NCBI RefSeq assembly: GCF_006440675.2
Contig: NZ_CP083951.1
Coordinates: 3,939,501 to 4,003,500 of the forward strand
Origin: Mesorhizobium sp. B2-8-5
Lineage (GTDB): Bacteria > Pseudomonadota > Alphaproteobacteria > Rhizobiales > Rhizobiaceae
DNA length: 64,000 nt
Direction of reading: 5' to 3'
In this document: piece after piece, positions 1 through 64,000 of the stretch
Layout of the letters: the number at the start of each line of letters is the position of its first letter
Numbering within the stretch: the stretch's first letter is position 1
Made by a program: the position numbers and the translations under genes
The notes under the pieces: model-generated
What the model saw: the letters and a program-made list of their open reading frames with translations, nothing else
What the model was told of the DNA's origin: nothing
Database searches by the model: none

Positions 1-2
1 GC

Positions 3-182
3 GCTTTCCGGCCGCTGACACGCGCCGAGCATAACCAGGCTTGCGGCGCGACGTTGATTGGCACCGATCCTTATGACCAGGACGCTCACGTCCTGAAAGT
101 CGGCAAGAAAGCCGCCGGCCGCCTGCTCGACGGTGTCGAGCACAACGGCATGCCGGAGCTGCGCGAGGTGCCGGCGCTATGA
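3..182 (+). CDS. Phage Gp37/Gp68-like protein (DUF5131), 3' fragment
   Basis: Only the last 59 codons are in the window; the frame is open from base 3 to the TGA at 180-182. The tail carries the stretch HVLKVGKKAAGRLLDG, which I recognise as the C-terminal signature of the phage Gp37/Gp68 (DUF5131) family, whose members contain a radical-SAM-like fold and occur in prophages and islands of rhizobia. Its stop overlaps the next start as ATGA, so it is the first visible gene of a tightly packed phage/island operon. The 5' part lies outside the window, so completeness cannot be judged. The family assignment rests on the C-terminal motif alone. Confidence 0.7.
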   Translation, partial: AFRPLTRAEHNQACGATLIGTDPYDQDAHVLKVGKKAAGRLLDGVEHNGMPELREVPAL

Positions 183-478
183 GCAACCGCAAGCCGTTCG
201 ACAGGAACGATCCGTTCGACGCAATCGCACAGATGACCAAGACGGTTATCGCGACGGCCTTCGGCGAGGCGATGGCCAGGGCACCGACGATCTCGCGCGA
301 TCCGGAGATCCAGTATGAGGCCCTCGTTATTGGCCTGATGGTCGGCGCATACGGTTGCGCGCTGGCGATGACGGCGCCGGATGGCGAGCTTCGCGCCGCT
401 TTGCTTGCGCACCTGCCTGATGCCTTCGACCAGGCGCGCGACATTGTCGGCCTACCGCCGCTCGGAGCGCTGTCATGA
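179..478 (+). CDS. Small hypothetical island protein
   Basis: A 99-residue protein that I do not recognise. The ATG overlaps the previous stop (ATGA), and its own stop overlaps the next start in the same way, so translational coupling is likely. The N-terminus is charged (RNDPFD), and the middle has an Ala-rich, moderately hydrophobic helix (VIGLMVGAYGCALAMTA). No catalytic motif or clear signal peptide is visible. Position inside the operon, between Gp37-like and DUF4031 genes, argues that it is a real phage or island accessory gene of unknown function. Confidence 0.7.
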   Translation: MSNRKPFDRNDPFDAIAQMTKTVIATAFGEAMARAPTISRDPEIQYEALVIGLMVGAYGCALAMTAPDGELRAALLAHLPDAFDQARDIVGLPPLGALS

Positions 479-846
479 GCGTCTACGTCGACAACATGCG
501 CGCCCCCTTCGGCAAGATAGTCATGTGCCACATGTGGGCCGACACGCGCGAAGAGCTGTTCGCGATGACCGACCGCATCGGCGTCCAGCGCAAATGGTTC
601 CAGCGCCCGGCCGGCACGGGACTGCCGGGCATGGATGCATCCTGGGAACATTTCGACATCGCGCAGTCGAAGCGAGCGCTGGCCATCGCTGCCGGCGCGA
701 TCGAGACCGACAAATACGGCCCAATCGAGTTCGAGGCCCGTCGCAAGGGCAACGATGCGAAGCTGAAGCAGATCGCAGAGCTGCGCGCCAAAGGCTTCGG
801 TGATGCATCGAAGCCTGCCGACCCGAAACAGCGGAGGCTGCTTTGA
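475..846 (+). CDS. DUF4031 domain-containing protein
   Basis: A 123-residue protein matching the DUF4031 pattern: it begins MSVYVDNMRAPFG, followed by MCHMWADTREEL, a GVQRKWFQ segment, a histidine-aspartate element (WEHFDI) and SKRALAI. DUF4031 proteins are small, mostly phage-borne, and have no proven function; the conserved His/Asp positions suggest metal or nucleotide binding, but that is inference. The C-terminus is rich in Lys/Arg. Start and stop overlap the neighbours by four bases each, which fixes the start at 475. Confidence 0.85.
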   Translation: MSVYVDNMRAPFGKIVMCHMWADTREELFAMTDRIGVQRKWFQRPAGTGLPGMDASWEHFDIAQSKRALAIAAGAIETDKYGPIEFEARRKGNDAKLKQIAELRAKGFGDASKPADPKQRRLL

Positions 847-1562
847 CCGACCGCCCGATCCTCTTTTCCGGCCCGATGGTTCGCGCGCTGCTCGAAGGAC
901 GCAAGACGCAGACGCGTCGGGTGCTTGGCCGCCTCCGGCGATTTGGTGCCGTCACCGAGTTCGGCCGCAGCGACACGCGCGGCTATGACTGGCATTTCCG
1001 CGACAAACAAATGCGCTGGAATGACTTGCGGCACTCCGAGCTGCTGGAGGCGTTGCCGTTCTCGGTTGGTGATCGGCTCTACGTCCGCGAGGCGCACCAT
1101 CGCACAAATGACAGCGCTCAAAGCCATCTCGTCGGCTACGACTTCGCCGATGGCCCGATACCACGCGAGGAGCGGCACCACATCGCCAGCGTCGGCGATG
1201 TTCAGTTCTTTCGTCACAGCCTTGGCGGCTGGGGCGGAAGAACATCGCGGAACTACCCGGCGCTCCACATGCCGCGCTGGGCGTCACGCCTGACGCTGAC
1301 GGTCACCGATGTCCGAGTCCAGCGGCTACAGGAGATCAGCGAGGCCGATGCGATCGCAGAAGGCATCCAACGCTTCGGTCGCTTTTATGCCGTGACCGGA
1401 GACGAGGATTGGGACGCCGCATCAATGAATGCTCGCGACGGATACGCGCTGCTTTGGGACAGTCTCAATGCCGCGCGCGGCTTCGGCTGGGACGTCAATC
1501 CTTGGGTCGCCGCCGTCTTCTTCATCGTCGAGCGCCGCAACATCGACGAGGTCAAGCCGTGA
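843..1562 (+). CDS. ASCH-domain phage protein
   Basis: A 239-residue protein starting at a TTG that overlaps the previous stop; GGAGG lies about 6 bases upstream, which supports this non-ATG start. The N-terminus has the phage ASCH-type signature (PMVRALLEGRKTQTRRVL), then GDRLYVREAHHR, and near the C-terminus LWDSLNAARGFGWDVNPW, the usual ending of this family. ASCH folds resemble PUA domains and are thought to bind RNA or modified nucleobases; some members are nucleoside amidohydrolases. The role in this element is unknown. The stop overlaps a GTG start at 1559. Confidence 0.8.
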   Translation: MTDRPILFSGPMVRALLEGRKTQTRRVLGRLRRFGAVTEFGRSDTRGYDWHFRDKQMRWNDLRHSELLEALPFSVGDRLYVREAHHRTNDSAQSHLVGYDFADGPIPREERHHIASVGDVQFFRHSLGGWGGRTSRNYPALHMPRWASRLTLTVTDVRVQRLQEISEADAIAEGIQRFGRFYAVTGDEDWDAASMNARDGYALLWDSLNAARGFGWDVNPWVAAVFFIVERRNIDEVKP

Positions 1563-1849
1563 CCCACGCCCATGCGCCGCAGCCGTCATCCGTCCGCTTC
1601 CCGGTGCAGCCGCGCCTGGTGCCGCCGGCCAAGGCGGCGCGCTACCTGCACCTGACGCTGCCGGAATTCCTCGAGCTGCTGCCGGCGCTGCAACTGCAGG
1701 GGTTCCCGAAAGCCTGTCCGATCACCGGCAATTACGACATGGTGGCGATCGACGCCTGGCAGGACAGGCGCTCGGGTCTTGCCGGCCAGCCCGCGACCGC
1801 GCAGTCTAGCGCCGAAATCGCAAAGGCGAGGCTGGCGACCCTTGGCTAA
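1559..1849 (+). CDS. Excisionase-like / AlpA-like small DNA-binding protein
   Basis: A 96-residue protein begun at the GTG at 1559, overlapping the upstream TGA (GTGA). A longer reading in this frame exists from 1409, but it would sit inside the ASCH gene. After a Pro-rich head comes RLVPPAKAARYLHLTLPEF, which looks like the first helices of a winged or AlpA/Xis-type helix-turn-helix, and then FPKACPITGNYDMVAIDAW, the typical wing plus domain ending of recombination directionality factors. Its position immediately before the integrase, overlapping it by 8 bases, fits an excisionase or regulator. Function is inferred from layout and fold pattern only. Confidence 0.65.
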   Translation: MTHAHAPQPSSVRFPVQPRLVPPAKAARYLHLTLPEFLELLPALQLQGFPKACPITGNYDMVAIDAWQDRRSGLAGQPATAQSSAEIAKARLATLG

Positions 1850-3044
1850 GATCAAGCTGAAGCACTACGTCATCCGCAAGGGCAAATACGGCTACTGGCT
1901 GCCGACGCCGAAGATGATGGAAGCCGGCTTCGAATGCATTCCCTGTGGCGTGGACGGTCCGGACGCATGGGCGATCGCCAAGGAATGGGAAGATCGCTGG
2001 CAGGCCTTCAGGAAGGGCAGGGAGCCGCCGCGGCTCGACGCCTGGCCCAAGGATTCCATCGGCGACGCCTTCGCGCGCTACCGGCGCATGGAAGCATGGA
2101 AGAGCCGGCCGCCGCGCACACGCGAAGACTGGGAGCGGGGCTGGGCTTTCATCGAGCCGTACTTCGCCGACCTGCCGCCGGCCGACATAACCCTCGAGCT
2201 GCTCGACGACTGGTATGCGCGCCTGCTGCGCGCCAAGGGCGTCGACACCGCCTATCGCGCCATGAAGACGTGGCGCGCGCTCTACAATGTCATGGCCGGC
2301 ATGAAGCTCTGCGCGCCGAAGGCGGATCCGTCGCTGGCGATCCGCCGCAAGACGCCCAATGCCCGCAACCAGATTTGGACAGCCGGCGAGGTCGTGCGGC
2401 TGGTGAAGGGCGCCTGGCGCGCCGGCTTCAAGGGTCTCGCCTGCATCATCGCCGTCGCCTGGGACACCAGCTTCTCGCCGGTCGACGTGCGCACGCTGAC
2501 GCCGGCGCAGGCGATGCAGACGGCGCAGGAATGGGGTTTTCTGATCGCGCGCACCAAGAGCGGCGAGAGCGCCTTCGGCACGCTGTCGCGGCGCACGCAG
2601 CGCCTGGTGCTCGCCTATGTCGAGCAGCTCGGCTTCACCTTGCTCGACGATGCACCGATCTTTCGCTCGCGCGGCTTCGCGCCGGGGCCGAAGGGCGGAC
2701 GCCCGCGCGCCGGCGTGCCCTATACGAAGGACAGCCTTGTCGACGATTTCGCCGACGTCCGCAGGTTGGTGTTCGGGGAGAATGAAAAGCGCCGGCTGAT
2801 GGACATGCGGCGTTCCGGCGCGGTCGAGGCCAATGCCGGCGGCGCGTCCGTCGAGGCCATCGCGGCCAAGATGGGCAACTCGATCGACGAGAGCAAGGCG
2901 CTGCAGAAGACCTATATGCCGGTCAACCTGGCCGCGGTTCGCGCGGCCGACCTGTCGCGTCGCGCCGGCCGCAAGGCGCTCGGCAAAGAGCTCAATGAAT
3001 ATCGGCCGATGAAACTGGCCAGCGGAGAGGCGAAGGGCAAATGA
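1842..3044 (+). CDS. Tyrosine recombinase / site-specific integrase
   Basis: I place the start at the TTG at 1842 (400 residues), overlapping the preceding stop; the open frame runs back to 1779, but the protein then reads LAKIKLKHY, matching the start of the neighbouring gene's product. Residues 3-58 form an N-terminal module (GYWLPTPKM, CGVDGP, AIAKEWEDRW), followed by a SAM-like core-binding region (about 70-160) and the catalytic domain. Visible catalytic residues are Arg217 (VDVRTL), Lys239 (TKSG), Arg323 (DMRRSG) and the Tyr358 nucleophile (KTYMPV). The two classical histidines are replaced (Met320, Asn346), as in a known rhizobial subgroup with MGNS. It sits at the 3' end of tRNA-Asp and probably integrates the element there. 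Confidence 0.9.
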   Translation: MAKIKLKHYVIRKGKYGYWLPTPKMMEAGFECIPCGVDGPDAWAIAKEWEDRWQAFRKGREPPRLDAWPKDSIGDAFARYRRMEAWKSRPPRTREDWERGWAFIEPYFADLPPADITLELLDDWYARLLRAKGVDTAYRAMKTWRALYNVMAGMKLCAPKADPSLAIRRKTPNARNQIWTAGEVVRLVKGAWRAGFKGLACIIAVAWDTSFSPVDVRTLTPAQAMQTAQEWGFLIARTKSGESAFGTLSRRTQRLVLAYVEQLGFTLLDDAPIFRSRGFAPGPKGGRPRAGVPYTKDSLVDDFADVRRLVFGENEKRRLMDMRRSGAVEANAGGASVEAIAAKMGNSIDESKALQKTYMPVNLAAVRAADLSRRAGRKALGKELNEYRPMKLASGEAKGK

Positions 3045-3616
3045 AGGTCCGCATCCGCTATTATCGCGTCATCAAGGGACATGGCTATTGGTGCCCGACC
3101 CCGAAGATGAAGGCTCTCGGCCTCTCGATCGTCAGATGCGGGCCGGACGGCCCGCAGGCGCATGCAATAGCCGCGGAGTGGAACGAGCGCTGGGAGAGCC
3201 TGCGCATCGCCGCAAAGAAGGAGCCAGCGTCGGCGCCGATAGCCAATGACGATGCGCGCGGCTACGTCTATTTCTTGCGCAGCGGTGACCGAATCAAGAT
3301 CGGCTTCTCGACAACTCCACTTGAGAGGACGAGCAACCTGCGAACATCGATGCCGGAGGATTACGACCTATGCCTGATCCTCAAGGGCACTCGGAAAGAC
3401 GAAAAGCGCCTCCATAGTCGGTTCGGCTCCTATCGCAGAAACGGCGAATGGTTTGTCGCCAGCCGCCCGATTCGAATGACGATCATGCGCTCGGCGATGG
3501 CCGGCCACGTCGTTCATGACGGTGATGAAAAACAGTTTCCCGGAACAGACGAAGCACAAAAAGTTGAAACCACCCCAGGTAAAGTTTCAACTTCCGAAAA
3601 TGGCGCTTCTGCCTAA
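3041..3616 (+). CDS. GIY-YIG (T5orf172/Mug113-like) protein with integrase-type N-terminal domain
   Basis: A 191-residue protein whose ATG overlaps the integrase stop. Residues 1-57 closely match the integrase N-terminus: both contain GYWxPTPKM, CGxDGPxA and AIAxEWxxRW with the same spacing. Residues 74-141 form a GIY-YIG fold of the T5orf172/Mug113 type: YVYFL, KIGFS (86-90), Arg96, then EKRLHSRF (Glu121, His125) and NGEWF (134-138). Such domains are usually DNA nicking or cutting modules. The C-terminal 50 residues are polar and look disordered. The gene ends 14 bp from tRNA-Asp. A shared att-binding arm domain joined to a nuclease is inference; no phenotype can be read. Confidence 0.8.
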   Translation: MKVRIRYYRVIKGHGYWCPTPKMKALGLSIVRCGPDGPQAHAIAAEWNERWESLRIAAKKEPASAPIANDDARGYVYFLRSGDRIKIGFSTTPLERTSNLRTSMPEDYDLCLILKGTRKDEKRLHSRFGSYRRNGEWFVASRPIRMTIMRSAMAGHVVHDGDEKQFPGTDEAQKVETTPGKVSTSENGASA

Positions 3617-3630
3617 GTCCTTGAAAAGAC

Positions 3631-3707
3631 TGGCGCGAGTGACGGGGCTCGAACCCGCGACCTCCGGCGTGACAGGCCGGCACTCTAACCGACTGAGCTA
3701 CACCCGC
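3631..3707 (-). tRNA. tRNA-Asp (GTC)
   Basis: Read on the minus strand, the gene starts GCGGGTG at 3707 and ends with encoded CCA at 3631. The acceptor arms GCGGGTG and CACTCGC pair with one G-U. D-loop (AGCTCAGTCGGTTAGAG), anticodon stem GCCGG/CCGGC around CTGTCAC with anticodon GTC, and T-arm (GGTTCGAGCC) are all present. The 3' end faces the island, so this is its probable integration target. Confidence 0.97.
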
Positions 3708-3750
3708 GCACTGACGAGCACGTGTCAGCCGTGTTCGTCGTTGGGGCGCT

Positions 3751-3778
3751 GGATAAGGGGTTCGCCTGCGGGTGTCAA
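3751..3778 (-). promoter_or_regulatory. Probable tRNA-Asp promoter
   Basis: On the minus strand, TTGACA (3778-3773), a 16-bp spacer and TTATCC (3756-3751) give a plausible rhizobial housekeeping promoter. It would start transcription about 35-40 bases before the mature tRNA 5' end. The -10 is a weak match. Confidence 0.45.
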
Positions 3779-3925
3779 GCGCGGTATTCAAGCATTATAG
3801 CAATCAGGAGAAGGTTTTTTGACAGCGCCATTGAGCCTGGGAAAATCCGCACTGCAGGGCGCACGCCGTCCGTTCATTTGGCCTTGCGAATACGGCCCTA
3901 ACTGCTTAAAGGTCCGCGCTCAAGC

Positions 3926-4001
<76 letters not shown>

Positions 4002-4081
4002 GTCCGCCGGACAAGCAGAACGCAGAATGCGGCAGCGGCCCTTGCCGGGCCGCCACCTTGTCGAGAGCCGGGTTCAGGCCG

Positions 4082-4621
4082 CTATTGCCTCACGTAACAG
4101 CGCTTGTGGGCGCCCGGCGCGGGATCATCGCCGAAAGCGTTGTTGCCGCAGCGGACGCCGTTTCTGAAAACATTCTGCGTGTATTGGCCACGTGCGCCGT
4201 ATCTGACCATCGCGCGGCCGCGGAAACCGCAGAACTCGCCCTCCCTGGCGCAGGCTACCCATTCGCCGCGGTCCGGGCGTGAGCCGTAATCATTGTCCCC
4301 GTAATTGTTGTCATCGCCATAACCGCCGCCGCGCGCCACGAAATAGCAGGCCTTGTCGCGGCCGGGAGCGGGGTCGCCAAAAAGGCGATTCGAGCAGGGC
4401 ACGGACTGACGATCGAAAAACCGCGAGGTTGTTCGACCCCGTGCGCCGTAAACGACCTCCGTGGGATAGGGCAAGCGGCATATGCCGCCTTCATCGGCGC
4501 ATCGCCGCAGCTGCTGCGCCGAGGCCGAGGTGGGGAAAAGGGCGGACGCCGCGGCGACCAGCCCGGCCAGACACATGAAGGCCAGCATCGTTCGGATCGA
4601 GACGCGAAAAGTTTTTAACAC
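4082..4621 (-). CDS. Secreted protein with two Cys-rich repeats
   Basis: I chose the GTG at 4621 because GGGAG lies about 8 bases upstream; an ATG at 4654 lacks a convincing ribosome site. The 179-residue product has a signal peptide (positive head, hydrophobic LAFMCLAGLVAAASALF, cleavage near SASAQ). The mature part contains two repeats of about 50 residues: CADEGGICR...YGARG...CSNRLFGDPAPGRDKACYF and CAREGEFCG...YGARG...CGNNAFGDDPAPGAHKRCYV, separated by a Gly/Asp/Tyr linker. Four cysteines per repeat suggest disulfides and an extracytoplasmic location. I recognise the repeat from secreted bacterial proteins with lectin-like tails but cannot assign a ligand. Confidence 0.75.
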   Translation of the reverse strand: MLKTFRVSIRTMLAFMCLAGLVAAASALFPTSASAQQLRRCADEGGICRLPYPTEVVYGARGRTTSRFFDRQSVPCSNRLFGDPAPGRDKACYFVARGGGYGDDNNYGDNDYGSRPDRGEWVACAREGEFCGFRGRAMVRYGARGQYTQNVFRNGVRCGNNAFGDDPAPGAHKRCYVRQ

Positions 4622-5000
4622 GAATTGTCTCCCGGTTTGGTTGTACGCAGGCATCCTATCGCAGACCGACTAAATGCGCGATGAATGCCTGATTGCTGTC
4701 GGGAGCTGTCAGGCAAGCACTTTGACGGCCGTCTGCCGGTCGCCTTAGCCGACATCGAGCTTTTGGGCTTCGATCGCGTTCGGCGCTCAAGCCATCGGCC
4801 GGGAGCTGCGGACAAGTCGCTGCCGTGTCAGGATCAGGGGTGCCACGGCCTTACCGGCCAGGAGCGAGGGGCAATCATCGGGACAGGCCCTGCCTATGCG
4901 TTGACCTGGCCGATTGCCGACCGTCAAAACCACCGCGATGGTGGGCGGCAGGGGAAGCCGCGGCTCGTCCCCGACCAGATCGATCCGGTGAGGAGAAAAG
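4622..5000. other. Intergenic region without recognised gene
   Basis: About 380 bp between the secreted protein and the M24 peptidase gene. A frame on the plus strand (4685-5008) has no ribosome site and no recognisable protein character. The only clear signal is GAGGAGA just before the ATG at 5001. The upstream half must hold promoters for both divergent genes, but I see no strong consensus. Confidence 0.5.
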
Positions 5001-6179
5001 ATGATTGAACTGCCTTTTGCCCGCGAAGAGTACCAGCAGCGGCTCGCAAAAATCCGCGCCGAGATGGCAAAGCGCGGCATCGAACTCCTGATCGTCAACG
5101 ACGTCGCCAACCAGCATTACATCACCGGCTATGACGGCTGGTCGTTCTACACGCCGCAGGTGGTGCTTGTTCCGATCGAGGATGCCGAGCCTGTCTGGAT
5201 CGGCCGCGCCATGGATGCGGCCGGCGGCTTGCTGACGGCCTGGATGAAGCCGGAAAACGTGGTCGGATTTCCGGAGGACCATGTCCAGCGCGCCGATCGG
5301 CATCCCATGGACTGGATCGCGGCGTGGATCGTCGCCAAGGGCTGGGGCAGCCGCGATATCGGCATCGAGCTCGAAGCCTATTATTTTTCGCCAAAGGCGC
5401 ATGCGCGGCTCGTCGCCGGATTGCCCAATGCGAAATGGCACGACGCTGACCTGCTCGTGAATTGGATCCGCGCGGTGAAGTCGGCGCCGGAAATCGCTTA
5501 TCTGCGTAAGGCATCGAGGCTAGCTGAGGCGGCGGTCGCGCGGGCCTACGAAGTCATTGCGCCGGGTGTGCGCGAATGCGATGCGATTGCTTCCATCCAG
5601 GCGGCGCAGATTGCCGGAAGTCCCGATTTTGCCGGCGATATCACGGCGCTGCCGCCGACGATCCTCGGCGGCGAAAACGCTTCCGCGCCGCACATCATGT
5701 GGAGCGACCGGCGGTTCGGAAAGGACGAAACGATCGCGCTTGAGCTAGCCGGCGTCTGCCGCCGCTATGCCGCCGGGCTCGCCAGGACGATGCAGCTCGG
5801 CAAGACGCCGACCCGCGTCGCGGACACGGCAAAGGCTGTGATCGAGGGCATGGATGCGGTGCTCGAAACGGTGCGGCCGGGCACGGCCGCCGAAGCGGTC
5901 GAAGCCGCCTGGCGCAAGGTCATCCAGCGCCACGGGCTGAAGAAGGAATCGCGCATCGGGTACTCCATCGGCGTTGCCTATCCACCGGATTGGGGCGAGC
6001 ATACGATCAGCCTGAGATCCGGCGACAAGACGGTGCTCCAAGCCGGCAATGTCGTTCACTCCATCCTGGGCATGTGGATGGACGGCTGGGGCATCGAGAT
6101 CAGCGAGACCATTCTGGTGACCGATACTGGCAACGAGACGCTGACGAAGTTCCCGCGGGATATCCATGTCAAAGCCTGA
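5001..6179 (+). CDS. doeA: M24-family hydrolase, ectoine hydrolase (DoeA/EutD)-like
   Basis: A 392-residue creatinase/prolidase-fold protein. It matches what I know of DoeA: YDGWSFY (about 48-54), RHPMDW, an IGIELEAYYFSP segment and GYSIGVAYPPDWGEHTISL (about 320-338). DoeA opens the ectoine ring to N-acetyl-2,4-diaminobutyrate. The Asp metal ligands of true prolidases are absent (the region reads ALELAGVCRRY), consistent with metal-independent creatinase-like members. GAGGAGA precedes the ATG. It overlaps the M20 gene by 14 bases, so the two form an operon. No ectoine transporter or transaminase is nearby, so another amide substrate remains possible. Confidence 0.65.
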   Translation: MIELPFAREEYQQRLAKIRAEMAKRGIELLIVNDVANQHYITGYDGWSFYTPQVVLVPIEDAEPVWIGRAMDAAGGLLTAWMKPENVVGFPEDHVQRADRHPMDWIAAWIVAKGWGSRDIGIELEAYYFSPKAHARLVAGLPNAKWHDADLLVNWIRAVKSAPEIAYLRKASRLAEAAVARAYEVIAPGVRECDAIASIQAAQIAGSPDFAGDITALPPTILGGENASAPHIMWSDRRFGKDETIALELAGVCRRYAAGLARTMQLGKTPTRVADTAKAVIEGMDAVLETVRPGTAAEAVEAAWRKVIQRHGLKKESRIGYSIGVAYPPDWGEHTISLRSGDKTVLQAGNVVHSILGMWMDGWGIEISETILVTDTGNETLTKFPRDIHVKA

Positions 6180-7392
6180 CCGGCCGTCTTCAGCAAGCGA
6201 TACCGCGGCCGACATCGATGCCGGAATTCTCGATCGGATGATCGAGATCCGCCGTCACTTGCATCGTTACCCGGAGCTTTCAAACCGCGAGGCGGGCACG
6301 CAACGCTATTTGCGGGAGATGCTGGCAAGCGAAGGTATCGCCGACATCCGCGACGTCGCCGGCTATGGGCTTGCAGTCGATATCGTCGGCACCGGCAGGC
6401 CGTCCAACCGCAAGCTCGCCATTCGCGCCGACATAGACGCCTTGCCGATCGAAGAGGAATCCGGCGTCGATTATGCGTCGGAAAATTCAGGCGTGATGCA
6501 TGCCTGCGGCCACGACGCCCATGCCGCGATGGGCTTTGCGGTGGCAGCGCATCTGCATCGCTCACGCGAAAGTTTCGGCGGGACCGTTCGGCTCATCTTC
6601 CAGCCGGCCGAGGAAGACGAGCCGTCAGGAGGCAAGCGGGTGGTGGAGGAGGGACTTCTCGACGACGTCGACGCGGCGATCTGCGTCCACGTCGATCCAT
6701 ACACGCTTTCCGGCAAGGTCGCCGTCGGCTCCGGGCCGTACACTCTGGCATGCGACACGTTCGACGTGCTGGTCACCGGCTCGGCGGCGCATGCGGCTAA
6801 ACCCTATGAAGGTGTCGACGCGCTGACTGTCGCCTGCTCCATGGTGAGCGAATTGCAGAAGATCGTCTCGCGCGAGACCGATCCCTATGATCCGCTGGTC
6901 ATTTCGGTGACCGCCATCAATGGCGGCAATGCCTACAATGTCACCGCCGGCAAGGTCGCGTTGAAAGGCACAATACGCAGCGGCAATGATGCCACCCGGG
7001 AGCGCGCCTGGCGCCGGGTTCGCGAGGTGCTGGAGGGCGTAGCGGTCAGCCATAGCGCCAAGGTGAAGGTCGACATCCATCGCGGCGAACCAGGCGTCGT
7101 CAACGATGCCGAAATGGCCGAACTGATCCTTGCCAGCGCCAAGGCCAGCATCGGCGCGGACAATGTCCTCACCGTGCCCGGCTGGAGCATCGCCGATGAC
7201 TTCGGCTACTACAGCGAGAAGCGTCCGTCGGTCTATTTCCGGCTCGGCATCCGCAACGAGGAGGTCGGATCGGTCTATCCGCTTCACCATTCCAGGTTTC
7301 GCGTCGACGAGGCCGCATTGAAGAACGGCGTCCTTACGTTGGTTTCCGCGGCAACGATGTACCTGGCCGGGCAGGAGAATCCTGGCGTCTAG
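6166..7392 (+). CDS. M20D-family amidohydrolase (possible DoeB2-type deacetylase)
   Basis: A 408-residue peptidase-M20 aminoacylase. Metal-binding elements are visible: RADIDALPI, the MHACGHDAHAAM block (about 108-119), FQPAEEDEPSGG with its Glu pair, and a C-terminal HHSRFRVDE. The insert SAAHAAKPYEGVDAL is the usual dimerisation-lid start. Such enzymes remove acyl groups from N-acyl amino acids. Translational overlap with the DoeA-like gene suggests that it deacetylates N-acetyl-diaminobutyrate, a role given to M20-type DoeB2 in some bacteria; this is inference. Hippurate or auxin-conjugate hydrolase activity is the alternative. Confidence 0.75.
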   Translation: MSKPDRPSSASDTAADIDAGILDRMIEIRRHLHRYPELSNREAGTQRYLREMLASEGIADIRDVAGYGLAVDIVGTGRPSNRKLAIRADIDALPIEEESGVDYASENSGVMHACGHDAHAAMGFAVAAHLHRSRESFGGTVRLIFQPAEEDEPSGGKRVVEEGLLDDVDAAICVHVDPYTLSGKVAVGSGPYTLACDTFDVLVTGSAAHAAKPYEGVDALTVACSMVSELQKIVSRETDPYDPLVISVTAINGGNAYNVTAGKVALKGTIRSGNDATRERAWRRVREVLEGVAVSHSAKVKVDIHRGEPGVVNDAEMAELILASAKASIGADNVLTVPGWSIADDFGYYSEKRPSVYFRLGIRNEEVGSVYPLHHSRFRVDEAALKNGVLTLVSAATMYLAGQENPGV

Positions 7393-7409
7393 CGAGGACC
7401 GCCAATCTG

Positions 7410-8738
7410 TTAGAGGTACTGCGCGACCTTCTTGCCGACAGTCAGGAAGCGCAGCGGGTCGACCGCCTCGCCGTCGTGACGCACTTCGTAGTGGAGGTGC
7501 GGCCCGGTCGAACGGCCGCTGCTGCCGGTCTTGCCGATGACCTCGCCGGCGGCGAGTTTCTGGCCGACACTTACATCGATCTCGCTCAAATGCCCGTAAC
7601 GTGTGGCAAAGCCGTTGCCGTGGTCGACCTCGACCATGCGGCCGTAGCCGCCGGCCCACCCGGCCCTGGTGACGGTGCCGGCGGCCGTGACCTTGGCCGG
7701 CATGCCGATCGGCGCCCTGAAATCCATTCCCGTATGCAAGGCGGCGGTGCCGAGGATCGGGTCGGTGCGCACACCGAACGGGCTGGTCACCGTATGGCCC
7801 GGAGCGGGGTTGGCGAGCGGCAGCTTGCGCGCCTCCTTCTTGACCCCATCGAGCGCATCGAGTGCCTCGTCGAGTTCCTTGACCTTGCTGTCGAAAACCA
7901 TCGAGGGATCAATCGGAACCAGTGGGCCGCCGACGTCGCTCTTGCCGAACTCGCTGTCGACCGGCAGGCCCGCCGCTTCCAGCGCCTGGGCGATGGCGTC
8001 GGCATTCTTGTAGGCGTTGTCGGCAAGCGTGGTGATGCGCGAAAGCTGCTGGTTCTCGATGGCCTTCAGCGACGTATTGATCGAGACGAACAGCTTGTCG
8101 GCGCGGTCGGCGGCCGTTTCGCCGTCAAGCGGGTCGGATCTTGTCGACCAGAGCGAGAATGGCCTGGTGTCACCGGCGCTCAAGGATGCGACGGAATAGG
8201 TCGGCGCCTGCGAAAGGCTGCCGGTGACCTCTGGATTTGCGTCGGGCTTAGGCGCCGCTGCGCTCGTCGCGGGAACGTCGCCGACCTCGTTCTCGGCGCG
8301 CTCGAGGATCGGCCCAAGCCGTCCGTGCCGCTCGCTGAGCTGGGTCTGCCTGGCCAGCAGCTCGCTGACCTTGGTCTCCATCAGTTGCTGATCGAGAAGC
8401 TGGCGGCTGGTGATGCGGTCGACCTGGGCGCGAAGGGCCGAGATGCGGTCCTCATAGGCCTGCTGCATGCGCGCCTGTCTTGCTGTCGTGGCCCCGATCA
8501 GGTCGTCGCGCAGCACCAGATAGGAAGTCGCGAGCAAATAGCCGATGGCGATCGCCGCCAGGGCCGAGCCGATGAAGGCGGCGAGCCAGGGGCGGATGGT
8601 GAAATGCCTTATCTCGTTGCCCCGGGCGATGATGACCGTGTGCGGTTCCTTACGCCTGCCGAAGACAGCTGACTGACCGGTTGGTTTCACGGGGACCAAG
8701 CTTTCGTTACGGGACCAACGACAAGCCTGATTACACAT
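7410..8738 (-). CDS. M23-family (LytM) peptidoglycan endopeptidase, membrane-anchored
   Basis: About 442 residues from the ATG at 8738; later TTG (8699) and GTG (8690) starts are also possible, since none has a clear ribosome site. A short cytoplasmic segment (RKEPHTVIIARGNEIRHF) is followed by one membrane helix (WLAAFIGSALAAIAIGYLL). Next come a coiled-coil stretch rich in Gln/Arg (about 85-150), a low-complexity linker, and the C-terminal LytM domain. Zinc ligands are intact: LHTGMDF (HxxxD) and GPHLHYEV (HxH). The enzyme probably cuts peptide crosslinks in the periplasm. It is convergent with the M20 gene. Confidence 0.85.
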   Translation of the reverse strand: MCNQACRWSRNESLVPVKPTGQSAVFGRRKEPHTVIIARGNEIRHFTIRPWLAAFIGSALAAIAIGYLLATSYLVLRDDLIGATTARQARMQQAYEDRISALRAQVDRITSRQLLDQQLMETKVSELLARQTQLSERHGRLGPILERAENEVGDVPATSAAAPKPDANPEVTGSLSQAPTYSVASLSAGDTRPFSLWSTRSDPLDGETAADRADKLFVSINTSLKAIENQQLSRITTLADNAYKNADAIAQALEAAGLPVDSEFGKSDVGGPLVPIDPSMVFDSKVKELDEALDALDGVKKEARKLPLANPAPGHTVTSPFGVRTDPILGTAALHTGMDFRAPIGMPAKVTAAGTVTRAGWAGGYGRMVEVDHGNGFATRYGHLSEIDVSVGQKLAAGEVIGKTGSSGRSTGPHLHYEVRHDGEAVDPLRFLTVGKKVAQYL

Positions 8739-8830
8739 TATTAGGGTTAACAAAGTTTTGCCGGCCGGGATCTCGGCGCAATCTTTGCCAGCATCGCGAG
8801 TGCCGGGTTGTGATAGGACGTGTCGGCGGC

Positions 8831-9298
8831 TCAGAGCGCGCGCGCGGCCTCAAGCACTTCTTCGGCGTGGCCCTTGACGCGAACCTTGCGCCAGACGCGG
8901 GCGATCCGCCCATCCTTGCCGATCAGGAATGTGGCGCGCTCGACACCCATATATTTGCGCCCGTACATCGTCTTCTCGACCCACAATTGATAGGCCTCGA
9001 TCACTTTGCGCTCCTCGTCGGCGATGAGATCGACGGTGAGATCGTACTTCGCCTTGAATTTGTCGTGTTTCTTCACGCTATCGGGCGACAGCCCGATCAC
9101 CACGGCGCCAGCCTTCTCGAACTCCGGCTTCAACTGCGAGAAGCTGATGGCCTCGGCGGTGCAACCTGTGGTGTCGTCCTGCGGATAGAAGTAGAGTACA
9201 ACCGGCTTACCCCGGAGCGCGGCGAGGCTGAAAGAGCCGCCGCCGTCACGCGGAAGATCGAATTGGGGCGCTGCGTCGCCCACGTCGAGATCAGCCAT
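8831..9298 (-). CDS. bcp: Bcp/PrxQ-type thioredoxin-dependent peroxiredoxin
   Basis: 155 residues, the normal length for Bcp. The peroxidatic Cys46 is in the motif YPQDDTTGCTAEA, with the catalytic Thr just before it and Arg in the later GVERATFLI segment. The resolving Cys found five residues on in E. coli Bcp is replaced by Ile51, and I see no other cysteine, so this is a 1-Cys version that must be resolved by an external thiol. It reduces hydrogen peroxide and organic peroxides in the cytoplasm. It is divergent from the AsmA-like gene, with about 95 bp between the starts. Confidence 0.93.
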   Translation of the reverse strand: MADLDVGDAAPQFDLPRDGGGSFSLAALRGKPVVLYFYPQDDTTGCTAEAISFSQLKPEFEKAGAVVIGLSPDSVKKHDKFKAKYDLTVDLIADEERKVIEAYQLWVEKTMYGRKYMGVERATFLIGKDGRIARVWRKVRVKGHAEEVLEAARAL

Positions 9299-9393
9299 AT
9301 CGATGCCCTTGTTTGCGGTTACGCGCGGGAAATCATCGATATAACGTGAAGCGGGGATTCGTCCACGACGAGTTCGTCACAACGGAATATTGC

Positions 9394-12300
9394 TTGGATC
9401 AGGAAGAACCGCAGCACGAGAAGATCAGGTTCAGGCGTGACGAGATCACCGACCTGGCGAGGCTTCCGTCCGCGTGCAGTGTGCCGCCGCTCGGCCGGGC
9501 AGCGGTGCGGCGGCGTTTCCGCACCCTCGGCCGGATGTTTGCCGGACTTTGCGCGCTCGTGCTTCTGGCGGCGGCGGGCGTCTATGTCCTCGGCGCCTCC
9601 GGTATCGGCACGGAGCGCCTCCGGACCGAGGCGGAGACCGCCATCGAGAAGCTGGCCGGCGTCGATGTCCAAGTCACTGTCGGCGCGGCGCGGCTGACGC
9701 TCGATGGGTCGAGCTTCGTCGCCCTGCAGGTGAACGATGTCAGCCTGAAGACGGCCGACGGCAAGCCGATGGCCGATATCGGGCGCGTGCGTTTCGGCAT
9801 GCGCCTGCTGCCGCTGCTTTCCGGCGATGTCAGGCTGACCAGCGCCAGATTTTCCGACGCCCGCATCGTGGTGGCCGCCATGCCCTCCGGCGGCGGCGAC
9901 TGGACGGCGGCGCTGCGCAACGAGGACGGCCTTGTCGACCCGGAGAAACTGTCGGCGGCGGTGTTTTCAGGCGTCAATGACGCGCTGGATGCGGTGCGCG
10001 AGGACTCGATGCGCCAGATCGATCTGCGCAATGTCGAGTTCGAACTGCCTGACACCGGGCTGGTTAAGCGCGTTACCGTCGCCTCGGCGACCGTCGCTCA
10101 GACCGGTACGGGAAGCATGCAGGCCTCCTATGATGCCGTTGTCGATGGCCGGCGCGCGACCTTGACCGCCTCGGCGACGCGTGATGCGACGGCCAGGCGC
10201 ATTTCGTCGCTGGACGCCAACCTTGAGATAGAAGGCGCCCTCGGCGAGGGCAGTTCGACCGAGGTCGCCCCGGCGGCCGATGGCGCCAGACTGGGTTCGA
10301 TCGCGTTGAAGCTTTCCGGCTCGGAAGCGTCGGGCGACAGCCCATCGCGCCTGGCGGCTTCGCTCTCGCTCGACGGTTCGGTGCTCGACCTGGACGAACG
10401 CGGGCTGTTGCCGACCGATGTCGATGCCGATGCCACGCTGGTGGCCGGTTCAAACAAGATCTCGGTCGACCGGCTGCGGATCAGGAGCGGCCGCTCCAGC
10501 TTCGACCTCGCCGGATCGATCGGGCCGAAGCCGGCAGTGGCGGGGGAGGAGCCCGCCTACCGCTATGACCTCACCAGCGACGGTTCGACGCTGGCGCCTT
10601 CGGAATCGCCGGAACCGGCGCTTCAGTTCCTGGCCCGTATCGCCGGAGTCTACCAGCCAAAGAGCCGCAAGCTCGTCGCCGAGCAGATCGGCGTGCGCTC
10701 CGGCGGATCGGGCGAGGTGCTGGGCGCGGCCACTGTCGCCTTCATCGACAACGGCCCGCCAGGCGTATCGCTGTCGCTCAACGTGCACGACATGCCGGTT
10801 TCGCATGTCAAGCAATTATGGCCGTGGTTCTCGGCCCGCAATGCGCGGCTTTGGGTGTTGGGGAATCTGTTCGGCGGCACGGTGACCGACGCCAATCTGC
10901 AGTTCCAGGTCGTGCCGGGGCGCCTGGGCAACGGCGTGCCGCTTACCGGCGACGAAGTGTTCGGCCGTTTCCAGATCGAGGGATCGCGCTTCGATACCGC
11001 CGGGCGCATCCCGCCGGTCCGCGACGCCGCCGGCGTCGTCGCGTTCCACGGCAACGATGTCGACATCACGCTCTCCTCGGGCAGCGTCTATATGCCGAGC
11101 GGCCGCACCGTGGCGGCAAGCGGCGGCACGTTGACGATCAAGAACGCGAACCTGCCGATTGTGGTCGGCAAGCTCGACATCGACGTCGCGGGTGAGGCGC
11201 CGGCGATCGCCGAGCTCGCCTCCTACGAGCCGATCAATGCCATGCGCCATGTCGGACTGGCGCCGGAAGACCTGTCCGGCACCCTCACCGGCCACGTCAG
11301 GGCGGACATTCCGCTGACAAGGGGCATGGACACCTCGACGCTCGATTGGCTGGTTTCGCTCGACTATCAAAACCTGTCGCTGGCCAAGCCGTTCGAGGAC
11401 CAGACGGTGACCGACGCCGATGGCTCAATCACCGTCGGGCCAAAGCAGGCGGTGATTTCCGCCGAGGCCAAGCTCAACGGCATTCCGGCCGAACTCGATC
11501 TGATCGAGCCGCTTGCCAACGACGGGCCGGCGCGAAGACGCAAGGTTACACTGGTCCTCGACGACAAGACGCGCAACGCCAGCATGCCCGGCCTGTCGGA
11601 CCTGCTTTCGGGAACCATCAAGGTGGCGATCGACAAGAGCGGCGAGGGCGCCCAGCAGGTTTCGGCGGACCTGACCAACGCCAGGCTCGACATTCCCTGG
11701 GCAGGCTGGAGCAAGGGCGCCGGCATTCCCGCCAAGGTCGCTTTCGACATGGCGAAGTCCGGCAGCACCACCACATTGACGGATTTCGATCTCGGCGGAA
11801 AAAGCTTCTCGATCGATGGCAATGTGACGCTGGTCAACGGCTCGCTGTCCGCGGCCCGCTTCAGCAAAGTCGCGTTGAACAGAGGCGACGACGTTGCCGT
11901 TTCGGTCAAGCGTTCCGGCAAGAGCTACGCTGTCGATGTCAGCGGCGCGTCGCTCGACGCCCGCTCGCTGATCAAGCAGTTCACCTCGGATGTCGATACC
12001 GCCACGAAGGGCGCCGGCAACGGTGCGATCACGGTGAGCGCCGATGTGGCATCGCTGGCCGGTTTCCATGACGAAGTGCTCTCCAACCTCAAGCTCGAAT
12101 ACAGCGCCGCCGGATCGCGCGTGAACGGGCTCAACGTCACGGCCGCGGCAAGCTCCGGCGCCGCGATCGCGATCAACAACACCACCAGCGAGGGCGGCCG
12201 CTCGCTTCGGGTCAAGTCGGCCGATGCCGGCGCGATCCTGCGTTTCCTCAACGTTTACGAGCATATGGAAGGCGGCGCGATCACGCTGTCGCTCTCGGGC

Positions 12301-12795
12301 GCCGGCGACGGGCCGATGAAGGGGCAGGTGGATGCCAGCAATTTCTATGTGGTCAACGAGCCCAAGCTGGCTTCGATCGTGTCGACAACGCCGGCCGGCG
12401 ATACACGCAGCCTGAACGAAGCCGTCAAAGGCAACATCGATACATCGAGGGTGCAGTTCGAGCGCGGCTTTGCCGAGATCGACAAGGGTTCCGGCTATCT
12501 GAAACTGGCGAACGGCCTGCTGCGCGGCCCGCGCATCGGCACGACCTTCCAGGGCACGCTTTACGACCCGAACAACAACATGGACATGACCGGGACCTTC
12601 ATGCCGGTCTATGGTCTCAATCGCATCTTCGGCGAGCTGCCACTGTTCGGGCCGCTGCTCGGCAACGGACGCGACCGCGGACTGATCGGCGTCACCTATC
12701 GGCTGCGCGGCAACGCAAACAAGCCGACGCTCAACATCAATCCGCTATCGGTTGTGGCGCCAGGCATATTCCGCTCGATCTTCGAGTATCGTTGA
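9394..12795 (+). CDS. Giant AsmA-like / DUF3971 (YhdP-type) envelope protein
   Basis: The frame is open from 9313; I prefer the TTG at 9394 (1133 residues, GGAA about 8 bases upstream), and an ATG at 9535 would remove the charged head. One N-terminal membrane helix (MFAGLCALVLLAAAGVYVLG) is followed by over 1000 residues of repetitive beta-rich sequence with many short Asp/Gly turns. The C-terminal block (GTFMPVYGLNRIFGELPLFG, then LIGVTYRLRGNANKPTLNI) is the AsmA-like C-terminal signature. Family members form long bridge-like grooves that carry phospholipids between inner and outer membranes; that role here is inferred. The gene stands alone. Confidence 0.85.
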   Translation: MDQEEPQHEKIRFRRDEITDLARLPSACSVPPLGRAAVRRRFRTLGRMFAGLCALVLLAAAGVYVLGASGIGTERLRTEAETAIEKLAGVDVQVTVGAARLTLDGSSFVALQVNDVSLKTADGKPMADIGRVRFGMRLLPLLSGDVRLTSARFSDARIVVAAMPSGGGDWTAALRNEDGLVDPEKLSAAVFSGVNDALDAVREDSMRQIDLRNVEFELPDTGLVKRVTVASATVAQTGTGSMQASYDAVVDGRRATLTASATRDATARRISSLDANLEIEGALGEGSSTEVAPAADGARLGSIALKLSGSEASGDSPSRLAASLSLDGSVLDLDERGLLPTDVDADATLVAGSNKISVDRLRIRSGRSSFDLAGSIGPKPAVAGEEPAYRYDLTSDGSTLAPSESPEPALQFLARIAGVYQPKSRKLVAEQIGVRSGGSGEVLGAATVAFIDNGPPGVSLSLNVHDMPVSHVKQLWPWFSARNARLWVLGNLFGGTVTDANLQFQVVPGRLGNGVPLTGDEVFGRFQIEGSRFDTAGRIPPVRDAAGVVAFHGNDVDITLSSGSVYMPSGRTVAASGGTLTIKNANLPIVVGKLDIDVAGEAPAIAELASYEPINAMRHVGLAPEDLSGTLTGHVRADIPLTRGMDTSTLDWLVSLDYQNLSLAKPFEDQTVTDADGSITVGPKQAVISAEAKLNGIPAELDLIEPLANDGPARRRKVTLVLDDKTRNASMPGLSDLLSGTIKVAIDKSGEGAQQVSADLTNARLDIPWAGWSKGAGIPAKVAFDMAKSGSTTTLTDFDLGGKSFSIDGNVTLVNGSLSAARFSKVALNRGDDVAVSVKRSGKSYAVDVSGASLDARSLIKQFTSDVDTATKGAGNGAITVSADVASLAGFHDEVLSNLKLEYSAAGSRVNGLNVTAAASSGAAIAINNTTSEGGRSLRVKSADAGAILRFLNVYEHMEGGAITLSLSGAGDGPMKGQVDASNFYVVNEPKLASIVSTTPAGDTRSLNEAVKGNIDTSRVQFERGFAEIDKGSGYLKLANGLLRGPRIGTTFQGTLYDPNNNMDMTGTFMPVYGLNRIFGELPLFGPLLGNGRDRGLIGVTYRLRGNANKPTLNINPLSVVAPGIFRSIFEYR

Positions 12796-12875
12796 GACCA
12801 AACATCAACCGGCTCAGCCATCGAGATCGATCGGAGGCTCGTTCGCCTGGGCCGAATTCACGACCATGAACCTTG

Positions 12876-14312
12876 CTAGCCATTGCTGTCGCGATTGCTC
12901 GCTCGATTCGCGACGCTCTCGTCAAAATTCCGCAGCAATACGCTTGTCGCGGCCGCAATCGCACGCCTGACGTCCGACTCGGTGGTGCGCGCGTTAACCA
13001 CGCTGACCCGCATGGCGCGACGGTTGCGCCAGGTTGTACTCGAGAAGAAGGCTTCGCCGGTCTCGTTGATCCTTCGAATTGTCTCGTCCGTGAAAGCGTC
13101 GTTTTCCTCGGGTGACGCTCCCGGTCGGCCGAACCGGACCAGGCCCTGATTAAGTGTGGGCCGTGCAAGTATCTGCGCACCCGGCAGTTCGCCAATCCCG
13201 TCGATGATGTCGGCGCAATGCATGCAACAGCGGTCGACCAGAGCCTCTACGCCGCTGCGGCCGAGTTCCCTCAGCGCGGCGTAAACGGGAATCCCGCGCG
13301 CGCGGCGGGAGTATTCCGGGTTCCAGTCCGACTGGTCGCGCGCTGTGGATGTCGGCGCGACGTATGACGCGCTCGATGTCATCGCCGCGCGATGCGCCGT
13401 GCGATCCCGGATTATGGCAATGCCGCAATCGAAGGGAACGTTCAGCCATTTGTGAGCATCGGTCGCCCAACTGTCCGCCAATTCCACACCGTCGAGCCGA
13501 TCGCGGTATGTCCCGCTTGCACGTGCGAACAGGCCGAAGGCCCCGTCGATATGAACCCAGGCGCCGACCGAGTGTGCCAGCGGGATCAACTCCTTGAACG
13601 GATCGCACGCGCCGATGTTCAGGTCGGCGGCGTTGAGTACGAGGACGGTCGGCCCGGAGCCACTCGAAAGCGCTCTGTCGAGCGCGGCAGCAGGGACGCG
13701 CCCATCCTCATCGGTTTGCAACATTTCAAGGGCGTTGCGGCCGATGCCCAGGAAGCGCACCGCACGGTCTATGGTGACGTGCCGTTGGTCGCTGGTCAGC
13801 ACGCGTATCGCGGGCGCACCAAACAGTCCGTCGTCCTCGACGTTCCAGCCGGCGCGCTCAAGCAGCCCGAACCGCGCCGCGGCAAGGCCCGTGACATGCG
13901 CCATCTGGCAACCGCTGGTGAACGCGAAAGAAGCGTCACGTGGTAGGTCGAGCAACTCCTTGATCCATTCTCCGGCGATCTCTTCGATCACTGCTGAGGC
14001 AGGACTGGCGGAATAAAGCGCGGCGTTCTGGTCCCATGTGGCGACGAGCCAGTCTGCCGCCAGCGCGGATTCCAGTCCACCGCCAAACACCCAGGCAAAA
14101 AAACGTCCACCCGCATTGCCGTGCATTCCGGGGGCGGCGTCCCTTGCCAGTGTCCGCACGACTTCCTCCGCGCCTAGGCCATGCGCAGGCAAGGGACCGC
14201 CAAAAGATCGCCGGAGCTCCGGCAAGGCCGCCGTGGCTCCAACTGGCCGGGTATCCAACCCCCTGATCCATTCACCTGCCGCCTGGCAAGCAAGTTCTAG
14301 CGCGGCGCTCAT
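12876..14312 (-). CDS. Group II pyridoxal-dependent decarboxylase
   Basis: 478 residues from the ATG at 14312; the frame extends to a TTG at 14345, but AAAGGG sits about 9 bases before 14312. The fold-type I decarboxylase signature is clear: GGRFFAWVFGGGLESALAADWL, TSGCQMAHVTGLAAAR, HIDGAFGLFARAS and the PLP lysine in TDAHKWLNVPFDCG. It resembles aromatic-amino-acid/glutamate-type decarboxylases, but the substrate cannot be read. The divergent LysR gene 139 bp away probably regulates it. The C-terminus (DESVANRASNRDSNG) is polar and loosely conserved. Confidence 0.88.
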   Translation of the reverse strand: MSAALELACQAAGEWIRGLDTRPVGATAALPELRRSFGGPLPAHGLGAEEVVRTLARDAAPGMHGNAGGRFFAWVFGGGLESALAADWLVATWDQNAALYSASPASAVIEEIAGEWIKELLDLPRDASFAFTSGCQMAHVTGLAAARFGLLERAGWNVEDDGLFGAPAIRVLTSDQRHVTIDRAVRFLGIGRNALEMLQTDEDGRVPAAALDRALSSGSGPTVLVLNAADLNIGACDPFKELIPLAHSVGAWVHIDGAFGLFARASGTYRDRLDGVELADSWATDAHKWLNVPFDCGIAIIRDRTAHRAAMTSSASYVAPTSTARDQSDWNPEYSRRARGIPVYAALRELGRSGVEALVDRCCMHCADIIDGIGELPGAQILARPTLNQGLVRFGRPGASPEENDAFTDETIRRINETGEAFFSSTTWRNRRAMRVSVVNARTTESDVRRAIAAATSVLLRNFDESVANRASNRDSNG

Positions 14313-14389
14313 GACCTGGGCCCTTTCGACGAGATGGAGACCCAAAGGAGGTTTGGCCCTCGCGGATTACTTTCATCGATCCCAATTGC

Positions 14390-14402
14390 TTCGACAAACG
14401 AA
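14390..14402. promoter_or_regulatory. Candidate LysR-type box
   Basis: TTCG-ACAAA-CGAA fits the T-N11-A rule of LysR operators (T at 14390, A at 14402) and lies between the divergent decarboxylase and LysR genes, where an autoregulatory site is expected. It is a short palindrome, so chance is possible. Confidence 0.45.
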
Positions 14403-14451
14403 AAAGATTTAGCTGGGGCATCAGCAAGTTTGGCGAATAACGCCTGCTACC

Positions 14452-15396
14452 ATGCTCAAGCGCACGCACTCATTGCCGAGTTCGGATATTCTTCAGGAGC
14501 TGGAAAGTTCGCTCCTGCGAAGCTTGCAGGCAGTTGCCGATACCGGCAGCTTCGTCGGCGCCGCGCAAGTAATGCACCGGACCCCGTCGGCGATCAGCAT
14601 GCAAATGAAGAAGCTTGAACGCCAGATGGGACAGAGGATATTCGCGCCCAAGGGCCGCTCGATAGTCTTGACACCGACAGGCGAGGCGCTTCTCACATAT
14701 GCGAGGCGCATTACCGGAATCGCTGAAGAGGTGATGCAGCGCTTCAATCGTCTCTCAGACGACAGCAAGGTACGACTGGGCATACCGCACGACTACGCGG
14801 CAGCGTTCCTGCCTTCGATGCTAAAGGGCCTGGCTGTCGCGTGCCCGCAGGTCGAGATCGATGTGACCTGCCGCGTGAGCAATGCCCTGGTCCCGATGCT
14901 GGACAGCGGCGAACTCGACGTCGCTGTCGTCACGGCGGGCATAGCGGACGGCCTCGCGCTGACCGATAGCGGGATCTATCATGATCGGCTTGCGTGGGCA
15001 GGCCTCCCGGACGGCCTCGCGCATCGACAGCGCCCGCTGCCGATTGCGATTGCTCCGCTCACATGTCCTTGGCGGAGGGCGGCCATCAACGCGCTTGATC
15101 GAGCGCGCATATCCTACCGAGTAGTCCACACGAGCAACAGTTTTGCCGGCCAGATCGCATCGATACTTACGGGCGAGGCGATTTCCCCCTTACCCCTCGT
15201 AACTCTGCCGCCGGGCATAGTGCCATTCGGATTGGAATACGGACTTCCCCCTATTGGATCCTGTAGCTTGGACCTGAGGCGCAGTCCCCACGCATTGAGC
15301 GAACTTGTCTCTACAGTTGCGGACCACATCCGAACATATTTCGATCTTGCGAGCCGGAGTGCACGGATCTCGGCGGACCACAATCACCAAAGCTGA
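14452..15396 (+). CDS. LysR-family transcriptional regulator
   Basis: 314 residues, the usual LysR length. The N-terminal winged helix-turn-helix is clear (LLRSLQAVADTGSFVGAAQ, then TPSAISMQMKKLERQMG and LTPTGEALLTYARR). The effector domain begins near KVRLGIPHDYAAAFLP and contains VPMLDSGELDVAVVT. It is transcribed away from the PLP decarboxylase and is the obvious candidate to control it. The start ATG at 14452 follows a weak ribosome site. The effector is not predictable, though a substrate or amine product of the decarboxylase is likely. Confidence 0.92.
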   Translation: MLKRTHSLPSSDILQELESSLLRSLQAVADTGSFVGAAQVMHRTPSAISMQMKKLERQMGQRIFAPKGRSIVLTPTGEALLTYARRITGIAEEVMQRFNRLSDDSKVRLGIPHDYAAAFLPSMLKGLAVACPQVEIDVTCRVSNALVPMLDSGELDVAVVTAGIADGLALTDSGIYHDRLAWAGLPDGLAHRQRPLPIAIAPLTCPWRRAAINALDRARISYRVVHTSNSFAGQIASILTGEAISPLPLVTLPPGIVPFGLEYGLPPIGSCSLDLRRSPHALSELVSTVADHIRTYFDLASRSARISADHNHQS

Positions 15397-15428
15397 TGAT
15401 TGATCGTGCAGATTCGAATGGGCCCTGG

Positions 15429-16682
15429 TCAGATCGGCCGGACCAGCACGTGCTTCTTCTTGCCGAGCGAAAGCTTCACGACACCTTCCGGACCGAGGTC
15501 CTGAAGGGTGACGACGCGCCGGTCGTCGGTCAGGGCCTGGTCGTTGATGCGCACGGCGCCGCCCTGGATATGCCGGCGCGCTTCGCCGTTCGAGCCGGCC
15601 AGCCCGGCGCTCACGAACAGCGCCAGGATGCCAATCCCGGCTTCGAGGTCCGATTTGGCTACCTCGACGCTGGGCAGCGTGTCGGCGAGCGCGCCTTCCT
15701 CGAAGGTCTTGCGCGCGGTCTCGCTCGCGGTCTCGGCGGCTTCGCGGCCGTGCAGCATGGCGGTGATCTCGGTGGCGAGGATTTTCTTCGCTTCGTTGAT
15801 CTCCGAGCCGCCGAGCTTCGCCAGCCGCGCCACCTCGTCCAGGGGCAGCGTGGTGTAGAGCTTCAGGAAGCGCCCGACATCGGCGTCCTCGGTGTTGCGC
15901 CAGTACTGCCAGAACTCGTAGGGGCTCAGCATGTCGCCATCGAGCCAGATCGCGCCGGAAGCCGACTTGCCCATCTTGGCGCCGGACGAGGTGGTGAGCA
16001 GCGGGGTGGTCATGGCGAAGAGCTGCACACCCTCCATCCGGTGGCCGAGATCGATGCCGTTGACGATGTTGCCCCACTGGTCCGAGCCGCCCATCTGCAG
16101 CCGGCAGCCGACGCGCTTGTAGAGTTCGACGAAGTCGTAGGCCTGCAGGATCATGTAGTTGAATTCGAGGAAGGACAGCGACTGCTCGCGGTCGAGCCTC
16201 AGCTTCACGCTATCGAAGGCGAGCATGCGGTTGACGGAAAAATGCCGGCCGACATCGCGCAGGAAGTTGACGTAGTTGATCTGCATCAGCCAGTCGGCAT
16301 TGTTGACCATGACCGCGTCGCCCGGGCCGTTGCCGAACTTCAGGTAAGGCGCGAAATTGCGGCGGATGCCGACGAGGTTGTCATCGATGTCCTGCGGGGT
16401 CAAAAGCTTGCGCGCCTCGTCCTTGAAGGACGGGTCGCCGATCATCGAGGTGCCGCCGCCCATCAGCGCGATCGGCCGATGGCCAGTCTGCTGCAGCCAG
16501 TGCAGCATCATGATCTGGATCAGCGACCCGGCATGCAGGCTTTTGGCGGTGGCATCGAAGCCGATATAGGCGCTCACCGTTTCCTTGGCGAAAAGCTGGT
16601 CGAGGGCGGATTCATCCGAAATCTGGTGGATGAAGCCGCGCTCGCTCATGATGCGCAGGAAATCGGATTTGAAGACGGACAT
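15429..16682 (-). CDS. tyrS: Tyrosyl-tRNA synthetase
   Basis: 417 residues from the ATG at 16682, which has AGGAAG about 7 bases upstream; a longer frame to 16745 has no support. It charges tRNA-Tyr in the cytoplasm. The HIGH-equivalent motif is in [16 protein letters not shown], the tyrosine/tRNA recognition region reads [15 protein letters not shown], and the KMSKS equivalent is AKMGKSASG. The C-terminal S4 RNA-binding domain is present ([15 protein letters not shown]). All expected domains are intact. The gene is convergent with lysR and divergent from the glycosyltransferase gene. Confidence 0.97.
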
Positions 16683-16904
16683 TTTTTCTTCCTGGAGATC
16701 GCCGGGCGCTTGGCCATGCTTGATATGAAGGCGCGCGTTTAGCATCCAACCGCGGACAGCAAAAGTGGAATCCGGTTTTGCGTCCGATCAGCGCGGCGGC
16801 GCCGTCCTTGCTTCACCCTTTTTGCTGGCGTAATGAAGCGCCGCGCAAAACAAGCGCGCCGCGACGGGGCCATCCCGCAGTTTCAGATCGGAAAAGCTCC
16901 CGCG

Positions 16905-18548
16905 ATGAACAGGAACTACCTCTTCCTCTTTCTGTTCAGCATCGTCATGACCGTCAGTGGGCTGGCCAGCCTGCCGCCGGTCGACCGCGATGAATCCCGC
17001 TTCGTCCAGGCGACCAAGCAGATGGTCGAGACGGGCGACTATGTCGACATCCGCCTGCAGGATGTCACGCGCTACAAAAAGCCGATCGGCATCTACTGGC
17101 TGCAATCGGCGGCGGTCGCGTTGAGCGGCGAGGGGGCCGCGGCGCCGATCTGGGTCTATCGCCTGGTCTCGATGCTGGGCATCGCGCTGGCCGTCGTCGG
17201 CGTCGGTTGGACCGGGACAAAACTCTTCGGCGCCAATGCCGGGCTGGCCGCCGGCCTGATGATGGCGGCGATCTTCGCCACCGCCTTCGAGGGGCGCGAC
17301 GCCAAGACCGACGCGATGCTGCTCGCATGCTGCGTGGCGGCGCAAGGCGCGCTGGCACAGGTCTATTGGGCGGCAAAGCGCAACGAGCCGGTACACGGGC
17401 ATCTGCCCTGGATCTTCTGGATTGCGCAGGGGCTCGGCATCCTCATCAAGGGACCTGTCTCGCCGCTCTTGTCCCTGCTCACGGCCGCGGCGCTTATTGC
17501 CTTCGACCGCGACTGGCGCTGGCTGCTCAAGATGAAGCTGGTGCGCGGCGTCGTGATCGTGCTCGTGATCGTGCTGCCATGGATCGTCCTCATCAGCTGG
17601 AAGAGCGGCGGTGCCTTCTTCCAGGAAGCGGTCGGCAAGGACATGTTGAACAAGGTGGCGCAAGGCGAGGAATCGCACGGCCTGCCGCCCGGCTTCTACA
17701 TGCTGACCTATTCGCTGTTCATGTGGCCCTTCGGGCTGATCGCGGTCGGCGCCGGGCTGCAGGCCATCAACCGTTTTTGGGACGATCCGCGCCTGCGCTT
17801 CTGCCTCGCCTGGTACATTCCGTTCTGGCTGGTGTTCGAGGCGATCCCGACCAAGCTGCCGCATTATGTGATGCCGGCCTATCCAGGCATGGCGCTTTTG
17901 ATCGGCTGGCTGCTCACCTTGCCGGCGGACCAGGCCAACGCGCCGCTCAAGCGCTGGGAGACATGGCTTTGGTGGGCGACCGCCTTCGGCCTTGCCGTTG
18001 TCGCGATCGGCTTGGCCGTGGTCTGCGTCGGCGCGCCGCTTTATCTTGCCAAGGCTTTTTCCTGGTGGAGCATTCCGGCGGCGATCGCCGCTCTGGTCAC
18101 CGGCTATCTTGCCTTCCCGCGACAATTGCAGGTGCCACTTGGCCGCATCGCAGCGATCGCGGTTGGCGCCGGCATCACCTTCAGCCTGCTGTTCGGCGTC
18201 ATCGCGCCGTCGCTGAAGCCGATCTGGCTCAGCCCCGCCGTCAAGGCCGCCATCGACGCCAACCGCCTTTGCGACACCACCGTGCTTGCCTCGGCGAAGT
18301 TCCAGGAGCCGAGCCTGGTCTTCCTGGTCGGCACCAAGACGGTGCTGACCGACATCGAGGGCGTGGCGCGGCATCTGCTGGCCGATCCGTCCTGCGCGCT
18401 TGGGCTGGCGCCGATCAAGGACGAGCAGAAGCTTGCCGATGTGCTGACCGCCCAGGGCAAGTCGGCGAAGCGGCTGACCGAGATCGTCGGCATCAACTAT
18501 TCGTCAGGAGACAGACTGTCGCTGGGGCTTTATCGGGTGGCGCCGTGA
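16905..18548 (+). CDS. GT39 / ArnT-like membrane glycosyltransferase
   Basis: 547 residues from the ATG at 16905; the frame opens at 16833, but the extra residues are not conserved in character. A first membrane helix (LFLFLFSIVMTVSGLA) leads to the family loop PPVDRDESRFVQATKQM with its essential Asp-Glu, then RYKKPIGIYWLQSAAV. Roughly ten to twelve further membrane segments follow. Such enzymes use polyprenyl-phosphate sugars on the periplasmic face, for example to add aminoarabinose or galacturonate to lipid A or core. The adjacent PAP2 phosphatase suggests a lipid A or envelope-modifying pair. Substrate is unknown. Confidence 0.87.
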   Translation: MNRNYLFLFLFSIVMTVSGLASLPPVDRDESRFVQATKQMVETGDYVDIRLQDVTRYKKPIGIYWLQSAAVALSGEGAAAPIWVYRLVSMLGIALAVVGVGWTGTKLFGANAGLAAGLMMAAIFATAFEGRDAKTDAMLLACCVAAQGALAQVYWAAKRNEPVHGHLPWIFWIAQGLGILIKGPVSPLLSLLTAAALIAFDRDWRWLLKMKLVRGVVIVLVIVLPWIVLISWKSGGAFFQEAVGKDMLNKVAQGEESHGLPPGFYMLTYSLFMWPFGLIAVGAGLQAINRFWDDPRLRFCLAWYIPFWLVFEAIPTKLPHYVMPAYPGMALLIGWLLTLPADQANAPLKRWETWLWWATAFGLAVVAIGLAVVCVGAPLYLAKAFSWWSIPAAIAALVTGYLAFPRQLQVPLGRIAAIAVGAGITFSLLFGVIAPSLKPIWLSPAVKAAIDANRLCDTTVLASAKFQEPSLVFLVGTKTVLTDIEGVARHLLADPSCALGLAPIKDEQKLADVLTAQGKSAKRLTEIVGINYSSGDRLSLGLYRVAP

Positions 18549-18595
18549 ACAATAGCGTCGGATATCGAATGTCCCTATGAGCACGCGCTAAAGCC

Positions 18596-19465
18596 ATGTC
18601 CGCCGCGCCCCTTGCCCCTTACCGCCGCTCGCTCGGCAATTTCCGCGACACGATGTCGATCGTGAGGCGGCGCTTTGCCGTGCGCCCGGCGCGTTATCCG
18701 CGAATTTTGTGGGGTGTCTGGCTGCTGGCCTGGCTGCTGCTCATCGTGGCGGTTTTCCTGCGCCTTGACGCCAGCGCCGGCGAGATGCGCGGCGAATGGT
18801 CACCCGGCTTCGCGCGCTTCACGGATTTCTTTACGCAGTTCGGCCTGGGCGGCTGGTACCTCATTCCGTCGGCGCTCTGCCTCGTCGTCGCCAACCTGAC
18901 GGACTGGCGTCGCCTGTCCAGGGACGGGCGGATGCTTGTCTATAACTGGACCTGTTTCGCCTTCCTGGTGCTTTGCGCGGTCGGCCTGTCCGGCCTTGCC
19001 GTCAACGTCCTGAAATACGGCATCGGCCGGGCCCGGCCGCTTTACTTCGACAGTTTCGGCGTGCTGTCGCTGCATCCCTTCGCCATGGACGCGCGCTTTG
19101 CCGGTTTCCCCTCCGGCCATGCCACGACGATGGGCGCGGTGTTCGGCATCCTGCTGTTGCTGTTCCCGCGGCGCTGGACTATCGCGCTGGCGGTCACGGC
19201 CTGCATCGCCTCGACACGCGTCTTCGTTGGCGCGCACTATCCAAGCGACACGGTTGCGGGTTTCGGCCTCGGGCTGGCGTTTGCGGTGGTCTCGGGGCTG
19301 GTGTTCGCCCGGCTCGGCTTCATCTTCGGCCAGACGAGCTCGAAGCTGCCCGTGCGCAAGCGGACATTCCGGCTGAAGCCGTCCAACGCGCCAAGAGGCA
19401 GGGTTTCGATGGCCGGCCCGGCTGAGGACGGCCAGATAAGCGTCGACCAAACGCAGACCCATTAG
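18596..19465 (+). CDS. PAP2-family membrane phosphatase (LpxE-like candidate)
   Basis: 289 residues with about six membrane helices. The three PAP2 motifs are complete: KYGIGRARP (140-148), FPSGH (171-175) and STRVFVGAHYPSD (206-218), giving the catalytic His/Arg/His set. These enzymes dephosphorylate lipid pyrophosphates, phosphatidic acid or lipid A at the periplasmic face. It lies 47 bp after the GT39 gene in the same direction, so co-transcription and a joint role in lipid A or undecaprenyl-lipid processing are plausible. The tail after residue 245 is polar and probably cytoplasmic. Confidence 0.88.
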   Translation: MSAAPLAPYRRSLGNFRDTMSIVRRRFAVRPARYPRILWGVWLLAWLLLIVAVFLRLDASAGEMRGEWSPGFARFTDFFTQFGLGGWYLIPSALCLVVANLTDWRRLSRDGRMLVYNWTCFAFLVLCAVGLSGLAVNVLKYGIGRARPLYFDSFGVLSLHPFAMDARFAGFPSGHATTMGAVFGILLLLFPRRWTIALAVTACIASTRVFVGAHYPSDTVAGFGLGLAFAVVSGLVFARLGFIFGQTSSKLPVRKRTFRLKPSNAPRGRVSMAGPAEDGQISVDQTQTH

Positions 19466-19491
19466 GCGCCCGGATTGGGCAGCCAGCGTGC

Positions 19492-20166
19492 CTAGCGCAG
19501 GCGCTTCGGCCTCGGATCGGCCAGCTCGCCCGCCAGTCGTCGGTCGAGATAGTCGGCACATTCGTGGATGAGCAGTTCGGAATCGTTGGCGAAGAAGTGG
19601 TTGGCGCCAGGAATCGTCTTCTGCGTGATGGTGATGCCCTTCTGGGTGTGCAACTTGTCGACCAGCCCCTGCACGTCCTTCGGCGGCGCCACCTTGTCGG
19701 CATCACCATGAATGATGAGGCCGGACGACGGGCAGGGCGCCAGGAACGAGAAATCATAAGTGTTGGGCTGCGGCGCGACCGAGATGAAACCTTCGATCTC
19801 CGGCCGGCGCATCAAAAGCTGCATGCCGATCCATGAGCCGAAGGAATAGCCGGCGACCCAGCAACTCTTCGAATCCGGATGCAGCGACTGCACCCAATCG
19901 AGCGCGGCGGCCGCGTCCGACAATTCGCCGGTGCCATGGTCGAACTCGCCCTGGCTGCGGCCGATGCCGCGGAAATTGAAGCGCAGCGTGGTGAAATCGC
20001 GCTTCTGGAACATGTAGAAGAGGTCGTAGACGATCTTGTTGTTCATCGTGCCGCCGAATTGCGGGTGGGGGTGAAGCACGATGGCGATCGGGGCGCTCTT
20101 TTCCTTCGAGGGCTGATAGCGTCCCTCCAGGCGACCGGCCGGACCGGCGAAAATGACCTCAGGCAT
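19492..20166 (-). CDS. Alpha/beta hydrolase (dienelactone-hydrolase-like)
   Basis: 224 residues from the ATG at 20166, which is preceded by GGAG at good spacing; a longer frame reaches 20298. The start HPHPQFGGTMNNKIV is typical of a conserved proteobacterial alpha/beta hydrolase family. The nucleophile elbow reads GYSFGSW, the acid lies in IIHGDADKVAPP, and the histidine in GANHFFAND. The catalytic triad is thus complete. Substrate is unknown; it is cytoplasmic, with no signal peptide. It is convergent with the PAP2 gene and divergent from the SUF operon. Confidence 0.88.
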   Translation of the reverse strand: MPEVIFAGPAGRLEGRYQPSKEKSAPIAIVLHPHPQFGGTMNNKIVYDLFYMFQKRDFTTLRFNFRGIGRSQGEFDHGTGELSDAAAALDWVQSLHPDSKSCWVAGYSFGSWIGMQLLMRRPEIEGFISVAPQPNTYDFSFLAPCPSSGLIIHGDADKVAPPKDVQGLVDKLHTQKGITITQKTIPGANHFFANDSELLIHECADYLDRRLAGELADPRPKRLR

Positions 20167-20283
20167 AAAATACTCCACGTGGCATATGAATGCGCTAGCC
20201 CGGAACTCTTCTGGCCCCAACTCTCCCGAGGTCCCACACCTTCTGTGGCCTTGACGCCGGGCAAGCGTCTTCCTAGAAGCTAG

Positions 20284-20300
20284 TTTAGAATTGTTCAAAA
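20284..20300. promoter_or_regulatory. Candidate Irr-type ICE box upstream of the SUF operon
   Basis: TTTAGAA-TTG-TTCAAAA matches the rhizobial iron control element (TTTAGAA-N3-TTCTAAA, as I recall it) at 13 of 14 arm positions. The symmetry extends to 9-base arms (20282-20302, one mismatch). It lies 134 bp before the first SUF gene. In Agrobacterium the homologous suf operon is reported to be controlled by Irr and RirA. Binding here is inference. Confidence 0.55.
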
Positions 20301-20433
20301 CTGGGAGGCCGAAACCCGATGGTTCGGCCGCCCGCGCCGCAAGCCGGGTAAATAGGACGGCTTGCCTTGCAATTTCAAGGAAATAACGCGCTATCCTCGT
20401 GGGATAGTTGGCGAAAGGACGAACTGAGCGAAA

Positions 20434-21594
20434 ATGGCCGCAACCCGCGCCTATCTCGACTACAACGCCAGCGCGCCGCTCATTGCGGAAGCGCGGGCGG
20501 CGATGGTCGCCGCGCTCGATGCCGCCAACCCGTCATCCGTTCACACCGAAGGCCGCGCGGCGCGGCGGCTGGTCGAGGACGCGCGCCGCGACGTGGCACG
20601 GTTGGTCGGCGCCAGACCAGAGCATGTCGTCTTCACCTCCGGTGCCACCGAAGCCGCCTCGACGCTGCTTGGGCCCGACTGGCAGATGGGGCGCGGCTCG
20701 GTGCGCATGTGCCACCTCTATGTCTCTGCGGCCGACCATCCCTGCATCCTGAATGGCGGGCGGTTTTCGCCGGCGCAAGTGACGAAGATCGGCGTCGACC
20801 GGAACGGCATTGCCGATATCGAGGCGCTTTCTGCCGCGCTTGCCGCGCATGACAAGGCCGCCGGGCTGCCGCTGGTGGCGATCCACGCCGCCAACAACGA
20901 GACCGGCGTCGTCCAGCCGGTCGGGCGCATCGGCGAGATCGTCAAGGCCGCGGGCGGGGTGCTGGTTGTCGACGCCGTGCAGGCCGCCGGGCGGATTCCG
21001 CTCGATATGTCAATTCCTTATGCCGACTACCTGATCCTGTCGTCGCACAAGATCGGTGGGCCCAAGGGCGTCGGCGCGATCGTTGCCGCGTCCGATTTGA
21101 TGATGCCGCGGCCGCTGGTCAATGGCGGCGGCCAGGAGAAGGGCCATCGCGCAGGCACGGAAAACGTCGCCGGGATCGCCGGTTTCGGCGCAGCCGCGCG
21201 GGTTGCCCTTGCAGGCCTGGACGATGTCGATGCCGTTTCGCGGCGCCGCGATGAGATTGAAGCCATCGTGACCGAACTGGCGCCGGACGCGGAAATCTTC
21301 GGAAATGGCGCTCGCAGGCTTGCCAACACGACATTCTTCGCTATTCCCGGCATCAAGGCCGAGACGGCGCAGATCGCTTTCGATCTTGCCGGCGTCGCGT
21401 TGTCGGCGGGCTCGGCCTGCTCGTCGGGAAAAGTCGGGCCAAGCCATGTGCTGAAGGCGATGGGCCACGGCGACAGCCTGGGCGCGTTGCGGGTCTCGAT
21501 CGGTCGGGCGACCGGCGCCGAGGATATCGAGGCCTTCCGGACAGCACTGGCCGGCATCGTCGCCCGCCGCGCGGGCAAGGAAGAAGCCGCCTGA
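20434..21594 (+). CDS. sufS2: Cysteine desulfurase (NifS/IscS class), SufS2
   Basis: 386 residues, PLP-dependent, making persulfide sulfur from cysteine for Fe-S clusters. It opens with YLDYNASAPL; the PLP lysine is in SSHKIGGPKGVGAI, the substrate-binding block in AIHAANNETGVVQPVG, and the persulfide-carrying cysteine in SAGSACSSGKVGPSHVL. The active-site loop has the longer class I form seen in IscS/NifS, unlike the second desulfurase at 26021. It is the first gene of the SUF operon, as in the rhizobial order sufS2-B-C-D-S1-X-A. A 239-bp gap before sufB may hold an extra promoter. Confidence 0.92.
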   Translation: MAATRAYLDYNASAPLIAEARAAMVAALDAANPSSVHTEGRAARRLVEDARRDVARLVGARPEHVVFTSGATEAASTLLGPDWQMGRGSVRMCHLYVSAADHPCILNGGRFSPAQVTKIGVDRNGIADIEALSAALAAHDKAAGLPLVAIHAANNETGVVQPVGRIGEIVKAAGGVLVVDAVQAAGRIPLDMSIPYADYLILSSHKIGGPKGVGAIVAASDLMMPRPLVNGGGQEKGHRAGTENVAGIAGFGAAARVALAGLDDVDAVSRRRDEIEAIVTELAPDAEIFGNGARRLANTTFFAIPGIKAETAQIAFDLAGVALSAGSACSSGKVGPSHVLKAMGHGDSLGALRVSIGRATGAEDIEAFRTALAGIVARRAGKEEAA

Positions 21595-21833
21595 GGACGG
21601 CGGAGCATCGGAACGAGAAACGCCTTGCGGCCTCGGATTTCCGCTGCTCGAAAACGAATTCAGGCTTTAGGGCCTGGTAGAGCCGTGCGTTTTGTCCTGG
21701 CCGGGTGAATTTCCGGCCGATACGCACTATATGGAACTTACTCCGCTGCGAGTCCCTCCGTGGGACGCGATTTCGGCGGTGCCATAGTTTGAAAACTGCC
21801 GGGCCTTGACCCCGGCGTGGATGGAGAACGCTT

Positions 21834-23357
21834 ATGCCTGCTGTGCAGGAGACGATCGATCGGGTTCGAAAGATCGACGTCGACCAGTATAAATACGGAT
21901 TCCAGACAGAGATCGAGATGGACAAGGCCCCCAAGGGCCTGAGCGAAGACATCATTCGCTTCATCTCGGCCAAGAAGGACGAGCCGGACTGGATGCTCGA
22001 ATGGCGTCTGGGGGCCTATCGTCGCTGGCTGACGCTGGAAGAGCCGACCTGGGCGCGCGTCCACTATCCGAAGATCGATTTCCAGGACATCCACTACTAC
22101 GCCGCGCCGAAGAGCACGCCCGGCCCGAAGTCGCTGAGCGAAGTCGACCCAGAACTGCTCAAGGTCTACGAGAAGCTCGGCATCCCGCTCAAGGAGCAGG
22201 AGATCCTGGCCGGCGTGCAGAAGACCGCAGCTGTCGACGCGGAAGAAGACGAGGTTGGCGACAACGTCTACAAGTCCGGCCGCGTCGCGGTCGATGCCGT
22301 GTTCGATTCCGTTTCGGTTGTCACCACCTTCAAGAAGGAGCTGGCGCAGGCCGGCGTCATCTTCTGCTCGATCTCGGAAGCGATCCGCGAGCATCCGGAA
22401 CTGGTCAAGAAGTATCTGGGTTCGGTCGTGCCGACCTCGGACAATTTCTACGCGACGCTGAATTCGGCCGTGTTCACCGACGGCTCGTTCGTCTTCGTGC
22501 CCAAGGGCGTTCGCTGCCCGATGGAGCTGTCGACCTATTTCCGCATCAACGAGAAGAACACAGGCCAGTTCGAGCGCACGCTGATCATCGCCGAGGAGGG
22601 GGCTTACGTCTCCTATCTCGAAGGCTGCACGGCGCCGCAACGCGACGAGAACCAGCTGCACGCGGCGGTGGTCGAGCTGATCGCGCTCGACGATGCCGAG
22701 ATCAAATATTCGACTGTGCAGAACTGGTACCCCGGCGACGCCGAGGGCAAGGGGGGCATCTACAATTTCGTCACCAAGCGCGGCGACTGCCGCGGCGATC
22801 GCTCGAAGATCTCGTGGACGCAGGTCGAGACGGGTTCGGCGATCACCTGGAAATATCCGAGCTGCATCCTGCGCGGCGACGATTCCTCTGGCGAGTTCTA
22901 TTCGATCGCGGTGTCGAACGGTTATCAGCAGGTCGATAGCGGCACCAAGATGATCCATCTCGGCAAGAACACGTCGAGCCGCATCATCTCCAAGGGCATC
23001 GCCGCCGGCTTCTCGCAAAACACCTATCGCGGCCAGGTCTCGGCGCATCGCAAGGCGGCCAATGCGCGCAATTTCACCAATTGCGATTCGCTCCTTATCG
23101 GCGACCAGTGCGGCGCGCACACCGTGCCTTACATGGAAGCCAAGAATTCGACGGCGCAGTTCGAGCACGAGGCGACGACCTCGAAGATCTCCGAGGACCA
23201 GAAGTTCTACGTCATGCAGCGCGGCATCCCCGAAGAGGAAGCGATCGCGCTGATCGTCAACGGCTTCGTCAAGGACGTCATCCAGCAGTTGCCGATGGAG
23301 TTCGCGGTCGAAGCGCAGAAGCTGATCGGCATCAGCCTGGAAGGCAGCGTCGGGTAA
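21834..23357 (+). CDS. sufB: Fe-S cluster scaffold subunit SufB
   Basis: 507 residues, slightly longer than E. coli SufB. It is the scaffold of the SufBC2D complex, on which Fe-S clusters are built in the cytosol. Hallmarks include [38 protein letters not shown], the conserved [20 protein letters not shown] region with the sulfur-relay cysteine, and the C-terminal [18 protein letters not shown] with the cysteine at the SufB-SufD interface. GGAGAACGCTT precedes the ATG. It is followed 8 bp later by a small membrane-protein gene, which is unusual inside a suf operon. Confidence 0.97.
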
Positions 23358-23365
23358 CAGGGAAG

Positions 23366-23602
23366 ATGCTGAAGTCTTTTGGAAACATCCTGGTGGGGTT
23401 GTTAGCGCTAGCGCTGTTTGTGGCGATCGCAGGCGCTGTAATGGCGCTTGTCGGCTCTATCGGTGAGTTCCCAACCCTGAAGCAGATGGGCGGCTCAGTC
23501 TCTATCCTCGGCGTGTTTGGCTTTTTTGCTACCTTTGTTCTGTTTCGTTACGTCGCCCGGATCAGGCCGCAGAGCAAAGCTGGCAGCGGGAGTGTCGAAT
23601 GA
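23366..23602 (+). CDS. Small two-helix membrane protein inside the SUF operon
   Basis: 78 residues; the ATG at 23366 has GGGAAG just upstream and lies 8 bp after the sufB stop. Two hydrophobic helices are evident (ILVGLLALALFVAIAGAVMAL and ILGVFGFFATFVLFRYVA), with a short loop and a positive tail (RIRPQSKAG). I do not recognise the family. Its stop overlaps the next start as ATGA, so it is clearly translated with the operon. Base composition is a little less GC-rich than the suf genes. Function unknown. Confidence 0.75.
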   Translation: MLKSFGNILVGLLALALFVAIAGAVMALVGSIGEFPTLKQMGGSVSILGVFGFFATFVLFRYVARIRPQSKAGSGSVE

Positions 23603-23838
23603 CCGGAGATAAATGGTTCAGGCCGAAACGCTTCGGTTATGGCGCCACTCCCGACAACTGGAAGGGCTGGGCCTTTATGGTGGTCTACGTCGCGATCGTC
23701 GTCGCGCTTTCGCTGACGCTTATTTACGAGGGCGCCGCCGCCTGGCTGGTAGTCCTCGTCGTACTCGCCCTGACGGGCGCGACGATCCCGCTCATCAAGG
23801 CCAAGACCGATGGCGACTGGCGCTGGCGTTGGCATTGA
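23599..23838 (+). CDS. Second small membrane protein inside the SUF operon
   Basis: 79 residues, overlapping the previous stop by four bases. The head (WFRPKRFGYGATPDNWKGW) is aromatic and basic, followed by two membrane helices (AFMVVYVAIVVALSLTLIY and AAWLVVLVVLALTGATIPL) and a tail rich in Trp/Arg. The head pattern GYGATPxxWxGW recurs in small hypothetical alphaproteobacterial membrane proteins, but I know no function. It lies 33 bp before sufC. Together with its neighbour it may form a membrane-bound accessory of SUF or simply be an inserted pair. Confidence 0.78.
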   Translation: MTGDKWFRPKRFGYGATPDNWKGWAFMVVYVAIVVALSLTLIYEGAAAWLVVLVVLALTGATIPLIKAKTDGDWRWRWH

Positions 23839-23871
23839 ATTTGAACGGACAGTTTTGGAACGGAACGAGAA

Positions 23872-24627
23872 ATGCTTGAGATCAAGAACCTGCACGCCCG
23901 CATCGTCGACGATGGCACCGAGATCATCCGCGGGCTGAATCTCACGGTGAAAGCCGGGGAGGTCGCCGCCATCATGGGGCCGAACGGCTCGGGCAAGTCG
24001 ACGCTGTCCTATATCCTCGCCGGCCGCGAGGACTATGAGGTGACCGAAGGCGACATCCTCTATAACGGCCAGTCGATCCTCGAAATGGATCCGGCCGAGC
24101 GCGCCACCGCCGGCATCTTTCTCGCCTTCCAGTATCCGATGGAGATACCGGGCGTCGCGACGATGGAATTCCTCAAAGTGGCGATGAACGAGCAGCGCAA
24201 GGCGCGCGGCGAGGAACCGCTGAAGGTTCCGGAATTCCTGAAACGCGTGAAGGATGCCGCTGCCTCGCTCAACATGGATATGGCGATGCTGAAGCGGCCG
24301 CTCAATGTCGGCTTCTCCGGCGGCGAGAAGAAGCGCGCCGAGATCCTGCAGATGAAGCTTCTGGAGCCGAAGCTTTGCGTGCTCGACGAGACCGATTCCG
24401 GCCTCGACATCGATGCGCTGAAGATCGTCTCGGACGGCGTCAACGCGCTGCGTTCGCCGGAGCGCGCCATCGTCGTCATCACCCACTACCAGCGCCTGCT
24501 CGAGCACATCGTGCCGGACTCCGTGCACGTGCTCTACAAGGGCCAGGTCATCAAGTCGGGCGACAAGTCGCTGGCGCTCGATCTCGAGGCCAACGGCTAT
24601 GCCGGCGTGATCGGCGAAGCGGCGTGA
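23872..24627 (+). CDS. sufC: Fe-S assembly ATPase SufC
   Basis: 251 residues of an ABC-type ATPase that drives conformational change in SufBC2D. Walker A is GPNGSGKST, the Q-loop AFQYPMEIPGV, the signature motif FSGGEKKR, Walker B LCVLDETDSGLD, and the switch histidine VITHYQRLL. All are intact and follow the SufC form, with the D-loop DSGLDIDAL. It is a cytosolic protein with no membrane partner of the usual ABC kind. The sufD start lies 2 bp after its stop. Confidence 0.98.
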   Translation: MLEIKNLHARIVDDGTEIIRGLNLTVKAGEVAAIMGPNGSGKSTLSYILAGREDYEVTEGDILYNGQSILEMDPAERATAGIFLAFQYPMEIPGVATMEFLKVAMNEQRKARGEEPLKVPEFLKRVKDAAASLNMDMAMLKRPLNVGFSGGEKKRAEILQMKLLEPKLCVLDETDSGLDIDALKIVSDGVNALRSPERAIVVITHYQRLLEHIVPDSVHVLYKGQVIKSGDKSLALDLEANGYAGVIGEAA

Positions 24628-24628
24628 G

Positions 24629-25921
24629 ATGGCAGTCGAGGCAAGAGCCATGAACATGCATGCACAGCCCCAGCGGACCTTGGCCGAGACGGCGCTGATC
24701 GACGCCTTCGGCGAGCGGCTGTCGCTGCTGCCCGGCGACGGCGCGGTGATGGTCAAGCGCGACGACGCGATCGAGGCGATCAAGCACGGCCTGCCGACGC
24801 GCCGCGTCGAATCCTGGCATTATACGGACCTGCGCCGGCTGCTCACTTCGGTGCCGGCGTTCGAGACCGACGCCGTCGTCAAGGCGCTGGCGCCGATCCT
24901 TGAAGGCTCGGCGGTGCTGCCGGTGCTGAACGGCGTCTCGCAGTCGAAGCTGCAGGAGATCGAAGGCGTCGCGGTGCAGCGCCTGTCGGAGAAACTGACC
25001 GACGGCAGCGTGGCTCCGGGACTGGACCCCTATGGCAGCGACGACGCCATCGGCGCGCTCAACACCGCCTTCGTCGCCGACGGCTTATTCGTCGATATCG
25101 CCGACGGTGTGGAACTGGAAAAGCCGGTCGAATTGCAGAACCTGCAGGCCGGCGGCCAGTCGCATGTGCGGCTCTTGGCGCGTGTCGGCGCCGGCGCCAA
25201 GGCGATTGTCGTCGAGCGCCAGGCAGGCGAGGGCGACGAGGCGCTCGTCTCTTCGGTCAGCCAGCTTGTGGTTGGCGACGGCGCGGAAGTGACCTGGCTG
25301 ATCGTGCAGGAGCAGCCCGACACGGCCACGCATCTCGCGCAGTTCAAGGCGCATATCGGCAAGGATGCCAAACTGACGCTGTTCGTGATGAACGCCGGCG
25401 GCAAGCTCGTTCGCCAAGAGGTCGTCGTCAGGACGACGGGCGAAGGCGCCGACTTCAAATTGCGCGGCATCAACCTTTTGGCCGGCGACACCCATACCGA
25501 CACCACCATGGTGCTCGACCACGCCGTGCCGCACACGACCTCGACGGAAGTGATCCGCAATGTCGTGACCGGCAAGGCGCGCGGCGTCTTCCAGGGCCGC
25601 ATCAATGTGCATCAATACGCGCAGAAGACCAACGCCAAGATGGCCTGCAACACGCTGCTTCTGTCGGACGACGGCGAGTTCTCGACCAAGCCGGAGCTGG
25701 AGATCTTCGCCGACGACGTCGTCTGCGGCCATGGCGCGACGGTCACCGAGATCGACCACAACCATCTGTTCTACCTGATGGCGCGCGGTATCGACGAGAA
25801 GTCGGCGCGGGGCCTTCTGGTGAAGGCATTCGTGGCCGAAGTGATCGAGGAACTGGACGACGAGGCGCTGGTCGAAGCGCTGGAAGCGCGGCTCGACGGC
25901 TGGTTTTTGACGCACGGGTAG
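24629..25921 (+). CDS. sufD: Fe-S cluster assembly protein SufD
   Basis: 430 residues; ATG at 24629 (two bases after sufC) or 24650. It is the SufB paralogue in the SufBC2D complex. The beta-helix core and C-terminal signature are visible: KTNAKMACNTLLLSDDGEF, KPELEIFADDVVCGHGATVTEI with the conserved Cys-Gly-His, and FYLMARGIDEKSARGLLVKAF. The His in CGHGAT is implicated in iron entry at the SufB-SufD interface in E. coli. A palindromic repeat follows the stop directly. Confidence 0.97.
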   Translation: MAVEARAMNMHAQPQRTLAETALIDAFGERLSLLPGDGAVMVKRDDAIEAIKHGLPTRRVESWHYTDLRRLLTSVPAFETDAVVKALAPILEGSAVLPVLNGVSQSKLQEIEGVAVQRLSEKLTDGSVAPGLDPYGSDDAIGALNTAFVADGLFVDIADGVELEKPVELQNLQAGGQSHVRLLARVGAGAKAIVVERQAGEGDEALVSSVSQLVVGDGAEVTWLIVQEQPDTATHLAQFKAHIGKDAKLTLFVMNAGGKLVRQEVVVRTTGEGADFKLRGINLLAGDTHTDTTMVLDHAVPHTTSTEVIRNVVTGKARGVFQGRINVHQYAQKTNAKMACNTLLLSDDGEFSTKPELEIFADDVVCGHGATVTEIDHNHLFYLMARGIDEKSARGLLVKAFVAEVIEELDDEALVEALEARLDGWFLTHG

Positions 25922-25927
25922 CGCCTA

Positions 25928-25980
25928 CCTTCTCCCCTTGTGGGAGAAGGTGGCCGAGCGAAGCTCGGTCGGATGAGGGG
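25928..25980. repeat. Single copy of a rhizobial palindromic repeat
   Basis: CCTTCTCCCC-TTGT-GGGAGAAGG forms a first hairpin; GCCGAGC-GAA-GCTCGGT forms a second; the unit ends GATGAGGGG. It sits between sufD and sufS within the operon, so its mRNA hairpins could stabilise or attenuate the transcript. The sequence is related to the paired repeats at 29.6, 36.3 and 59.2 kb. Confidence 0.8.
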
Positions 25981-26020
25981 TGTTGGAAGGATCGCGGCTT
26001 CGGCCGACAAGGACTTCGAA

Positions 26021-27262
26021 ATGGACCAGAAGATCGAAACCACCCCATATGACGTCGAGGCGATCCGCCGCGATTTCCCGATCCTGTCGCGCCAGGTCTA
26101 CGGCAAGCCGCTGGTCTATCTCGACAATGGCGCCTCGGCGCAGAAGCCGCAGGTGGTGCTCGACACCATCCAGCACGCCTATTCCCAGGAATACGCCAAC
26201 GTCCATCGCGGTCTGCATTTCCTGTCGAACGCGGCGACCGATGCCTATGAGAATGCGCGCAAGTCGGTGCAGCGTTTTCTCAATGCGCCGAGCACGGACA
26301 ACATCGTCTTCACCTCCAACACCACCTCGGCGATCAACACGGTCGCCTATGGCTGGGGCATGCCGAGGATCGGCGAGGGTGACGAGATCGTGCTTTCAAT
26401 CATGGAGCACCACTCCAACATCGTGCCTTGGCATTTCATCCGCGAGCGGCAGGGCGCCAAGCTGGTCTGGGTGCCGGTCGACGATCTCGGCGCCTTCCAT
26501 ATCGAGGAATTCGAGAAGCGGCTGACCGGCCGTACCAAGCTCGTCGCCATCACCCAGATGTCGAATGCGCTGGGCACGGTGACGCCGATCAAGGAGATCG
26601 TGCGCATCGCGCATGCGCGTGGAATTCCGGTCCTCGTCGATGGCAGCCAGAGCGCCGTCCACATGCCGATCGACGTGCAGGATCTCGACTGCGATTTCTT
26701 CGTCTTCACCGGACACAAGGTCTACGGCCCTTCCGGAATCGGCGTGCTCTACGGCAAGAAGGACAGGCTGGAAGAGATGCGCCCTTTCATGGGCGGCGGC
26801 GAGATGATCGAGGAGGTGACGGAGGACATCGTCACCTATAACGAGCCGCCGCATCGCTTCGAGGCCGGCACCCCACCGATCGTGCAGGCGATCGGGCTGG
26901 GCGCCGCGCTCGATTACATGGAAAAAATCGGCCGTGAACGCATCGCCGTGCACGAGGCGGACCTAAAGACTTACGCGCATGAGCGGCTGCGGGCGATCAA
27001 CTCGCTGCGCATCTTCGGCGACGCGCCCGGCAAGGGCGCCATCATCTCGTTCGAATTGCAGGGTATCCATGCGCATGACGTGTCGATGGTGATCGACCGG
27101 CAAGGTGTTGCCGTCCGCGCGGGCACGCATTGCGCCCAACCGCTGTTGAAACGCTTCGGCGTAACCTCCACATGCAGGGCATCGTTCGGCATGTATAATA
27201 CCAGGGCCGAAGTGGACGCTTTGGCCGAGGCGCTGGAAAAGGCGCGAAAGTTCTTCGGGTGA
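26021..27262 (+). CDS. sufS: Cysteine desulfurase SufS (class II)
   Basis: 413 residues from the ATG at 26021; the frame opens earlier, at 25940, inside the repeat. Hallmarks are PLVYLDNGASAQKP, NVHRGLHFLSNAATDAYE, the catalytic-site EHHSNIVPW, DGSQSAVHMPID, the PLP lysine in FTGHKVYGPSGIG, and the sulfur-carrying cysteine in RAGTHCAQPLLKRF, the short-loop form of SufS. It normally needs a SufE or SufU partner; none is in the window. It is the second desulfurase of the same operon. Confidence 0.97.
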   Translation: MDQKIETTPYDVEAIRRDFPILSRQVYGKPLVYLDNGASAQKPQVVLDTIQHAYSQEYANVHRGLHFLSNAATDAYENARKSVQRFLNAPSTDNIVFTSNTTSAINTVAYGWGMPRIGEGDEIVLSIMEHHSNIVPWHFIRERQGAKLVWVPVDDLGAFHIEEFEKRLTGRTKLVAITQMSNALGTVTPIKEIVRIAHARGIPVLVDGSQSAVHMPIDVQDLDCDFFVFTGHKVYGPSGIGVLYGKKDRLEEMRPFMGGGEMIEEVTEDIVTYNEPPHRFEAGTPPIVQAIGLGAALDYMEKIGRERIAVHEADLKTYAHERLRAINSLRIFGDAPGKGAIISFELQGIHAHDVSMVIDRQGVAVRAGTHCAQPLLKRFGVTSTCRASFGMYNTRAEVDALAEALEKARKFFG

Positions 27263-27660
27263 CGATGATGGACGACGTGAGCACCACCGCAGAAAAAACG
27301 CCGGAAACGGCCGCGAACGGCATCGTTTCGGCCTCGGCGATCCCCGCCGATGAGCTGGCGCGGCTGACCGACGACATCGTCTCGGCGCTGAAGACGGTCT
27401 ACGACCCAGAAATCCCGGCCGACATCTATGAGCTCGGCCTCGTCTACAAGATCGACATCGAGGACGACCGCTCGGTCAAGATCGACATGACGCTGACCGC
27501 TCCGGGCTGCCCGGTGGCCGGCGAGATGCCTGGCTGGGTCGAGAACGCCGTCGGCGCCGTCGAAGGCGTCTCCGGCGTCGAGGTCAACATGACGTTCGAC
27601 CCGCCATGGACGCCCGACCGCATGTCGGAAGAGGCGCAGGTCGCGGTCGGGTGGTATTGA
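27259..27660 (+). CDS. sufT: SufT / DUF59 (MIP18-type) Fe-S maturation protein
   Basis: 133 residues; the GTG at 27259 overlaps the sufS stop, and ATGs at 27265 and 27268 are alternatives. After a variable Thr/Ala-rich head, the DUF59 core is complete: LKTVYDPEIPADIYELGLVYKI and MTLTAPGCPVAGEMPG, where the cysteine of APGCP is the reactive conserved residue, then VEVNMTFDPPWTPDRMSE. It helps pass or mature Fe-S clusters under high demand. In Agrobacterium the equivalent gene is called sufX. Confidence 0.94.
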   Translation: MTMMDDVSTTAEKTPETAANGIVSASAIPADELARLTDDIVSALKTVYDPEIPADIYELGLVYKIDIEDDRSVKIDMTLTAPGCPVAGEMPGWVENAVGAVEGVSGVEVNMTFDPPWTPDRMSEEAQVAVGWY

Positions 27661-27677
27661 GCTTGACTTGCACGCTA

Positions 27678-27691
27678 GGTGAAACTTCACC
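27678..27691. promoter_or_regulatory. Perfect palindrome in a possible sufA promoter
   Basis: GGTGAA-AC-TTCACC lies downstream of a TTGACT-like -35 (27663-27668), overlapping where a -10 would fall, 58 bp before sufA. It could be an operator giving sufA separate control. No named regulator is assigned. Confidence 0.35.
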
Positions 27692-27748
27692 ATCTTAAGG
27701 GCAGACTCATTCCGCGGGCCTTGAACCCGCGCGAACGTGGAGAATGAT

Positions 27749-28129
27749 ATGGGACGCTTCGCCGTCATCACGATGACCGAAAAGGCCGCCGACCGGGTGC
27801 GCGAGATCGTCGCCACGCGCGAAGGTGCGCATGGCATCCGGCTCGGCATCAAGAAGGGCGGCTGCGCCGGCATGGAATACACGGTCGACCTGGTGACCGA
27901 GCCGAACCCCAAGGACGATCATATCGAACGCGACGGCGCGCATGTCTATGTCGCGCCGGAAGCGGCGTTGTTCCTGTTTGGCACCGAGATGGATTTCGAG
28001 CAGACGACGTTGCGCACCGGCTTCACCTTCAGGAATCCGAACCAGAGCTCGGCCTGCGGCTGCGGCGAGTCCGTCGAGCTGAAGCCTGCCGACCTCAAGG
28101 CGCTTGCCGAGGCACGCGCCTCGGCCTGA
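27749..28129 (+). CDS. sufA: A-type Fe-S carrier SufA
   Basis: 126 residues from the ATG at 27749, which has GGAG 6-7 bases upstream; an in-frame GTG at 27737 is less likely. The three cluster-binding cysteines are in KKGGCAGMEY and SACGCGES, the A-type (IscA/SufA) arrangement. It carries assembled clusters to apoproteins. It ends the SUF operon, separated from sufT by 88 bp, which contain a promoter-like element and palindrome. Confidence 0.95.
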   Translation: MGRFAVITMTEKAADRVREIVATREGAHGIRLGIKKGGCAGMEYTVDLVTEPNPKDDHIERDGAHVYVAPEAALFLFGTEMDFEQTTLRTGFTFRNPNQSSACGCGESVELKPADLKALAEARASA

Positions 28130-28151
28130 CCAAGCCCGCCGGCGCTTCCGC

Positions 28152-28610
28152 TCAGTCCGGCAGCGCCGCAATGACGACGAGCTCGACAACAAGATCCGGC
28201 TGCGCCAGGGCGGCGACGCCGATCACTTCCGATGGCGGCGGGTTGTTGTAGCTGCAGTGCTTCGGGCAATGTTCGGCGAAGAATTCGTCCAGCACGTCCA
28301 GACGAAAGTTGGGTGAGCTGAGAACGCCGCCGGACGGGAAAGGTCCTTTGACGTAGAACGTCACCTTGACCAGATGGTCGAGCGAGCTGCCAAGCTCCTC
28401 CAGATCCGACTTGATGTTCGCGAGGATCTCGCGCCATTGCGTTGCCGCGTCGCCAACGGCGCCCCCCTGGTGTTTCGACGGATCGTAATCGTCGATGGTG
28501 GCGGTGTTGCCGGACAGAAAAACATATCCCTTCGCGTCCGAGACGACTGTGCCCTTGCCCCAAGGCATCAAACGATCGCCTTTGAATTTCTTGTGCGTCG
28601 TGAGGTTCAT
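28152..28610 (-). CDS. RidA-family protein lacking the catalytic arginine
   Basis: 152 residues with the YjgF/YER057c/UK114 fold: GYVFLSGNTA near the start, then WREILANIKSDLEELGSSLDHLVKVTFYV. True RidA enamine deaminases have an arginine in the strand before VEIEAIA; here the matching region reads PPPSEVIGVAAL and has no arginine, so this belongs to the Rid4-7 type subfamilies of unknown activity. It is 15 bp after the GFA gene on the same strand, suggesting an operon, and convergent with sufA. Confidence 0.82.
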   Translation of the reverse strand: MNLTTHKKFKGDRLMPWGKGTVVSDAKGYVFLSGNTATIDDYDPSKHQGGAVGDAATQWREILANIKSDLEELGSSLDHLVKVTFYVKGPFPSGGVLSSPNFRLDVLDEFFAEHCPKHCSYNNPPPSEVIGVAALAQPDLVVELVVIAALPD

Positions 28611-28625
28611 TTCGGCCTCCTGTCG

Positions 28626-29123
28626 CTAATCCACCCACATCCCCGTCCGTTTGTGCCAGTCGGCGATCGATTCCTCGGGATAGACGTCGAACACCTTGTC
28701 CTTTTTCCCGACCACCGGCTCGACCCAGTTCGCCTTGTATTTCAGCATCAGATGCACCTTTTCCGGCGGCGTCGGCAGGTCGCTGTCGATCGCCGAGGCG
28801 AAGGGATGCACGAGGTCCGGCCAGGTCGGGTCGTAGAGCCACAGCGCTGCGCCGCATTTCCTGCAGAAATTGCGTTCGCCGGTCGAGACCTCGCAATGCG
28901 GATGCTCGTCGTCCTCGATCTCGGCGCGGTAGACAGCGAGATTGCGCTTGCCCCTGATATCAAGCGTCTCGCAGTCGGCGCCGAGATTGATGGCGAAACC
29001 GCCGCCGCCCTGCTGCTTGCGGCAGATCGAGCAGTAGCAGAGCATGAACGGCACCGGGGTGTGGCTTTCCACCTCGAAGCGGACGGCGCCGCAGCGGCAG
29101 GAGCCTTTGAGCAGGACGGGCAT
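28626..29123 (-). CDS. GFA (Gfa-like/CENP-V) zinc protein
   Basis: 165 residues from the ATG at 29123, preceded by GGAG. The zinc-binding cysteines are in place: GSCRCGAVRF, LCYCSICRKQQGG and NFCRKCGAALW. The family was named for glutathione-dependent formaldehyde activation, but most members have no proven reaction. The extended C-terminus (KVHLMLKYKANWVEPV) is common in rhizobial versions. It is probably co-transcribed with the RidA-like gene. Confidence 0.9.
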   Translation of the reverse strand: MPVLLKGSCRCGAVRFEVESHTPVPFMLCYCSICRKQQGGGGFAINLGADCETLDIRGKRNLAVYRAEIEDDEHPHCEVSTGERNFCRKCGAALWLYDPTWPDLVHPFASAIDSDLPTPPEKVHLMLKYKANWVEPVVGKKDKVFDVYPEESIADWHKRTGMWVD

Positions 29124-29212
29124 GGCGGGATCTCCGTTTTCCGATCTCAACCTGTCAGCATGCTTTTGGTTGCGGCGATGACAAGGCCCATGCCGGATGA
29201 GATGATCGCGGC

Positions 29213-29536
29213 ATGGACAACGCGCGCCTTGAAGAATTGTTCGAAAGCCTGGGGCCGATCAGCATCAGAAAACTGTTCGGGGGCAAGGGCATCTATCGCG
29301 ACGGCGTCATCGTCGCGGTCGTCGTGCGCGGCGAATTGCTGCTCAAGGCCGACGAGGAGAGCATCCCCGACTTCGAAGCCGCCGGCTGCAAGCAATGGAC
29401 CTATACAGGCTCGCGGCACGGCAAGGAGGTGGCGATGCCATACTGGAGCATTCCCGACGAGGCTTTCGACGACCCCGACGAAATGGCGGTATGGGCGCGG
29501 CGCGCTTATGAGGCGGCGCGAAGGGCGGGGAGATAA
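29213..29536 (+). CDS. TfoX/Sxy N-terminal domain protein
   Basis: 107 residues forming only the N-terminal TfoX domain: LEELFESLGPISIRKLFGGKGIYRDGVIVAVV and WTYTGSRHGKEVAMPYW are typical. The family is named after the competence regulator of gamma-proteobacteria, but rhizobial single-domain versions have no known function. It is divergent from the GFA gene (89 bp apart) and followed by a pair of inverted repeats. Confidence 0.9.
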   Translation: MDNARLEELFESLGPISIRKLFGGKGIYRDGVIVAVVVRGELLLKADEESIPDFEAAGCKQWTYTGSRHGKEVAMPYWSIPDEAFDDPDEMAVWARRAYEAARRAGR

Positions 29537-29581
29537 TTTTCGAGGGCGTTGTGGCGGCCTTTTGGAGATGCCGAGAGACAG

Positions 29582-29738
29582 CACCCCCCTCTGTCCTGCC
29601 GGACATCTCCCCCGCAAGGGGGGAGATCAGCAGCTCAACCGCCGGCTCGCACCCTTCAACGCTGGTGATTGGTGAAGCGCTGGCGAGGTCCAATCTCCCC
29701 CCTTGCGGGGGAGATGGCCGGCAGGCCAGAGGGGGGTG
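29582..29738. repeat. Inverted pair of 46-bp palindromic repeats
   Basis: The left copy (29582-29627) and right copy (29693-29738) are near-perfect reverse complements of each other, about 3 mismatches in 46 bp. Each contains its own hairpin (ATCTCCCCC-GCAA-GGGGGGAGAT in the left copy). A 65-bp spacer separates them. The whole unit fills the space between the tfoX-like and psuG stops (convergent genes) and could act as a bidirectional transcription barrier. Confidence 0.85.
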
Positions 29739-29795
29739 TGACGGAACGCGGCGTTCGCATTTGGCTATCGCTGCCGGTAGCTGAGCGTTCCGCGC

Positions 29796-30713
29796 CTACA
29801 ACGCCTTGGCAATCTCCGCCGCCAGCCGAGCATTGTTCTCTACCAGCGCGATGTTGGTCTTCAGGCTGCGGCCGCCGGTCAGCTCCAGAATCTTCGACAA
29901 AAGGAAGGGCGTCACCGCCTTGCCGGTGACGTTCTGGGCTTCGGCGGCCTTCTGCGCGGCTTCGATATAGCCGGCCATTTCGTCGGCCGGGATCTCGTCG
30001 TTCCGCGGCACCGGATTGGCGATGAGGATGCCGCCGCCGAGGCCCAGCGCCTGCCGCGTGCGGTAGAAATGCGCAATGTCTTGCGGCGCATTGAGCGTCA
30101 GCGGCGCGCGGAAGGGCGACTGCCTCGACCAGAAGGCGGGCATGGTCTCGCAGCCATGTCCGATCACCGGCACGCCGCGCGTCTCCAGCACTTCCAGCGT
30201 CTTTTCGATATCGAGGATCGCCTTGGCGCCGGCAGAGACGACGACAACCGGCGTGCGCGCCAGCTCGTCGAGATCGGCCGAGATGTCGAAGCTCTTTTCC
30301 GCGCCTTTGTGGACGCCGCCTATGCCGCCGGTGGCGAAGACCTTTATGCCGGCCATATGCGCGGCGATCATGGTGGCCGCAACGGTGGTGCCGCCGGTAC
30401 GCTTTTGAGCGACGGCGAAGCCGATATCGGCGCGCGACAGCTTCATGGCGTCACCGGTCATGGCAAGCGATTCGCGCTCGCCGTCGGACAGGCCGATCTT
30501 GATGCGGCCGTCGACCACGGCGATCGTCGCCGGCAGCGCGCCGCCATCGATGATGATCTGCTCGACCTTGGCGGCCATCGCGCCATTGTCAGGGTAGGGC
30601 ATGCCGTGGGTGATGATGGTGCTTTCCAGCGCCACCACCGGCCGGCCGGTGGCAAGCGCCTCCGCCACGGGCGGGTGGATGTCGACGAAGGGGCGGGCGG
30701 TGTCGGGTGTCAC
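29796..30713 (-). CDS. psuG: Pseudouridine-5'-phosphate glycosidase
   Basis: 305 residues, matching PsuG length. It cleaves pseudouridine 5'-phosphate to uracil and ribose 5-phosphate. Recognisable blocks are VALESTIITHGMPYPDN (about 28-44), the active-site AQKRTGGTTVAATMIAA, FATGGIGGVHKGAE, VVSAGAKAILDIEKTLE, LETRGVPVIGHG and ILIANPVP. It lies 39 bp after the kinase gene on the same strand, giving a psuK-psuG operon for salvage of pseudouridine from RNA turnover. Confidence 0.96.
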   Translation of the reverse strand: MTPDTARPFVDIHPPVAEALATGRPVVALESTIITHGMPYPDNGAMAAKVEQIIIDGGALPATIAVVDGRIKIGLSDGERESLAMTGDAMKLSRADIGFAVAQKRTGGTTVAATMIAAHMAGIKVFATGGIGGVHKGAEKSFDISADLDELARTPVVVVSAGAKAILDIEKTLEVLETRGVPVIGHGCETMPAFWSRQSPFRAPLTLNAPQDIAHFYRTRQALGLGGGILIANPVPRNDEIPADEMAGYIEAAQKAAEAQNVTGKAVTPFLLSKILELTGGRSLKTNIALVENNARLAAEIAKAL

Positions 30714-30752
30714 GGCTGTCTCCGATCAGGAGGAAGTGGGTGTCTGGTGGCC

Positions 30753-31691
30753 CTATGCCACCTCCCGCGCCTCCGGCACAAGGCCAAGCGCCTGCGTGAA
30801 GTTGCCCGCCGTGAAGGACGGCACGGCCTCCGGGCTCTCTATGGCAAGCATCGCCGCGGCAAGGCCCTCGCGCAGCGCGGCACGCAACGGCAGGCCGCGC
30901 AGCAAGGCGGCGACGGTTGCGCCGGTCAAGGCGTCGCCGGCTCCGGTCACGTCGGCAACTTTGCGCGGCGCGGGTGGATCGATCTCGAAGACGCCGGTGT
31001 CGTCGAAGCCCAGAACCGGGGCGCTGCCGGACGTGACCACGCCGGCATTCAGGCCGGCCCGCCTGAGCGCGTCGACAAGGGTTTCGCCGGATAGCTCGGC
31101 GTCGGCCAGCGCGGCGGCTTCGCGGCGGTTCATGAAAAGCAGCGACAGGTCGTCGAGCAGCGGCGCCAGGCGGACGACCTTGGCCGGCGAGACGGCGATG
31201 GCGAAGACCGGCCGGCCACCGGCAAGCGCTACCAAGCGCTCCAGCGCCGCCGTCGGCAGGTTGGCGTCGCACAGGATGGCGTCGGCCGCGGCGATCGCCT
31301 CGCGCACCTTGGAACGCCTCATCTGCTTGGGGAAGGCAAGATCGTAGAGCGTCATGTCGGCCAGCCCGACAATCAGCTCACCTTCGGCGTCGATCAACGC
31401 CGTGTAGCTCGGCGTCGTGCGGTCGAGGAACACCACCGAGAGGTCCGCTATTCCGGCGTTGTCGATCGCCAAGGCGACGGTGTCGGCCGCAGCGTCGCCG
31501 CCGCGCACCGATATCAGCGAGGCCGACACGCCGCGCTTCACCACGCTGCGCAGCGCGTTGAAAACCACGCCGCCGACGTCCTCGCGCATGATGCCGGGAT
31601 TCGAAGCGGCGGGCACATAGGCGCCCGAGACCTGGCCGCGCCGGTCGATATGGGCTCCGCCCAGCGCCAGGATTGTTGGGGATGTCGGCAT
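30753..31691 (-). CDS. psuK: PfkB-family kinase, pseudouridine kinase PsuK
   Basis: 312 residues of the ribokinase/PfkB family. The N-terminal LALGGAHIDRRGQV and NPGIMREDVGGVVFN are typical of pseudouridine kinases, and the C-terminal signature DVTGAGDALTGATVAALL holds the catalytic Asp and anion hole. It phosphorylates pseudouridine so that PsuG can split it. The substrate is inferred from the adjacent psuG. It is divergent from recA, with about 280 bp between. Confidence 0.92.
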   Translation of the reverse strand: MPTSPTILALGGAHIDRRGQVSGAYVPAASNPGIMREDVGGVVFNALRSVVKRGVSASLISVRGGDAAADTVALAIDNAGIADLSVVFLDRTTPSYTALIDAEGELIVGLADMTLYDLAFPKQMRRSKVREAIAAADAILCDANLPTAALERLVALAGGRPVFAIAVSPAKVVRLAPLLDDLSLLFMNRREAAALADAELSGETLVDALRRAGLNAGVVTSGSAPVLGFDDTGVFEIDPPAPRKVADVTGAGDALTGATVAALLRGLPLRAALREGLAAAMLAIESPEAVPSFTAGNFTQALGLVPEAREVA

Positions 31692-31898
31692 GCGGATATG
31701 GTAACCTTGGTTGATAGTTGGCTGCGCACACTAAGTTTCTGCGCGTCACCCCGCAATCGGCGCCGCGATTCGGGACATGCGGATATCAAATCTCTTCTGG
31801 ACCAGTGGTTCTGTTTCGCTCCAGCCCTGGTGGGACAAAGAAAGAACATATCCAGATATTGATTGTTTTTCAGCTGCTTGCCGCCCCTTGCCAAATGA

Positions 31899-31913
31899 GA
31901 ACAAAAAAGGTAC
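31899..31913. promoter_or_regulatory. LexA (SOS) box of recA, one mismatch
   Basis: GAAC-AAAAAAG-GTAC fits the alphaproteobacterial direct-repeat SOS motif GAAC-N7-GAAC with one change (GTAC). It lies 60 bp before the recA start, a normal position for LexA repression. Confidence 0.6.
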
Positions 31914-31972
31914 AAAACAAGCAGGGATCACGGATTGTCCGGCCTTCATTGACGACCAAGGGGTGATGTATC

Positions 31973-33070
<1,098 letters not shown>

Positions 33071-33217
33071 GGCCGGTTCGTTCCAGGAAGATCGCGCAGC
33101 AGTTTCCTGTTCGGGATTGGGCGGAAGCTATTCGTCGGCTTAGCCGGAGTTCGGCCACAATCCTTGTTTATCGTCTTATGCTTATGTAATCGAGTTCTTG
33201 AGTATTGCGTACCCGAA

Positions 33218-33244
33218 CCGCCGGCCTTCGCGCCGGCGGTTTTG
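33218..33244 (+). terminator. recA: Rho-independent terminator of recA
   Basis: ACCGCCGGC and GCCGGCGGT form a 9-bp GC stem around CTTCG, followed by TTTTGC. It sits 148 bp after the recA stop. Confidence 0.75.
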
Positions 33245-33290
33245 CATTTTGCGGGCGGCGCCGGGCCGTCGCTCGCCGGCGGATTGACCT

Positions 33291-33392
33291 AAAGCGCGTC
33301 GCGTCGAAACGGATTCACGCGACGCGCTTTAGGTCGTTGCTTGATGCATGTCGTTGTCGCAAAACCGAGGTCACTTTTGCGCGACATGCACT
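33291..33392. repeat. Two-hairpin dispersed repeat, copy 1
   Basis: AAAGCGCGTCGCG and CGCGACGCGCTTT form a 13-bp perfect stem. A second dyad follows (TGCATGTCG ... CGACATGCA, with inner GCAAAA ... TTTTGC). A second copy with the same two dyads is at 46071-46172. Confidence 0.85.
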
Positions 33393-33512
33393 AACTCCGT
33401 GTTTCTGGACAGGCTCAAGAGCTACGGCTAAAAGGCCCATCTATCTTCTGGAAACACCAAAGCCCATCAGCCGCCGGCGACGCCGGCGGTTCTCGCGAAA
33501 AGGCAGTACGCA

Positions 33513-36182
33513 ATGAGTGGCGTGAACGATATCCGGTCGACATTTCTCGACTACTTCCGCAAGGAGGGCCACGAGATCGTCGCCTCCAGCCCGTTGGTGC
33601 CGCGCAACGATCCGACGCTGATGTTCACAAACGCAGGCATGGTGCAGTTCAAGAACGTCTTCACCGGCCTGGAGAAACGTCCCTATTCGCGAGCGTCCAC
33701 CGCGCAGAAGAGCGTGCGTGCAGGCGGCAAGCACAACGACCTCGACAATGTCGGCTATACCGCGCGCCATCTCACCTTCTTCGAGATGCTCGGCAATTTC
33801 TCGTTCGGCGACTATTTCAAGGAGCGCGCGATCGAGCTTGCCTGGAACCTGATCACCAAGGGTTTCGGCCTGAAGAAGGACAAGCTGCTCGTCACGGTCT
33901 ATCACACCGACGACGAGGCGGCTGGTTACTGGAAGAAGATCGCCGGCTTCTCCGACGACCGCATAATCCGCATCCCGACCTCGGACAATTTCTGGGCGAT
34001 GGGCGACACCGGCCCGTGCGGTCCGTGCTCGGAAATCTTCATCGATCGCGGCGAGCATATCTGGGGCGGCCCGCCCGGCAGCCCGGAAGAGGACGGCGAC
34101 CGGTTCCTGGAATTCTGGAACCTGGTGTTCATGCAGTATGAGCAGGTGACGAAGGAAGAGCGCATCGACCTGCCGCGTCCCTCGATCGACACCGGCATGG
34201 GCCTGGAGCGCATGGCCTCCATCCTGCAGGGCGTCGAAAGCGTCTTCGAGACCGACCTGTTCAGGCATTTGATCGACGCGGCGTCCTCGGCGCTAGGCCA
34301 GGGGCCGAACCAGGAGAACGTCGGGTCGTACCGCGTCATCGCGGATCATCTGCGCTCGTCCTCGTTCCTGGTGGCAGATGGCGTGCTGCCGTCGAATGAG
34401 GGGCGCGGCTATGTGCTGCGCCGCATCATGCGCCGTGCCATGCGCCATGCGCAGCTGCTTGGCGCGAAGGAGCCGCTAATGTGGCAACTGGTGCCGGCGC
34501 TGGTGCGCGAGATGGGCCAGGCCTATCCCGAGCTCGTGCGCGGCGAGGCGCTGATCACCGAAACGCTGAAGCTCGAGGAAACACGCTTCCGCAAGACGCT
34601 GGTGCGCGGCCTCGGTCTGCTTTCGGACGCTACGGAGACGCTGCATGCCGGCGACATGCTGGATGGCGAGACGGCCTTCAAGCTCTACGACACCTATGGC
34701 TTCCCGCTCGATCTGACGCAGGATGCGCTGCGCCAGCGCAGCATCTCGGTCGACATCGCCGGCTTCACCGACGCTATGGAGCGGCAGAAGGCCGAGGCGC
34801 GCGCGCATTGGACGGGCTCGGGCGAGGCCGCGACCGAGACGGTATGGTTCTCGGTGCGCGAAAAGACCGGCGCGACCGAATTCCTCGGCTATGAGACCGA
34901 GCAGGCGGAAGGCATCGTCCAGGCCCTGGTCAAGGACGGCAAGACCATCGACAGCGCGAGCCAGGGCGATGCGGTCGCCTTGGTCGTCAACCAGACGCCG
35001 TTCTACGGCGAATCCGGCGGCCAGATGGGCGACACCGGCGTGATTTCCGGCGAGGGTTTTTCAATCGAGGTCTCGGACACGCAGAAGAAGGCCGATGGCT
35101 TGTTCGTGCATCTCGGCAAGGTGGCCAAAGGTACGGTCAAGACGGGTGATGCCGTCGAGCTGAAGGTCGATCATGCCCGCCGCTCAAGGCTGCGCGCCAA
35201 CCATTCCGCGACGCATCTCATCCACGAGGCGCTGCGCGAGGTGCTGGGCACCCATGTCGCGCAGAAGGGCTCGCTGGTGGCGCCCGACCGGCTGCGCTTC
35301 GACATCTCGCACAACAAGCCGATCTCGGCCGATGAACTCGAGGAGGTCGAGCGCATGGCCAACGAGATCGTCGTGCAGAACAGCCCGGTGACGACGCGTC
35401 TGATGTCGGTCGACGACGCGATTGCCGAGGGCGCCATGGCGCTGTTCGGCGAGAAATACGGCGATGAGGTGCGCGTCGTGTCGATGGGCACCGGCCTGCA
35501 TGGCGCCAAGGCCAATCGGCCCTATTCCGTCGAGCTTTGCGGCGGCACGCATGTGAGGTCGACCGGCGATATCGGCCTGGTGCGCATCCTGTCGGACAGC
35601 GCGGTGGCGGCCGGCGTGCGCCGCATCGAGGCGCTGACCGGCGAGGCGGCGCGCAGGCATCTGGACGAACAGGACAGGCGGCTGAAGGCCGCGGCGGCGA
35701 CCTTGAAGATCTCGCCGGCCGACGTGCCGTTGCGCGTCGAGGCGCTGCTCGAAGAGCGCAAAAAGCTCGAAAAGGAGCTTACCGAGGCGCGCAAGAAACT
35801 GGCGCTGGGTGGCGGCTCGGCCGTTGCCGATGCTCCGGCCGCGAACGAGACTGTCGCAGGCGTCGGCTTCCTCGGCAAGGCGGTCACCGGCGTGGCGCCG
35901 AAGGACCTGAAGCCGCTGGCGGATGCCGGCAAGAAGACGCTCGGCTCCGGCGTGGTCGTCTTTGTCGGCGCGGGCGAGGACAACAAGGCAAGCGTGGTCG
36001 TCGGCGTCACCGACGACCTGACCGCTCGTTTCAGCGCCGTCGATCTCGTGCGCGTCGCGTCCGCCGCGCTTGGCGGTCAAGGCGGCGGCGGGCGTCCCGA
36101 CATGGCGCAGGCCGGCGGCCCCGATGCGTCGAAGGCCAATGATGCCATTGCGGCGGTGAAGGCGGTGCTGGAAGCGGCGTGA
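33513..36182 (+). CDS. alaS: Alanyl-tRNA synthetase
   Basis: 889 residues, full length. The catalytic core is at the N-terminus ([41 protein letters not shown] in two contiguous parts, and [17 protein letters not shown]). The editing domain has the metal-binding [11 protein letters not shown] and the ELCGGTHV cysteine-histidine pair. The C-Ala domain begins near the coiled coil [16 protein letters not shown] and ends with the Gly-rich [16 protein letters not shown]. It charges tRNA-Ala and clears misactivated Ser and Gly. Confidence 0.98.
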
Positions 36183-36232
36183 CGGTCGGGGCGATCGACT
36201 GTAGCTCAGGCCGGCTCCCAATTCTCTGAGGG

Positions 36233-36410
36233 CTGCGCTGCCCCTCATCTGGCTGCCGCCATCTTCTCCCCGTTGAACGGGGAGAAGGGCGCTGTTATCG
36301 CGGCTTTCGCCAATAGTCTGCGTTGCAGAAAAGGCGCCGGCGTTGCAATCGCTTCTTTCTCCCCGTTTTACGGGGCGAAATGCCCGGCAGGGCAATGAGG
36401 GGCGGCGCCG
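36233..36410. repeat. Inverted pair of palindromic repeats
   Basis: The left copy (about 36233-36289, with TTCTCCCCG-TTGAA-CGGGGAGAA) and the right copy (about 36354-36410, with TCTCCCCG-TTTTA-CGGGGCGA and GATTGCCCT-like ending GGCAATGAGGGG) face each other across about 65 bp. The outer ends GCCCCTCAT and ATGAGGGGC are complementary. It fills the alaS-GST gap between convergent genes. Confidence 0.75.
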
Positions 36411-36422
36411 AGGCTGAGCGAG

Positions 36423-37049
36423 TTACGCGACCTTTTCCGTCCGCGTAAAGCTCGGCCGTCCGGCTATTCGGGCATACCAATCCCGGATATCCGCAAAGCG
36501 CGCCAGCAGATCGCGTCCTTCCGCGACCTTGAGGAAATAGGCGACGATCGGGGCCGCATGCAGGTCCGCCAACGTCAACTGGTCCCCGAGCAGCCACGGG
36601 CCCTTAGCCTTCAGCGAGGTCAGAACCTTGAGCACCGTCTCAGCCTGGCTCAGCCCGCTGGCAATCAGTGCCTCATTCGCCGGCGTCTTTTCCAGCCGTT
36701 CGACGGCAACGTCCCAGACCATCGCGCGATAACCATAGGCGTCGAGCATGCCGATGATCTGGCCCATCCTGGCGCGGCCGCGCACGTCGGCCGGCTGCAG
36801 CGCGGGACCATCGAAGGCTTCATCGACATAGCGCGCGATTGCGCCGGTCTCGAACAGGTGAAAACCGTCATGCTCGAAGGCCGGGATGCGGCCGAAGGGA
36901 TGATGCTCCAGATACCAGGCCGGAATGCCCTCGGCGGCGAAGATGTCGAGCGGCACCAACTCGTAGCCGATGCCTTTCTCCTCCAGCGCCATTCGCGCGA
37001 TGCGCACATAGACGCTGTAGTCGGCGCCGTAGAGAGTTGGCTTGGCCAT
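36423..37049 (-). CDS. Glutathione S-transferase family protein
   Basis: 208 residues. The thioredoxin-like N-terminal domain begins LYGADYSVYVRIARMALEEKGIGYELV and has the cis-Pro segment GRIPAFEHDGFHLFETGAIARYVDEAF with the conserved Glu-Thr/Ser glutathione contact. The all-helical C-terminal domain contains LGDQLTLADLHAAPIVAYF with the family N-capping Asp. Position 10 or so offers Ser or Tyr as the catalytic residue. Substrate unknown; cytosolic. It is followed by a repeat block and is convergent with alaS. Confidence 0.93.
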   Translation of the reverse strand: MAKPTLYGADYSVYVRIARMALEEKGIGYELVPLDIFAAEGIPAWYLEHHPFGRIPAFEHDGFHLFETGAIARYVDEAFDGPALQPADVRGRARMGQIIGMLDAYGYRAMVWDVAVERLEKTPANEALIASGLSQAETVLKVLTSLKAKGPWLLGDQLTLADLHAAPIVAYFLKVAEGRDLLARFADIRDWYARIAGRPSFTRTEKVA

Positions 37050-37082
37050 TGATCAGCTCTCAATTTGCCCGTCGCAGTGTCC

Positions 37083-37112
37083 AAAAAAGCGAAGGCTCCT
37101 TGCGGAGCCTTC
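37083..37112 (-). terminator. icd: Rho-independent terminator of icd
   Basis: Read on the minus strand, GAAGGCTCC-GCAA-GGAGCCTTC forms a 9-bp stem followed by GCTTTTTT. It lies 20 bp after the icd stop. Confidence 0.9.
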
Positions 37113-37131
37113 TGTGTGCCGCAAGGTTGGG

Positions 37132-38343
37132 TTACCCCATTGCCTTCTGCAAATTCTCGTCGATCTTGTCGAGGAAGCCGGTGGTCGAGAGCCACGGCTG
37201 GTCGGGGCCGATCAGCAGCGACAGGTCCTTGGTCATGAAGCCAGACTCGACGGTCTGGATGCAGACTTTTTCCAGCGTCTCGGCGAAGCGCTTCAGAGCG
37301 GCGTTGTCGTCGAGCTTGGCGCGGTGCGCCAGGCCGCGCGTCCAGGCGAAGATCGAGGCGATCGAATTGGTCGAGGTTTCCTCGCCCTTCTGGTGCTGGC
37401 GGTAGTGGCGCGTCACGGTGCCGTGCGCGGCTTCCGCTTCCACCGTCTTGCCGTCCGGCGTCATCAGCACGGAGGTCATCAGGCCGAGCGAGCCGAAGCC
37501 TTGCGCTACGGTGTCGGATTGCACGTCGCCGTCATAGTTCTTGCAGGCCCAGACATAGCCGCCCGACCATTTCAGGCTGGAGGCGACCATGTCATCGATC
37601 AGGCGGTGCTCGTACCAGAGTTTCCGCGCCTTGAATTCGGCCTCGAACTCCTTCTCGTAGACTTCCTGGAAGATGTCCTTGAAGCGGCCGTCATAGGCCT
37701 TGAGGATGGTGTTCTTGGTCGAGAGATACACCGGGAAGTTGCGCAGCAGGCCATAGTTCAGCGAGGCGCGGGCGAACTCGCGGATCGACTCGTCGAGATT
37801 GTACATGGCCATGGCCACGCCGGCGCCCGGCGCGTCATAGACGTCATGCTCGATCACCTGGCCGTCTTCGCCGACGAACTTGATCGTCAGCTTGCCCTTG
37901 CCGGGGAAGCGGAAGTCGGTGGCGCGGTACTGGTCGCCGAAGGCATGACGGCCGACGACGATCGGCTTGGTCCAGCCCGGCACCAGGCGCGGCACGTTCT
38001 TCATGATGATCGGCTCGCGGAAGATGGTGCCGCCGAGGATGTTGCGGATGGTGCCGTTGGGCGACTTCCACATCTTCTTCAGCTTGAATTCCTCGACGCG
38101 TGCCTCGTCGGGAGTGATCGTCGCGCATTTCACGCCGACGCCGTATTTCTTGATGGCGTTGGCCGAGTCGATCGTCACCTGGTCGTTGGTGGCGTCGCGG
38201 TTCTCGATGCCGAGGTCGTAATATTCAAGCTTCAGGTCGAGATAGGGGTGGATCAGCTTGTCCTTGATGAACTGCCAGATGATGCGGGTCATCTCGTCGC
38301 CGTCGAGTTCGACGACCGGGTTCGCCACCTTGATCTTCGCCAT
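37132..38343 (-). CDS. icd: NADP-dependent isocitrate dehydrogenase
   Basis: 403 residues, the homodimeric eukaryote-like type II enzyme common in rhizobia. It oxidises isocitrate to 2-oxoglutarate with NADP in the TCA cycle. Landmarks are [21 protein letters not shown], the substrate loop [43 protein letters not shown] and the NADP-binding [13 protein letters not shown]. The start follows GGCATTC without a strong ribosome site, but the conserved N-terminus fixes it. Its own terminator follows. Confidence 0.98.
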
Positions 38344-38551
38344 GGAAAGAATGCCTCGTTGCTGGGGGATCTGAACGGCCTTGCCCGCATGGCTTCGGCC
38401 GGGGATGCGGAGCGTATATCAAAGGCTTTTTCAGCGCGCAAACCGCGATCCGTGCCGGAGCGGACGGGTGCCGCTGTTGTGAATGCTTCATTTTCCGGTC
38501 CGGATGTGGCAGGGGACGCCGAAACGCCGCAAACCCCGGTTACCCACAGCT

Positions 38552-39400
38552 ATGCCAGCCATCGAAAATACAGCCAAGACCGCTTCCGCCGGACCGGCCA
38601 TCATCCTGGTCGAGCCGCAGCTCGGCGAGAATATCGGCATGGTCGCCCGCGCAATGGCGAATTTCGGCCTATCCGAGCTCAGGCTGGTCAACCCGCGTGA
38701 CGGCTGGCCGAGCGAGAAGGCGCGCGCGGCCGCCAGCCGGGCCGACCACGTCATCGACGCCACCAGGGTTTTCGACGATCTGGCCTCGGCGGTCGCCGAC
38801 CTGAACTTCGTCTTCGCCACGACGGCGCGCGAGCGCGACGGCTTCAAGCCGGTGCGCGGTCCCGTGGAAGCGGGCAGGGCGCTGAGAGCACGTGTCGAGG
38901 TGGGCGAGCGTACCGGCATCCTGTTCGGCCGCGAGCGCTTCGGCCTCTATAATGACGAGGTCGGGCTCGCCGACGAGATCGTCACCTTCCCGGTCGATCC
39001 CGGCTTTTCCTCGCTCAACATCGCCCAGGCGGTGCTGCTGATGTCCTATGAATGGATGAAGTCCGGCCTCGCCGACGAGACCCGGACCAACTTCTCCGGA
39101 CCGGAGCTTGTGCCGGCGACCAAGGAGCAATTGCACAGCCTGTTCGCCTATCTGGAAAACGCGCTGGAAGCGCGAGGCTACTTCCGCCCGGAAGAAAAGA
39201 AGCCGAAGATGGTCGACAATCTGCGCGCCGTGTTGACTCGCGCGGGCTTTGCCGAGCCGGAACTGAAGGTGCTGCGCGGCATCATCTCGTCGCTCGACCG
39301 GTTTTCGCCGGCCATGCCGCGCGGCGACGGCTCGCCCGGGGACGATCCGAGACGATTGCCGGCCGGTGCACGCAGTCGCGCCAAAGACGAAGAAAGTTAA
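38552..39400 (+). CDS. trmJ: TrmJ-type tRNA 2'-O-methyltransferase (SpoU family)
   Basis: 282 residues from the ATG at 38552; an upstream in-frame ATG at 38483 adds residues without family character. SPOUT motifs are clear: ILVEPQLGENIGMVARAMANFGLSELRLVNPR (motif 1 region), FGRERFGLYNDEV, and SSLNIAQAVLLMSYEW, which forms the knotted SAM site. TrmJ methylates nucleotide 32 of several tRNAs. The C-terminal extension after residue 180 is of the TrmJ sort. It is divergent from icd. Confidence 0.9.
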   Translation: MPAIENTAKTASAGPAIILVEPQLGENIGMVARAMANFGLSELRLVNPRDGWPSEKARAAASRADHVIDATRVFDDLASAVADLNFVFATTARERDGFKPVRGPVEAGRALRARVEVGERTGILFGRERFGLYNDEVGLADEIVTFPVDPGFSSLNIAQAVLLMSYEWMKSGLADETRTNFSGPELVPATKEQLHSLFAYLENALEARGYFRPEEKKPKMVDNLRAVLTRAGFAEPELKVLRGIISSLDRFSPAMPRGDGSPGDDPRRLPAGARSRAKDEES

Positions 39401-39426
39401 AATTGGTAAGCTGTGAGCATTTGAAG

Positions 39427-39447
39427 TAACCGAATTTTATTCGGTTA
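39427..39447. other. Perfect 9-bp inverted repeat
   Basis: TAACCGAAT-TTT-ATTCGGTTA lies between trmJ and the DUF805-like gene, 35 bp before the latter's start. There is no following T-run, so it may be an operator rather than a terminator. Confidence 0.5.
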
Positions 39448-39481
39448 TACGCCATCCTGACCACAATAGTGGGGGTGGCAC

Positions 39482-40090
39482 ATGTTTTCGTCCAATATTG
39501 GTCGACTGCGCTTTTTCCTTTACTCTCTCGGCCTCGCCGTGGCCGAGACCGTGGTGATCCTTATTTGCATTGTCAGTACGATCGGCTTCGAAGGGCTGAT
39601 CAATTCGGGGCCTGGTCCGGCGCGGCAGGGCATGGCGGGCGCCGTCCTCATCGCCTCCCTCGTCTTTGTCGCGCTGCGCGGCAACATCGCCTCGCGCCGC
39701 ACCCGCGATGCCAACGGGCGCCGATGGATCCTGTGGGCCTACATCGCCCTTTCCGCCGTCTACGCGCTTTTGCAGGCGGGCGTGCTGCTGGTCGTCAAAT
39801 TCGGCGATCCCGAGAGCATTCCAGGCGGGCTGAACCTGCTTGGACTTTCGGTGTTCGGCCTCTGGTGCACGATCCTGTGGGCGAAGCCGGTCGCGGGCAG
39901 CAATATCGATGAATTGACCGATGTTTTCGATTTCGACGGTCCGCTTCCGGCACCGGCGCGTGCCGGACGCACCGTAACAGCCAGCGTGCCGGCCGCCCCA
40001 CGTGCCGCCGCTTCCGCCGCGCGCGTTCCGCCGGCACCGCAGCCTTTCGGCAGGCCGCGCCCCGCCGGCTTCGGCAAGCGCGGGATTTGA
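39482..40090 (+). CDS. DUF805-like membrane protein
   Basis: 202 residues. The start SSNIGRLRFFLYSLGLAVAETVVILICIV is like that of DUF805 proteins (small inner-membrane proteins of unknown function). Four membrane helices are visible up to about residue 135 (the others near AGAVLIASLVFVAL, LWAYIALSAVYALLQAGVLLVV and LLGLSVFGLWCTILW). The last 60 residues are an Ala/Pro/Arg-rich cytoplasmic tail. Function unknown. Confidence 0.75.
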   Translation: MFSSNIGRLRFFLYSLGLAVAETVVILICIVSTIGFEGLINSGPGPARQGMAGAVLIASLVFVALRGNIASRRTRDANGRRWILWAYIALSAVYALLQAGVLLVVKFGDPESIPGGLNLLGLSVFGLWCTILWAKPVAGSNIDELTDVFDFDGPLPAPARAGRTVTASVPAAPRAAASAARVPPAPQPFGRPRPAGFGKRGI

Positions 40091-40108
40091 GTAAGTCTTA
40101 GAGATAGA

Positions 40109-40153
40109 GCATGACGTCGTCCGAAAACCGCTTCACACTTTTCGGCACCATGC
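40109..40153. repeat. Dispersed rhizobial dyad repeat (GCATGA...TCATGC-like), copy 1
   Basis: Contains GCATGACGTCGTCCGAAAA-CCGCTTCACAC-TTTTCGGCACCATGC, an imperfect dyad around CCGAAAA/TTTTCGG. Close relatives stand at 56610-56720. This type is abundant in intergenic DNA of Rhizobiales. Confidence 0.75.
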
Positions 40154-40266
40154 CCTGGCGCCTGCGCAAAAGCTGCTCGCATTCGCCTCTTCAAGACCAC
40201 GATCATTCGCGATAGAAGCGCCGTCGGTCCAATCATGGGCCTGACGCTTCTCATGGCTGGATGACA

Positions 40267-41067
40267 ATGAGCGATCGATCAAGCCAACGCCCGATCCTGA
40301 TGTTCGATTCCGGCGTTGGCGGGCTGACCGTGCTGCGCGAGGCGCGCGTGCTGGTGCCCGATCGCCGATTCGTCTATGTCGCCGACGACGCGGCTTTTCC
40401 CTACGGCGCCTGGGAGGAACCGACGCTCAAGGATCACATACTTACGCTGTTCGGCAAATTGCTCGACCGGCTTCAGCCAGCGATTTCGGTCATTGCCTGC
40501 AACACCGCCTCGACCCTGGTGATCGATGCGCTGCGCGACAAATTCCCCGGCCATCCGTTCGTGGGCACCGTGCCGGCGATCAAGCCGGCCGCCGAACGCA
40601 CCCGCTCGGGCCTGGTATCGGTGCTGGCGACGCCGGGCACGGTGAAGCGCCAATACACGCGCGACCTGATTAGCAAATGGGCGCAGAAATGCCATGTGCG
40701 CCTGGTCGGCAGCGACCGGCTGGCCGGGCTCGCCGAGATTTACATGCGCCAAGGTTTCGTCGACGAGGAGGCCGTGCGCGCCGAAATCGCGCCCTGCTTC
40801 ATCGAGCGCGACGGCAACCGCACCGACATCGTCGTGCTCGCCTGCACGCATTATCCGTTTCTCGTCAACCGCATGCGCAAGACCGCGCCCTGGCCGGTCG
40901 ACTGGATCGATCCGGCCGAGGCGATCGCGCGGCGCGCCATGTCGCTCATCGAACCGGTCGGAGAGACATCGGGCGAGAGCGAGCCCGATCTCGCCGTCTT
41001 CACTTCCGGCAAGGTGGATTTTGCCACCAGGCGACTCATCCAGGGCTTTGGACTGACCGCGCGCTAA
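40267..41067 (+). CDS. murI: Glutamate racemase
   Basis: 266 residues from the ATG at 40267; an ATG six bases earlier (40261) is equally readable. It makes D-glutamate for peptidoglycan. The enzyme opens with [14 protein letters not shown]; catalytic cysteines are in [10 protein letters not shown] (about residue 77) and [11 protein letters not shown] (about 188-197). Length is normal for the family. A long inverted repeat begins within the stop codon. Confidence 0.96.
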
Positions 41068-41209
41068 GGCGCGTTGAGATTCAGGTGAGGCCGGCCCGCA
41101 AATGCCAGGTTCCTGCGCTTCCGGTGCTCACGTACCTTAAGTACGCTCCGCTCCGGTTCTCGGAACCCGCCATTTTCGACTCGGCCTGACCTGAATCTCA
41201 ACGCGCCTT
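41066..41209. repeat. 144-bp near-palindrome with perfect 21-bp ends
   Basis: The outer arms 41066-41086 (starting AAGGCGCGTTGAG) and 41189-41209 are exact reverse complements. Inner arms also pair: TGAGGCCG/CGGCCTGA, GGTTCC/GGAACC and CGTAC-CTTAA-GTACG at the tip. The left arm overlaps the murI stop. It separates the convergent murI and RNB genes. Confidence 0.9.
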
Positions 41210-41219
41210 CACCCAGCCG

Positions 41220-42602
41220 CTAAACAGGCTCGAAGATGATGCTGCGCTGATCCGGGTCGGCCGAGACCAGCTTCAGGTTGAGATCGTCGCCCTGCCTGAG
41301 CCCGGAAGCCTTCACGTTGGCGACGACGGGCATGTCGGCAAGCTGCGCGCGCACGCCATGATCGACGAAGTCGGTGACGACGGCCTTGAACGTCTCGCCC
41401 TCGCGTCCCTTGAGCATGACCGCCTCGGCGAGGTCGATGGCGGCATGGTTGATCTGCGAAGCGCGGGCATCCGCACGCCCCATCACCTTCGGCAATCTGG
41501 CGAACGCGTCGGTGACGGCCTGCGGCACGGGCTGGCCGTTGGCGATCGCCAGCGTGCAGCGCACGACATAGCGGTCGGCCAGCCGCCTGAGCGGCGCGGT
41601 GGCATGCGCATAGGTCGCGGCCATCGCCTCATGCCAGGGGACGACACCCTCGTGATAGGGTTGGTAGGACGCACCGTTGCCTGCGCGGCGGATTTCCAGC
41701 ATCAGCGCGGCGTGTTTCGGATCGGCCGGATCGAGCGTGCGCTGATAGTCGCGCAGGCTGGTGGAGGCGGGCCAGGAAAGCCCAAGCGCCTGTGCCGCGT
41801 TGCGCAGTCTTTGCACCTTGGAGGCGTCCGGCCCCGACATCACCCGGAACAACCCGGTCTTGTGCGCCAGCATGGCGTCGGCAATCGCCATATTGGCGGC
41901 CAGCGAAAGTGCTGCATTGTCCTGCTCGGATTGCAGCAGCGGCCTGAAAGAAAGCCGGAACGTGCCGTCGGCAAGCTTTTCCACCTCCTGCTCGGGCGGA
42001 TCGACGCGCGAGGCGCCGCGCCGCTCTTCGTTTGCCGCCATACGCCGCGCCAGTTCCGCGAAGCCGGCTGGAACGTCCGAGGGCTGCACGCTGTCATAGG
42101 CGAGCTTCGCGCGGCTTTGGATAGTGGCCCGTTCCGCGCCGTCCAATTTCACCGCGCCGTCGCCGGCGACCCGAACCGTGAAGATGACCGAAGGGCGCGG
42201 TCCATCGGGCAACAGGCTGGCCGCAGCCTCGGCAAGCACCGGCGGGTAGAGCCCGGCCTTGCCGTCCGGCAAATAGAGCGTTTCGCCCCGGTTCCAGGCT
42301 TCGATATCAATCGCGTCGCCGTCCTCGACGAACCAAGCGATGTCGGCAATGGCATAATGCAAGAAAAGATCGCCACCGCTGGCCTCGATCGAGAACGCCT
42401 GGTCGAGATCGGTGGAACTTGCCGGATCGAGTGTTACGAAGGGCATTGCCGTCCGGTCGGCATGCTGCCCGGGCACACGCTTTGCCGCCGCCTCCGCTGC
42501 GGCAACCACAGCAGGCGGAAATCCATCCGGCACGTGGAACTCGGTGCGGATTTTGGCGAGGCCGGTGGAGAGCGCTTGTGAGGGATCGGTCAGCGATTTC
42601 AT
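41220..42602 (-). CDS. RNB-domain ribonuclease
   Basis: 460 residues, shorter than RNase II or R because only the catalytic RNB domain is present: no cold-shock or S1 domain is visible. The metal-binding aspartates are in FVTLDPASSTDLDQAF (about 54-69) and the following HYAIADIAWFVEDGD. The conserved RNA-entry and Arg/Pro segments (YLPDGKAGLYPPVL, ATAPLRRLADRYV) are intact. It is probably a processive or trimming 3'-5' exoribonuclease; its targets are unknown. The gene stands alone, convergent with murI. Confidence 0.92.
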   Translation of the reverse strand: MKSLTDPSQALSTGLAKIRTEFHVPDGFPPAVVAAAEAAAKRVPGQHADRTAMPFVTLDPASSTDLDQAFSIEASGGDLFLHYAIADIAWFVEDGDAIDIEAWNRGETLYLPDGKAGLYPPVLAEAAASLLPDGPRPSVIFTVRVAGDGAVKLDGAERATIQSRAKLAYDSVQPSDVPAGFAELARRMAANEERRGASRVDPPEQEVEKLADGTFRLSFRPLLQSEQDNAALSLAANMAIADAMLAHKTGLFRVMSGPDASKVQRLRNAAQALGLSWPASTSLRDYQRTLDPADPKHAALMLEIRRAGNGASYQPYHEGVVPWHEAMAATYAHATAPLRRLADRYVVRCTLAIANGQPVPQAVTDAFARLPKVMGRADARASQINHAAIDLAEAVMLKGREGETFKAVVTDFVDHGVRAQLADMPVVANVKASGLRQGDDLNLKLVSADPDQRSIIFEPV

Positions 42603-42776
42603 GCAACCGTCCTACACTGGCGTTCCCGACACGGGAAGGCTTGCCAGCGAAACCGCCAAGCCCGCCCGCCCGAGGGCCGGCCCCAAGCAGACCGACGGGC
42701 CGAGCCACTGCCGCTGGAACTGCCGCTTCAGCGCGGCGTTTCTTCTCACAGCAAAGGAGAAACCGGAGAAATCGCC

Positions 42777-42959
42777 ATGCCTGCCACATCACAAGCACAG
42801 CAAAAGGCCGCCGGGGCAGCACTTTCCGCCAAGCGCGGCGAGATCAAGAAAAGCGAGCTTAGGGGCGCTTCGCGCGAAATGTATGAATCGATGAGCGAGA
42901 AGCAACTCGAAGAGTTCGCCGAGACCAAACGCAAGGATTTGCCCGGCAAAAAGTCATAG
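42777..42959 (+). CDS. DUF3008 small protein
   Basis: 60 residues, basic and very polar: PATSQAQQKAAGAALSAKRG, then RGASREMYESMSEKQLEEFA. This pattern is the DUF3008 family, widespread in alphaproteobacteria and often induced by stress; function unknown. GGAGAAA lies about 10 bases before the ATG. A bidirectional terminator follows. Confidence 0.9.
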   Translation: MPATSQAQQKAAGAALSAKRGEIKKSELRGASREMYESMSEKQLEEFAETKRKDLPGKKS

Positions 42960-42978
42960 ATCGCAGCATCACATGAAG

Positions 42979-43008
42979 AAGCCCGCGGTATCGCTCGCGG
43001 GCTTGTTC
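42979..43008. terminator. Bidirectional hairpin terminator
   Basis: AAGCCCGCG and CGCGGGCTT (42979-42987 and 42996-43004) form a 9-bp stem between convergent genes. T-runs are weak on both sides (TTGTTC; CTTCTTC). Confidence 0.6.
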
Positions 43009-43027
43009 AGGTTGACTCAGCTGCCCG

Positions 43028-43228
43028 CTATCGCCACCAGCAGCGCTTCGTCTTGTAACGGACAATGTGGCGATGGCCGTGGCGCCAGACCACTCTTTTC
43101 GTCACCACGACGCGGCATACCTGCCTGTGGCCACTCCAATGCCTGGCCATGGCGGGTTCCGGCGTCATGACAGCCATGGATCCCGCCAGCACAGCGGCCC
43201 CGGTCAGGGTAAGGAAGAACTTTTTCAT
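43028..43228 (-). CDS. Small secreted cationic His/Arg/Trp-rich protein
   Basis: 66 residues with a clear signal peptide (MKKFFLTLTGAAVLAGSMAV, cleavage near AMA-RHW). The mature part of about 38 residues is very basic, with 7 or more Arg, several His and Trp, and two cysteines (RQVCRVVVTK and KRCWWR) that could form one disulfide. Such short HGHR-type exported proteins are common in rhizobia but uncharacterised. GAAAGGGA-like sequence is absent; the ribosome site is AGGAGCC about 10 bases upstream. It is divergent from rpsD. Confidence 0.75.
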   Translation of the reverse strand: MKKFFLTLTGAAVLAGSMAVMTPEPAMARHWSGHRQVCRVVVTKRVVWRHGHRHIVRYKTKRCWWR

Positions 43229-43391
43229 GGGAATTCGGGCTCCTCTGCTCCAGTCCCTTCATTAAGATGGCAGAGCAGCGCGGCTCCTTGAAAGCTACGC
43301 CGCTCTGCTGCCGGTGGCCTTCGCCACAACCGGCACCGCACGCAACGCGGGAAATGTTATCGGGTTGCGACCCACGCGGCCAGCCGTAAGC

Positions 43392-43419
43392 TTGACAGCG
43401 GTTAAATCTGTGTTTAACA
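43392..43419 (+). promoter_or_regulatory. rpsD: Probable rpsD promoter
   Basis: TTGACA (43392-43397), 16 bp, then TTAACA (43414-43419). Transcription would start near 43427 and leave a leader of about 170 bases before rpsD. Confidence 0.5.
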
Positions 43420-43429
43420 GCCCCACCAA

Positions 43430-43460
43430 CACCGGGTGGCGACGCCCGGTGGTTTCTTTT
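43430..43460 (+). promoter_or_regulatory. rpsD: Terminator-like hairpin in the rpsD leader
   Basis: CACCGGG ... CCCGGTG stem followed by GTTTCTTTT, with no upstream plus-strand gene nearby to terminate. A second perfect stem, GGGTTTTCC/GGAAAACCC, follows at 43473-43481 and 43494-43502. Together they could form an attenuator, for example for S4 autocontrol. Confidence 0.4.
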
Positions 43461-43594
43461 GACGTGTCCCGTGGGTTTTCCGTCGCTTTGCGTGGAAAAC
43501 CCTGTCAGGTCTCGAAAACGGAGGCCAGAGGAGGGCGCGTTTCCTTCGCCCGGAGCCATGGGGTTCCGGGTATATTGTTTTGAAAGGGAATGCG

Positions 43595-44212
43595 ATGAGC
43601 AAGCGCGAATCCGCGAAATACAAGATCGACCGCCGTCTCGGCGAAAACATCTGGGGCCGCCCGAAGTCCCCGGTCAACAAGCGTGAATACGGTCCCGGCC
43701 AGCACGGCCAGCGCCGCAAGGGCAAGCTTTCCGACTTCGGCCTGCAGCTGCGCGCCAAGCAGAAGCTGAAGGGTCACTATGGCGACGTTTCGGAAAAGCA
43801 GTTCCGCAAGGTCTATGAAGAGGCCAACCGCCGCAAGGGCGACACCTCCGAGAACCTGATCGGCCTGCTCGAGTCGCGTCTCGACGCGGTCGTCTACCGC
43901 GCCAAGTTCGTGCCGACCATTTTCGCCGCCCGTCAGTTCGTCAACCACGGTCATGTCAACGTCAACGGCAAGCGCACCAACATCGGTTCGTATCGCTGCA
44001 AGCCGGGCGACGTCATCGAGGTGCGCGAGAAGTCGAAGCAGCTCGTGATCGTGCTGGAATCGGTTGGTCTCGCCGAGCGCGACGTGCCGGACTACATCGA
44101 AGCCGACCACAACAAGATGATCGCGACCTTTGCTCGCGTTCCCGGCCTGTCGGACGTTCCGTTCGCCGTGCAGATGGAACCGAACCTGGTCGTCGAATTC
44201 TACTCGCGCTGA
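43595..44212 (+). CDS. rpsD: 30S ribosomal protein S4
   Basis: 205 residues from the ATG at 43595, with AAAGGGAA about 8 bases upstream. S4 binds 16S rRNA early in 30S assembly. Recognisable parts are [37 protein letters not shown], the S4 RNA-binding domain ([37 protein letters not shown]) and the tail [10 protein letters not shown]. It is monocistronic, outside the usual alpha operon, with its own terminator. Confidence 0.99.
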
Positions 44213-44238
44213 TCGACATCAATCAGCCGCAGCATCCA

Positions 44239-44268
44239 AGGCCGCCTCTCGAGGCGGCCTTTTCTTTG
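44239..44268 (+). terminator. rpsD: Rho-independent terminator of rpsD
   Basis: AAGGCCGCCTC-T-GAGGCGGCCTT, an 11-bp stem followed by TTCTTTG, 27 bp after the rpsD stop. Confidence 0.9.
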
Positions 44269-44317
44269 TCCGCTATGTCCGCTAAGCCGGGCGCCAACAG
44301 AACGCAGGGCCGGCGCC

Positions 44318-45208
44318 ATGAATATGCTGCCAGATGTCAAAACGCTCGAGCCGATCGGCGACGAGACCGACGGCGGCTTCCATCCGCTGTTTGCCGACGT
44401 GCCGTCCTCGGTCGAGTTCAACAAGCTGCGCAAGCGGCTGTTGAGGCTGACGCGCCAGGCGATCGAGGATTTCGCCATGGTGAAGCCCGGCGAGCGCTGG
44501 CTGGTGGCGCTCTCCGGCGGCAAGGATTCCTATGGCCTGCTCGCGCTTCTGCTCGACCTCAAATGGCGCGGTCTGCTGCCGGTCGAACTGCTCGCCTGCA
44601 ATCTCGACCAGGGCCAGCCGAATTTCCCGAAGCACATCCTGCCCGATTATCTCAACGCCAACGGCATCGCGCATCGCATCGAATACCAGGACACCTATTC
44701 GGTGGTGACCGACAAGCTGCCGGAAGGCAGCACCTATTGCTCGCTCTGCTCGCGGCTGCGGCGCGGCCATTTCTACCGCATCGCGCGCGAGGAGGAATGC
44801 TCGGCGCTGGTGCTTGGCCATCACCGCGAGGACATTCTCGAGACCTTCTTCATGAACCTGTTCCATGGCGGGCGTCTCGCCGCCATGCCGCCTAAGCTCC
44901 TCAATGACGAAGGTGACGTCTTGGTGCTGCGGCCGCTCGCCTATAGTGCTGAGGCCGACCTCGAGAAATTCGCCAACGCGATGAAATTCCCGATCATCCC
45001 GTGCGATCTGTGCGGCAGCCAGGAAGGGCTGCAGCGCAACGCCATGAAGGCGATGCTCGACGACATCGAGAAGCGCATGCCGGGCCGCAAGGACACGATG
45101 ATCCGCGCCATGACCAATGTAAGGCTCTCGCATCTCCTGGACAGGAAGCTATTCGACTTCGCGGGGCTCGATGCGAATCCAGGACGAGACATTTCCGATG
45201 AAATTTGA
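44318..45208 (+). CDS. ttcA: tRNA 2-thiocytidine-32 synthetase TtcA
   Basis: 296 residues. The PP-loop ATP-pyrophosphatase motif is [13 protein letters not shown] (about 64-76). The two CxxC pairs that hold the Fe-S cluster in TtcA are CSLC and CDLC, and the family [20 protein letters not shown] block is present. It adds sulfur to cytidine 32 of certain tRNAs, using SUF-derived clusters and persulfide sulfur. It overlaps the next gene by 11 bases. Confidence 0.95.
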
Positions 45209-46025
45209 CGACCGTTCGATCGACTGGCTGGCCGAGCTTCTTGCCGACGCCGCCAGGACTGAAATCATGCCGCGCTTCCGCCGGCTGGGCGAGGGCGACG
45301 TGCGCCAGAAGACGTCCGCCGCCGACCTCGTGACCGAGGCGGACGTCAATGCCGAGAGGCTGATCACCGCCCGGCTGCTCGAACGCTATCCCCAGGCCAT
45401 GGTGGTCGGTGAAGAGGCCTGTTCCGACAACCCGGCGCTGCTATCTGGCCTTGGCGATGCCGCGCTTGCCTTCGTCATCGATCCGGTCGACGGCACCTTC
45501 AACTTCGCTTCCGGCGTGCCGCTGTTCGGCGTCATGGCCGGCGTCGTCGTCAACGGCGAGACCGTCGCCGGCATCATCCATGATCCGGTCGGCAAGGACT
45601 GGCTGATCGGCGCCAAGGGGGCGGGCAGCCATATCCGCCACGCGCATGGCGCGCTGGAGAAGGTCCGCGTCGCGGCACCGGTGCCCATGGCGCAGATGAC
45701 GGGCGCCGTTTCCTGGCAGTTTCTCGAAGAGCCTGAACGCTCGCGGCTTGCCCGCAACCAGACCAAGACGCTGTCGCAATTCGCCTATCGCTGCGCGGCG
45801 CATGAATATCGGCTGCTTGCCAGCGGTCACGCCCATTTCGTGCTCTATAACAAGCTGATGCCCTGGGATCATCTCGCCGGCGCGCTGATCCATCAGGAAG
45901 CCGGCGGCCATGTCGCGCGCGTCGACGGCAGCGCCTATCTGCCATCGCATGTCGACGGCGGCCTGCTGGTCGCGCCGGACAAGCAAAGCTGGGACGAGCT
46001 GCGCCGCGAGCTCTGGGCTGAGTAG
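45198..46025 (+). CDS. Inositol monophosphatase family protein (3'(2'),5'-bisphosphatase or HisN-type possible)
   Basis: 275 residues from the ATG at 45198, inside the end of ttcA. Metal-binding motifs are complete: VVGEEACS (Glu of motif A), [26 protein letters not shown] (DPxDGT) and [19 protein letters not shown] (WDxxAG). Members dephosphorylate inositol phosphate, histidinol phosphate or PAP; sequence alone does not decide. Overlap with ttcA shows co-transcription. Confidence 0.88.
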
Positions 46026-46070
46026 GGTAATCCTGCGCTCGGCCGGCGATCTGCCGGCCGGATAGCAATT

Positions 46071-46172
46071 AAAGCGCGTCGCGCTGAAGCGGATTCAGGC
46101 GACGCGCTTTAAAACCTTTGTTTTCATGCATGTCGTTATCGCAAAACCGCTGAAACTTTTGCGCGACATGCA
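46071..46172. repeat. Two-hairpin dispersed repeat, copy 2
   Basis: Same architecture as the repeat at 33291: AAAGCGCGTCGCG/CGACGCGCTTT dyad, then TGCATGTCG...CGACATGCA with inner GCAAAA...TTTTGC. It ends directly against the stop codon of the minus-strand transporter gene and separates convergent genes. Confidence 0.85.
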
Positions 46173-47441
46173 TTAGTGCAGATCGGTGACGTGTCCCGAA
46201 ACAGGGGGATTGTGGGGCTGGAACATCCTGCCCCGCTCGGCGATCAGGATCATCAGCAAAGCCGCGACCGAGACGCTGCAGAAGCCGGCGGCCAGAGGCG
46301 TGACCGTGCCGTTATAGGCCTGGCCGATCGCCGCGCCGATGAGGGCACCGAGGAAGGTCTGCATGAAGCCCAGGATGGATGCCGCCGTGCCGGCGAGCTC
46401 GCCGAGCGGCTCCATGGCCAAAGCGTTGAAATTCGCGCCCAGTCCGCCGAATGGCAGCATCGCCCCGGCAAAGAAGGTGACGAAGAGCCAGAGCGGCATC
46501 TGTATCTCCAGCGAGACCACCAGCCAGGCAAGGCTGATGCACAGGAAGATGAGCAGCGCGCCTTGCGACAGGCGGCGCATGCCAATCTGTCCGACCAACC
46601 GAGAATTGAGATAGTTGGAGAAGGCAAGCACGCCGGCGACGCCGGCAAAGATCAGCGGGAACAATTCGCCGACATGAAAGATGTCGATGTAGATCTGCTG
46701 CGCCGAACTGATGAAGCCGAACATGGCGGCGAAAATGAACGTGCTGGCGAAAGCGTAGCAAAGCGTGAGCCGGTTGGTGAGCACGATGCGGAAGCCGCTG
46801 ACGACGGAGCTTACCGTCAGCGGCCGGCGATATTCCGGATGCAGCGTCTCCGGCAGGCGCAGCAGAGCCCAGGTCGAAACGATCAGCGCGCCGATAGCCA
46901 TGGTCACGAAAATCCAGTGCCAACTGGCGAACAGCATGACGAACTGGCCGATGCCGGGCGCGATGACAGGGATGGCCATGAACACCATGAAGATCAGCGA
47001 CATCACCTCGGCCATGCGCCGGCCTTCGAACGTGTCGCGCACGATCGAGACGGCGATGACGCGGGTCGCGGCCGCGCCGATGCCCTGTATGAGACGCCAG
47101 GTCAGCAACAGGGTGAAACTGGGAGCTATGGCGGCGGCGGCCGCAGCCACGACATAGACGACCAGGCCAAGGACCAGTGGCGCCCGGCGCCCGAAGCGAT
47201 CCGAAATAGGCCCGAACAAAAGCTGCCCGCCGCCGAAGCCGAGCATATAGGCGGTGATGACATATTGGCGGAGGTTCTCGCTCTCGACGCCGAGCGAGGC
47301 GCCGATCTGCTGCAGCGCCGGCAACATGATGTCGATGGCCAAGGAGTTGAGCGCCATGAGCGCGGCGCAGAGCGCGATGAATTCCCAGCGCGGAATGGGC
47401 AAGCTGCTTGCCCGTTGCGACGCTTCTACCTGCTTGTCCAC
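46173..47441 (-). CDS. Bcr/CflA-family MFS drug efflux transporter
   Basis: 422 residues from a GTG at 47441, with twelve predicted membrane helices. The first helix motif LNSLAIDIMLPALQQIGASLG and the loop GQLLFGPISDRFGRRAPLVLG (in two parts) are the DHA1 Bcr/CflA signature; motif C-like GIGAAATRVIAVSIVRD follows. The family exports bicyclomycin, chloramphenicol and other compounds by proton antiport. The actual substrate is unknown. Confidence 0.92.
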   Translation of the reverse strand: MDKQVEASQRASSLPIPRWEFIALCAALMALNSLAIDIMLPALQQIGASLGVESENLRQYVITAYMLGFGGGQLLFGPISDRFGRRAPLVLGLVVYVVAAAAAAIAPSFTLLLTWRLIQGIGAAATRVIAVSIVRDTFEGRRMAEVMSLIFMVFMAIPVIAPGIGQFVMLFASWHWIFVTMAIGALIVSTWALLRLPETLHPEYRRPLTVSSVVSGFRIVLTNRLTLCYAFASTFIFAAMFGFISSAQQIYIDIFHVGELFPLIFAGVAGVLAFSNYLNSRLVGQIGMRRLSQGALLIFLCISLAWLVVSLEIQMPLWLFVTFFAGAMLPFGGLGANFNALAMEPLGELAGTAASILGFMQTFLGALIGAAIGQAYNGTVTPLAAGFCSVSVAALLMILIAERGRMFQPHNPPVSGHVTDLH

Positions 47442-47599
47442 GGCAAATTCCGATCTTTCAAACGAACAGGCGCCGGCTGGCCGGCGCGCTGGTTCGTCTC
47501 ATCCCCGAGACCCGGGGGTTATGTTGCCGAGGTGGGGGCGGCCCCGAGCGATGCTTGCCGGCCGGAGGGTTAGCCTCCGCGCCGGCGAGCAAAATTGAA

Positions 47600-47935
47600 T
47601 CAGGCGGCGCCTTTGACGCTGACGCCCTTTTCGATCAGGAAGTCCTGCAACTCGCCGGCCTGGAACATTTCGCGCACGATGTCGCAGCCGCCGACGAATT
47701 CGCCCTTCACATAGAGCTGCGGGATGGTCGGCCAGTTGGAATAGTCCTTGATGCCCTGGCGCAGTTCGGCCGAGTCGAGCACGTTGACGCCTTTGTAGTC
47801 GGCCCCGATGTAATCGAGGATCTGCACCACCTGGCCGGAGAAGCCGCATTGCGGGAAGCCGGGCGTGCCCTTCATGAAGAGTACGACGTCGTTGCTCTTC
47901 ACTTCATTGTCGATGTAGTCGTTGATGCCGGTCAT
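47600..47935 (-). CDS. grxD: Monothiol glutaredoxin GrxD
   Basis: 111 residues from the ATG at 47935; the longer frame to 47995 has no support. The monothiol motif CGFS is in [20 protein letters not shown], followed by [21 protein letters not shown]. Such proteins carry a glutathione-coordinated 2Fe-2S cluster, often as a heterodimer with BolA, whose gene is 151 bp upstream in the same direction. It belongs to the Fe-S trafficking system. Confidence 0.97.
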
Positions 47936-48086
47936 GGACGGTCCTTTCACGCCTGTGGGAGTCAGGCTCGAAACATGTCCTTCAAATAAACCCATAGGTT
48001 GGCTGAAACAAGACGTTAGCCGCGACGCCGGCCCAATGGCGCAAGGGATAACGCGATTTTGGGCTAAGCCTGAGCGGCGCCGGCGC

Positions 48087-48320
48087 TCAGTCGGGAATGC
48101 TGGTCTGCAGCGCCAGCGCGTGCAGCAGGCCGCCCATATTGCCCTTCAGCGCGTTGTAGACCATCTGATGCTGCTGCACACGGCTTTTGCCCCGGAAGCT
48201 CTCGGCCACGACCTCGGCCGCATAATGATCGCCGTCGCCGGCCAGGTCGCGGATCGTCACCTTGGCGTCCGGAATGCCTTCCTTGATCAATTTTTCGATG
48301 TCGTGAGCATCCATTGCCAT
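48087..48320 (-). CDS. bolA: BolA family protein
   Basis: 77 residues from the ATG at 48320 (48314 is an alternative). The BolA core is clear: [35 protein letters not shown] in two parts, then [22 protein letters not shown]. The histidine of HALAL is the expected cluster ligand when paired with a monothiol glutaredoxin. Synteny with grxD supports a joint role in cluster delivery or iron sensing. Confidence 0.95.
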
Positions 48321-48421
48321 GGCAAAATCCTGTTTCAAGCGGGCAGGCTGTATATGTGACTCGGGGTGAGCCTAAAGCCTTTCCAGCCCGGATTGAAGCC
48401 GTTCCGTCGGGTGATGAGGCC

Positions 48422-48949
48422 CTATGGGTTATCCTGGCTCGAATGAACCACGCCGTCTTCGGTGATGTCATCGCGCGTCGAATAGGCGCGGCCGAGGCTG
48501 AAGACCAGCACGTAGAGCGGGAGGTTGATCAACAGGCTGACGATCGGAAGATAGCTCGTCATCCGCCATGCGGTTGAAAAGAAGGGCTGACCATAGCCGT
48601 CGCAGGTCAAGGACGAGCCATAGTCCCAAATAGCCCCGATCAACGCGGCGACGGCGAAGAGCTTGATGCAGGTCGCGACGTGCCTTGCCCGCGCCGGCTC
48701 CGGAGAAAGCCTGTTCCAGAGCACCAGGCAGACGACTGGAACGGCGTAGATCAGGGTCTGCAATACCAGCATCGGCAGCGTGCCGTTGGCCGCGGCAAGG
48801 AACTCGGCGCGGGTTTCCAGCCGCGGGCAGACCTCACTCGAGGTCGTCGACAACAGGAACAGGACGAACGGCCCGAGAAACCAGAAGAAGAACAGGGACG
48901 GCCAGAAGACGACTGCAATCAGCGCCCTGGCGGTTAAATCATGTCGCAT
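48422..48949 (-). CDS. Four-helix hypothetical membrane protein
   Basis: 175 residues. Hydrophobic segments are seen near 8-34, 58-80, 92-107 and 130-152. Two cysteines lie in loops (SSEVCPRLETR and SSLTCDGYG), on what may be the same side, so a disulfide is possible. I recognise no family. It lies 24 bp after purL in the same direction and may be transcribed with it. Confidence 0.65.
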   Translation of the reverse strand: MRHDLTARALIAVVFWPSLFFFWFLGPFVLFLLSTTSSEVCPRLETRAEFLAAANGTLPMLVLQTLIYAVPVVCLVLWNRLSPEPARARHVATCIKLFAVAALIGAIWDYGSSLTCDGYGQPFFSTAWRMTSYLPIVSLLINLPLYVLVFSLGRAYSTRDDITEDGVVHSSQDNP

Positions 48950-48973
48950 AAAAAAGGATTGCTTCTAGCCCGG

Positions 48974-51205
<2,232 letters not shown>

Positions 51206-51354
51206 GAGCGGCGATTTTTGTCCGTGGAAGAGGGGAGTTTCCTTGAGTCTCCTCTTATCGCAAGCTTTCGCGCGATACACCCCATCGGATGACGAAAAAA
51301 GCCGGAAAACTGCCCCTGCCGGCGGAGGTCAGGGCCTAGAGCTCGCCAGCTTGA

Positions 51355-52764
51355 TCAGGAAAAACTGTCGTAGCCGGCGCGGCCTTCGTCGAGCAGGCGG
51401 CGGATGACGGCGACGCCGCCGGCGACATCCTCGCGCCGCCTCGGCTGCGAAATACCGAAGCGCACGCCGTGGAAGACCTGCTCGGAACGGCCGGCCTTGA
51501 ATTCGTCCTCGTCGTCGATGAGCAGGCCATGTTCGAGACAGGCTTTCTTGAAGGTGCCGGACAGCCATGGGTCGGGCAAGGTGAGCCAGACGAAGGGCAC
51601 TTTGTCGTGCGACCTGAAGGCGAAGCCGGCCAAGGTCTCGCGCACGATCGCGATGCGAGCGCCGAATTCGGCGATGCTGCGCCGGCGGATGTCGCCAGCC
51701 TGGCCGGACAGCACCAGCCGCGCATTCACCTCGGCCAGCAGGAAGGGCATGCCGCCGGTCATCATCTTGTGGGCGACGCGGATGCGATGGCGATAGGCAG
51801 GCGGGCACGACAGCCAGCCGCCGCGAAGGCCGGCAGCCACGGATTTCGACAGGCCGCCGGCGACGATGGTGCGCTCAGGCGCGTATTCGGCCATCAGCGG
51901 CGTCGGGTCTCCGGTTAAGCCGCCGTAAAGATCGTCTTCTATGAGGACGACATTGTACTCACGCGCGATCCGCGCGATCGCCTCGCGGCGCGACGCCGGC
52001 AAGATGGCCAGCGTCGGGTTCTGCGCCGTCGGCATCAGAAAGATCATTTTCGGGTGCTTTTGCGCGCAGACCCGCTCGAAATCCTCGGGATCGATGCCTT
52101 CGTCATCCGATGCCACCAGCGCGATGCGGCGCCCGATCAGCCCCGCGCTGCGCGCGATCTGCGAATAGGTGAGGTGCTCGAAGACGACATAGTCGCCGGG
52201 CATGGTCAGCGCCGCGATCGCCGCCATGACCGCGGCGTGGGTGCCCAGCGTCGGCACGATCGAATCGGGCGAGGGGCGGAAGGCATTGCGTGCCAGCCAG
52301 CGGCTTCCGGCTTCGTACCAGCGTTCGGGAAAATCCCGCGTATAGCTCGAAATGTCGTGCGGATGCTCCTGCGCCGTGCGCGCCAGCAGGTCGGCAATCA
52401 CCGCGCCTTGGCCGACATCGGGCGCGGCGGTGCTGTCGAAACGCAGCTTGCCGCTCGGCGCGTCGATGAAGCGCGTGCCTTGCAAGCTTGGTTCGACATC
52501 GGGTTTCGGGGTCTCCGTCCGCTGGCCGAGCACATAGGTGCCGCGACCAACCTCGCCGCTCACCAGACCGCGCTCGCGCAGCAGTTGATAGGCCCTGCCG
52601 ATGGTGCCGACCGTCGTGCCGATGTCATAGGCGAGGTCGCGCTGCGGTGGTAGTTTTGCACCGGCATCGATGACGCCCTTGTCGATATCTGACTCAATGC
52701 TGTCAGCAAGACGCTGATAGAGCGGACCGGAGCCAGAGGAAAGATCGGGGAGCCAATTTGTCAT
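51355..52764 (-). CDS. MocR/PdxR-type GntR-aminotransferase regulator
   Basis: 469 residues. The N-terminal GntR winged helix (LYQRLADSIESDIDKGVI, LPPQRDLAYDIGTTVGTIGRAYQLL) is joined to an aminotransferase-like domain with PTLGTHAAVMAAIAAL, PTAQNPTLAIL and the PLP lysine in VAGGLSKSVAAGLR. MocR regulators sense PLP or amino-compound adducts. It is divergent from the DUF1127 gene, a frequent target of such regulators. Candidate half-sites lie between the two. Confidence 0.93.
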   Translation of the reverse strand: MTNWLPDLSSGSGPLYQRLADSIESDIDKGVIDAGAKLPPQRDLAYDIGTTVGTIGRAYQLLRERGLVSGEVGRGTYVLGQRTETPKPDVEPSLQGTRFIDAPSGKLRFDSTAAPDVGQGAVIADLLARTAQEHPHDISSYTRDFPERWYEAGSRWLARNAFRPSPDSIVPTLGTHAAVMAAIAALTMPGDYVVFEHLTYSQIARSAGLIGRRIALVASDDEGIDPEDFERVCAQKHPKMIFLMPTAQNPTLAILPASRREAIARIAREYNVVLIEDDLYGGLTGDPTPLMAEYAPERTIVAGGLSKSVAAGLRGGWLSCPPAYRHRIRVAHKMMTGGMPFLLAEVNARLVLSGQAGDIRRRSIAEFGARIAIVRETLAGFAFRSHDKVPFVWLTLPDPWLSGTFKKACLEHGLLIDDEDEFKAGRSEQVFHGVRFGISQPRRREDVAGGVAVIRRLLDEGRAGYDSFS

Positions 52765-52835
52765 GGTGACAATTTTCTATATTGCACCGCGCGATGAGTC
52801 AATCCATATCGAGCTGGCGATTGGAAAGGTACAAT
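52765..52835. promoter_or_regulatory. Three GGT-CAAT half-sites between mocR and the DUF1127 gene
   Basis: GGTGACAAT (52765-52773), ATTGCACC (52781-52788, the same motif on the other strand) and GGTACAAT (52828-52835). Repeated half-sites in a divergent MocR region fit autoregulation; assignment is inference. Confidence 0.4.
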
Positions 52836-52855
52836 CGAGACAAGGTAGCACGGAA

Positions 52856-53104
52856 ATGGATACAACCGAGACAATTCGCCACGCTCGCCCGGCCGTTGGC
52901 GCGCAGTCCGAGCCCTTGGCCCATCGCGGCTTCGTCGGTCGCCTGGTGGTTGTGCTCCGTTCCATCGCGAGGCAGATCGATCGCATGCTCGAACGTCGGC
53001 GCGGCCGCCTTGCGCTGCTGGAGATGACGGACGAGCAGCTCAAGGATATCGGCGTCTCGCGCTGCGACGCCCATCGCGAAGGCATCCGGGCGTTCTGGGA
53101 GTAA
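52856..53104 (+). CDS. DUF1127 small protein
   Basis: 82 residues from the ATG at 52856. The C-terminal DUF1127 core is RGRLALLEMTDEQLKDIGVSRCDAHREG (in two parts), ending RAFWE. The head is variable. DUF1127 proteins are short Arg-rich alphaproteobacterial proteins; some bind RNA and affect phosphate or carbon metabolism. Placement opposite a MocR gene suggests regulation by it. It is convergent with the Pr6Pr gene (4 bp). Confidence 0.92.
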   Translation: MDTTETIRHARPAVGAQSEPLAHRGFVGRLVVVLRSIARQIDRMLERRRGRLALLEMTDEQLKDIGVSRCDAHREGIRAFWE

Positions 53105-53108
53105 CGAT

Positions 53109-53771
53109 CTAGCGGCGGCTCGATTGAACCCGGGCTGCGGGCTTTCCCCGCAACCGGCCGATGCCGTGATCGACAAGCACGGCGAGTACGCTCAGCCCGA
53201 CGAAAAGGGCGGTGACGGCCAGCGCTGAAACCGCGACGCTGGCCGCGCCGTTCTTGGCGACGTCGAGGAACGGGTAAGGTATTTCGCCGGCGAAGGGCGC
53301 GCGTATCAGCGCGTAGGCGAGATAGGCAACTGGGTAGATCATCCACCAGGCGATGTCGCTCCACTGCCGCCTGCCATCGGCGCCCGCCACCAGCCACCAC
53401 AGCACGAACATCACCGGCGTCACATAGTGCAAAAGGACGTCGCAGAGCAGGAACAAACCCTGCGGCTGCCAGAGCCTCGCCAGAACCGTGGCGTAGACGA
53501 TGAAAACCAGAGTTATGGCCACCGCCACGCCGGCCCGCATCCGCTGCCCGGCAAAGGCCGGGAACCAGGCATAGCCGGCGGGTGACAGCAGCGAAGCGTG
53601 CACCATCACCGCCGCGATGTTGGTCAGGATGGTGAAGAAGCTGAAATAGAAGACGATCGAGCCGAGCAAGCCACGGCCTGCGGCCATGGATGCCGGCAAG
53701 GTGATGGCGAATTGCAGGACAAGCGCAATCAGCCCGACAACCAGCCCCGCGATCTGCAGGAACCGGCCCAT
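53109..53771 (-). CDS. Pr6Pr family membrane protein
   Basis: 220 residues from the ATG at 53771. Six membrane helices are visible, starting LQIAGLVVGLIALVLQFAI; VFYFSFFTILTNIAAVM and LLHYVTPVMFVLWWL with YPVAYLAYAL are the Pr6Pr (FAR-17a/AIG1-like) pattern. The function of the bacterial members is unknown; conserved Thr/Asn and His in the membrane suggest a hydrolase-like core. It follows the lipoprotein gene by 7 bp, so the pair is an operon. Confidence 0.87.
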   Translation of the reverse strand: MGRFLQIAGLVVGLIALVLQFAITLPASMAAGRGLLGSIVFYFSFFTILTNIAAVMVHASLLSPAGYAWFPAFAGQRMRAGVAVAITLVFIVYATVLARLWQPQGLFLLCDVLLHYVTPVMFVLWWLVAGADGRRQWSDIAWWMIYPVAYLAYALIRAPFAGEIPYPFLDVAKNGAASVAVSALAVTALFVGLSVLAVLVDHGIGRLRGKPAARVQSSRR

Positions 53772-53778
53772 CGCAAGC

Positions 53779-54189
53779 TCAGGCGGCAGCCGCGCAGGAC
53801 GGATTGCCGGCCTGCCAGCGGGCGATGTCGGCACCGATGCGCGCGCCGAGCGGCTCATTCATCAGCGGCCCGAACACATCGACGCGGCTGGAGTTGCCTT
53901 GCGCCTGCACGACCAGCAGCGGTTTGCCGCCATAGTGCTTGGCGGGCACCAGCAGGAAGCGCGGCGTGCCGCTGTAGGAATTGAGCTCGTTGGCCATCTG
54001 GTAGGCCTTGAAGGCCGGATCCTTGCTGGCGATCCAGCATTTATGCGCGGCGATCGCGACCTGCTCCATGGCAAGCAAAGAGGCGCTCTTGCCTGAGGGA
54101 ACCGGCGTTGTCTTGGGGCTGGACTGGCAGGAAGCCAAGGCGAGCCCCGCGGCGGCCAGGAGAGCAAGGCGAGCAATCGTCAGTCTCAT
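53779..54189 (-). CDS. Small hypothetical lipoprotein
   Basis: 136 residues from the ATG at 54189. The signal is a type II one: RLTIARLALLAAAGLALASC with the lipobox LASC, so Cys20 should be lipidated. The mature part has a globular look (MEQVAIAAHKCWIASKDPAF, RFLLVPAKHYGGKPLLVVQAQG) and two further cysteines that may pair. I do not recognise the family. The C-rich run before the start (nine Cs) is a possible slippage site in DNA but not within the gene. Confidence 0.78.
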   Translation of the reverse strand: MRLTIARLALLAAAGLALASCQSSPKTTPVPSGKSASLLAMEQVAIAAHKCWIASKDPAFKAYQMANELNSYSGTPRFLLVPAKHYGGKPLLVVQAQGNSSRVDVFGPLMNEPLGARIGADIARWQAGNPSCAAAA

Positions 54190-54232
54190 GGTCAGTCCGC
54201 CCCCCCCCGCGTTCCGATAGGATGTTAGAGAA

Positions 54233-54901
54233 TCAAGCCGCGATGCCGAGCGCGCTCTCGAACAGCGCCCGTCCGTCATTGCCGCCATGCGCCGCCTCGA
54301 TCAGGTTTTCGGGATGCGGCATCAGGCCGAGCACGTTGCCCTTGTCGTTGACGATGCCGGCGATGTCGTTGATCGAGCCATTGGGATTGGTGCCTTCGGC
54401 ATAGCGGAACACCACCTGGCCTTCGCCTTCGAGGCGGGCCAGCGTCTCGGCATCGGCGAAGTAATTGCCGTCGTGATGCGCGACCGGCGAGCGGATCACC
54501 TGTCCGGGCTGATAGCCGCGCGTGAACATGGTGTTGGCGTTGGCGATCTCAAGCTTCACCTGCCGGCAGACGAATTTCAGCGAGGCGTTGCGCATCAGCG
54601 CGCCGGGCAGCAATCCCGCCTCGACCAGAATCTGGAAGCCGTTGCAGACACCGACGACGGTCACGCCCTTGGCGGCCTTTTCGGCGACCGCACGCATCAC
54701 CGGCATGCGCGCCGCGATCGCGCCGCAGCGCAGATAGTCACCGAAGGAGAAGCCGCCGGGGATGGCGATCAGATCGACATCGGGGATTTCCGTGTCGGTC
54801 TGCCAGACGGTCGCCGGCGCCTGGCCGGAAATCTTGGTCAGCGCCGCGATCATGTCGCGGTCGCGGTTGAGGCCAGGCAGGAGGACGACGGCTGATTTCA
54901 T
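54233..54901 (-). CDS. purQ: Phosphoribosylformylglycinamidine synthase subunit PurQ
   Basis: 222 residues from the ATG at 54901, 1 bp after the purS stop. It is the glutaminase of the PurLQS complex. The nucleophile is in [10 protein letters not shown] (about Cys85), with the catalytic His-x-Glu in [10 protein letters not shown], and it starts [16 protein letters not shown]. All class I amidotransferase residues are present. It supplies ammonia to PurL. Confidence 0.97.
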
Positions 54902-54902
54902 T

Positions 54903-55142
54903 TCAGGCAATCTCCACCGCGTAATTCTCGATCACCGTGTTCGCCAGAAGCTTGTCGCACATGGCCTTGAGATCGGCTTCGGCCTTGGCCTTGTCGGTTC
55001 CGGTGAGCTCGATGTCGAACACCTTGCCCTGGCGCACCTGGCCGACGCCGTCGAAGCCAAGCCCGGAGAGCGCGTGCTCGATCGCCTTGCCCTGCGGGTC
55101 GAGGACGCCGTTCTTGAGGGTCACGGTGATACGGGCTTTCAT
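54903..55142 (-). CDS. purS: Phosphoribosylformylglycinamidine synthase subunit PurS
   Basis: 79 residues from the ATG at 55142. Typical Pur[21 protein letters not shown], then [23 protein letters not shown]. PurS dimers bridge PurQ and PurL. A hairpin terminator lies between purC and this gene, so purSQ may have their own promoter in the 30 bp plus upstream, or receive read-through. Confidence 0.96.
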
Positions 55143-55170
55143 CGATGCTCCTGGGCAGATCGTCGTTTGG

Positions 55171-55200
55171 CAAAAAAGGCCTGCCATTGTCTGGCAGGCC
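55171..55200 (-). terminator. purC: Rho-independent terminator after purC
   Basis: On the minus strand, GGCCTGCCA-GACAA-TGGCAGGCC forms a 9-bp stem followed by TTTTTTG. It separates purC from purS. Confidence 0.88.
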
Positions 55201-55209
55201 CGTCAGTAC

Positions 55210-56004
55210 TTAGTGCTTCAGGCCCTTGGGCGCCTCGGAGGAAGCGACGAGCACGGGACCCGTCGGGCGCGGCGGCTCGTTCTCGTTGATGATGCCGAGA
55301 CGGCGGGCAACTTCCTGATAGGCTTCGACTAGGCCGCCCATGTCGCGGCGGAAACGGTCCTTGTCGAGCTTGTCCTGTGTGGCGACGTCCCATAGCCGGC
55401 AGGAATCCGGCGAGATCTCGTCGGCGACGACGATGCGCATCATGTCGCCCTCGAACAGTCGGCCGCATTCGATCTTGAAGTCGACGAGCTGGATGCCGAC
55501 GCCGAGGAACAGGCCGGAGAGAAAGTCGTTGACGCGGATGGCCAAGGCCATGATGTCGTCGATTTCCTGCGGGCTTGCCCAGCCGAAGGCGGTGATGTGC
55601 TCTTCCGACACCATCGGGTCGTCGAGCGCGTCGGCCTTGTAGTAGAATTCGATGATCGAGCGCGGCAGCACCGTGCCTTCCTCGATGCCGAGACGCTTGG
55701 ACAGCGAGCCGGCGGCGACGTTGCGCACCACGACCTCGAGCGGAATGATCTCGACTTCCTTGATCAGCTGCTCGCGCATGTTGAGCCGGCGGATGAAATG
55801 GGTCGGGATGCCCATCCGGTTCAAGTGGTTGAAGATGTGCTCGGAAATGCGGTTGTTGAGCACGCCCTTGCCATCGACCACCTCATGCTTCTTCTTGTTG
55901 AAGGCGGTGGCATCGTCCTTGAAAAACTGGATCAGCGTCCCCGGCTCAGGTCCCTCATAGAGGATCTTGGCCTTGCCTTCGTAGATGCGGCGGCGATTTT
56001 TCAT
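55210..56004 (-). CDS. purC: SAICAR synthetase
   Basis: 264 residues. It ligates aspartate to CAIR in purine synthesis. Landmarks are [15 protein letters not shown] with the ATP-binding loop, [26 protein letters not shown], and [13 protein letters not shown]. The C-terminal tail ([16 protein letters not shown]) is longer than the E. coli enzyme's. The ATG at 56004 lacks a strong ribosome site. It is divergent from the zeta-inhibitor gene, with 274 bp between. Confidence 0.97.
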
Positions 56005-56278
56005 CTGATTTTTTCTCTGGATCTGCGGGCAGGCGGCAAGTGACCAGTTCCTGTCCGTTTGCCTAAGTTAGTATGGCGAAGGCGGCGTTCAATGCCGGTG
56101 TTATCGCAATCGTCCTGTTTGCTCAATCGGCAAATCCCGCGAATCAACCGCTTTCGGAACCGAAATGCCGCAGCGCAGCATGCGACGAAGCATATTGACC
56201 GGCTCGCGGCCTTTTGGTTTGTGCTTGCCCATCACACATATTCATCGCCAAGCGAATCGGATTGATCGGAGGGACGTC

Positions 56279-56599
56279 ATGAGCAGCATGAAAGACCGCG
56301 AAGAGGGCTTCGAGCGCAAATTCGCCTTCGACGAGGAACTTCGCTTCAAGGCCGCGGCGCGCCGCAACAAGGCGCTGGGGCTGTGGGCAGCCGAGAAACT
56401 CGGCAAATCCGGCGCCGATGCCGAAGCCTATGCCAAGGAAGTGGTGGTCTCCGATATCGAGGAAGCGGGCGACCATGATGTCTTCCGCAAGATCCGCAAG
56501 GATTTCGATGCCGCCGGCGTCGCTCAGTCCGACCACCAGATCCGCCGCACCATGGACGAGCTGATGGCGCAGGCGATCGAGCAGATCAAGAACAGCTGA
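56279..56599 (+). CDS. F1-ATPase inhibitor zeta subunit (DUF1476)
   Basis: 106 residues from the ATG at 56279 with GGAGGG upstream. The family start MKDREEGFERKFAFDEELRFKA (in parts) is unmistakable DUF1476. In Paracoccus the homologous zeta protein binds F1 through its N-terminal helix and blocks ATP hydrolysis; some Rhizobiales homologues inhibit weakly. C-terminal helices (DFDAAGVAQSDHQIRRTMDEL) match the four-helix fold. A repeat and a strong terminator follow. Confidence 0.93.
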   Translation: MSSMKDREEGFERKFAFDEELRFKAAARRNKALGLWAAEKLGKSGADAEAYAKEVVVSDIEEAGDHDVFRKIRKDFDAAGVAQSDHQIRRTMDELMAQAIEQIKNS

Positions 56600-56609
56600 G
56601 GCTATGTGG

Positions 56610-56720
56610 GCATGATGTCGCCGGAAAACCGCTTCACGCCTTTCGCCATCATGCCTATCTCTTTGTTTTTACGCAATTCCGGACGGAAAACCGTTACACA
56701 CTTTTCCTGGAATTTGCTCT
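56610..56720. repeat. Dispersed rhizobial dyad repeat, double copy
   Basis: First unit GCATGATGTCGCCGGAAAA-CCGCTTCACGC-CTTTCGCCATCATGC; second unit CAATTCCGGACGGAAAAC...CACTTTTCCTGGAATT. Both have the CGAAAA/TTTTCG-type core of the copy at 40109. Confidence 0.75.
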
Positions 56721-56734
56721 GACTGGACCAATCG

Positions 56735-56765
56735 ACCGCCCGGCCAAACCGGGCGGTTTTTCTTT
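56735..56765 (+). terminator. Rho-independent terminator after the zeta-inhibitor gene
   Basis: ACCGCCCGG-CCAAA-CCGGGCGGT, a 9-bp stem followed by TTTTCTTT, 136 bp after the stop. Confidence 0.92.
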
Positions 56766-56818
56766 GCCTTAGCGTCGTTTCCAGCCGAAACTGCGGATTG
56801 TTAACAAGGAAAGTTCCG

Positions 56819-57592
56819 ATGTCGCTCAAGTCCCGCCTGGCCGCCGACGAAACGCTGTTCACCGCATGGTCGGGCGTGCCGGATGCGCTGACGGTCGAGA
56901 TCATCGCCAAGCAGGGTTTCGATGCGGTCACCCTCGACATGCAGCATGGCGGCCATCACGAGGACAGCGTGCTGCGCGGCCTGGTGCCGGTGCTGGCCGC
57001 CAACAAGCCGGCGCTGGTGCGCATTCCGGTCGGGCGCTTCGACATGGCGAGCCGCGCGCTCGATTTCGGGGCCGAGGCGGTGATCGCGCCGATGGTGAAC
57101 TCCGTGGCCGATGCAAGGCAGTTCGCCGCCGCGATGAAATACCCGCCGCTGGGCGAGCGTTCCTGGGGGCCGACCTATGCCTTCCCGCGCCACGGCAAGG
57201 GCGACCATGCCGAATGGCTGCGCGATACGAACCAGCGCACCATGGCTTTCGCGATGGTCGAAACGCGGGCGGCCCTCGAGGCGCTGGACGGTATTCTGGA
57301 TACGCCCGGCATCGACGGCATCTTCGTCGGCCCGTCGGATTTCTCGATCGCCTGGTCGAACGGCGCCACCGTCAGTTCGACGCTGGAAAGCATGATGGAG
57401 ACGGTCGCGTCGATCGCCGAGCGGACACGCAAGGCCGGCAAGCATGCCGCGATCTATGTCATCGAACCGGCGATCGCCGGGCGCGTCGTTTCGATGGGCT
57501 TCCGGCTGCTCGCCATGGGCTCGGACCACACGCTGATTTCACTCGGCGCGAAGACGCTGCTGAAGAGCATGCGGGATTCGATCGGCTCCTAG
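56819..57592 (+). CDS. HpcH/HpaI-family class II aldolase
   Basis: 257 residues from the ATG at 56819. The fold is that of HpaI/GarL: FTAWSGVPDALTVEIIAKQGFDAVTLDMQHG (in parts), LVRIPVG with the catalytic Arg, VIAPMVNSVADARQF, AMVETRAALEALDGIL with the metal Glu, and GIDGIFVGPSDFSIA with the metal Asp. These enzymes cleave 4-hydroxy-2-oxo acids to pyruvate and an aldehyde. The substrate is not predictable. It is convergent with the small hydrolase (7 bp). Confidence 0.92.
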   Translation: MSLKSRLAADETLFTAWSGVPDALTVEIIAKQGFDAVTLDMQHGGHHEDSVLRGLVPVLAANKPALVRIPVGRFDMASRALDFGAEAVIAPMVNSVADARQFAAAMKYPPLGERSWGPTYAFPRHGKGDHAEWLRDTNQRTMAFAMVETRAALEALDGILDTPGIDGIFVGPSDFSIAWSNGATVSSTLESMMETVASIAERTRKAGKHAAIYVIEPAIAGRVVSMGFRLLAMGSDHTLISLGAKTLLKSMRDSIGS

Positions 57593-57599
57593 ACGCCGA

Positions 57600-58157
57600 T
57601 TAGGGTTCTTTCAGTTCCGTCAGAAACTTGGCGAAAGTCATCGAACCCTCGGGCCAGGGGCCGAAGCCCGCGTCGTGGTTGAGATGGCCGGCCTCACCGG
57701 CGTCGATGAAGAGCGATCCCCAGGCGGCGGCAATGTCCTCGGCGACCTCGAAAGCGCAGAACGGATCGTTGCGGCTGGCGATCACGATGGACGGAAAGGG
57801 CAGCGGATCGCGCGAATAAGGGCCAAAGGTCATCAGATGTTTCGGCCTGATTTCCGGATTGGAGACATCCGGCAGCGCGACGAAGAAGGCGCCCGCGACC
57901 GGCTTCTTGAATTGCGAGATGGCCTGCACCGCGGCCGCGACGCCAAGCGAGTGCGCTACGAGAACCACCGGCCGCTCGGCCTCGTTGACGGCGTTCGCCA
58001 CGCTCGCCGTCCAGTCCTCGCGCACGGGCTTGGTCCATTCCGCCTGCTCGACACGGCGCGCCGTCGACAGTTTCGACTGCCAGCGGGTCTGCCAATGCTC
58101 GGGACCGGAATTGGTGTAGCCCGGCACGATCAGAATATCTGCGTCTTTGACTTTCAT
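57600..58157 (-). CDS. RBBP9/YdeN-type serine hydrolase
   Basis: 185 residues from the ATG at 58157; the open frame runs on upstream to 59267 antisense to another gene and is rejected. The family start ILIVPGYTNSGPEHWQTRWQ and the nucleophile VAHSLGVAA (Ser about 72) are typical, and the catalytic His lies in DAGEAGHLNHDAGFGPWPEG. A cytosolic hydrolase of unknown substrate. It is divergent from the VOC gene, and the gap holds two overlapping palindromes. Confidence 0.88.
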   Translation of the reverse strand: MKVKDADILIVPGYTNSGPEHWQTRWQSKLSTARRVEQAEWTKPVREDWTASVANAVNEAERPVVLVAHSLGVAAAVQAISQFKKPVAGAFFVALPDVSNPEIRPKHLMTFGPYSRDPLPFPSIVIASRNDPFCAFEVAEDIAAAWGSLFIDAGEAGHLNHDAGFGPWPEGSMTFAKFLTELKEP

Positions 58158-58215
58158 GGCGCCGATGTAGCGAGCGGTCTTCTCGGCTGCAACCCTGTCG
58201 CCTATATCGGCGTGA

Positions 58216-58238
58216 TCACAATTGTGAACAACTTGTTC
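58216..58238. promoter_or_regulatory. Two overlapping perfect palindromes, candidate operator
   Basis: TCACAATTGTGA (58216-58227) overlaps GAACAA-C-TTGTTC (58226-58238) in the divergent gap between the serine hydrolase and VOC genes. A further TGTGAAC follows at about 58255. The regulator is not identified. Confidence 0.5.
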
Positions 58239-58349
58239 GACTCTTGCCCTCTTGTGTGAACGATCGCAATCGACGATTTGGAGGGGAAGAAGAGGTGGCG
58301 GCCTGCAAATCCCATTTCGGGAAGAGGCGACGCCCGAACGGAGAGTTTG

Positions 58350-59162
58350 ATGAGCGAACTGCCTTTTGCCGCGACCACCCCGGTCAGCGTTTCGCGTGTC
58401 GGGCTGAAGGCGCAGGACGCCGAGAGCCTTGCCTCCTATTATCGCGCGGTCGTCGGCCTGCAGGAACTGAGCCGCGCCGATGGCGCGATCACGCTCGGCG
58501 CCGCCAACCGGCCGCTGCTGGTGCTTGAACAGGATTCTTCGGCCAAGCCGGACGATCCGCGCAGCGCCGGGCTTTTCCACACCGCTTTCCTTTTGCCATC
58601 GCGCGCCGATCTTGGCCGCTGGATCAGCCACGCCGCCGCCAGCCGCATCGGTATCGAGGGCGCGTCCGACCATCTGGTCAGCGAGGCGCTTTACCTGACC
58701 GACCCAGAGGGCAACGGCATCGAGATCTATGCGGATCGCCGCCCGCAAGACTGGAAGTGGAACGGCGACAAGATCGCCATGGCGACCGAGCGGCTGAACC
58801 TGCCGGCGGTGGTGGGCAGCGTGCCGGCGGGCGATGCCGGCTGGCAGGGCGCGCCGGAAAACACCATTGTCGGCCACGTTCACCTGCGCGTCGGCCGGCC
58901 GGAAGATGCCGAAGCCTGGTGGCATGACCAGTTCGGCTTCGACACCGTCGCCAAATATGGCGGCCAGGCGGTGTTCCTGTCGTCCGGCCATTACCACCAC
59001 CATATCGGCGCCAATGCTTGGCAGAGCGCCGGCGCCGGCCGCCGCGACCCCTCCCGCTCGGGCCTCGCCTGGGTCGAGATGCGTTCGGACAATGTGAAGC
59101 AAGAGACGAGCCGAGAGGACCCGTGGGGCACGGTGATCAGGACCGTGCCTGGGAAGGCTTGA
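58350..59162 (+). CDS. VOC-family (glyoxalase/extradiol dioxygenase-like) protein
   Basis: 270 residues from the ATG at 58350, with GGAGAG upstream. Two VOC repeats are visible: the first begins VSRVGLKAQDAESLASYYRAVVGLQ and contains GLFHTAFLLPS and ALYLTDPEGNGIEIYADR; the second begins HVHLRVGRPEDAEAWWHDQFGF and contains FLSSGHYHHHIGANAW. Metal-ligand His/Glu positions fit catechol-2,3-dioxygenase-like CatE. Ring-cleavage activity is plausible but unproven. Confidence 0.87.
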   Translation: MSELPFAATTPVSVSRVGLKAQDAESLASYYRAVVGLQELSRADGAITLGAANRPLLVLEQDSSAKPDDPRSAGLFHTAFLLPSRADLGRWISHAAASRIGIEGASDHLVSEALYLTDPEGNGIEIYADRRPQDWKWNGDKIAMATERLNLPAVVGSVPAGDAGWQGAPENTIVGHVHLRVGRPEDAEAWWHDQFGFDTVAKYGGQAVFLSSGHYHHHIGANAWQSAGAGRRDPSRSGLAWVEMRSDNVKQETSREDPWGTVIRTVPGKA

Positions 59163-59181
59163 TCGGGCGTCGGTGACACCG

Positions 59182-59358
59182 TCTTTCTCCCCGTCACTAT
59201 ACGGGGAGAAATGCCCGGCAGGGCAATGAGGGGCGACGCCAAGTCTTGAGATTGTCTTTTCAGCCACAAAGCCTACGGGTGCGGGGATCGCCGAAGTCGG
59301 CGCCGCCCCTCATCCGCCCTTCGGGCACCTTCTCCCCGTATAGAGACGGGGAGAAGGA
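59182..59358. repeat. Inverted pair of palindromic repeats
   Basis: The left copy (59182-59240, TTTCTCCCCGT-CACT-ATACGGGGAGAA, then GCCCGGCAGGGC and ATGAGGGGCG) faces the right copy (about 59300-59358, CGCCCCTCATCC, GCCCTTCGGGC, CTTCTCCCCGT-ATAGAG-ACGGGGAGAAG). A spacer of about 60 bp lies between. It fills the gap between the convergent VOC and purB genes. Confidence 0.82.
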
Positions 59359-59362
59359 AAGA

Positions 59363-60670
59363 TCAAGCCTCCCCGAACACCCGCCTGAAGATCGTGTCGA
59401 CATGCTTGGTGTGATAGCCGAGATCGAATTTTTCGCGCAGATCGGCTTCAGATAGCGCGGCCGTCACGTCCTTGTCGGCAAGCAGTTCCTCAAGGAAATC
59501 GGCGCCGTGTTCCCAGACCTTCATGGCGTTGCGCTGCACCAGGCGGTAGGAGTCCTCGCGCGACAGGCCGGCCTGGGTCAGCGCCAGCAGCACACGCTGG
59601 GAGTGCACAAGCCCGCGGAACTTGTTGAGGTTCTTCTCCATGTTCTCGGGGTAGACGAGCAACTTGTCGACGACGCCGGTAAGGCGTGCCAGCGCGAAGT
59701 CCAGCGTTACCGTCGCGTCCGGCCCGATCATACGCTCGACCGAGGAATGCGAAATGTCGCGCTCGTGCCAGAGCGCCACGTCTTCCATGGCCGGCAGCGC
59801 CATCGAACGCACCATGCGGGCAAGGCCGGTTAGGTTCTCGGTCAGCACCGGGTTGCGCTTGTGCGGCATCGCCGACGAGCCCTTCTGCCCCGGCGAGAAA
59901 TACTCTTCCGCTTCCAGCACTTCGGTGCGCTGCAGATGGCGGATCTCGACGGCGAGGCGTTCGACCGAGGAGGCGATGACGCCGAGCGTTGCAAAGAACA
60001 TGGCGTGGCGGTCGCGCGGGATGACCTGCGTCGATACCGGCTCCGGCTTCAGCCCAAGCTTTGCCGCCACATGCTCTTCGACATAAGGCTCGATGTTGGC
60101 GAAAGTGCCGACCGCGCCGGAAATGGCGCAGGTGGCGATGTCCTCCCGCGCATGCACCAGCCGCTCGCGGCAGCGCGAGAATTCGGCATAGGCCTGCGCC
60201 AGCTTGACGCCGAAGGTGGTCGGCTCGGCATGGATGCCGTGGCTGCGGCCGATGGTGACGGTGTCCTTGTGCTCGAAAGCACGGCGCTTCAGCGCCGCGA
60301 GCAGGGCGTCGATGTCGGCAAGCAGGATGTCGCTGGCCCGCGTCAACTGCACGGCAAGACAGGTGTCGAGCACGTCCGACGACGTCATGCCCTGGTGAAT
60401 GAAGCGGGCATCCGGTCCGACGAATTCGGCAAGATGGGTCAGGAAAGCGATGACGTCATGCTTGGTGACGCGCTCGATCTCATCGATCTTGGCGACGTCG
60501 AATTTGGCCGCGCCGCCTTTCTCCCAGATGGTCCTTGCCGCTTCCTTCGGAATGACGCCTAACTCGGCCAGCGCATCGCAGGCATGCGCCTCGATCTCGA
60601 ACCAGATGCGGAAGCGGGTTTCGGGCGACCAGGTGGCGACCATTTCCGGCCGGGAATAGCGAGGGATCAT
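59363..60670 (-). CDS. purB: Adenylosuccinate lyase
   Basis: 435 residues from the ATG at 60670; a longer frame to 60736 has no support. It cleaves SAICAR and adenylosuccinate in purine synthesis. Landmarks are IPRYSRPEMVATWSPETRF, HQGMTSSDVLDTCLAVQL, TIGRSHGIHAEPTTFG with the catalytic His, and the flexible signature loop GQKGSSAMPHKRNPVLTENL with the catalytic Ser. Complete and normal in length. It is the upstream end of the purine gene group on the minus strand. Confidence 0.98.
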   Translation of the reverse strand: MIPRYSRPEMVATWSPETRFRIWFEIEAHACDALAELGVIPKEAARTIWEKGGAAKFDVAKIDEIERVTKHDVIAFLTHLAEFVGPDARFIHQGMTSSDVLDTCLAVQLTRASDILLADIDALLAALKRRAFEHKDTVTIGRSHGIHAEPTTFGVKLAQAYAEFSRCRERLVHAREDIATCAISGAVGTFANIEPYVEEHVAAKLGLKPEPVSTQVIPRDRHAMFFATLGVIASSVERLAVEIRHLQRTEVLEAEEYFSPGQKGSSAMPHKRNPVLTENLTGLARMVRSMALPAMEDVALWHERDISHSSVERMIGPDATVTLDFALARLTGVVDKLLVYPENMEKNLNKFRGLVHSQRVLLALTQAGLSREDSYRLVQRNAMKVWEHGADFLEELLADKDVTAALSEADLREKFDLGYHTKHVDTIFRRVFGEA

Positions 60671-60732
60671 CCGTTTTTTGAGTCCTGATGGGAAAAGCGT
60701 TGGCCGCGTCCTAACAGAGGCGGGCCCGATGC

Positions 60733-61257
60733 TCAACGCCGCTGCCGCGCAAACCAGATACTTGCCGCGACAAGCGCTGCAAAACCCAGCGGAAAATAGA
60801 GCCGCAGGCCGAGCACGACGAACTGATAGAGCGCGGTCAGCATGGTGAAGGCGAATTCAAACGCCCAGGTCAGCGTGAACGCCGGCGCGTGCCATTCGGC
60901 ATAGTAGGAGCGATATTGCAGCGCGAACAGGCCGCCGGTGAAGGCGAGCGTTGCCGTCAGAAGCGACACGAATGCCGCGGCGAAGGCTGTTTCCCAAAGA
61001 CGGCCGCGGGAAACCAGTCTGGCCAGCATCAATCCAACCGGGAAGGCAAGCACGCCGCCTAAACCATAAAGCAGCGCCACGAAACGGATCCTGTCGGGCG
61101 TCTCCCAGGCGGCCAGCAGAAGATTTGCCAGCGCACTCGCACCCATGGCGGCGCCCCAGAGCAAAGTTCCAACAACAGCCTCGCTTGCCGACGGAGCGGC
61201 GGCGCGCAACCGATCCGTGAGACCGTGGCGCAAGGGAACTTGCTGCAGCGGCATCAT
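60733..61257 (-). CDS. Hypothetical four-helix membrane protein
   Basis: 174 residues from the ATG at 61257 (61254 is equivalent). Hydrophobic helices lie near GTLLWGAAMGASALANLLL, FVALLYGLGGVLAFPVGLMLA, FVSLLTATLAFTGGLFAL and FPLGFAALVAASIWFA. The short Arg-rich termini suggest cytoplasmic ends. No family is recognised. It lies 62 bp before purB in the same direction and may share its transcript. Confidence 0.68.
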   Translation of the reverse strand: MMPLQQVPLRHGLTDRLRAAAPSASEAVVGTLLWGAAMGASALANLLLAAWETPDRIRFVALLYGLGGVLAFPVGLMLARLVSRGRLWETAFAAAFVSLLTATLAFTGGLFALQYRSYYAEWHAPAFTLTWAFEFAFTMLTALYQFVVLGLRLYFPLGFAALVAASIWFARQRR

Positions 61258-61454
61258 GGGCGGCAAGCCGTATCGCGCGTCGGGTGGCCGGGCAGGCTGG
61301 GCGTCATCTGCATGACATCTGTCTCATCAGCGTCATGCGTATCACGCCATGGTGAACGAGACGTGCCGTGCGATGCATCCAATCCGGCGTTCATTTGTTA
61401 TTGTCGGCCGTCTCGCATCCGAAAGGGCAAATCGCCATCCAGTGGAGGACCAGC

Positions 61455-61712
61455 ATGAGCACCGACATCAGCAAGATACGCGGACATATGGAAGTGATCG
61501 GCGCCGATGGCGTCCATATCGGCACCGTCGACAAGGTCGAGGGTGACCGGATCAAGCTGACCAGGGCTGACAGCGGCATGGGCTCGCACAAGGGCCATCA
61601 CCACTACATTTCGCTTGCCCTGGTCGCGGAGATCGACGGGCAGAAGGTATGGCTCTCCGCGAATTCCGATGTTGCGGTCACCTTCGAGGAAGAGAAATCC
61701 GATCCGACTTGA
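61455..61712 (+). CDS. DUF2171 protein
   Basis: 85 residues from the ATG at 61455 with GGAGGACC upstream. The core DISKIRGHMEVIGADGVHIGTVDKVEGDRIKL (in parts) is DUF2171, a PRC-barrel-like small domain; the later GMGSHKGHHHYISLALVAEI carries a His cluster. Function unknown, often stress related in alphaproteobacteria. Convergent with the P1 peptidase gene, only 7 bp apart, with no visible terminator. Confidence 0.9.
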   Translation: MSTDISKIRGHMEVIGADGVHIGTVDKVEGDRIKLTRADSGMGSHKGHHHYISLALVAEIDGQKVWLSANSDVAVTFEEEKSDPT

Positions 61713-61719
61713 TTAGCCG

Positions 61720-62739
61720 TCAACGCGACGACCAGACCGGAAACAGGTCGCCGTTCGCGGGTGTCGCGGCATATACGCCGCGGCTGATCGCGCGCGCCAT
61801 GGTCGCGCCGGCCGCCGCGAACAGGTCGATCGCGGCGTCGGCGCCGAGTTCGATGCCGCTCGTGCCGGTCGCCAGCGCAAACACCAGATCGCCGTCGGCC
61901 GGCGTATGCGTCGGCCAGATGGCGCGGGCGAAGCCGTCATGCGCCGAAATCGCCAGCCGCTTGGCCGCGGCCTTGGTCATGACGGCGTCCGTGGCGATGA
62001 CGGCGATGGTGGTGCTGGCGGCTTCCCCATGCCCGCCGACGCGCCTGTCGCGGTATTTCAGCAGGATCTTCCTGGCCTCTTCGGGCATCGGCGCGGGATA
62101 ACCCAGGCCGCCGAACTCGTCGCCGATCTCGAAGGGTGCTGCCCAAAAATGGCGGCTCCGGCCGACCGTCGCCGAGCCGGTCGGGTTGACGGCGGCGAGG
62201 GCGCCAATGGTGACGCGGCTGTCGAGCACAGTCGAGGCGGAGCCCAGCCCGCCTTTCAGCCCCGAGGTCAGCGCGCCGGTGCCGGCGCCAGCCGTGCCGA
62301 TTTCGAAATCCACTGTCGCCGCCTGGACAGCCTCATAGCCGAGGTCGCGATAGGGCGGATAACGGCCCCAATCCTTGTCGCCGCCGTTGCGCAGGTCGAA
62401 CAGGATCGCGGCCGGCACGATCGGCACGCGGAAGCCGCCCACCTCGACACCGATGTTTTTCTCGCGCAGCGCCGCCTGCACGCCGGAGGCGGCATCGAGA
62501 CCGAAGGCGGAGCCGCCGGACAGGACGACGGCATGGATCGTCGCGATCGAATTCTGCGGCTCGAGCAGATCGGTCTCGCGCGTGCCCGGCGCGCCGCCCA
62601 GCACCTGGAAGCCGGCCACGGCGGGTTCATCGCACAGCACCACCGTGACGCCGGATTTCAACTTGCTATCGGCTGTATTGCCGACACGAAGGCCGGCAAC
62701 GTCGGTGATGAGGTTGCGCGGTCCGGTGCGGAACATCAC
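61720..62739 (-). CDS. P1-family peptidase (DmpA-like N-terminal-nucleophile hydrolase)
   Basis: 339 residues. Family P1 enzymes cut themselves into two chains and then act as aminopeptidases, amidases or esterases. Signatures are NLITDVAGLRVGNTAD, VLSGGSAFGLDAASGVQAAL, and ATVDFEIGTAGAGTGALTSG. The expected self-cleavage and nucleophile region is GEAASTTIAVIATDA (about residue 240), with Thr in place of the Ser of DmpA. It overlaps the start of the upstream binding-protein gene by 4 bases, so the two are coupled. Confidence 0.9.
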   Translation of the reverse strand: MMFRTGPRNLITDVAGLRVGNTADSKLKSGVTVVLCDEPAVAGFQVLGGAPGTRETDLLEPQNSIATIHAVVLSGGSAFGLDAASGVQAALREKNIGVEVGGFRVPIVPAAILFDLRNGGDKDWGRYPPYRDLGYEAVQAATVDFEIGTAGAGTGALTSGLKGGLGSASTVLDSRVTIGALAAVNPTGSATVGRSRHFWAAPFEIGDEFGGLGYPAPMPEEARKILLKYRDRRVGGHGEAASTTIAVIATDAVMTKAAAKRLAISAHDGFARAIWPTHTPADGDLVFALATGTSGIELGADAAIDLFAAAGATMARAISRGVYAATPANGDLFPVWSSR

Positions 62740-63821
62740 TTGTCCTCCAGCGGTACGAAATGCGTGCCGTCGAAGCGGAAGACGCGGAACGGGTTCTGGC
62801 TGAGGTCGCCCTTGTCGTCGAAGCGAACGGTGCCGATCGCGGTGGTGAAATCATGGCCGGTCAGCGCATCGGCGAGTGGCTGGCCGGAGCTTTCCGCGCC
62901 AGCCAGCGCGGCCTTGGCGACCTCGACCGCCGCATAGGCCGGCAGCGCGTAGCCGTCGGGCACGATGTTCTTCGCGGCGAAAGCCTGCATCACCTTGGGA
63001 TCGGCGATCTCCGACCATTCCGGCGGGGCGATCATCAGCGTGCCGACGGCATAGGGCACATCGCCCGGCGGCGTGCGCAGGTTTTCGCCGCCGGCAAAGG
63101 TGATGCCGGCATCGAGCTGGGCGGCGTCGCGGCCCATGATGGCGATGTCGTCGCCGTCGCCGCCGGCGAACACTTTTGTCGCGCCGGCCTTCTTCAGCCG
63201 GCCGACCAGTCCGATCTGGTTGTCGAGCTGCGGCCGGAACGTGTCGACGAAGGCAGGTTTCAGCGCCGCCTGCTCGGCCGCGGCGCGAAAGGTCTCGGCC
63301 ATCTCGCGGCCATAGATGGTGCCGTCGTCGACGATGGCGAACAGGTCGTCGCGCCAGAGCTGGGTGAGCTTGGCGGCGACCGCGTTGCGCTCATCGTCGC
63401 CGCGCGGGCCGAGCCGGTAGACCGGCCAGCCGGTCTTGGCGCGCCGGTCGGTCAGGCTTTCGGTGCGCACGCCGACGGTGATCACCGATATGTTGGCGTC
63501 CTTCAGGATCGGCAGCGCGGCCTCGATCGCCTCTGTGCAGAGGAAGCCGACCACGACATTGGCCTTGGCGTCGACGAATTCCCGTGCCGCAGCGGCGCCG
63601 CCCTCGGCGGTGCAGGCATCGTCGACGGCCTTGAACGCGATGCCGTTTGCCTCGGCTGCCAGGCCGGCGCCGGCCTCGACCTGCTTGCCGAGGATCGCCG
63701 ATGGGCCGGAAAGCGGCGCGGCAACGCCGACCAGCGTCTCGGCGTCAGCGTTCGCTGCCAGCCAAAACAACGCGGCTATCGCCGTCGTCAGTGCGGCTAT
63801 TGTCGTCGTCAGAAGGCGCAT
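62736..63821 (-). CDS. Periplasmic branched-chain amino acid-type ABC binding protein
   Basis: 361 residues with a Sec signal peptide (LLTTTIAALTTAIAALFWLAANADA, cleavage before ETLVG). The mature protein is a type I periplasmic fold (Peripla_BP_6): VGVAAPLSGPSAILGKQVEAG at the start, VVGFLCTEAIEAALPILKDANI, and DDGTIYGREMAETFRAAAE. Homologues bind leucine, amides or urea. No permease or ATPase is in the window. Coupling with the P1 peptidase suggests that the peptidase acts on the same class of ligand. Confidence 0.92.
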   Translation of the reverse strand: MRLLTTTIAALTTAIAALFWLAANADAETLVGVAAPLSGPSAILGKQVEAGAGLAAEANGIAFKAVDDACTAEGGAAAAREFVDAKANVVVGFLCTEAIEAALPILKDANISVITVGVRTESLTDRRAKTGWPVYRLGPRGDDERNAVAAKLTQLWRDDLFAIVDDGTIYGREMAETFRAAAEQAALKPAFVDTFRPQLDNQIGLVGRLKKAGATKVFAGGDGDDIAIMGRDAAQLDAGITFAGGENLRTPPGDVPYAVGTLMIAPPEWSEIADPKVMQAFAAKNIVPDGYALPAYAAVEVAKAALAGAESSGQPLADALTGHDFTTAIGTVRFDDKGDLSQNPFRVFRFDGTHFVPLEDK

Positions 63822-64000
63822 TCGGGCGAAGAGGTCCTCCGTGCCGGGCGTATGGTTCCGACACTATTCCAGGAAAGACCTAAAGGCTGGCTAAGCGCCG
63901 CGCAACACGCGAATTTGCGGATTGCAGTCAAGCACTTCGCCCGTGCTATGCAACTTGTGGCGTGCAATATGCCGCCATATATAACGAACTGGTTCCGACA

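Follow-up and report, generated by a model that had tools for sequence, protein, structure and literature searches.

Why would a predicted nuclease encoded directly after a phage integrase carry a version of that integrase's own N-terminal domain? The question is raised by the left end of the window, by which we mean the whole analysed stretch of 64,000 nucleotides from Mesorhizobium sp. B2-8-5. An earlier note on this DNA had proposed that the two proteins share a duplicated domain and that, if this is the arm-site-binding part of the integrase, the second protein would bring a nicking or cutting activity to the same attachment site. The second protein (P0002), whose gene follows the integrase gene directly, is called the twin in this report.

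An integrase and a GIY-YIG protein share an N-terminal domain

The integrase is a tyrosine recombinase of 400 amino acids, encoded at 1842..3044 of the forward strand with the start codon TTG. No Pfam match was obtained for it, and it was identified through PHROG 1 "integrase" (7.1e-10). The twin gene (3041..3616, forward strand, start codon ATG) encodes 191 amino acids. The two genes overlap by the ATGA at 3041..3044, from which we infer translational coupling. Since the genes overlap, the twin is probably produced together with the integrase.

The N-terminal domains of the integrase (1842..2018) and the twin (3041..3211, both forward strand), which belong to what we term class 1, were compared by BLASTP. 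They are 49% identical, with 27/55 identical and 38/55 similar residues, one gap and an E value of 2e-17. The landmarks GYWxPTPKM, CGxDGPxA and AIAxEWxxRW are present in both. Thus, the proposed sharing of the domain was confirmed, and the likeness is no chance match because such pairs recur in other elements, as described below. The domain is inferred to bind arm sites, and at its two putative base-reading positions the twin has I11 and C18 where the integrase has R and L.

The GIY-YIG domain of the twin (3257..3514, forward strand) was recognised by Pfam. Residues 86-139 match MUG113 (2.5e-9; 38.0 bits, cut-off 22.3) and residues 74-140 match T5orf172 (4.1e-6; 27.7 bits, cut-off 20). Both scores exceed the curated cut-offs, so that the twin carries a GIY-YIG nuclease module of the T5orf172/MUG113 type, as had been noted. 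In 27 aligned sequences Y77, F78, K86, I87, G88, R96, E121, H125, E136 and F138 are invariant. R96 and E121 are presumably the conserved catalytic arginine and glutamate of GIY-YIG nucleases. At E<=0.001, the search with the integrase gave 1171 proteins among 8000 scored, and that with the twin gave 36 proteins, itself counted.

The gene pair adjoins the attachment site of a prophage

At its left end the window holds the right-hand end of a prophage. A 51-bp att core (3628..3678, forward strand) is a perfect direct repeat of G000:C1:3900754-3900804, the other end of the prophage, and lies in the 3′ part of the tRNA-Asp (gtc) gene (3631..3707, reverse strand) that is the integration target. The element that this repeat delimits is therefore about 42.4 kb long. 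Among its ten large ORFs examined are those for a terminase, a head protein, a head protease, a tail fibre and a helicase. The stop codon of the twin is 12 bp before the core.

Two putative arm sites were found beside the core. One copy of AAGTTGAAAC lies within the 3′ coding end of the twin (3561..3570, forward strand), and the second is inverted, 23 bp on (3584..3593, reverse strand). The same sequence also occurs about 72 bp inside the left end of the prophage. The prophage arms hold seven exact 10-mer matches, five of which are AAGTTGAAAC, whereas 15 shuffles gave a mean of 0.9 and a maximum of 4. When AGTNNNAA pairs were sought elsewhere in the window's element (L277-L279), none came up apart from the inverted TGA pair next to the core. 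Relatives without a twin (L123-L130, L017 and L014) carry the AAGTTGAAAC motif at the 3′ end of the integrase gene, and in three twin-less loci (L127, L129 and L017) exact AAGTTGAAAC pairs are 23 bp apart. At the 3′ end of the window's integrase gene, GATGAAACT (3008..3016, forward strand) aligns with GTTGAAACT of the twin-less relative L123. It may be the relic of an arm site, a tentative reading of one alignment.

In other loci that encode a twin, a tRNA gene was found within 100 bp after it in L035 (Asp), L036 (Arg), L113 (Lys), L116 (Gly) and L118 (Glu), as in the window. A tRNA-like core directly follows the twin in L046, L146 and L173. No tRNA was in view at L114, L115, L117, L046 or L187-L189.

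Arm-site bases covary with two residues of the class-1 domain

Among 59 distinct class-1 N-termini, 47 belong to integrases that are followed by 60 bp or more of DNA. In 21 of these 47, pairs of AGTNNNAA with identical NNN were found beside att; 19 pairs are direct and 22-24 bp apart, and two are inverted. No pair was found in 9400 shuffles or in 413 internal segments. The NNN variants are TGA, TGG, CTG, ATC, CTC, TAC, CGG and GGG, with CGA in L155 at another spacing. The other 26 integrases gave no AGTNNNAA pair, seven of them because the twin lies in between. In ten twin loci other than the window's no pair was found either, and their sites are single or at other spacings.

When the 59 domain columns were ranked on 14 cluster representatives, base 2 was best tracked by column 10 and base 3 by column 18. 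Other columns come near column 18 for base 3, such as column 48 (0.65 vs 0.76), and for the first variable base none is prominent. At column 10, R or K goes with G, V or I with T, and P with A; at column 18, L, V or Y goes with A, Q or E with G, and R with C. Neither rule has an exception in the 21 elements (14 clusters at 70%), the code being derived from integrases, with residue groups set after inspection of the data.

In a hold-out that was not blind, several elements having been seen by eye beforehand, 9/20 elements showed a site of the predicted class, vs 0.27 per alternative class. Four of these nine hits (L155, L151, L160 and L175) rest on the placing of A and S at column 18 in the A group, which was done because of elements already seen. 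In the other 11/20 no AGTNNNAA site was found within 80 bp, and some show sites such as AGTCGAAT. The hold-out omitted L002, L011, L135, L167 and L171, whose residues are missing or outside the code, and 13 rows with <100 bp in the tested stretch.

Since the variable bases of paired sites adjacent to att follow two residues of the domain, the shared domain very probably is the arm-site binder of the integrase, a possibility that the earlier note had raised. Arm sites beside the core that track the domain were found for class 1 only, through this covariation. A search of the PDB by sequence gave no usable relative of the N-terminal domain.

The same tRNA-Asp-like stretch follows 23/47 integrases, as judged by eye and by sequence match (tRNA-Asp itself was confirmed by ARAGORN in two cases only, the window and L035), and seven arm types occur among these 23. 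Thus, seven NNN classes stand beside near-identical cores, and the elements would compete for one site.

Integrase and twin pairs recur with several N-terminal classes

Loci were collected from viral and genome scans and from genome searches, and the N-termini of the GIY-YIG proteins were compared with the other ORFs of each locus, in 19 loci at first, with more added afterwards. The earlier note had suggested a search for other loci that pair the domain with a recombinase and with a nuclease, and several were found. Near-identical rows (L001/L035/L138/L177; L145-L150, L176 and L178) were left out of the counts.

Class 1: Pairs were found in the window, L002/L035, L046, L048, L173, L141 and L146. 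The twin matches a nearby integrase of the same strand at 60% in L002/L035, 48% in L046 and 54% over 41 amino acids in L048. L141, L146 and L173 were added by a scan with class-1 integrases, which gave 62 loci. L146 is counted because both of its proteins match the class-1 profile, BLASTP at 0.001 missing the pair. The twin gene either overlaps the integrase gene, by 4 bp in 5/7 pairs (window, L002, L048, L141 and L146), or lies almost next to it, and the L035 twin has an in-frame stop. Twins occur in 14/62 class-1 integrase loci, which represent 6 distinct elements; 16 loci end within 100 bp past the integrase. In 397 genomes there are 10 near-full-length class-1 integrases, and a GIY-YIG ORF was seen only in the window's locus (L014 has no following DNA).

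Class 4 and other classes: Pairs with the fourth type of N-terminus ("GRPRF.PG") were found in L113 (60% over 57, E 9e-22), L115 (65% over 60), L187-L189, G1058 and G1059. L187-L189 came from a scan with class-4 twins, in which 80/104 relatives were kept. Where the twin lies on the integrase's side, the two are about 0.45-0.7 kb apart. In L185 and L186 they lie at opposite contig ends. G1023 shares its twin with L186 and has a prophage bordered on both sides by a 46-bp repeat in tRNA-Lys, with the integrase at one end of this prophage and the twin at the other. Two further classes are represented by L116 (50% over 48, E 7e-12) and L117 (46% over 59, E 1e-12). The L118 twin, which adjoins a broken integrase, gave a weak match (E 0.001).

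The genome searches mostly gave GIY-YIG proteins whose N-terminus is of another kind or is absent. L036/L047 has a class-1 twin, and its 453-amino-acid neighbour shows neither an integrase match nor a class-1 N-terminus (1.0 bits). The neighbour of the GIY-YIG protein in L050 gave no significant match, and in L181 and L161 GIY-YIG ORFs without the class-1 domain lie near a class-1 integrase.

We also asked where else the domain occurs. Of 83 ORFs with the class-4 domain, 78 have the size of an integrase (the end of the locus truncates one of them) and the remaining 5 are GIY-YIG twins. The 30 matches that cover the class-1 N-terminus alone lie in open frames of 377-556 amino acids, which is integrase size, though not each was checked. 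PHROG 1 is matched by 8/9 class-4 integrases tested, the exception being L189, and the integrases of L116 and L117 match PF00589. The shared domain is thus N-terminal in tyrosine recombinases, for class 1 through the PHROG 1 match of the window's integrase and for class 4 through these 8/9. A spread of the domain over many unrelated proteins, which would have spoken against the earlier note, was not seen in these sets.

One nuclease lineage appears to have been refitted with different integrase domains

In 17/19 loci the N-terminal class of the twin equals that of the integrase, with classes assigned by ourselves and L141, L146 and L173 found through their class-1 integrase; shuffled pairings gave a mean of 5.7, and none of 100000 reached 17. 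A tree of GIY-YIG domains was built on 85 columns from 86 of the 114 distinct domains, leaving out 28 that are unlabelled with E above 1e-9; many of its forks are unresolved. One clade of 43/86 rows (support 98/88) contains several integrase-type N-termini intermixed: 22 class-1, 14 class-4 and 4 class-2 rows, and 3 without a recognised N-terminus. Class 2 was assigned by eye, and the integrase is in view for only one of its four rows. Because the classes are intermixed within one clade, a single nuclease lineage seems to have been refitted with different integrase domains. The twins of L116 (L029) and L117 (L031) are placed outside the clade, as is L050. One or two further fusions look independent, with long branches and unsure places.

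Within a class the twin usually departs from its own integrase

The residues at columns 10 and 18 were compared between each class-1 twin and its integrase. In the window the integrase has R and L and the twin I and C; this C18 is absent from the 21 integrases used for the code. The corresponding residues, integrase then twin, are R/L and L/C in L046, R/E and I/Q in L173, R/A and P/R in L141, and R/A and G/C in L146 (row L145, with an insertion near column 10). The base-reading groups thus differ in 5/7 pairs. They are the same in two, L048 (K/Q and R/Q) and L002 (R/C and R/C). In the window, L046, L173 and L048 the element's own sites follow the residues of the integrase. By the code, the L173 twin should recognise an arm type that ends in TG. 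CTG arms of this kind occur in L137, L169 and L010, whose cores, like that of L173, resemble tRNA-Asp.

The domain of the twin is closest to that of its own integrase, within the class, in 1/14 pairs. The own integrase ranks 64, 1, 124, 12, 99, 28 and 158 of 167 in class 1, which is near random. In class 4 it ranks 10, 6, 45, 3, 45, 8 and 29 of 73, with a median of 10, better than chance. Strict mimicry of the own integrase is therefore not supported. With this within-class ranking and the five differing residue pairs, the proposal that the twin acts at the same attachment site found no support in its simple form. The arm sites are near-palindromic (AGTTNNAACT), and TGA on the other strand is TTC. 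Since I at column 10 predicts T, the window twin might read its own sites backwards.

Known systems related to the twin

According to excerpts of PMC8263062, Odn (Gp88) of phage ICP1 is an origin-directed nuclease in which T5orf172 is fused to a RepA_N-like domain, with 42% identity to the RepA_N domain of PLE1 across 93% of its length. It cuts the PLE1 origin in vitro, whereas E180A does not. In excerpts of PMC10448857, the T5orf172 genes of ICP1 are described as having a DNA-binding terminus and a nuclease terminus, and in E. coli phage Odn homologs the variability of satellite RepA_N is mirrored by the phage T5orf172 nucleases. The twins are likewise T5orf172-type nucleases fused to a probable DNA-binding domain that has its homologue in a key protein of a mobile element itself (49% to the integrase, beside 42% to RepA_N), and the glutamate needed for cutting in Odn has a counterpart in an invariant glutamate of the twin, read from sequence. 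As these excerpts present it, Odn differs in that its domain is that of a replication initiator, its target is the satellite origin, and it is encoded by the phage which the satellite parasitises, whereas the twin has an integrase domain and its gene lies near the integrase gene and att. The mirrored variability of the E. coli phage homologs resembles the class matching of twin and integrase; these homologs too have replication-initiator domains, and the excerpted text of PMC10448857 presents no integrase-domain fusion. So far as these excerpts go, Odn is a precedent for the enzyme architecture and for target diversification, and thereby supports the reading of the twin as a nuclease directed at att.

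Free-standing GIY-YIG/T5orf172 homing endonucleases belong to the same nuclease family and, like the twin, are encoded by small genes with a DNA-binding terminus, which in the twin is an integrase N-terminal domain. Excisionases and recombination directionality factors are small proteins encoded beside integrases that could bind arm DNA; the twin differs from them in carrying a nuclease domain. In the titles and abstract openings of the open-licence papers that the literature searches listed, no integrase-domain nuclease was described.

Database searches gave little more. PADLOC returned weak PDC-S57 matches on the GIY part (0.0013 for the window twin; best, 3.7e-5 for L116), and NCBIfam had no match for seven proteins. 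None of 9 plasmid records or 22 phage records for P0002 covered 80% of it, and the class-4 twin had no match among plasmids. One phage record, a Microcystis phage at 40%, was obtained for the window integrase, and a viral scan with the class-4 twin alone gave no relative.

What the twin may do

We give the highest probability, about 0.45, to the reading that the twin is a nuclease directed at att arms, chiefly against competitors for the same tRNA, with its own sites spared. Binding, cutting, target and benefit are all deduced from sequence. The cutting domain would be steered by a copy of the arm-site-binding domain of an integrase, and the nuclease lineage would have been refitted more than once with the N-terminal domain of the class used by its element's integrase. 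Where related elements compete for one tRNA attachment site, the twin would bind the arm sites of the rivals and nick or cut their attP. As the base-reading residues of the twin usually differ from those of its integrase, the arm sites of its own element would escape. This would be the logic of Odn, shifted from a replication origin to an attachment site, and a shared tRNA-Asp-like core with seven arm types would be a setting in which both an att-directed nuclease and escape by change of the arm code pay. Against this anti-rival role stand the near-strict class match, which such a nuclease would not need, the class-4 ranks above chance, the 2/7 class-1 twins that keep the groups of their integrase, the near-palindromic sites, a code derived from integrases that lack C18, the in-frame stop of the L035 twin, and the rarity of twins.

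The twin may instead work at its own att, binding the element's own arm sites alongside the integrase, where nicking, bending or competing would aid or restrain excision or integration, as an accessory or directionality factor. The class match in 17/19 loci, the 4-bp overlaps in 5/7 class-1 pairs, the position next to att, the kept groups of the L048 and L002 twins and the possible reading of the window's sites on the opposite strand all fit such a role. We nevertheless hold it to be unlikely. The twin does not follow its own integrase within the class, its residues differ in 5/7 pairs, and a nuclease at the own att might cut the prophage. That only 14/62 class-1 loci have a twin indicates that it is dispensable. 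No match of the Xis or directionality-factor type was found for P0002 (Pfam, PHROGs, NCBIfam) or in further searches with two and with five twins.

Quite improbable, in our view, is a free-standing homing endonuclease that cuts the att region of twin-less relatives in co-infected cells, its gene then being copied by repair into the gap from the integrase gene to the core. Excerpts of PMC10448857 treat the ICP1 T5orf172 genes among homing endonuclease genes, twin-less relatives exist, and the twin is located between integrase and arm sites, with the possible relic at the integrase 3′ end. However, L123-L130 share the site type of the window's element, and the closest twin-less relatives with DNA (L123 and L125) carry the same TGA sites, so that a homing enzyme aimed there would also cleave the genome that encodes it, unless its target is another sequence. 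Ordinary homing also needs no refitting of an integrase domain by class. A slighter probability still attaches to a by-product of domain shuffling at att, that is, a drifted duplicate N-terminus on a nuclease that acts elsewhere or not at all. The near-random similarity to the own integrase in class 1, the broken copy in L035 and the rarity of twins would agree with it, whereas residues like those of an active site are invariant over 27 sequences, and class matching together with refitting by different integrase N-termini is hard to explain without selection.

The att-directed nuclease reading has a wider and rather doubtful form, in which phages sharing a tRNA site wage war at their att arms and attachment-site-directed nucleases are a general, repeatedly refitted weapon between phages. 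Integrases would then keep the core and diversify the arm code, which two residues of a small domain read, because rival prophages carry attP-cutting nucleases with integrase domains. If this were true, related phages with a common tRNA core and diversified arm sites would be explained, the targets of the nucleases would be predictable from sequence, integration sites would be the targets of specific nucleases, and the Odn principle would extend from origins to att. Whatever the function of the twin, the two-position arm code would allow DNA specificity to be predicted and tested throughout a large family of integrases (1171 proteins at E<=0.001).

Integrase of the window and genes around it

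The class-1 integrase of the window (1842-3044) gave no match to PF00589 in the Pfam search. The catalytic boxes of its family (DTxFSPVDVR, MDMRRSG, and KMGN before the tyrosine) are presumably unlike the usual ones. Despite these seemingly unusual boxes, over 1000 relatives of the integrase were found. The prophage of this integrase carries two DNA methyltransferase-like genes, located at 3-1931 and 7127-8344 of its piece L279 (PHROG 116; PHROG 359 with a ParB-like part). A chromosomal ORF adjoining the att site (4082-4654, minus strand) contains two similar Cys-containing stretches, CADEGGICRLP and CAREGEFCGFR.

Forms and positions of the twin

A protein of 106 aa, P0036, resembles a decayed N-terminus of the twin (the integrase-type domain followed by a predicted GIY-YIG nuclease) and continues into the tRNA-Asp att region. 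Judged from this sequence, P0036 is possibly a relic of a twin-bearing element, with the nuclease part apparently gone. The nuclease domain of the Methylobacterium UNC378MF twin (L035, about 6388) is interrupted by an in-frame stop, and an intact, near-identical copy is present in locus L002.

The class-4 prophage at G1023:C1:948810-987330 lies in tRNA-Lys with 46-bp repeats. Its integrase is at one end and its twin at the opposite end. Thus, attP would fall between both in the circle.

Probable arm-site recognition

Beside att, AGTNNNAA sites were detected at a spacing of about 23 bp among the integrase loci L123-L184 and L009-L028. The arm-binding domain of the integrase putatively recognizes AGTNNNAA sites by a two-position code, as the sequences suggest. 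This two-position arm code is noteworthy in its own right, independent of the nuclease.
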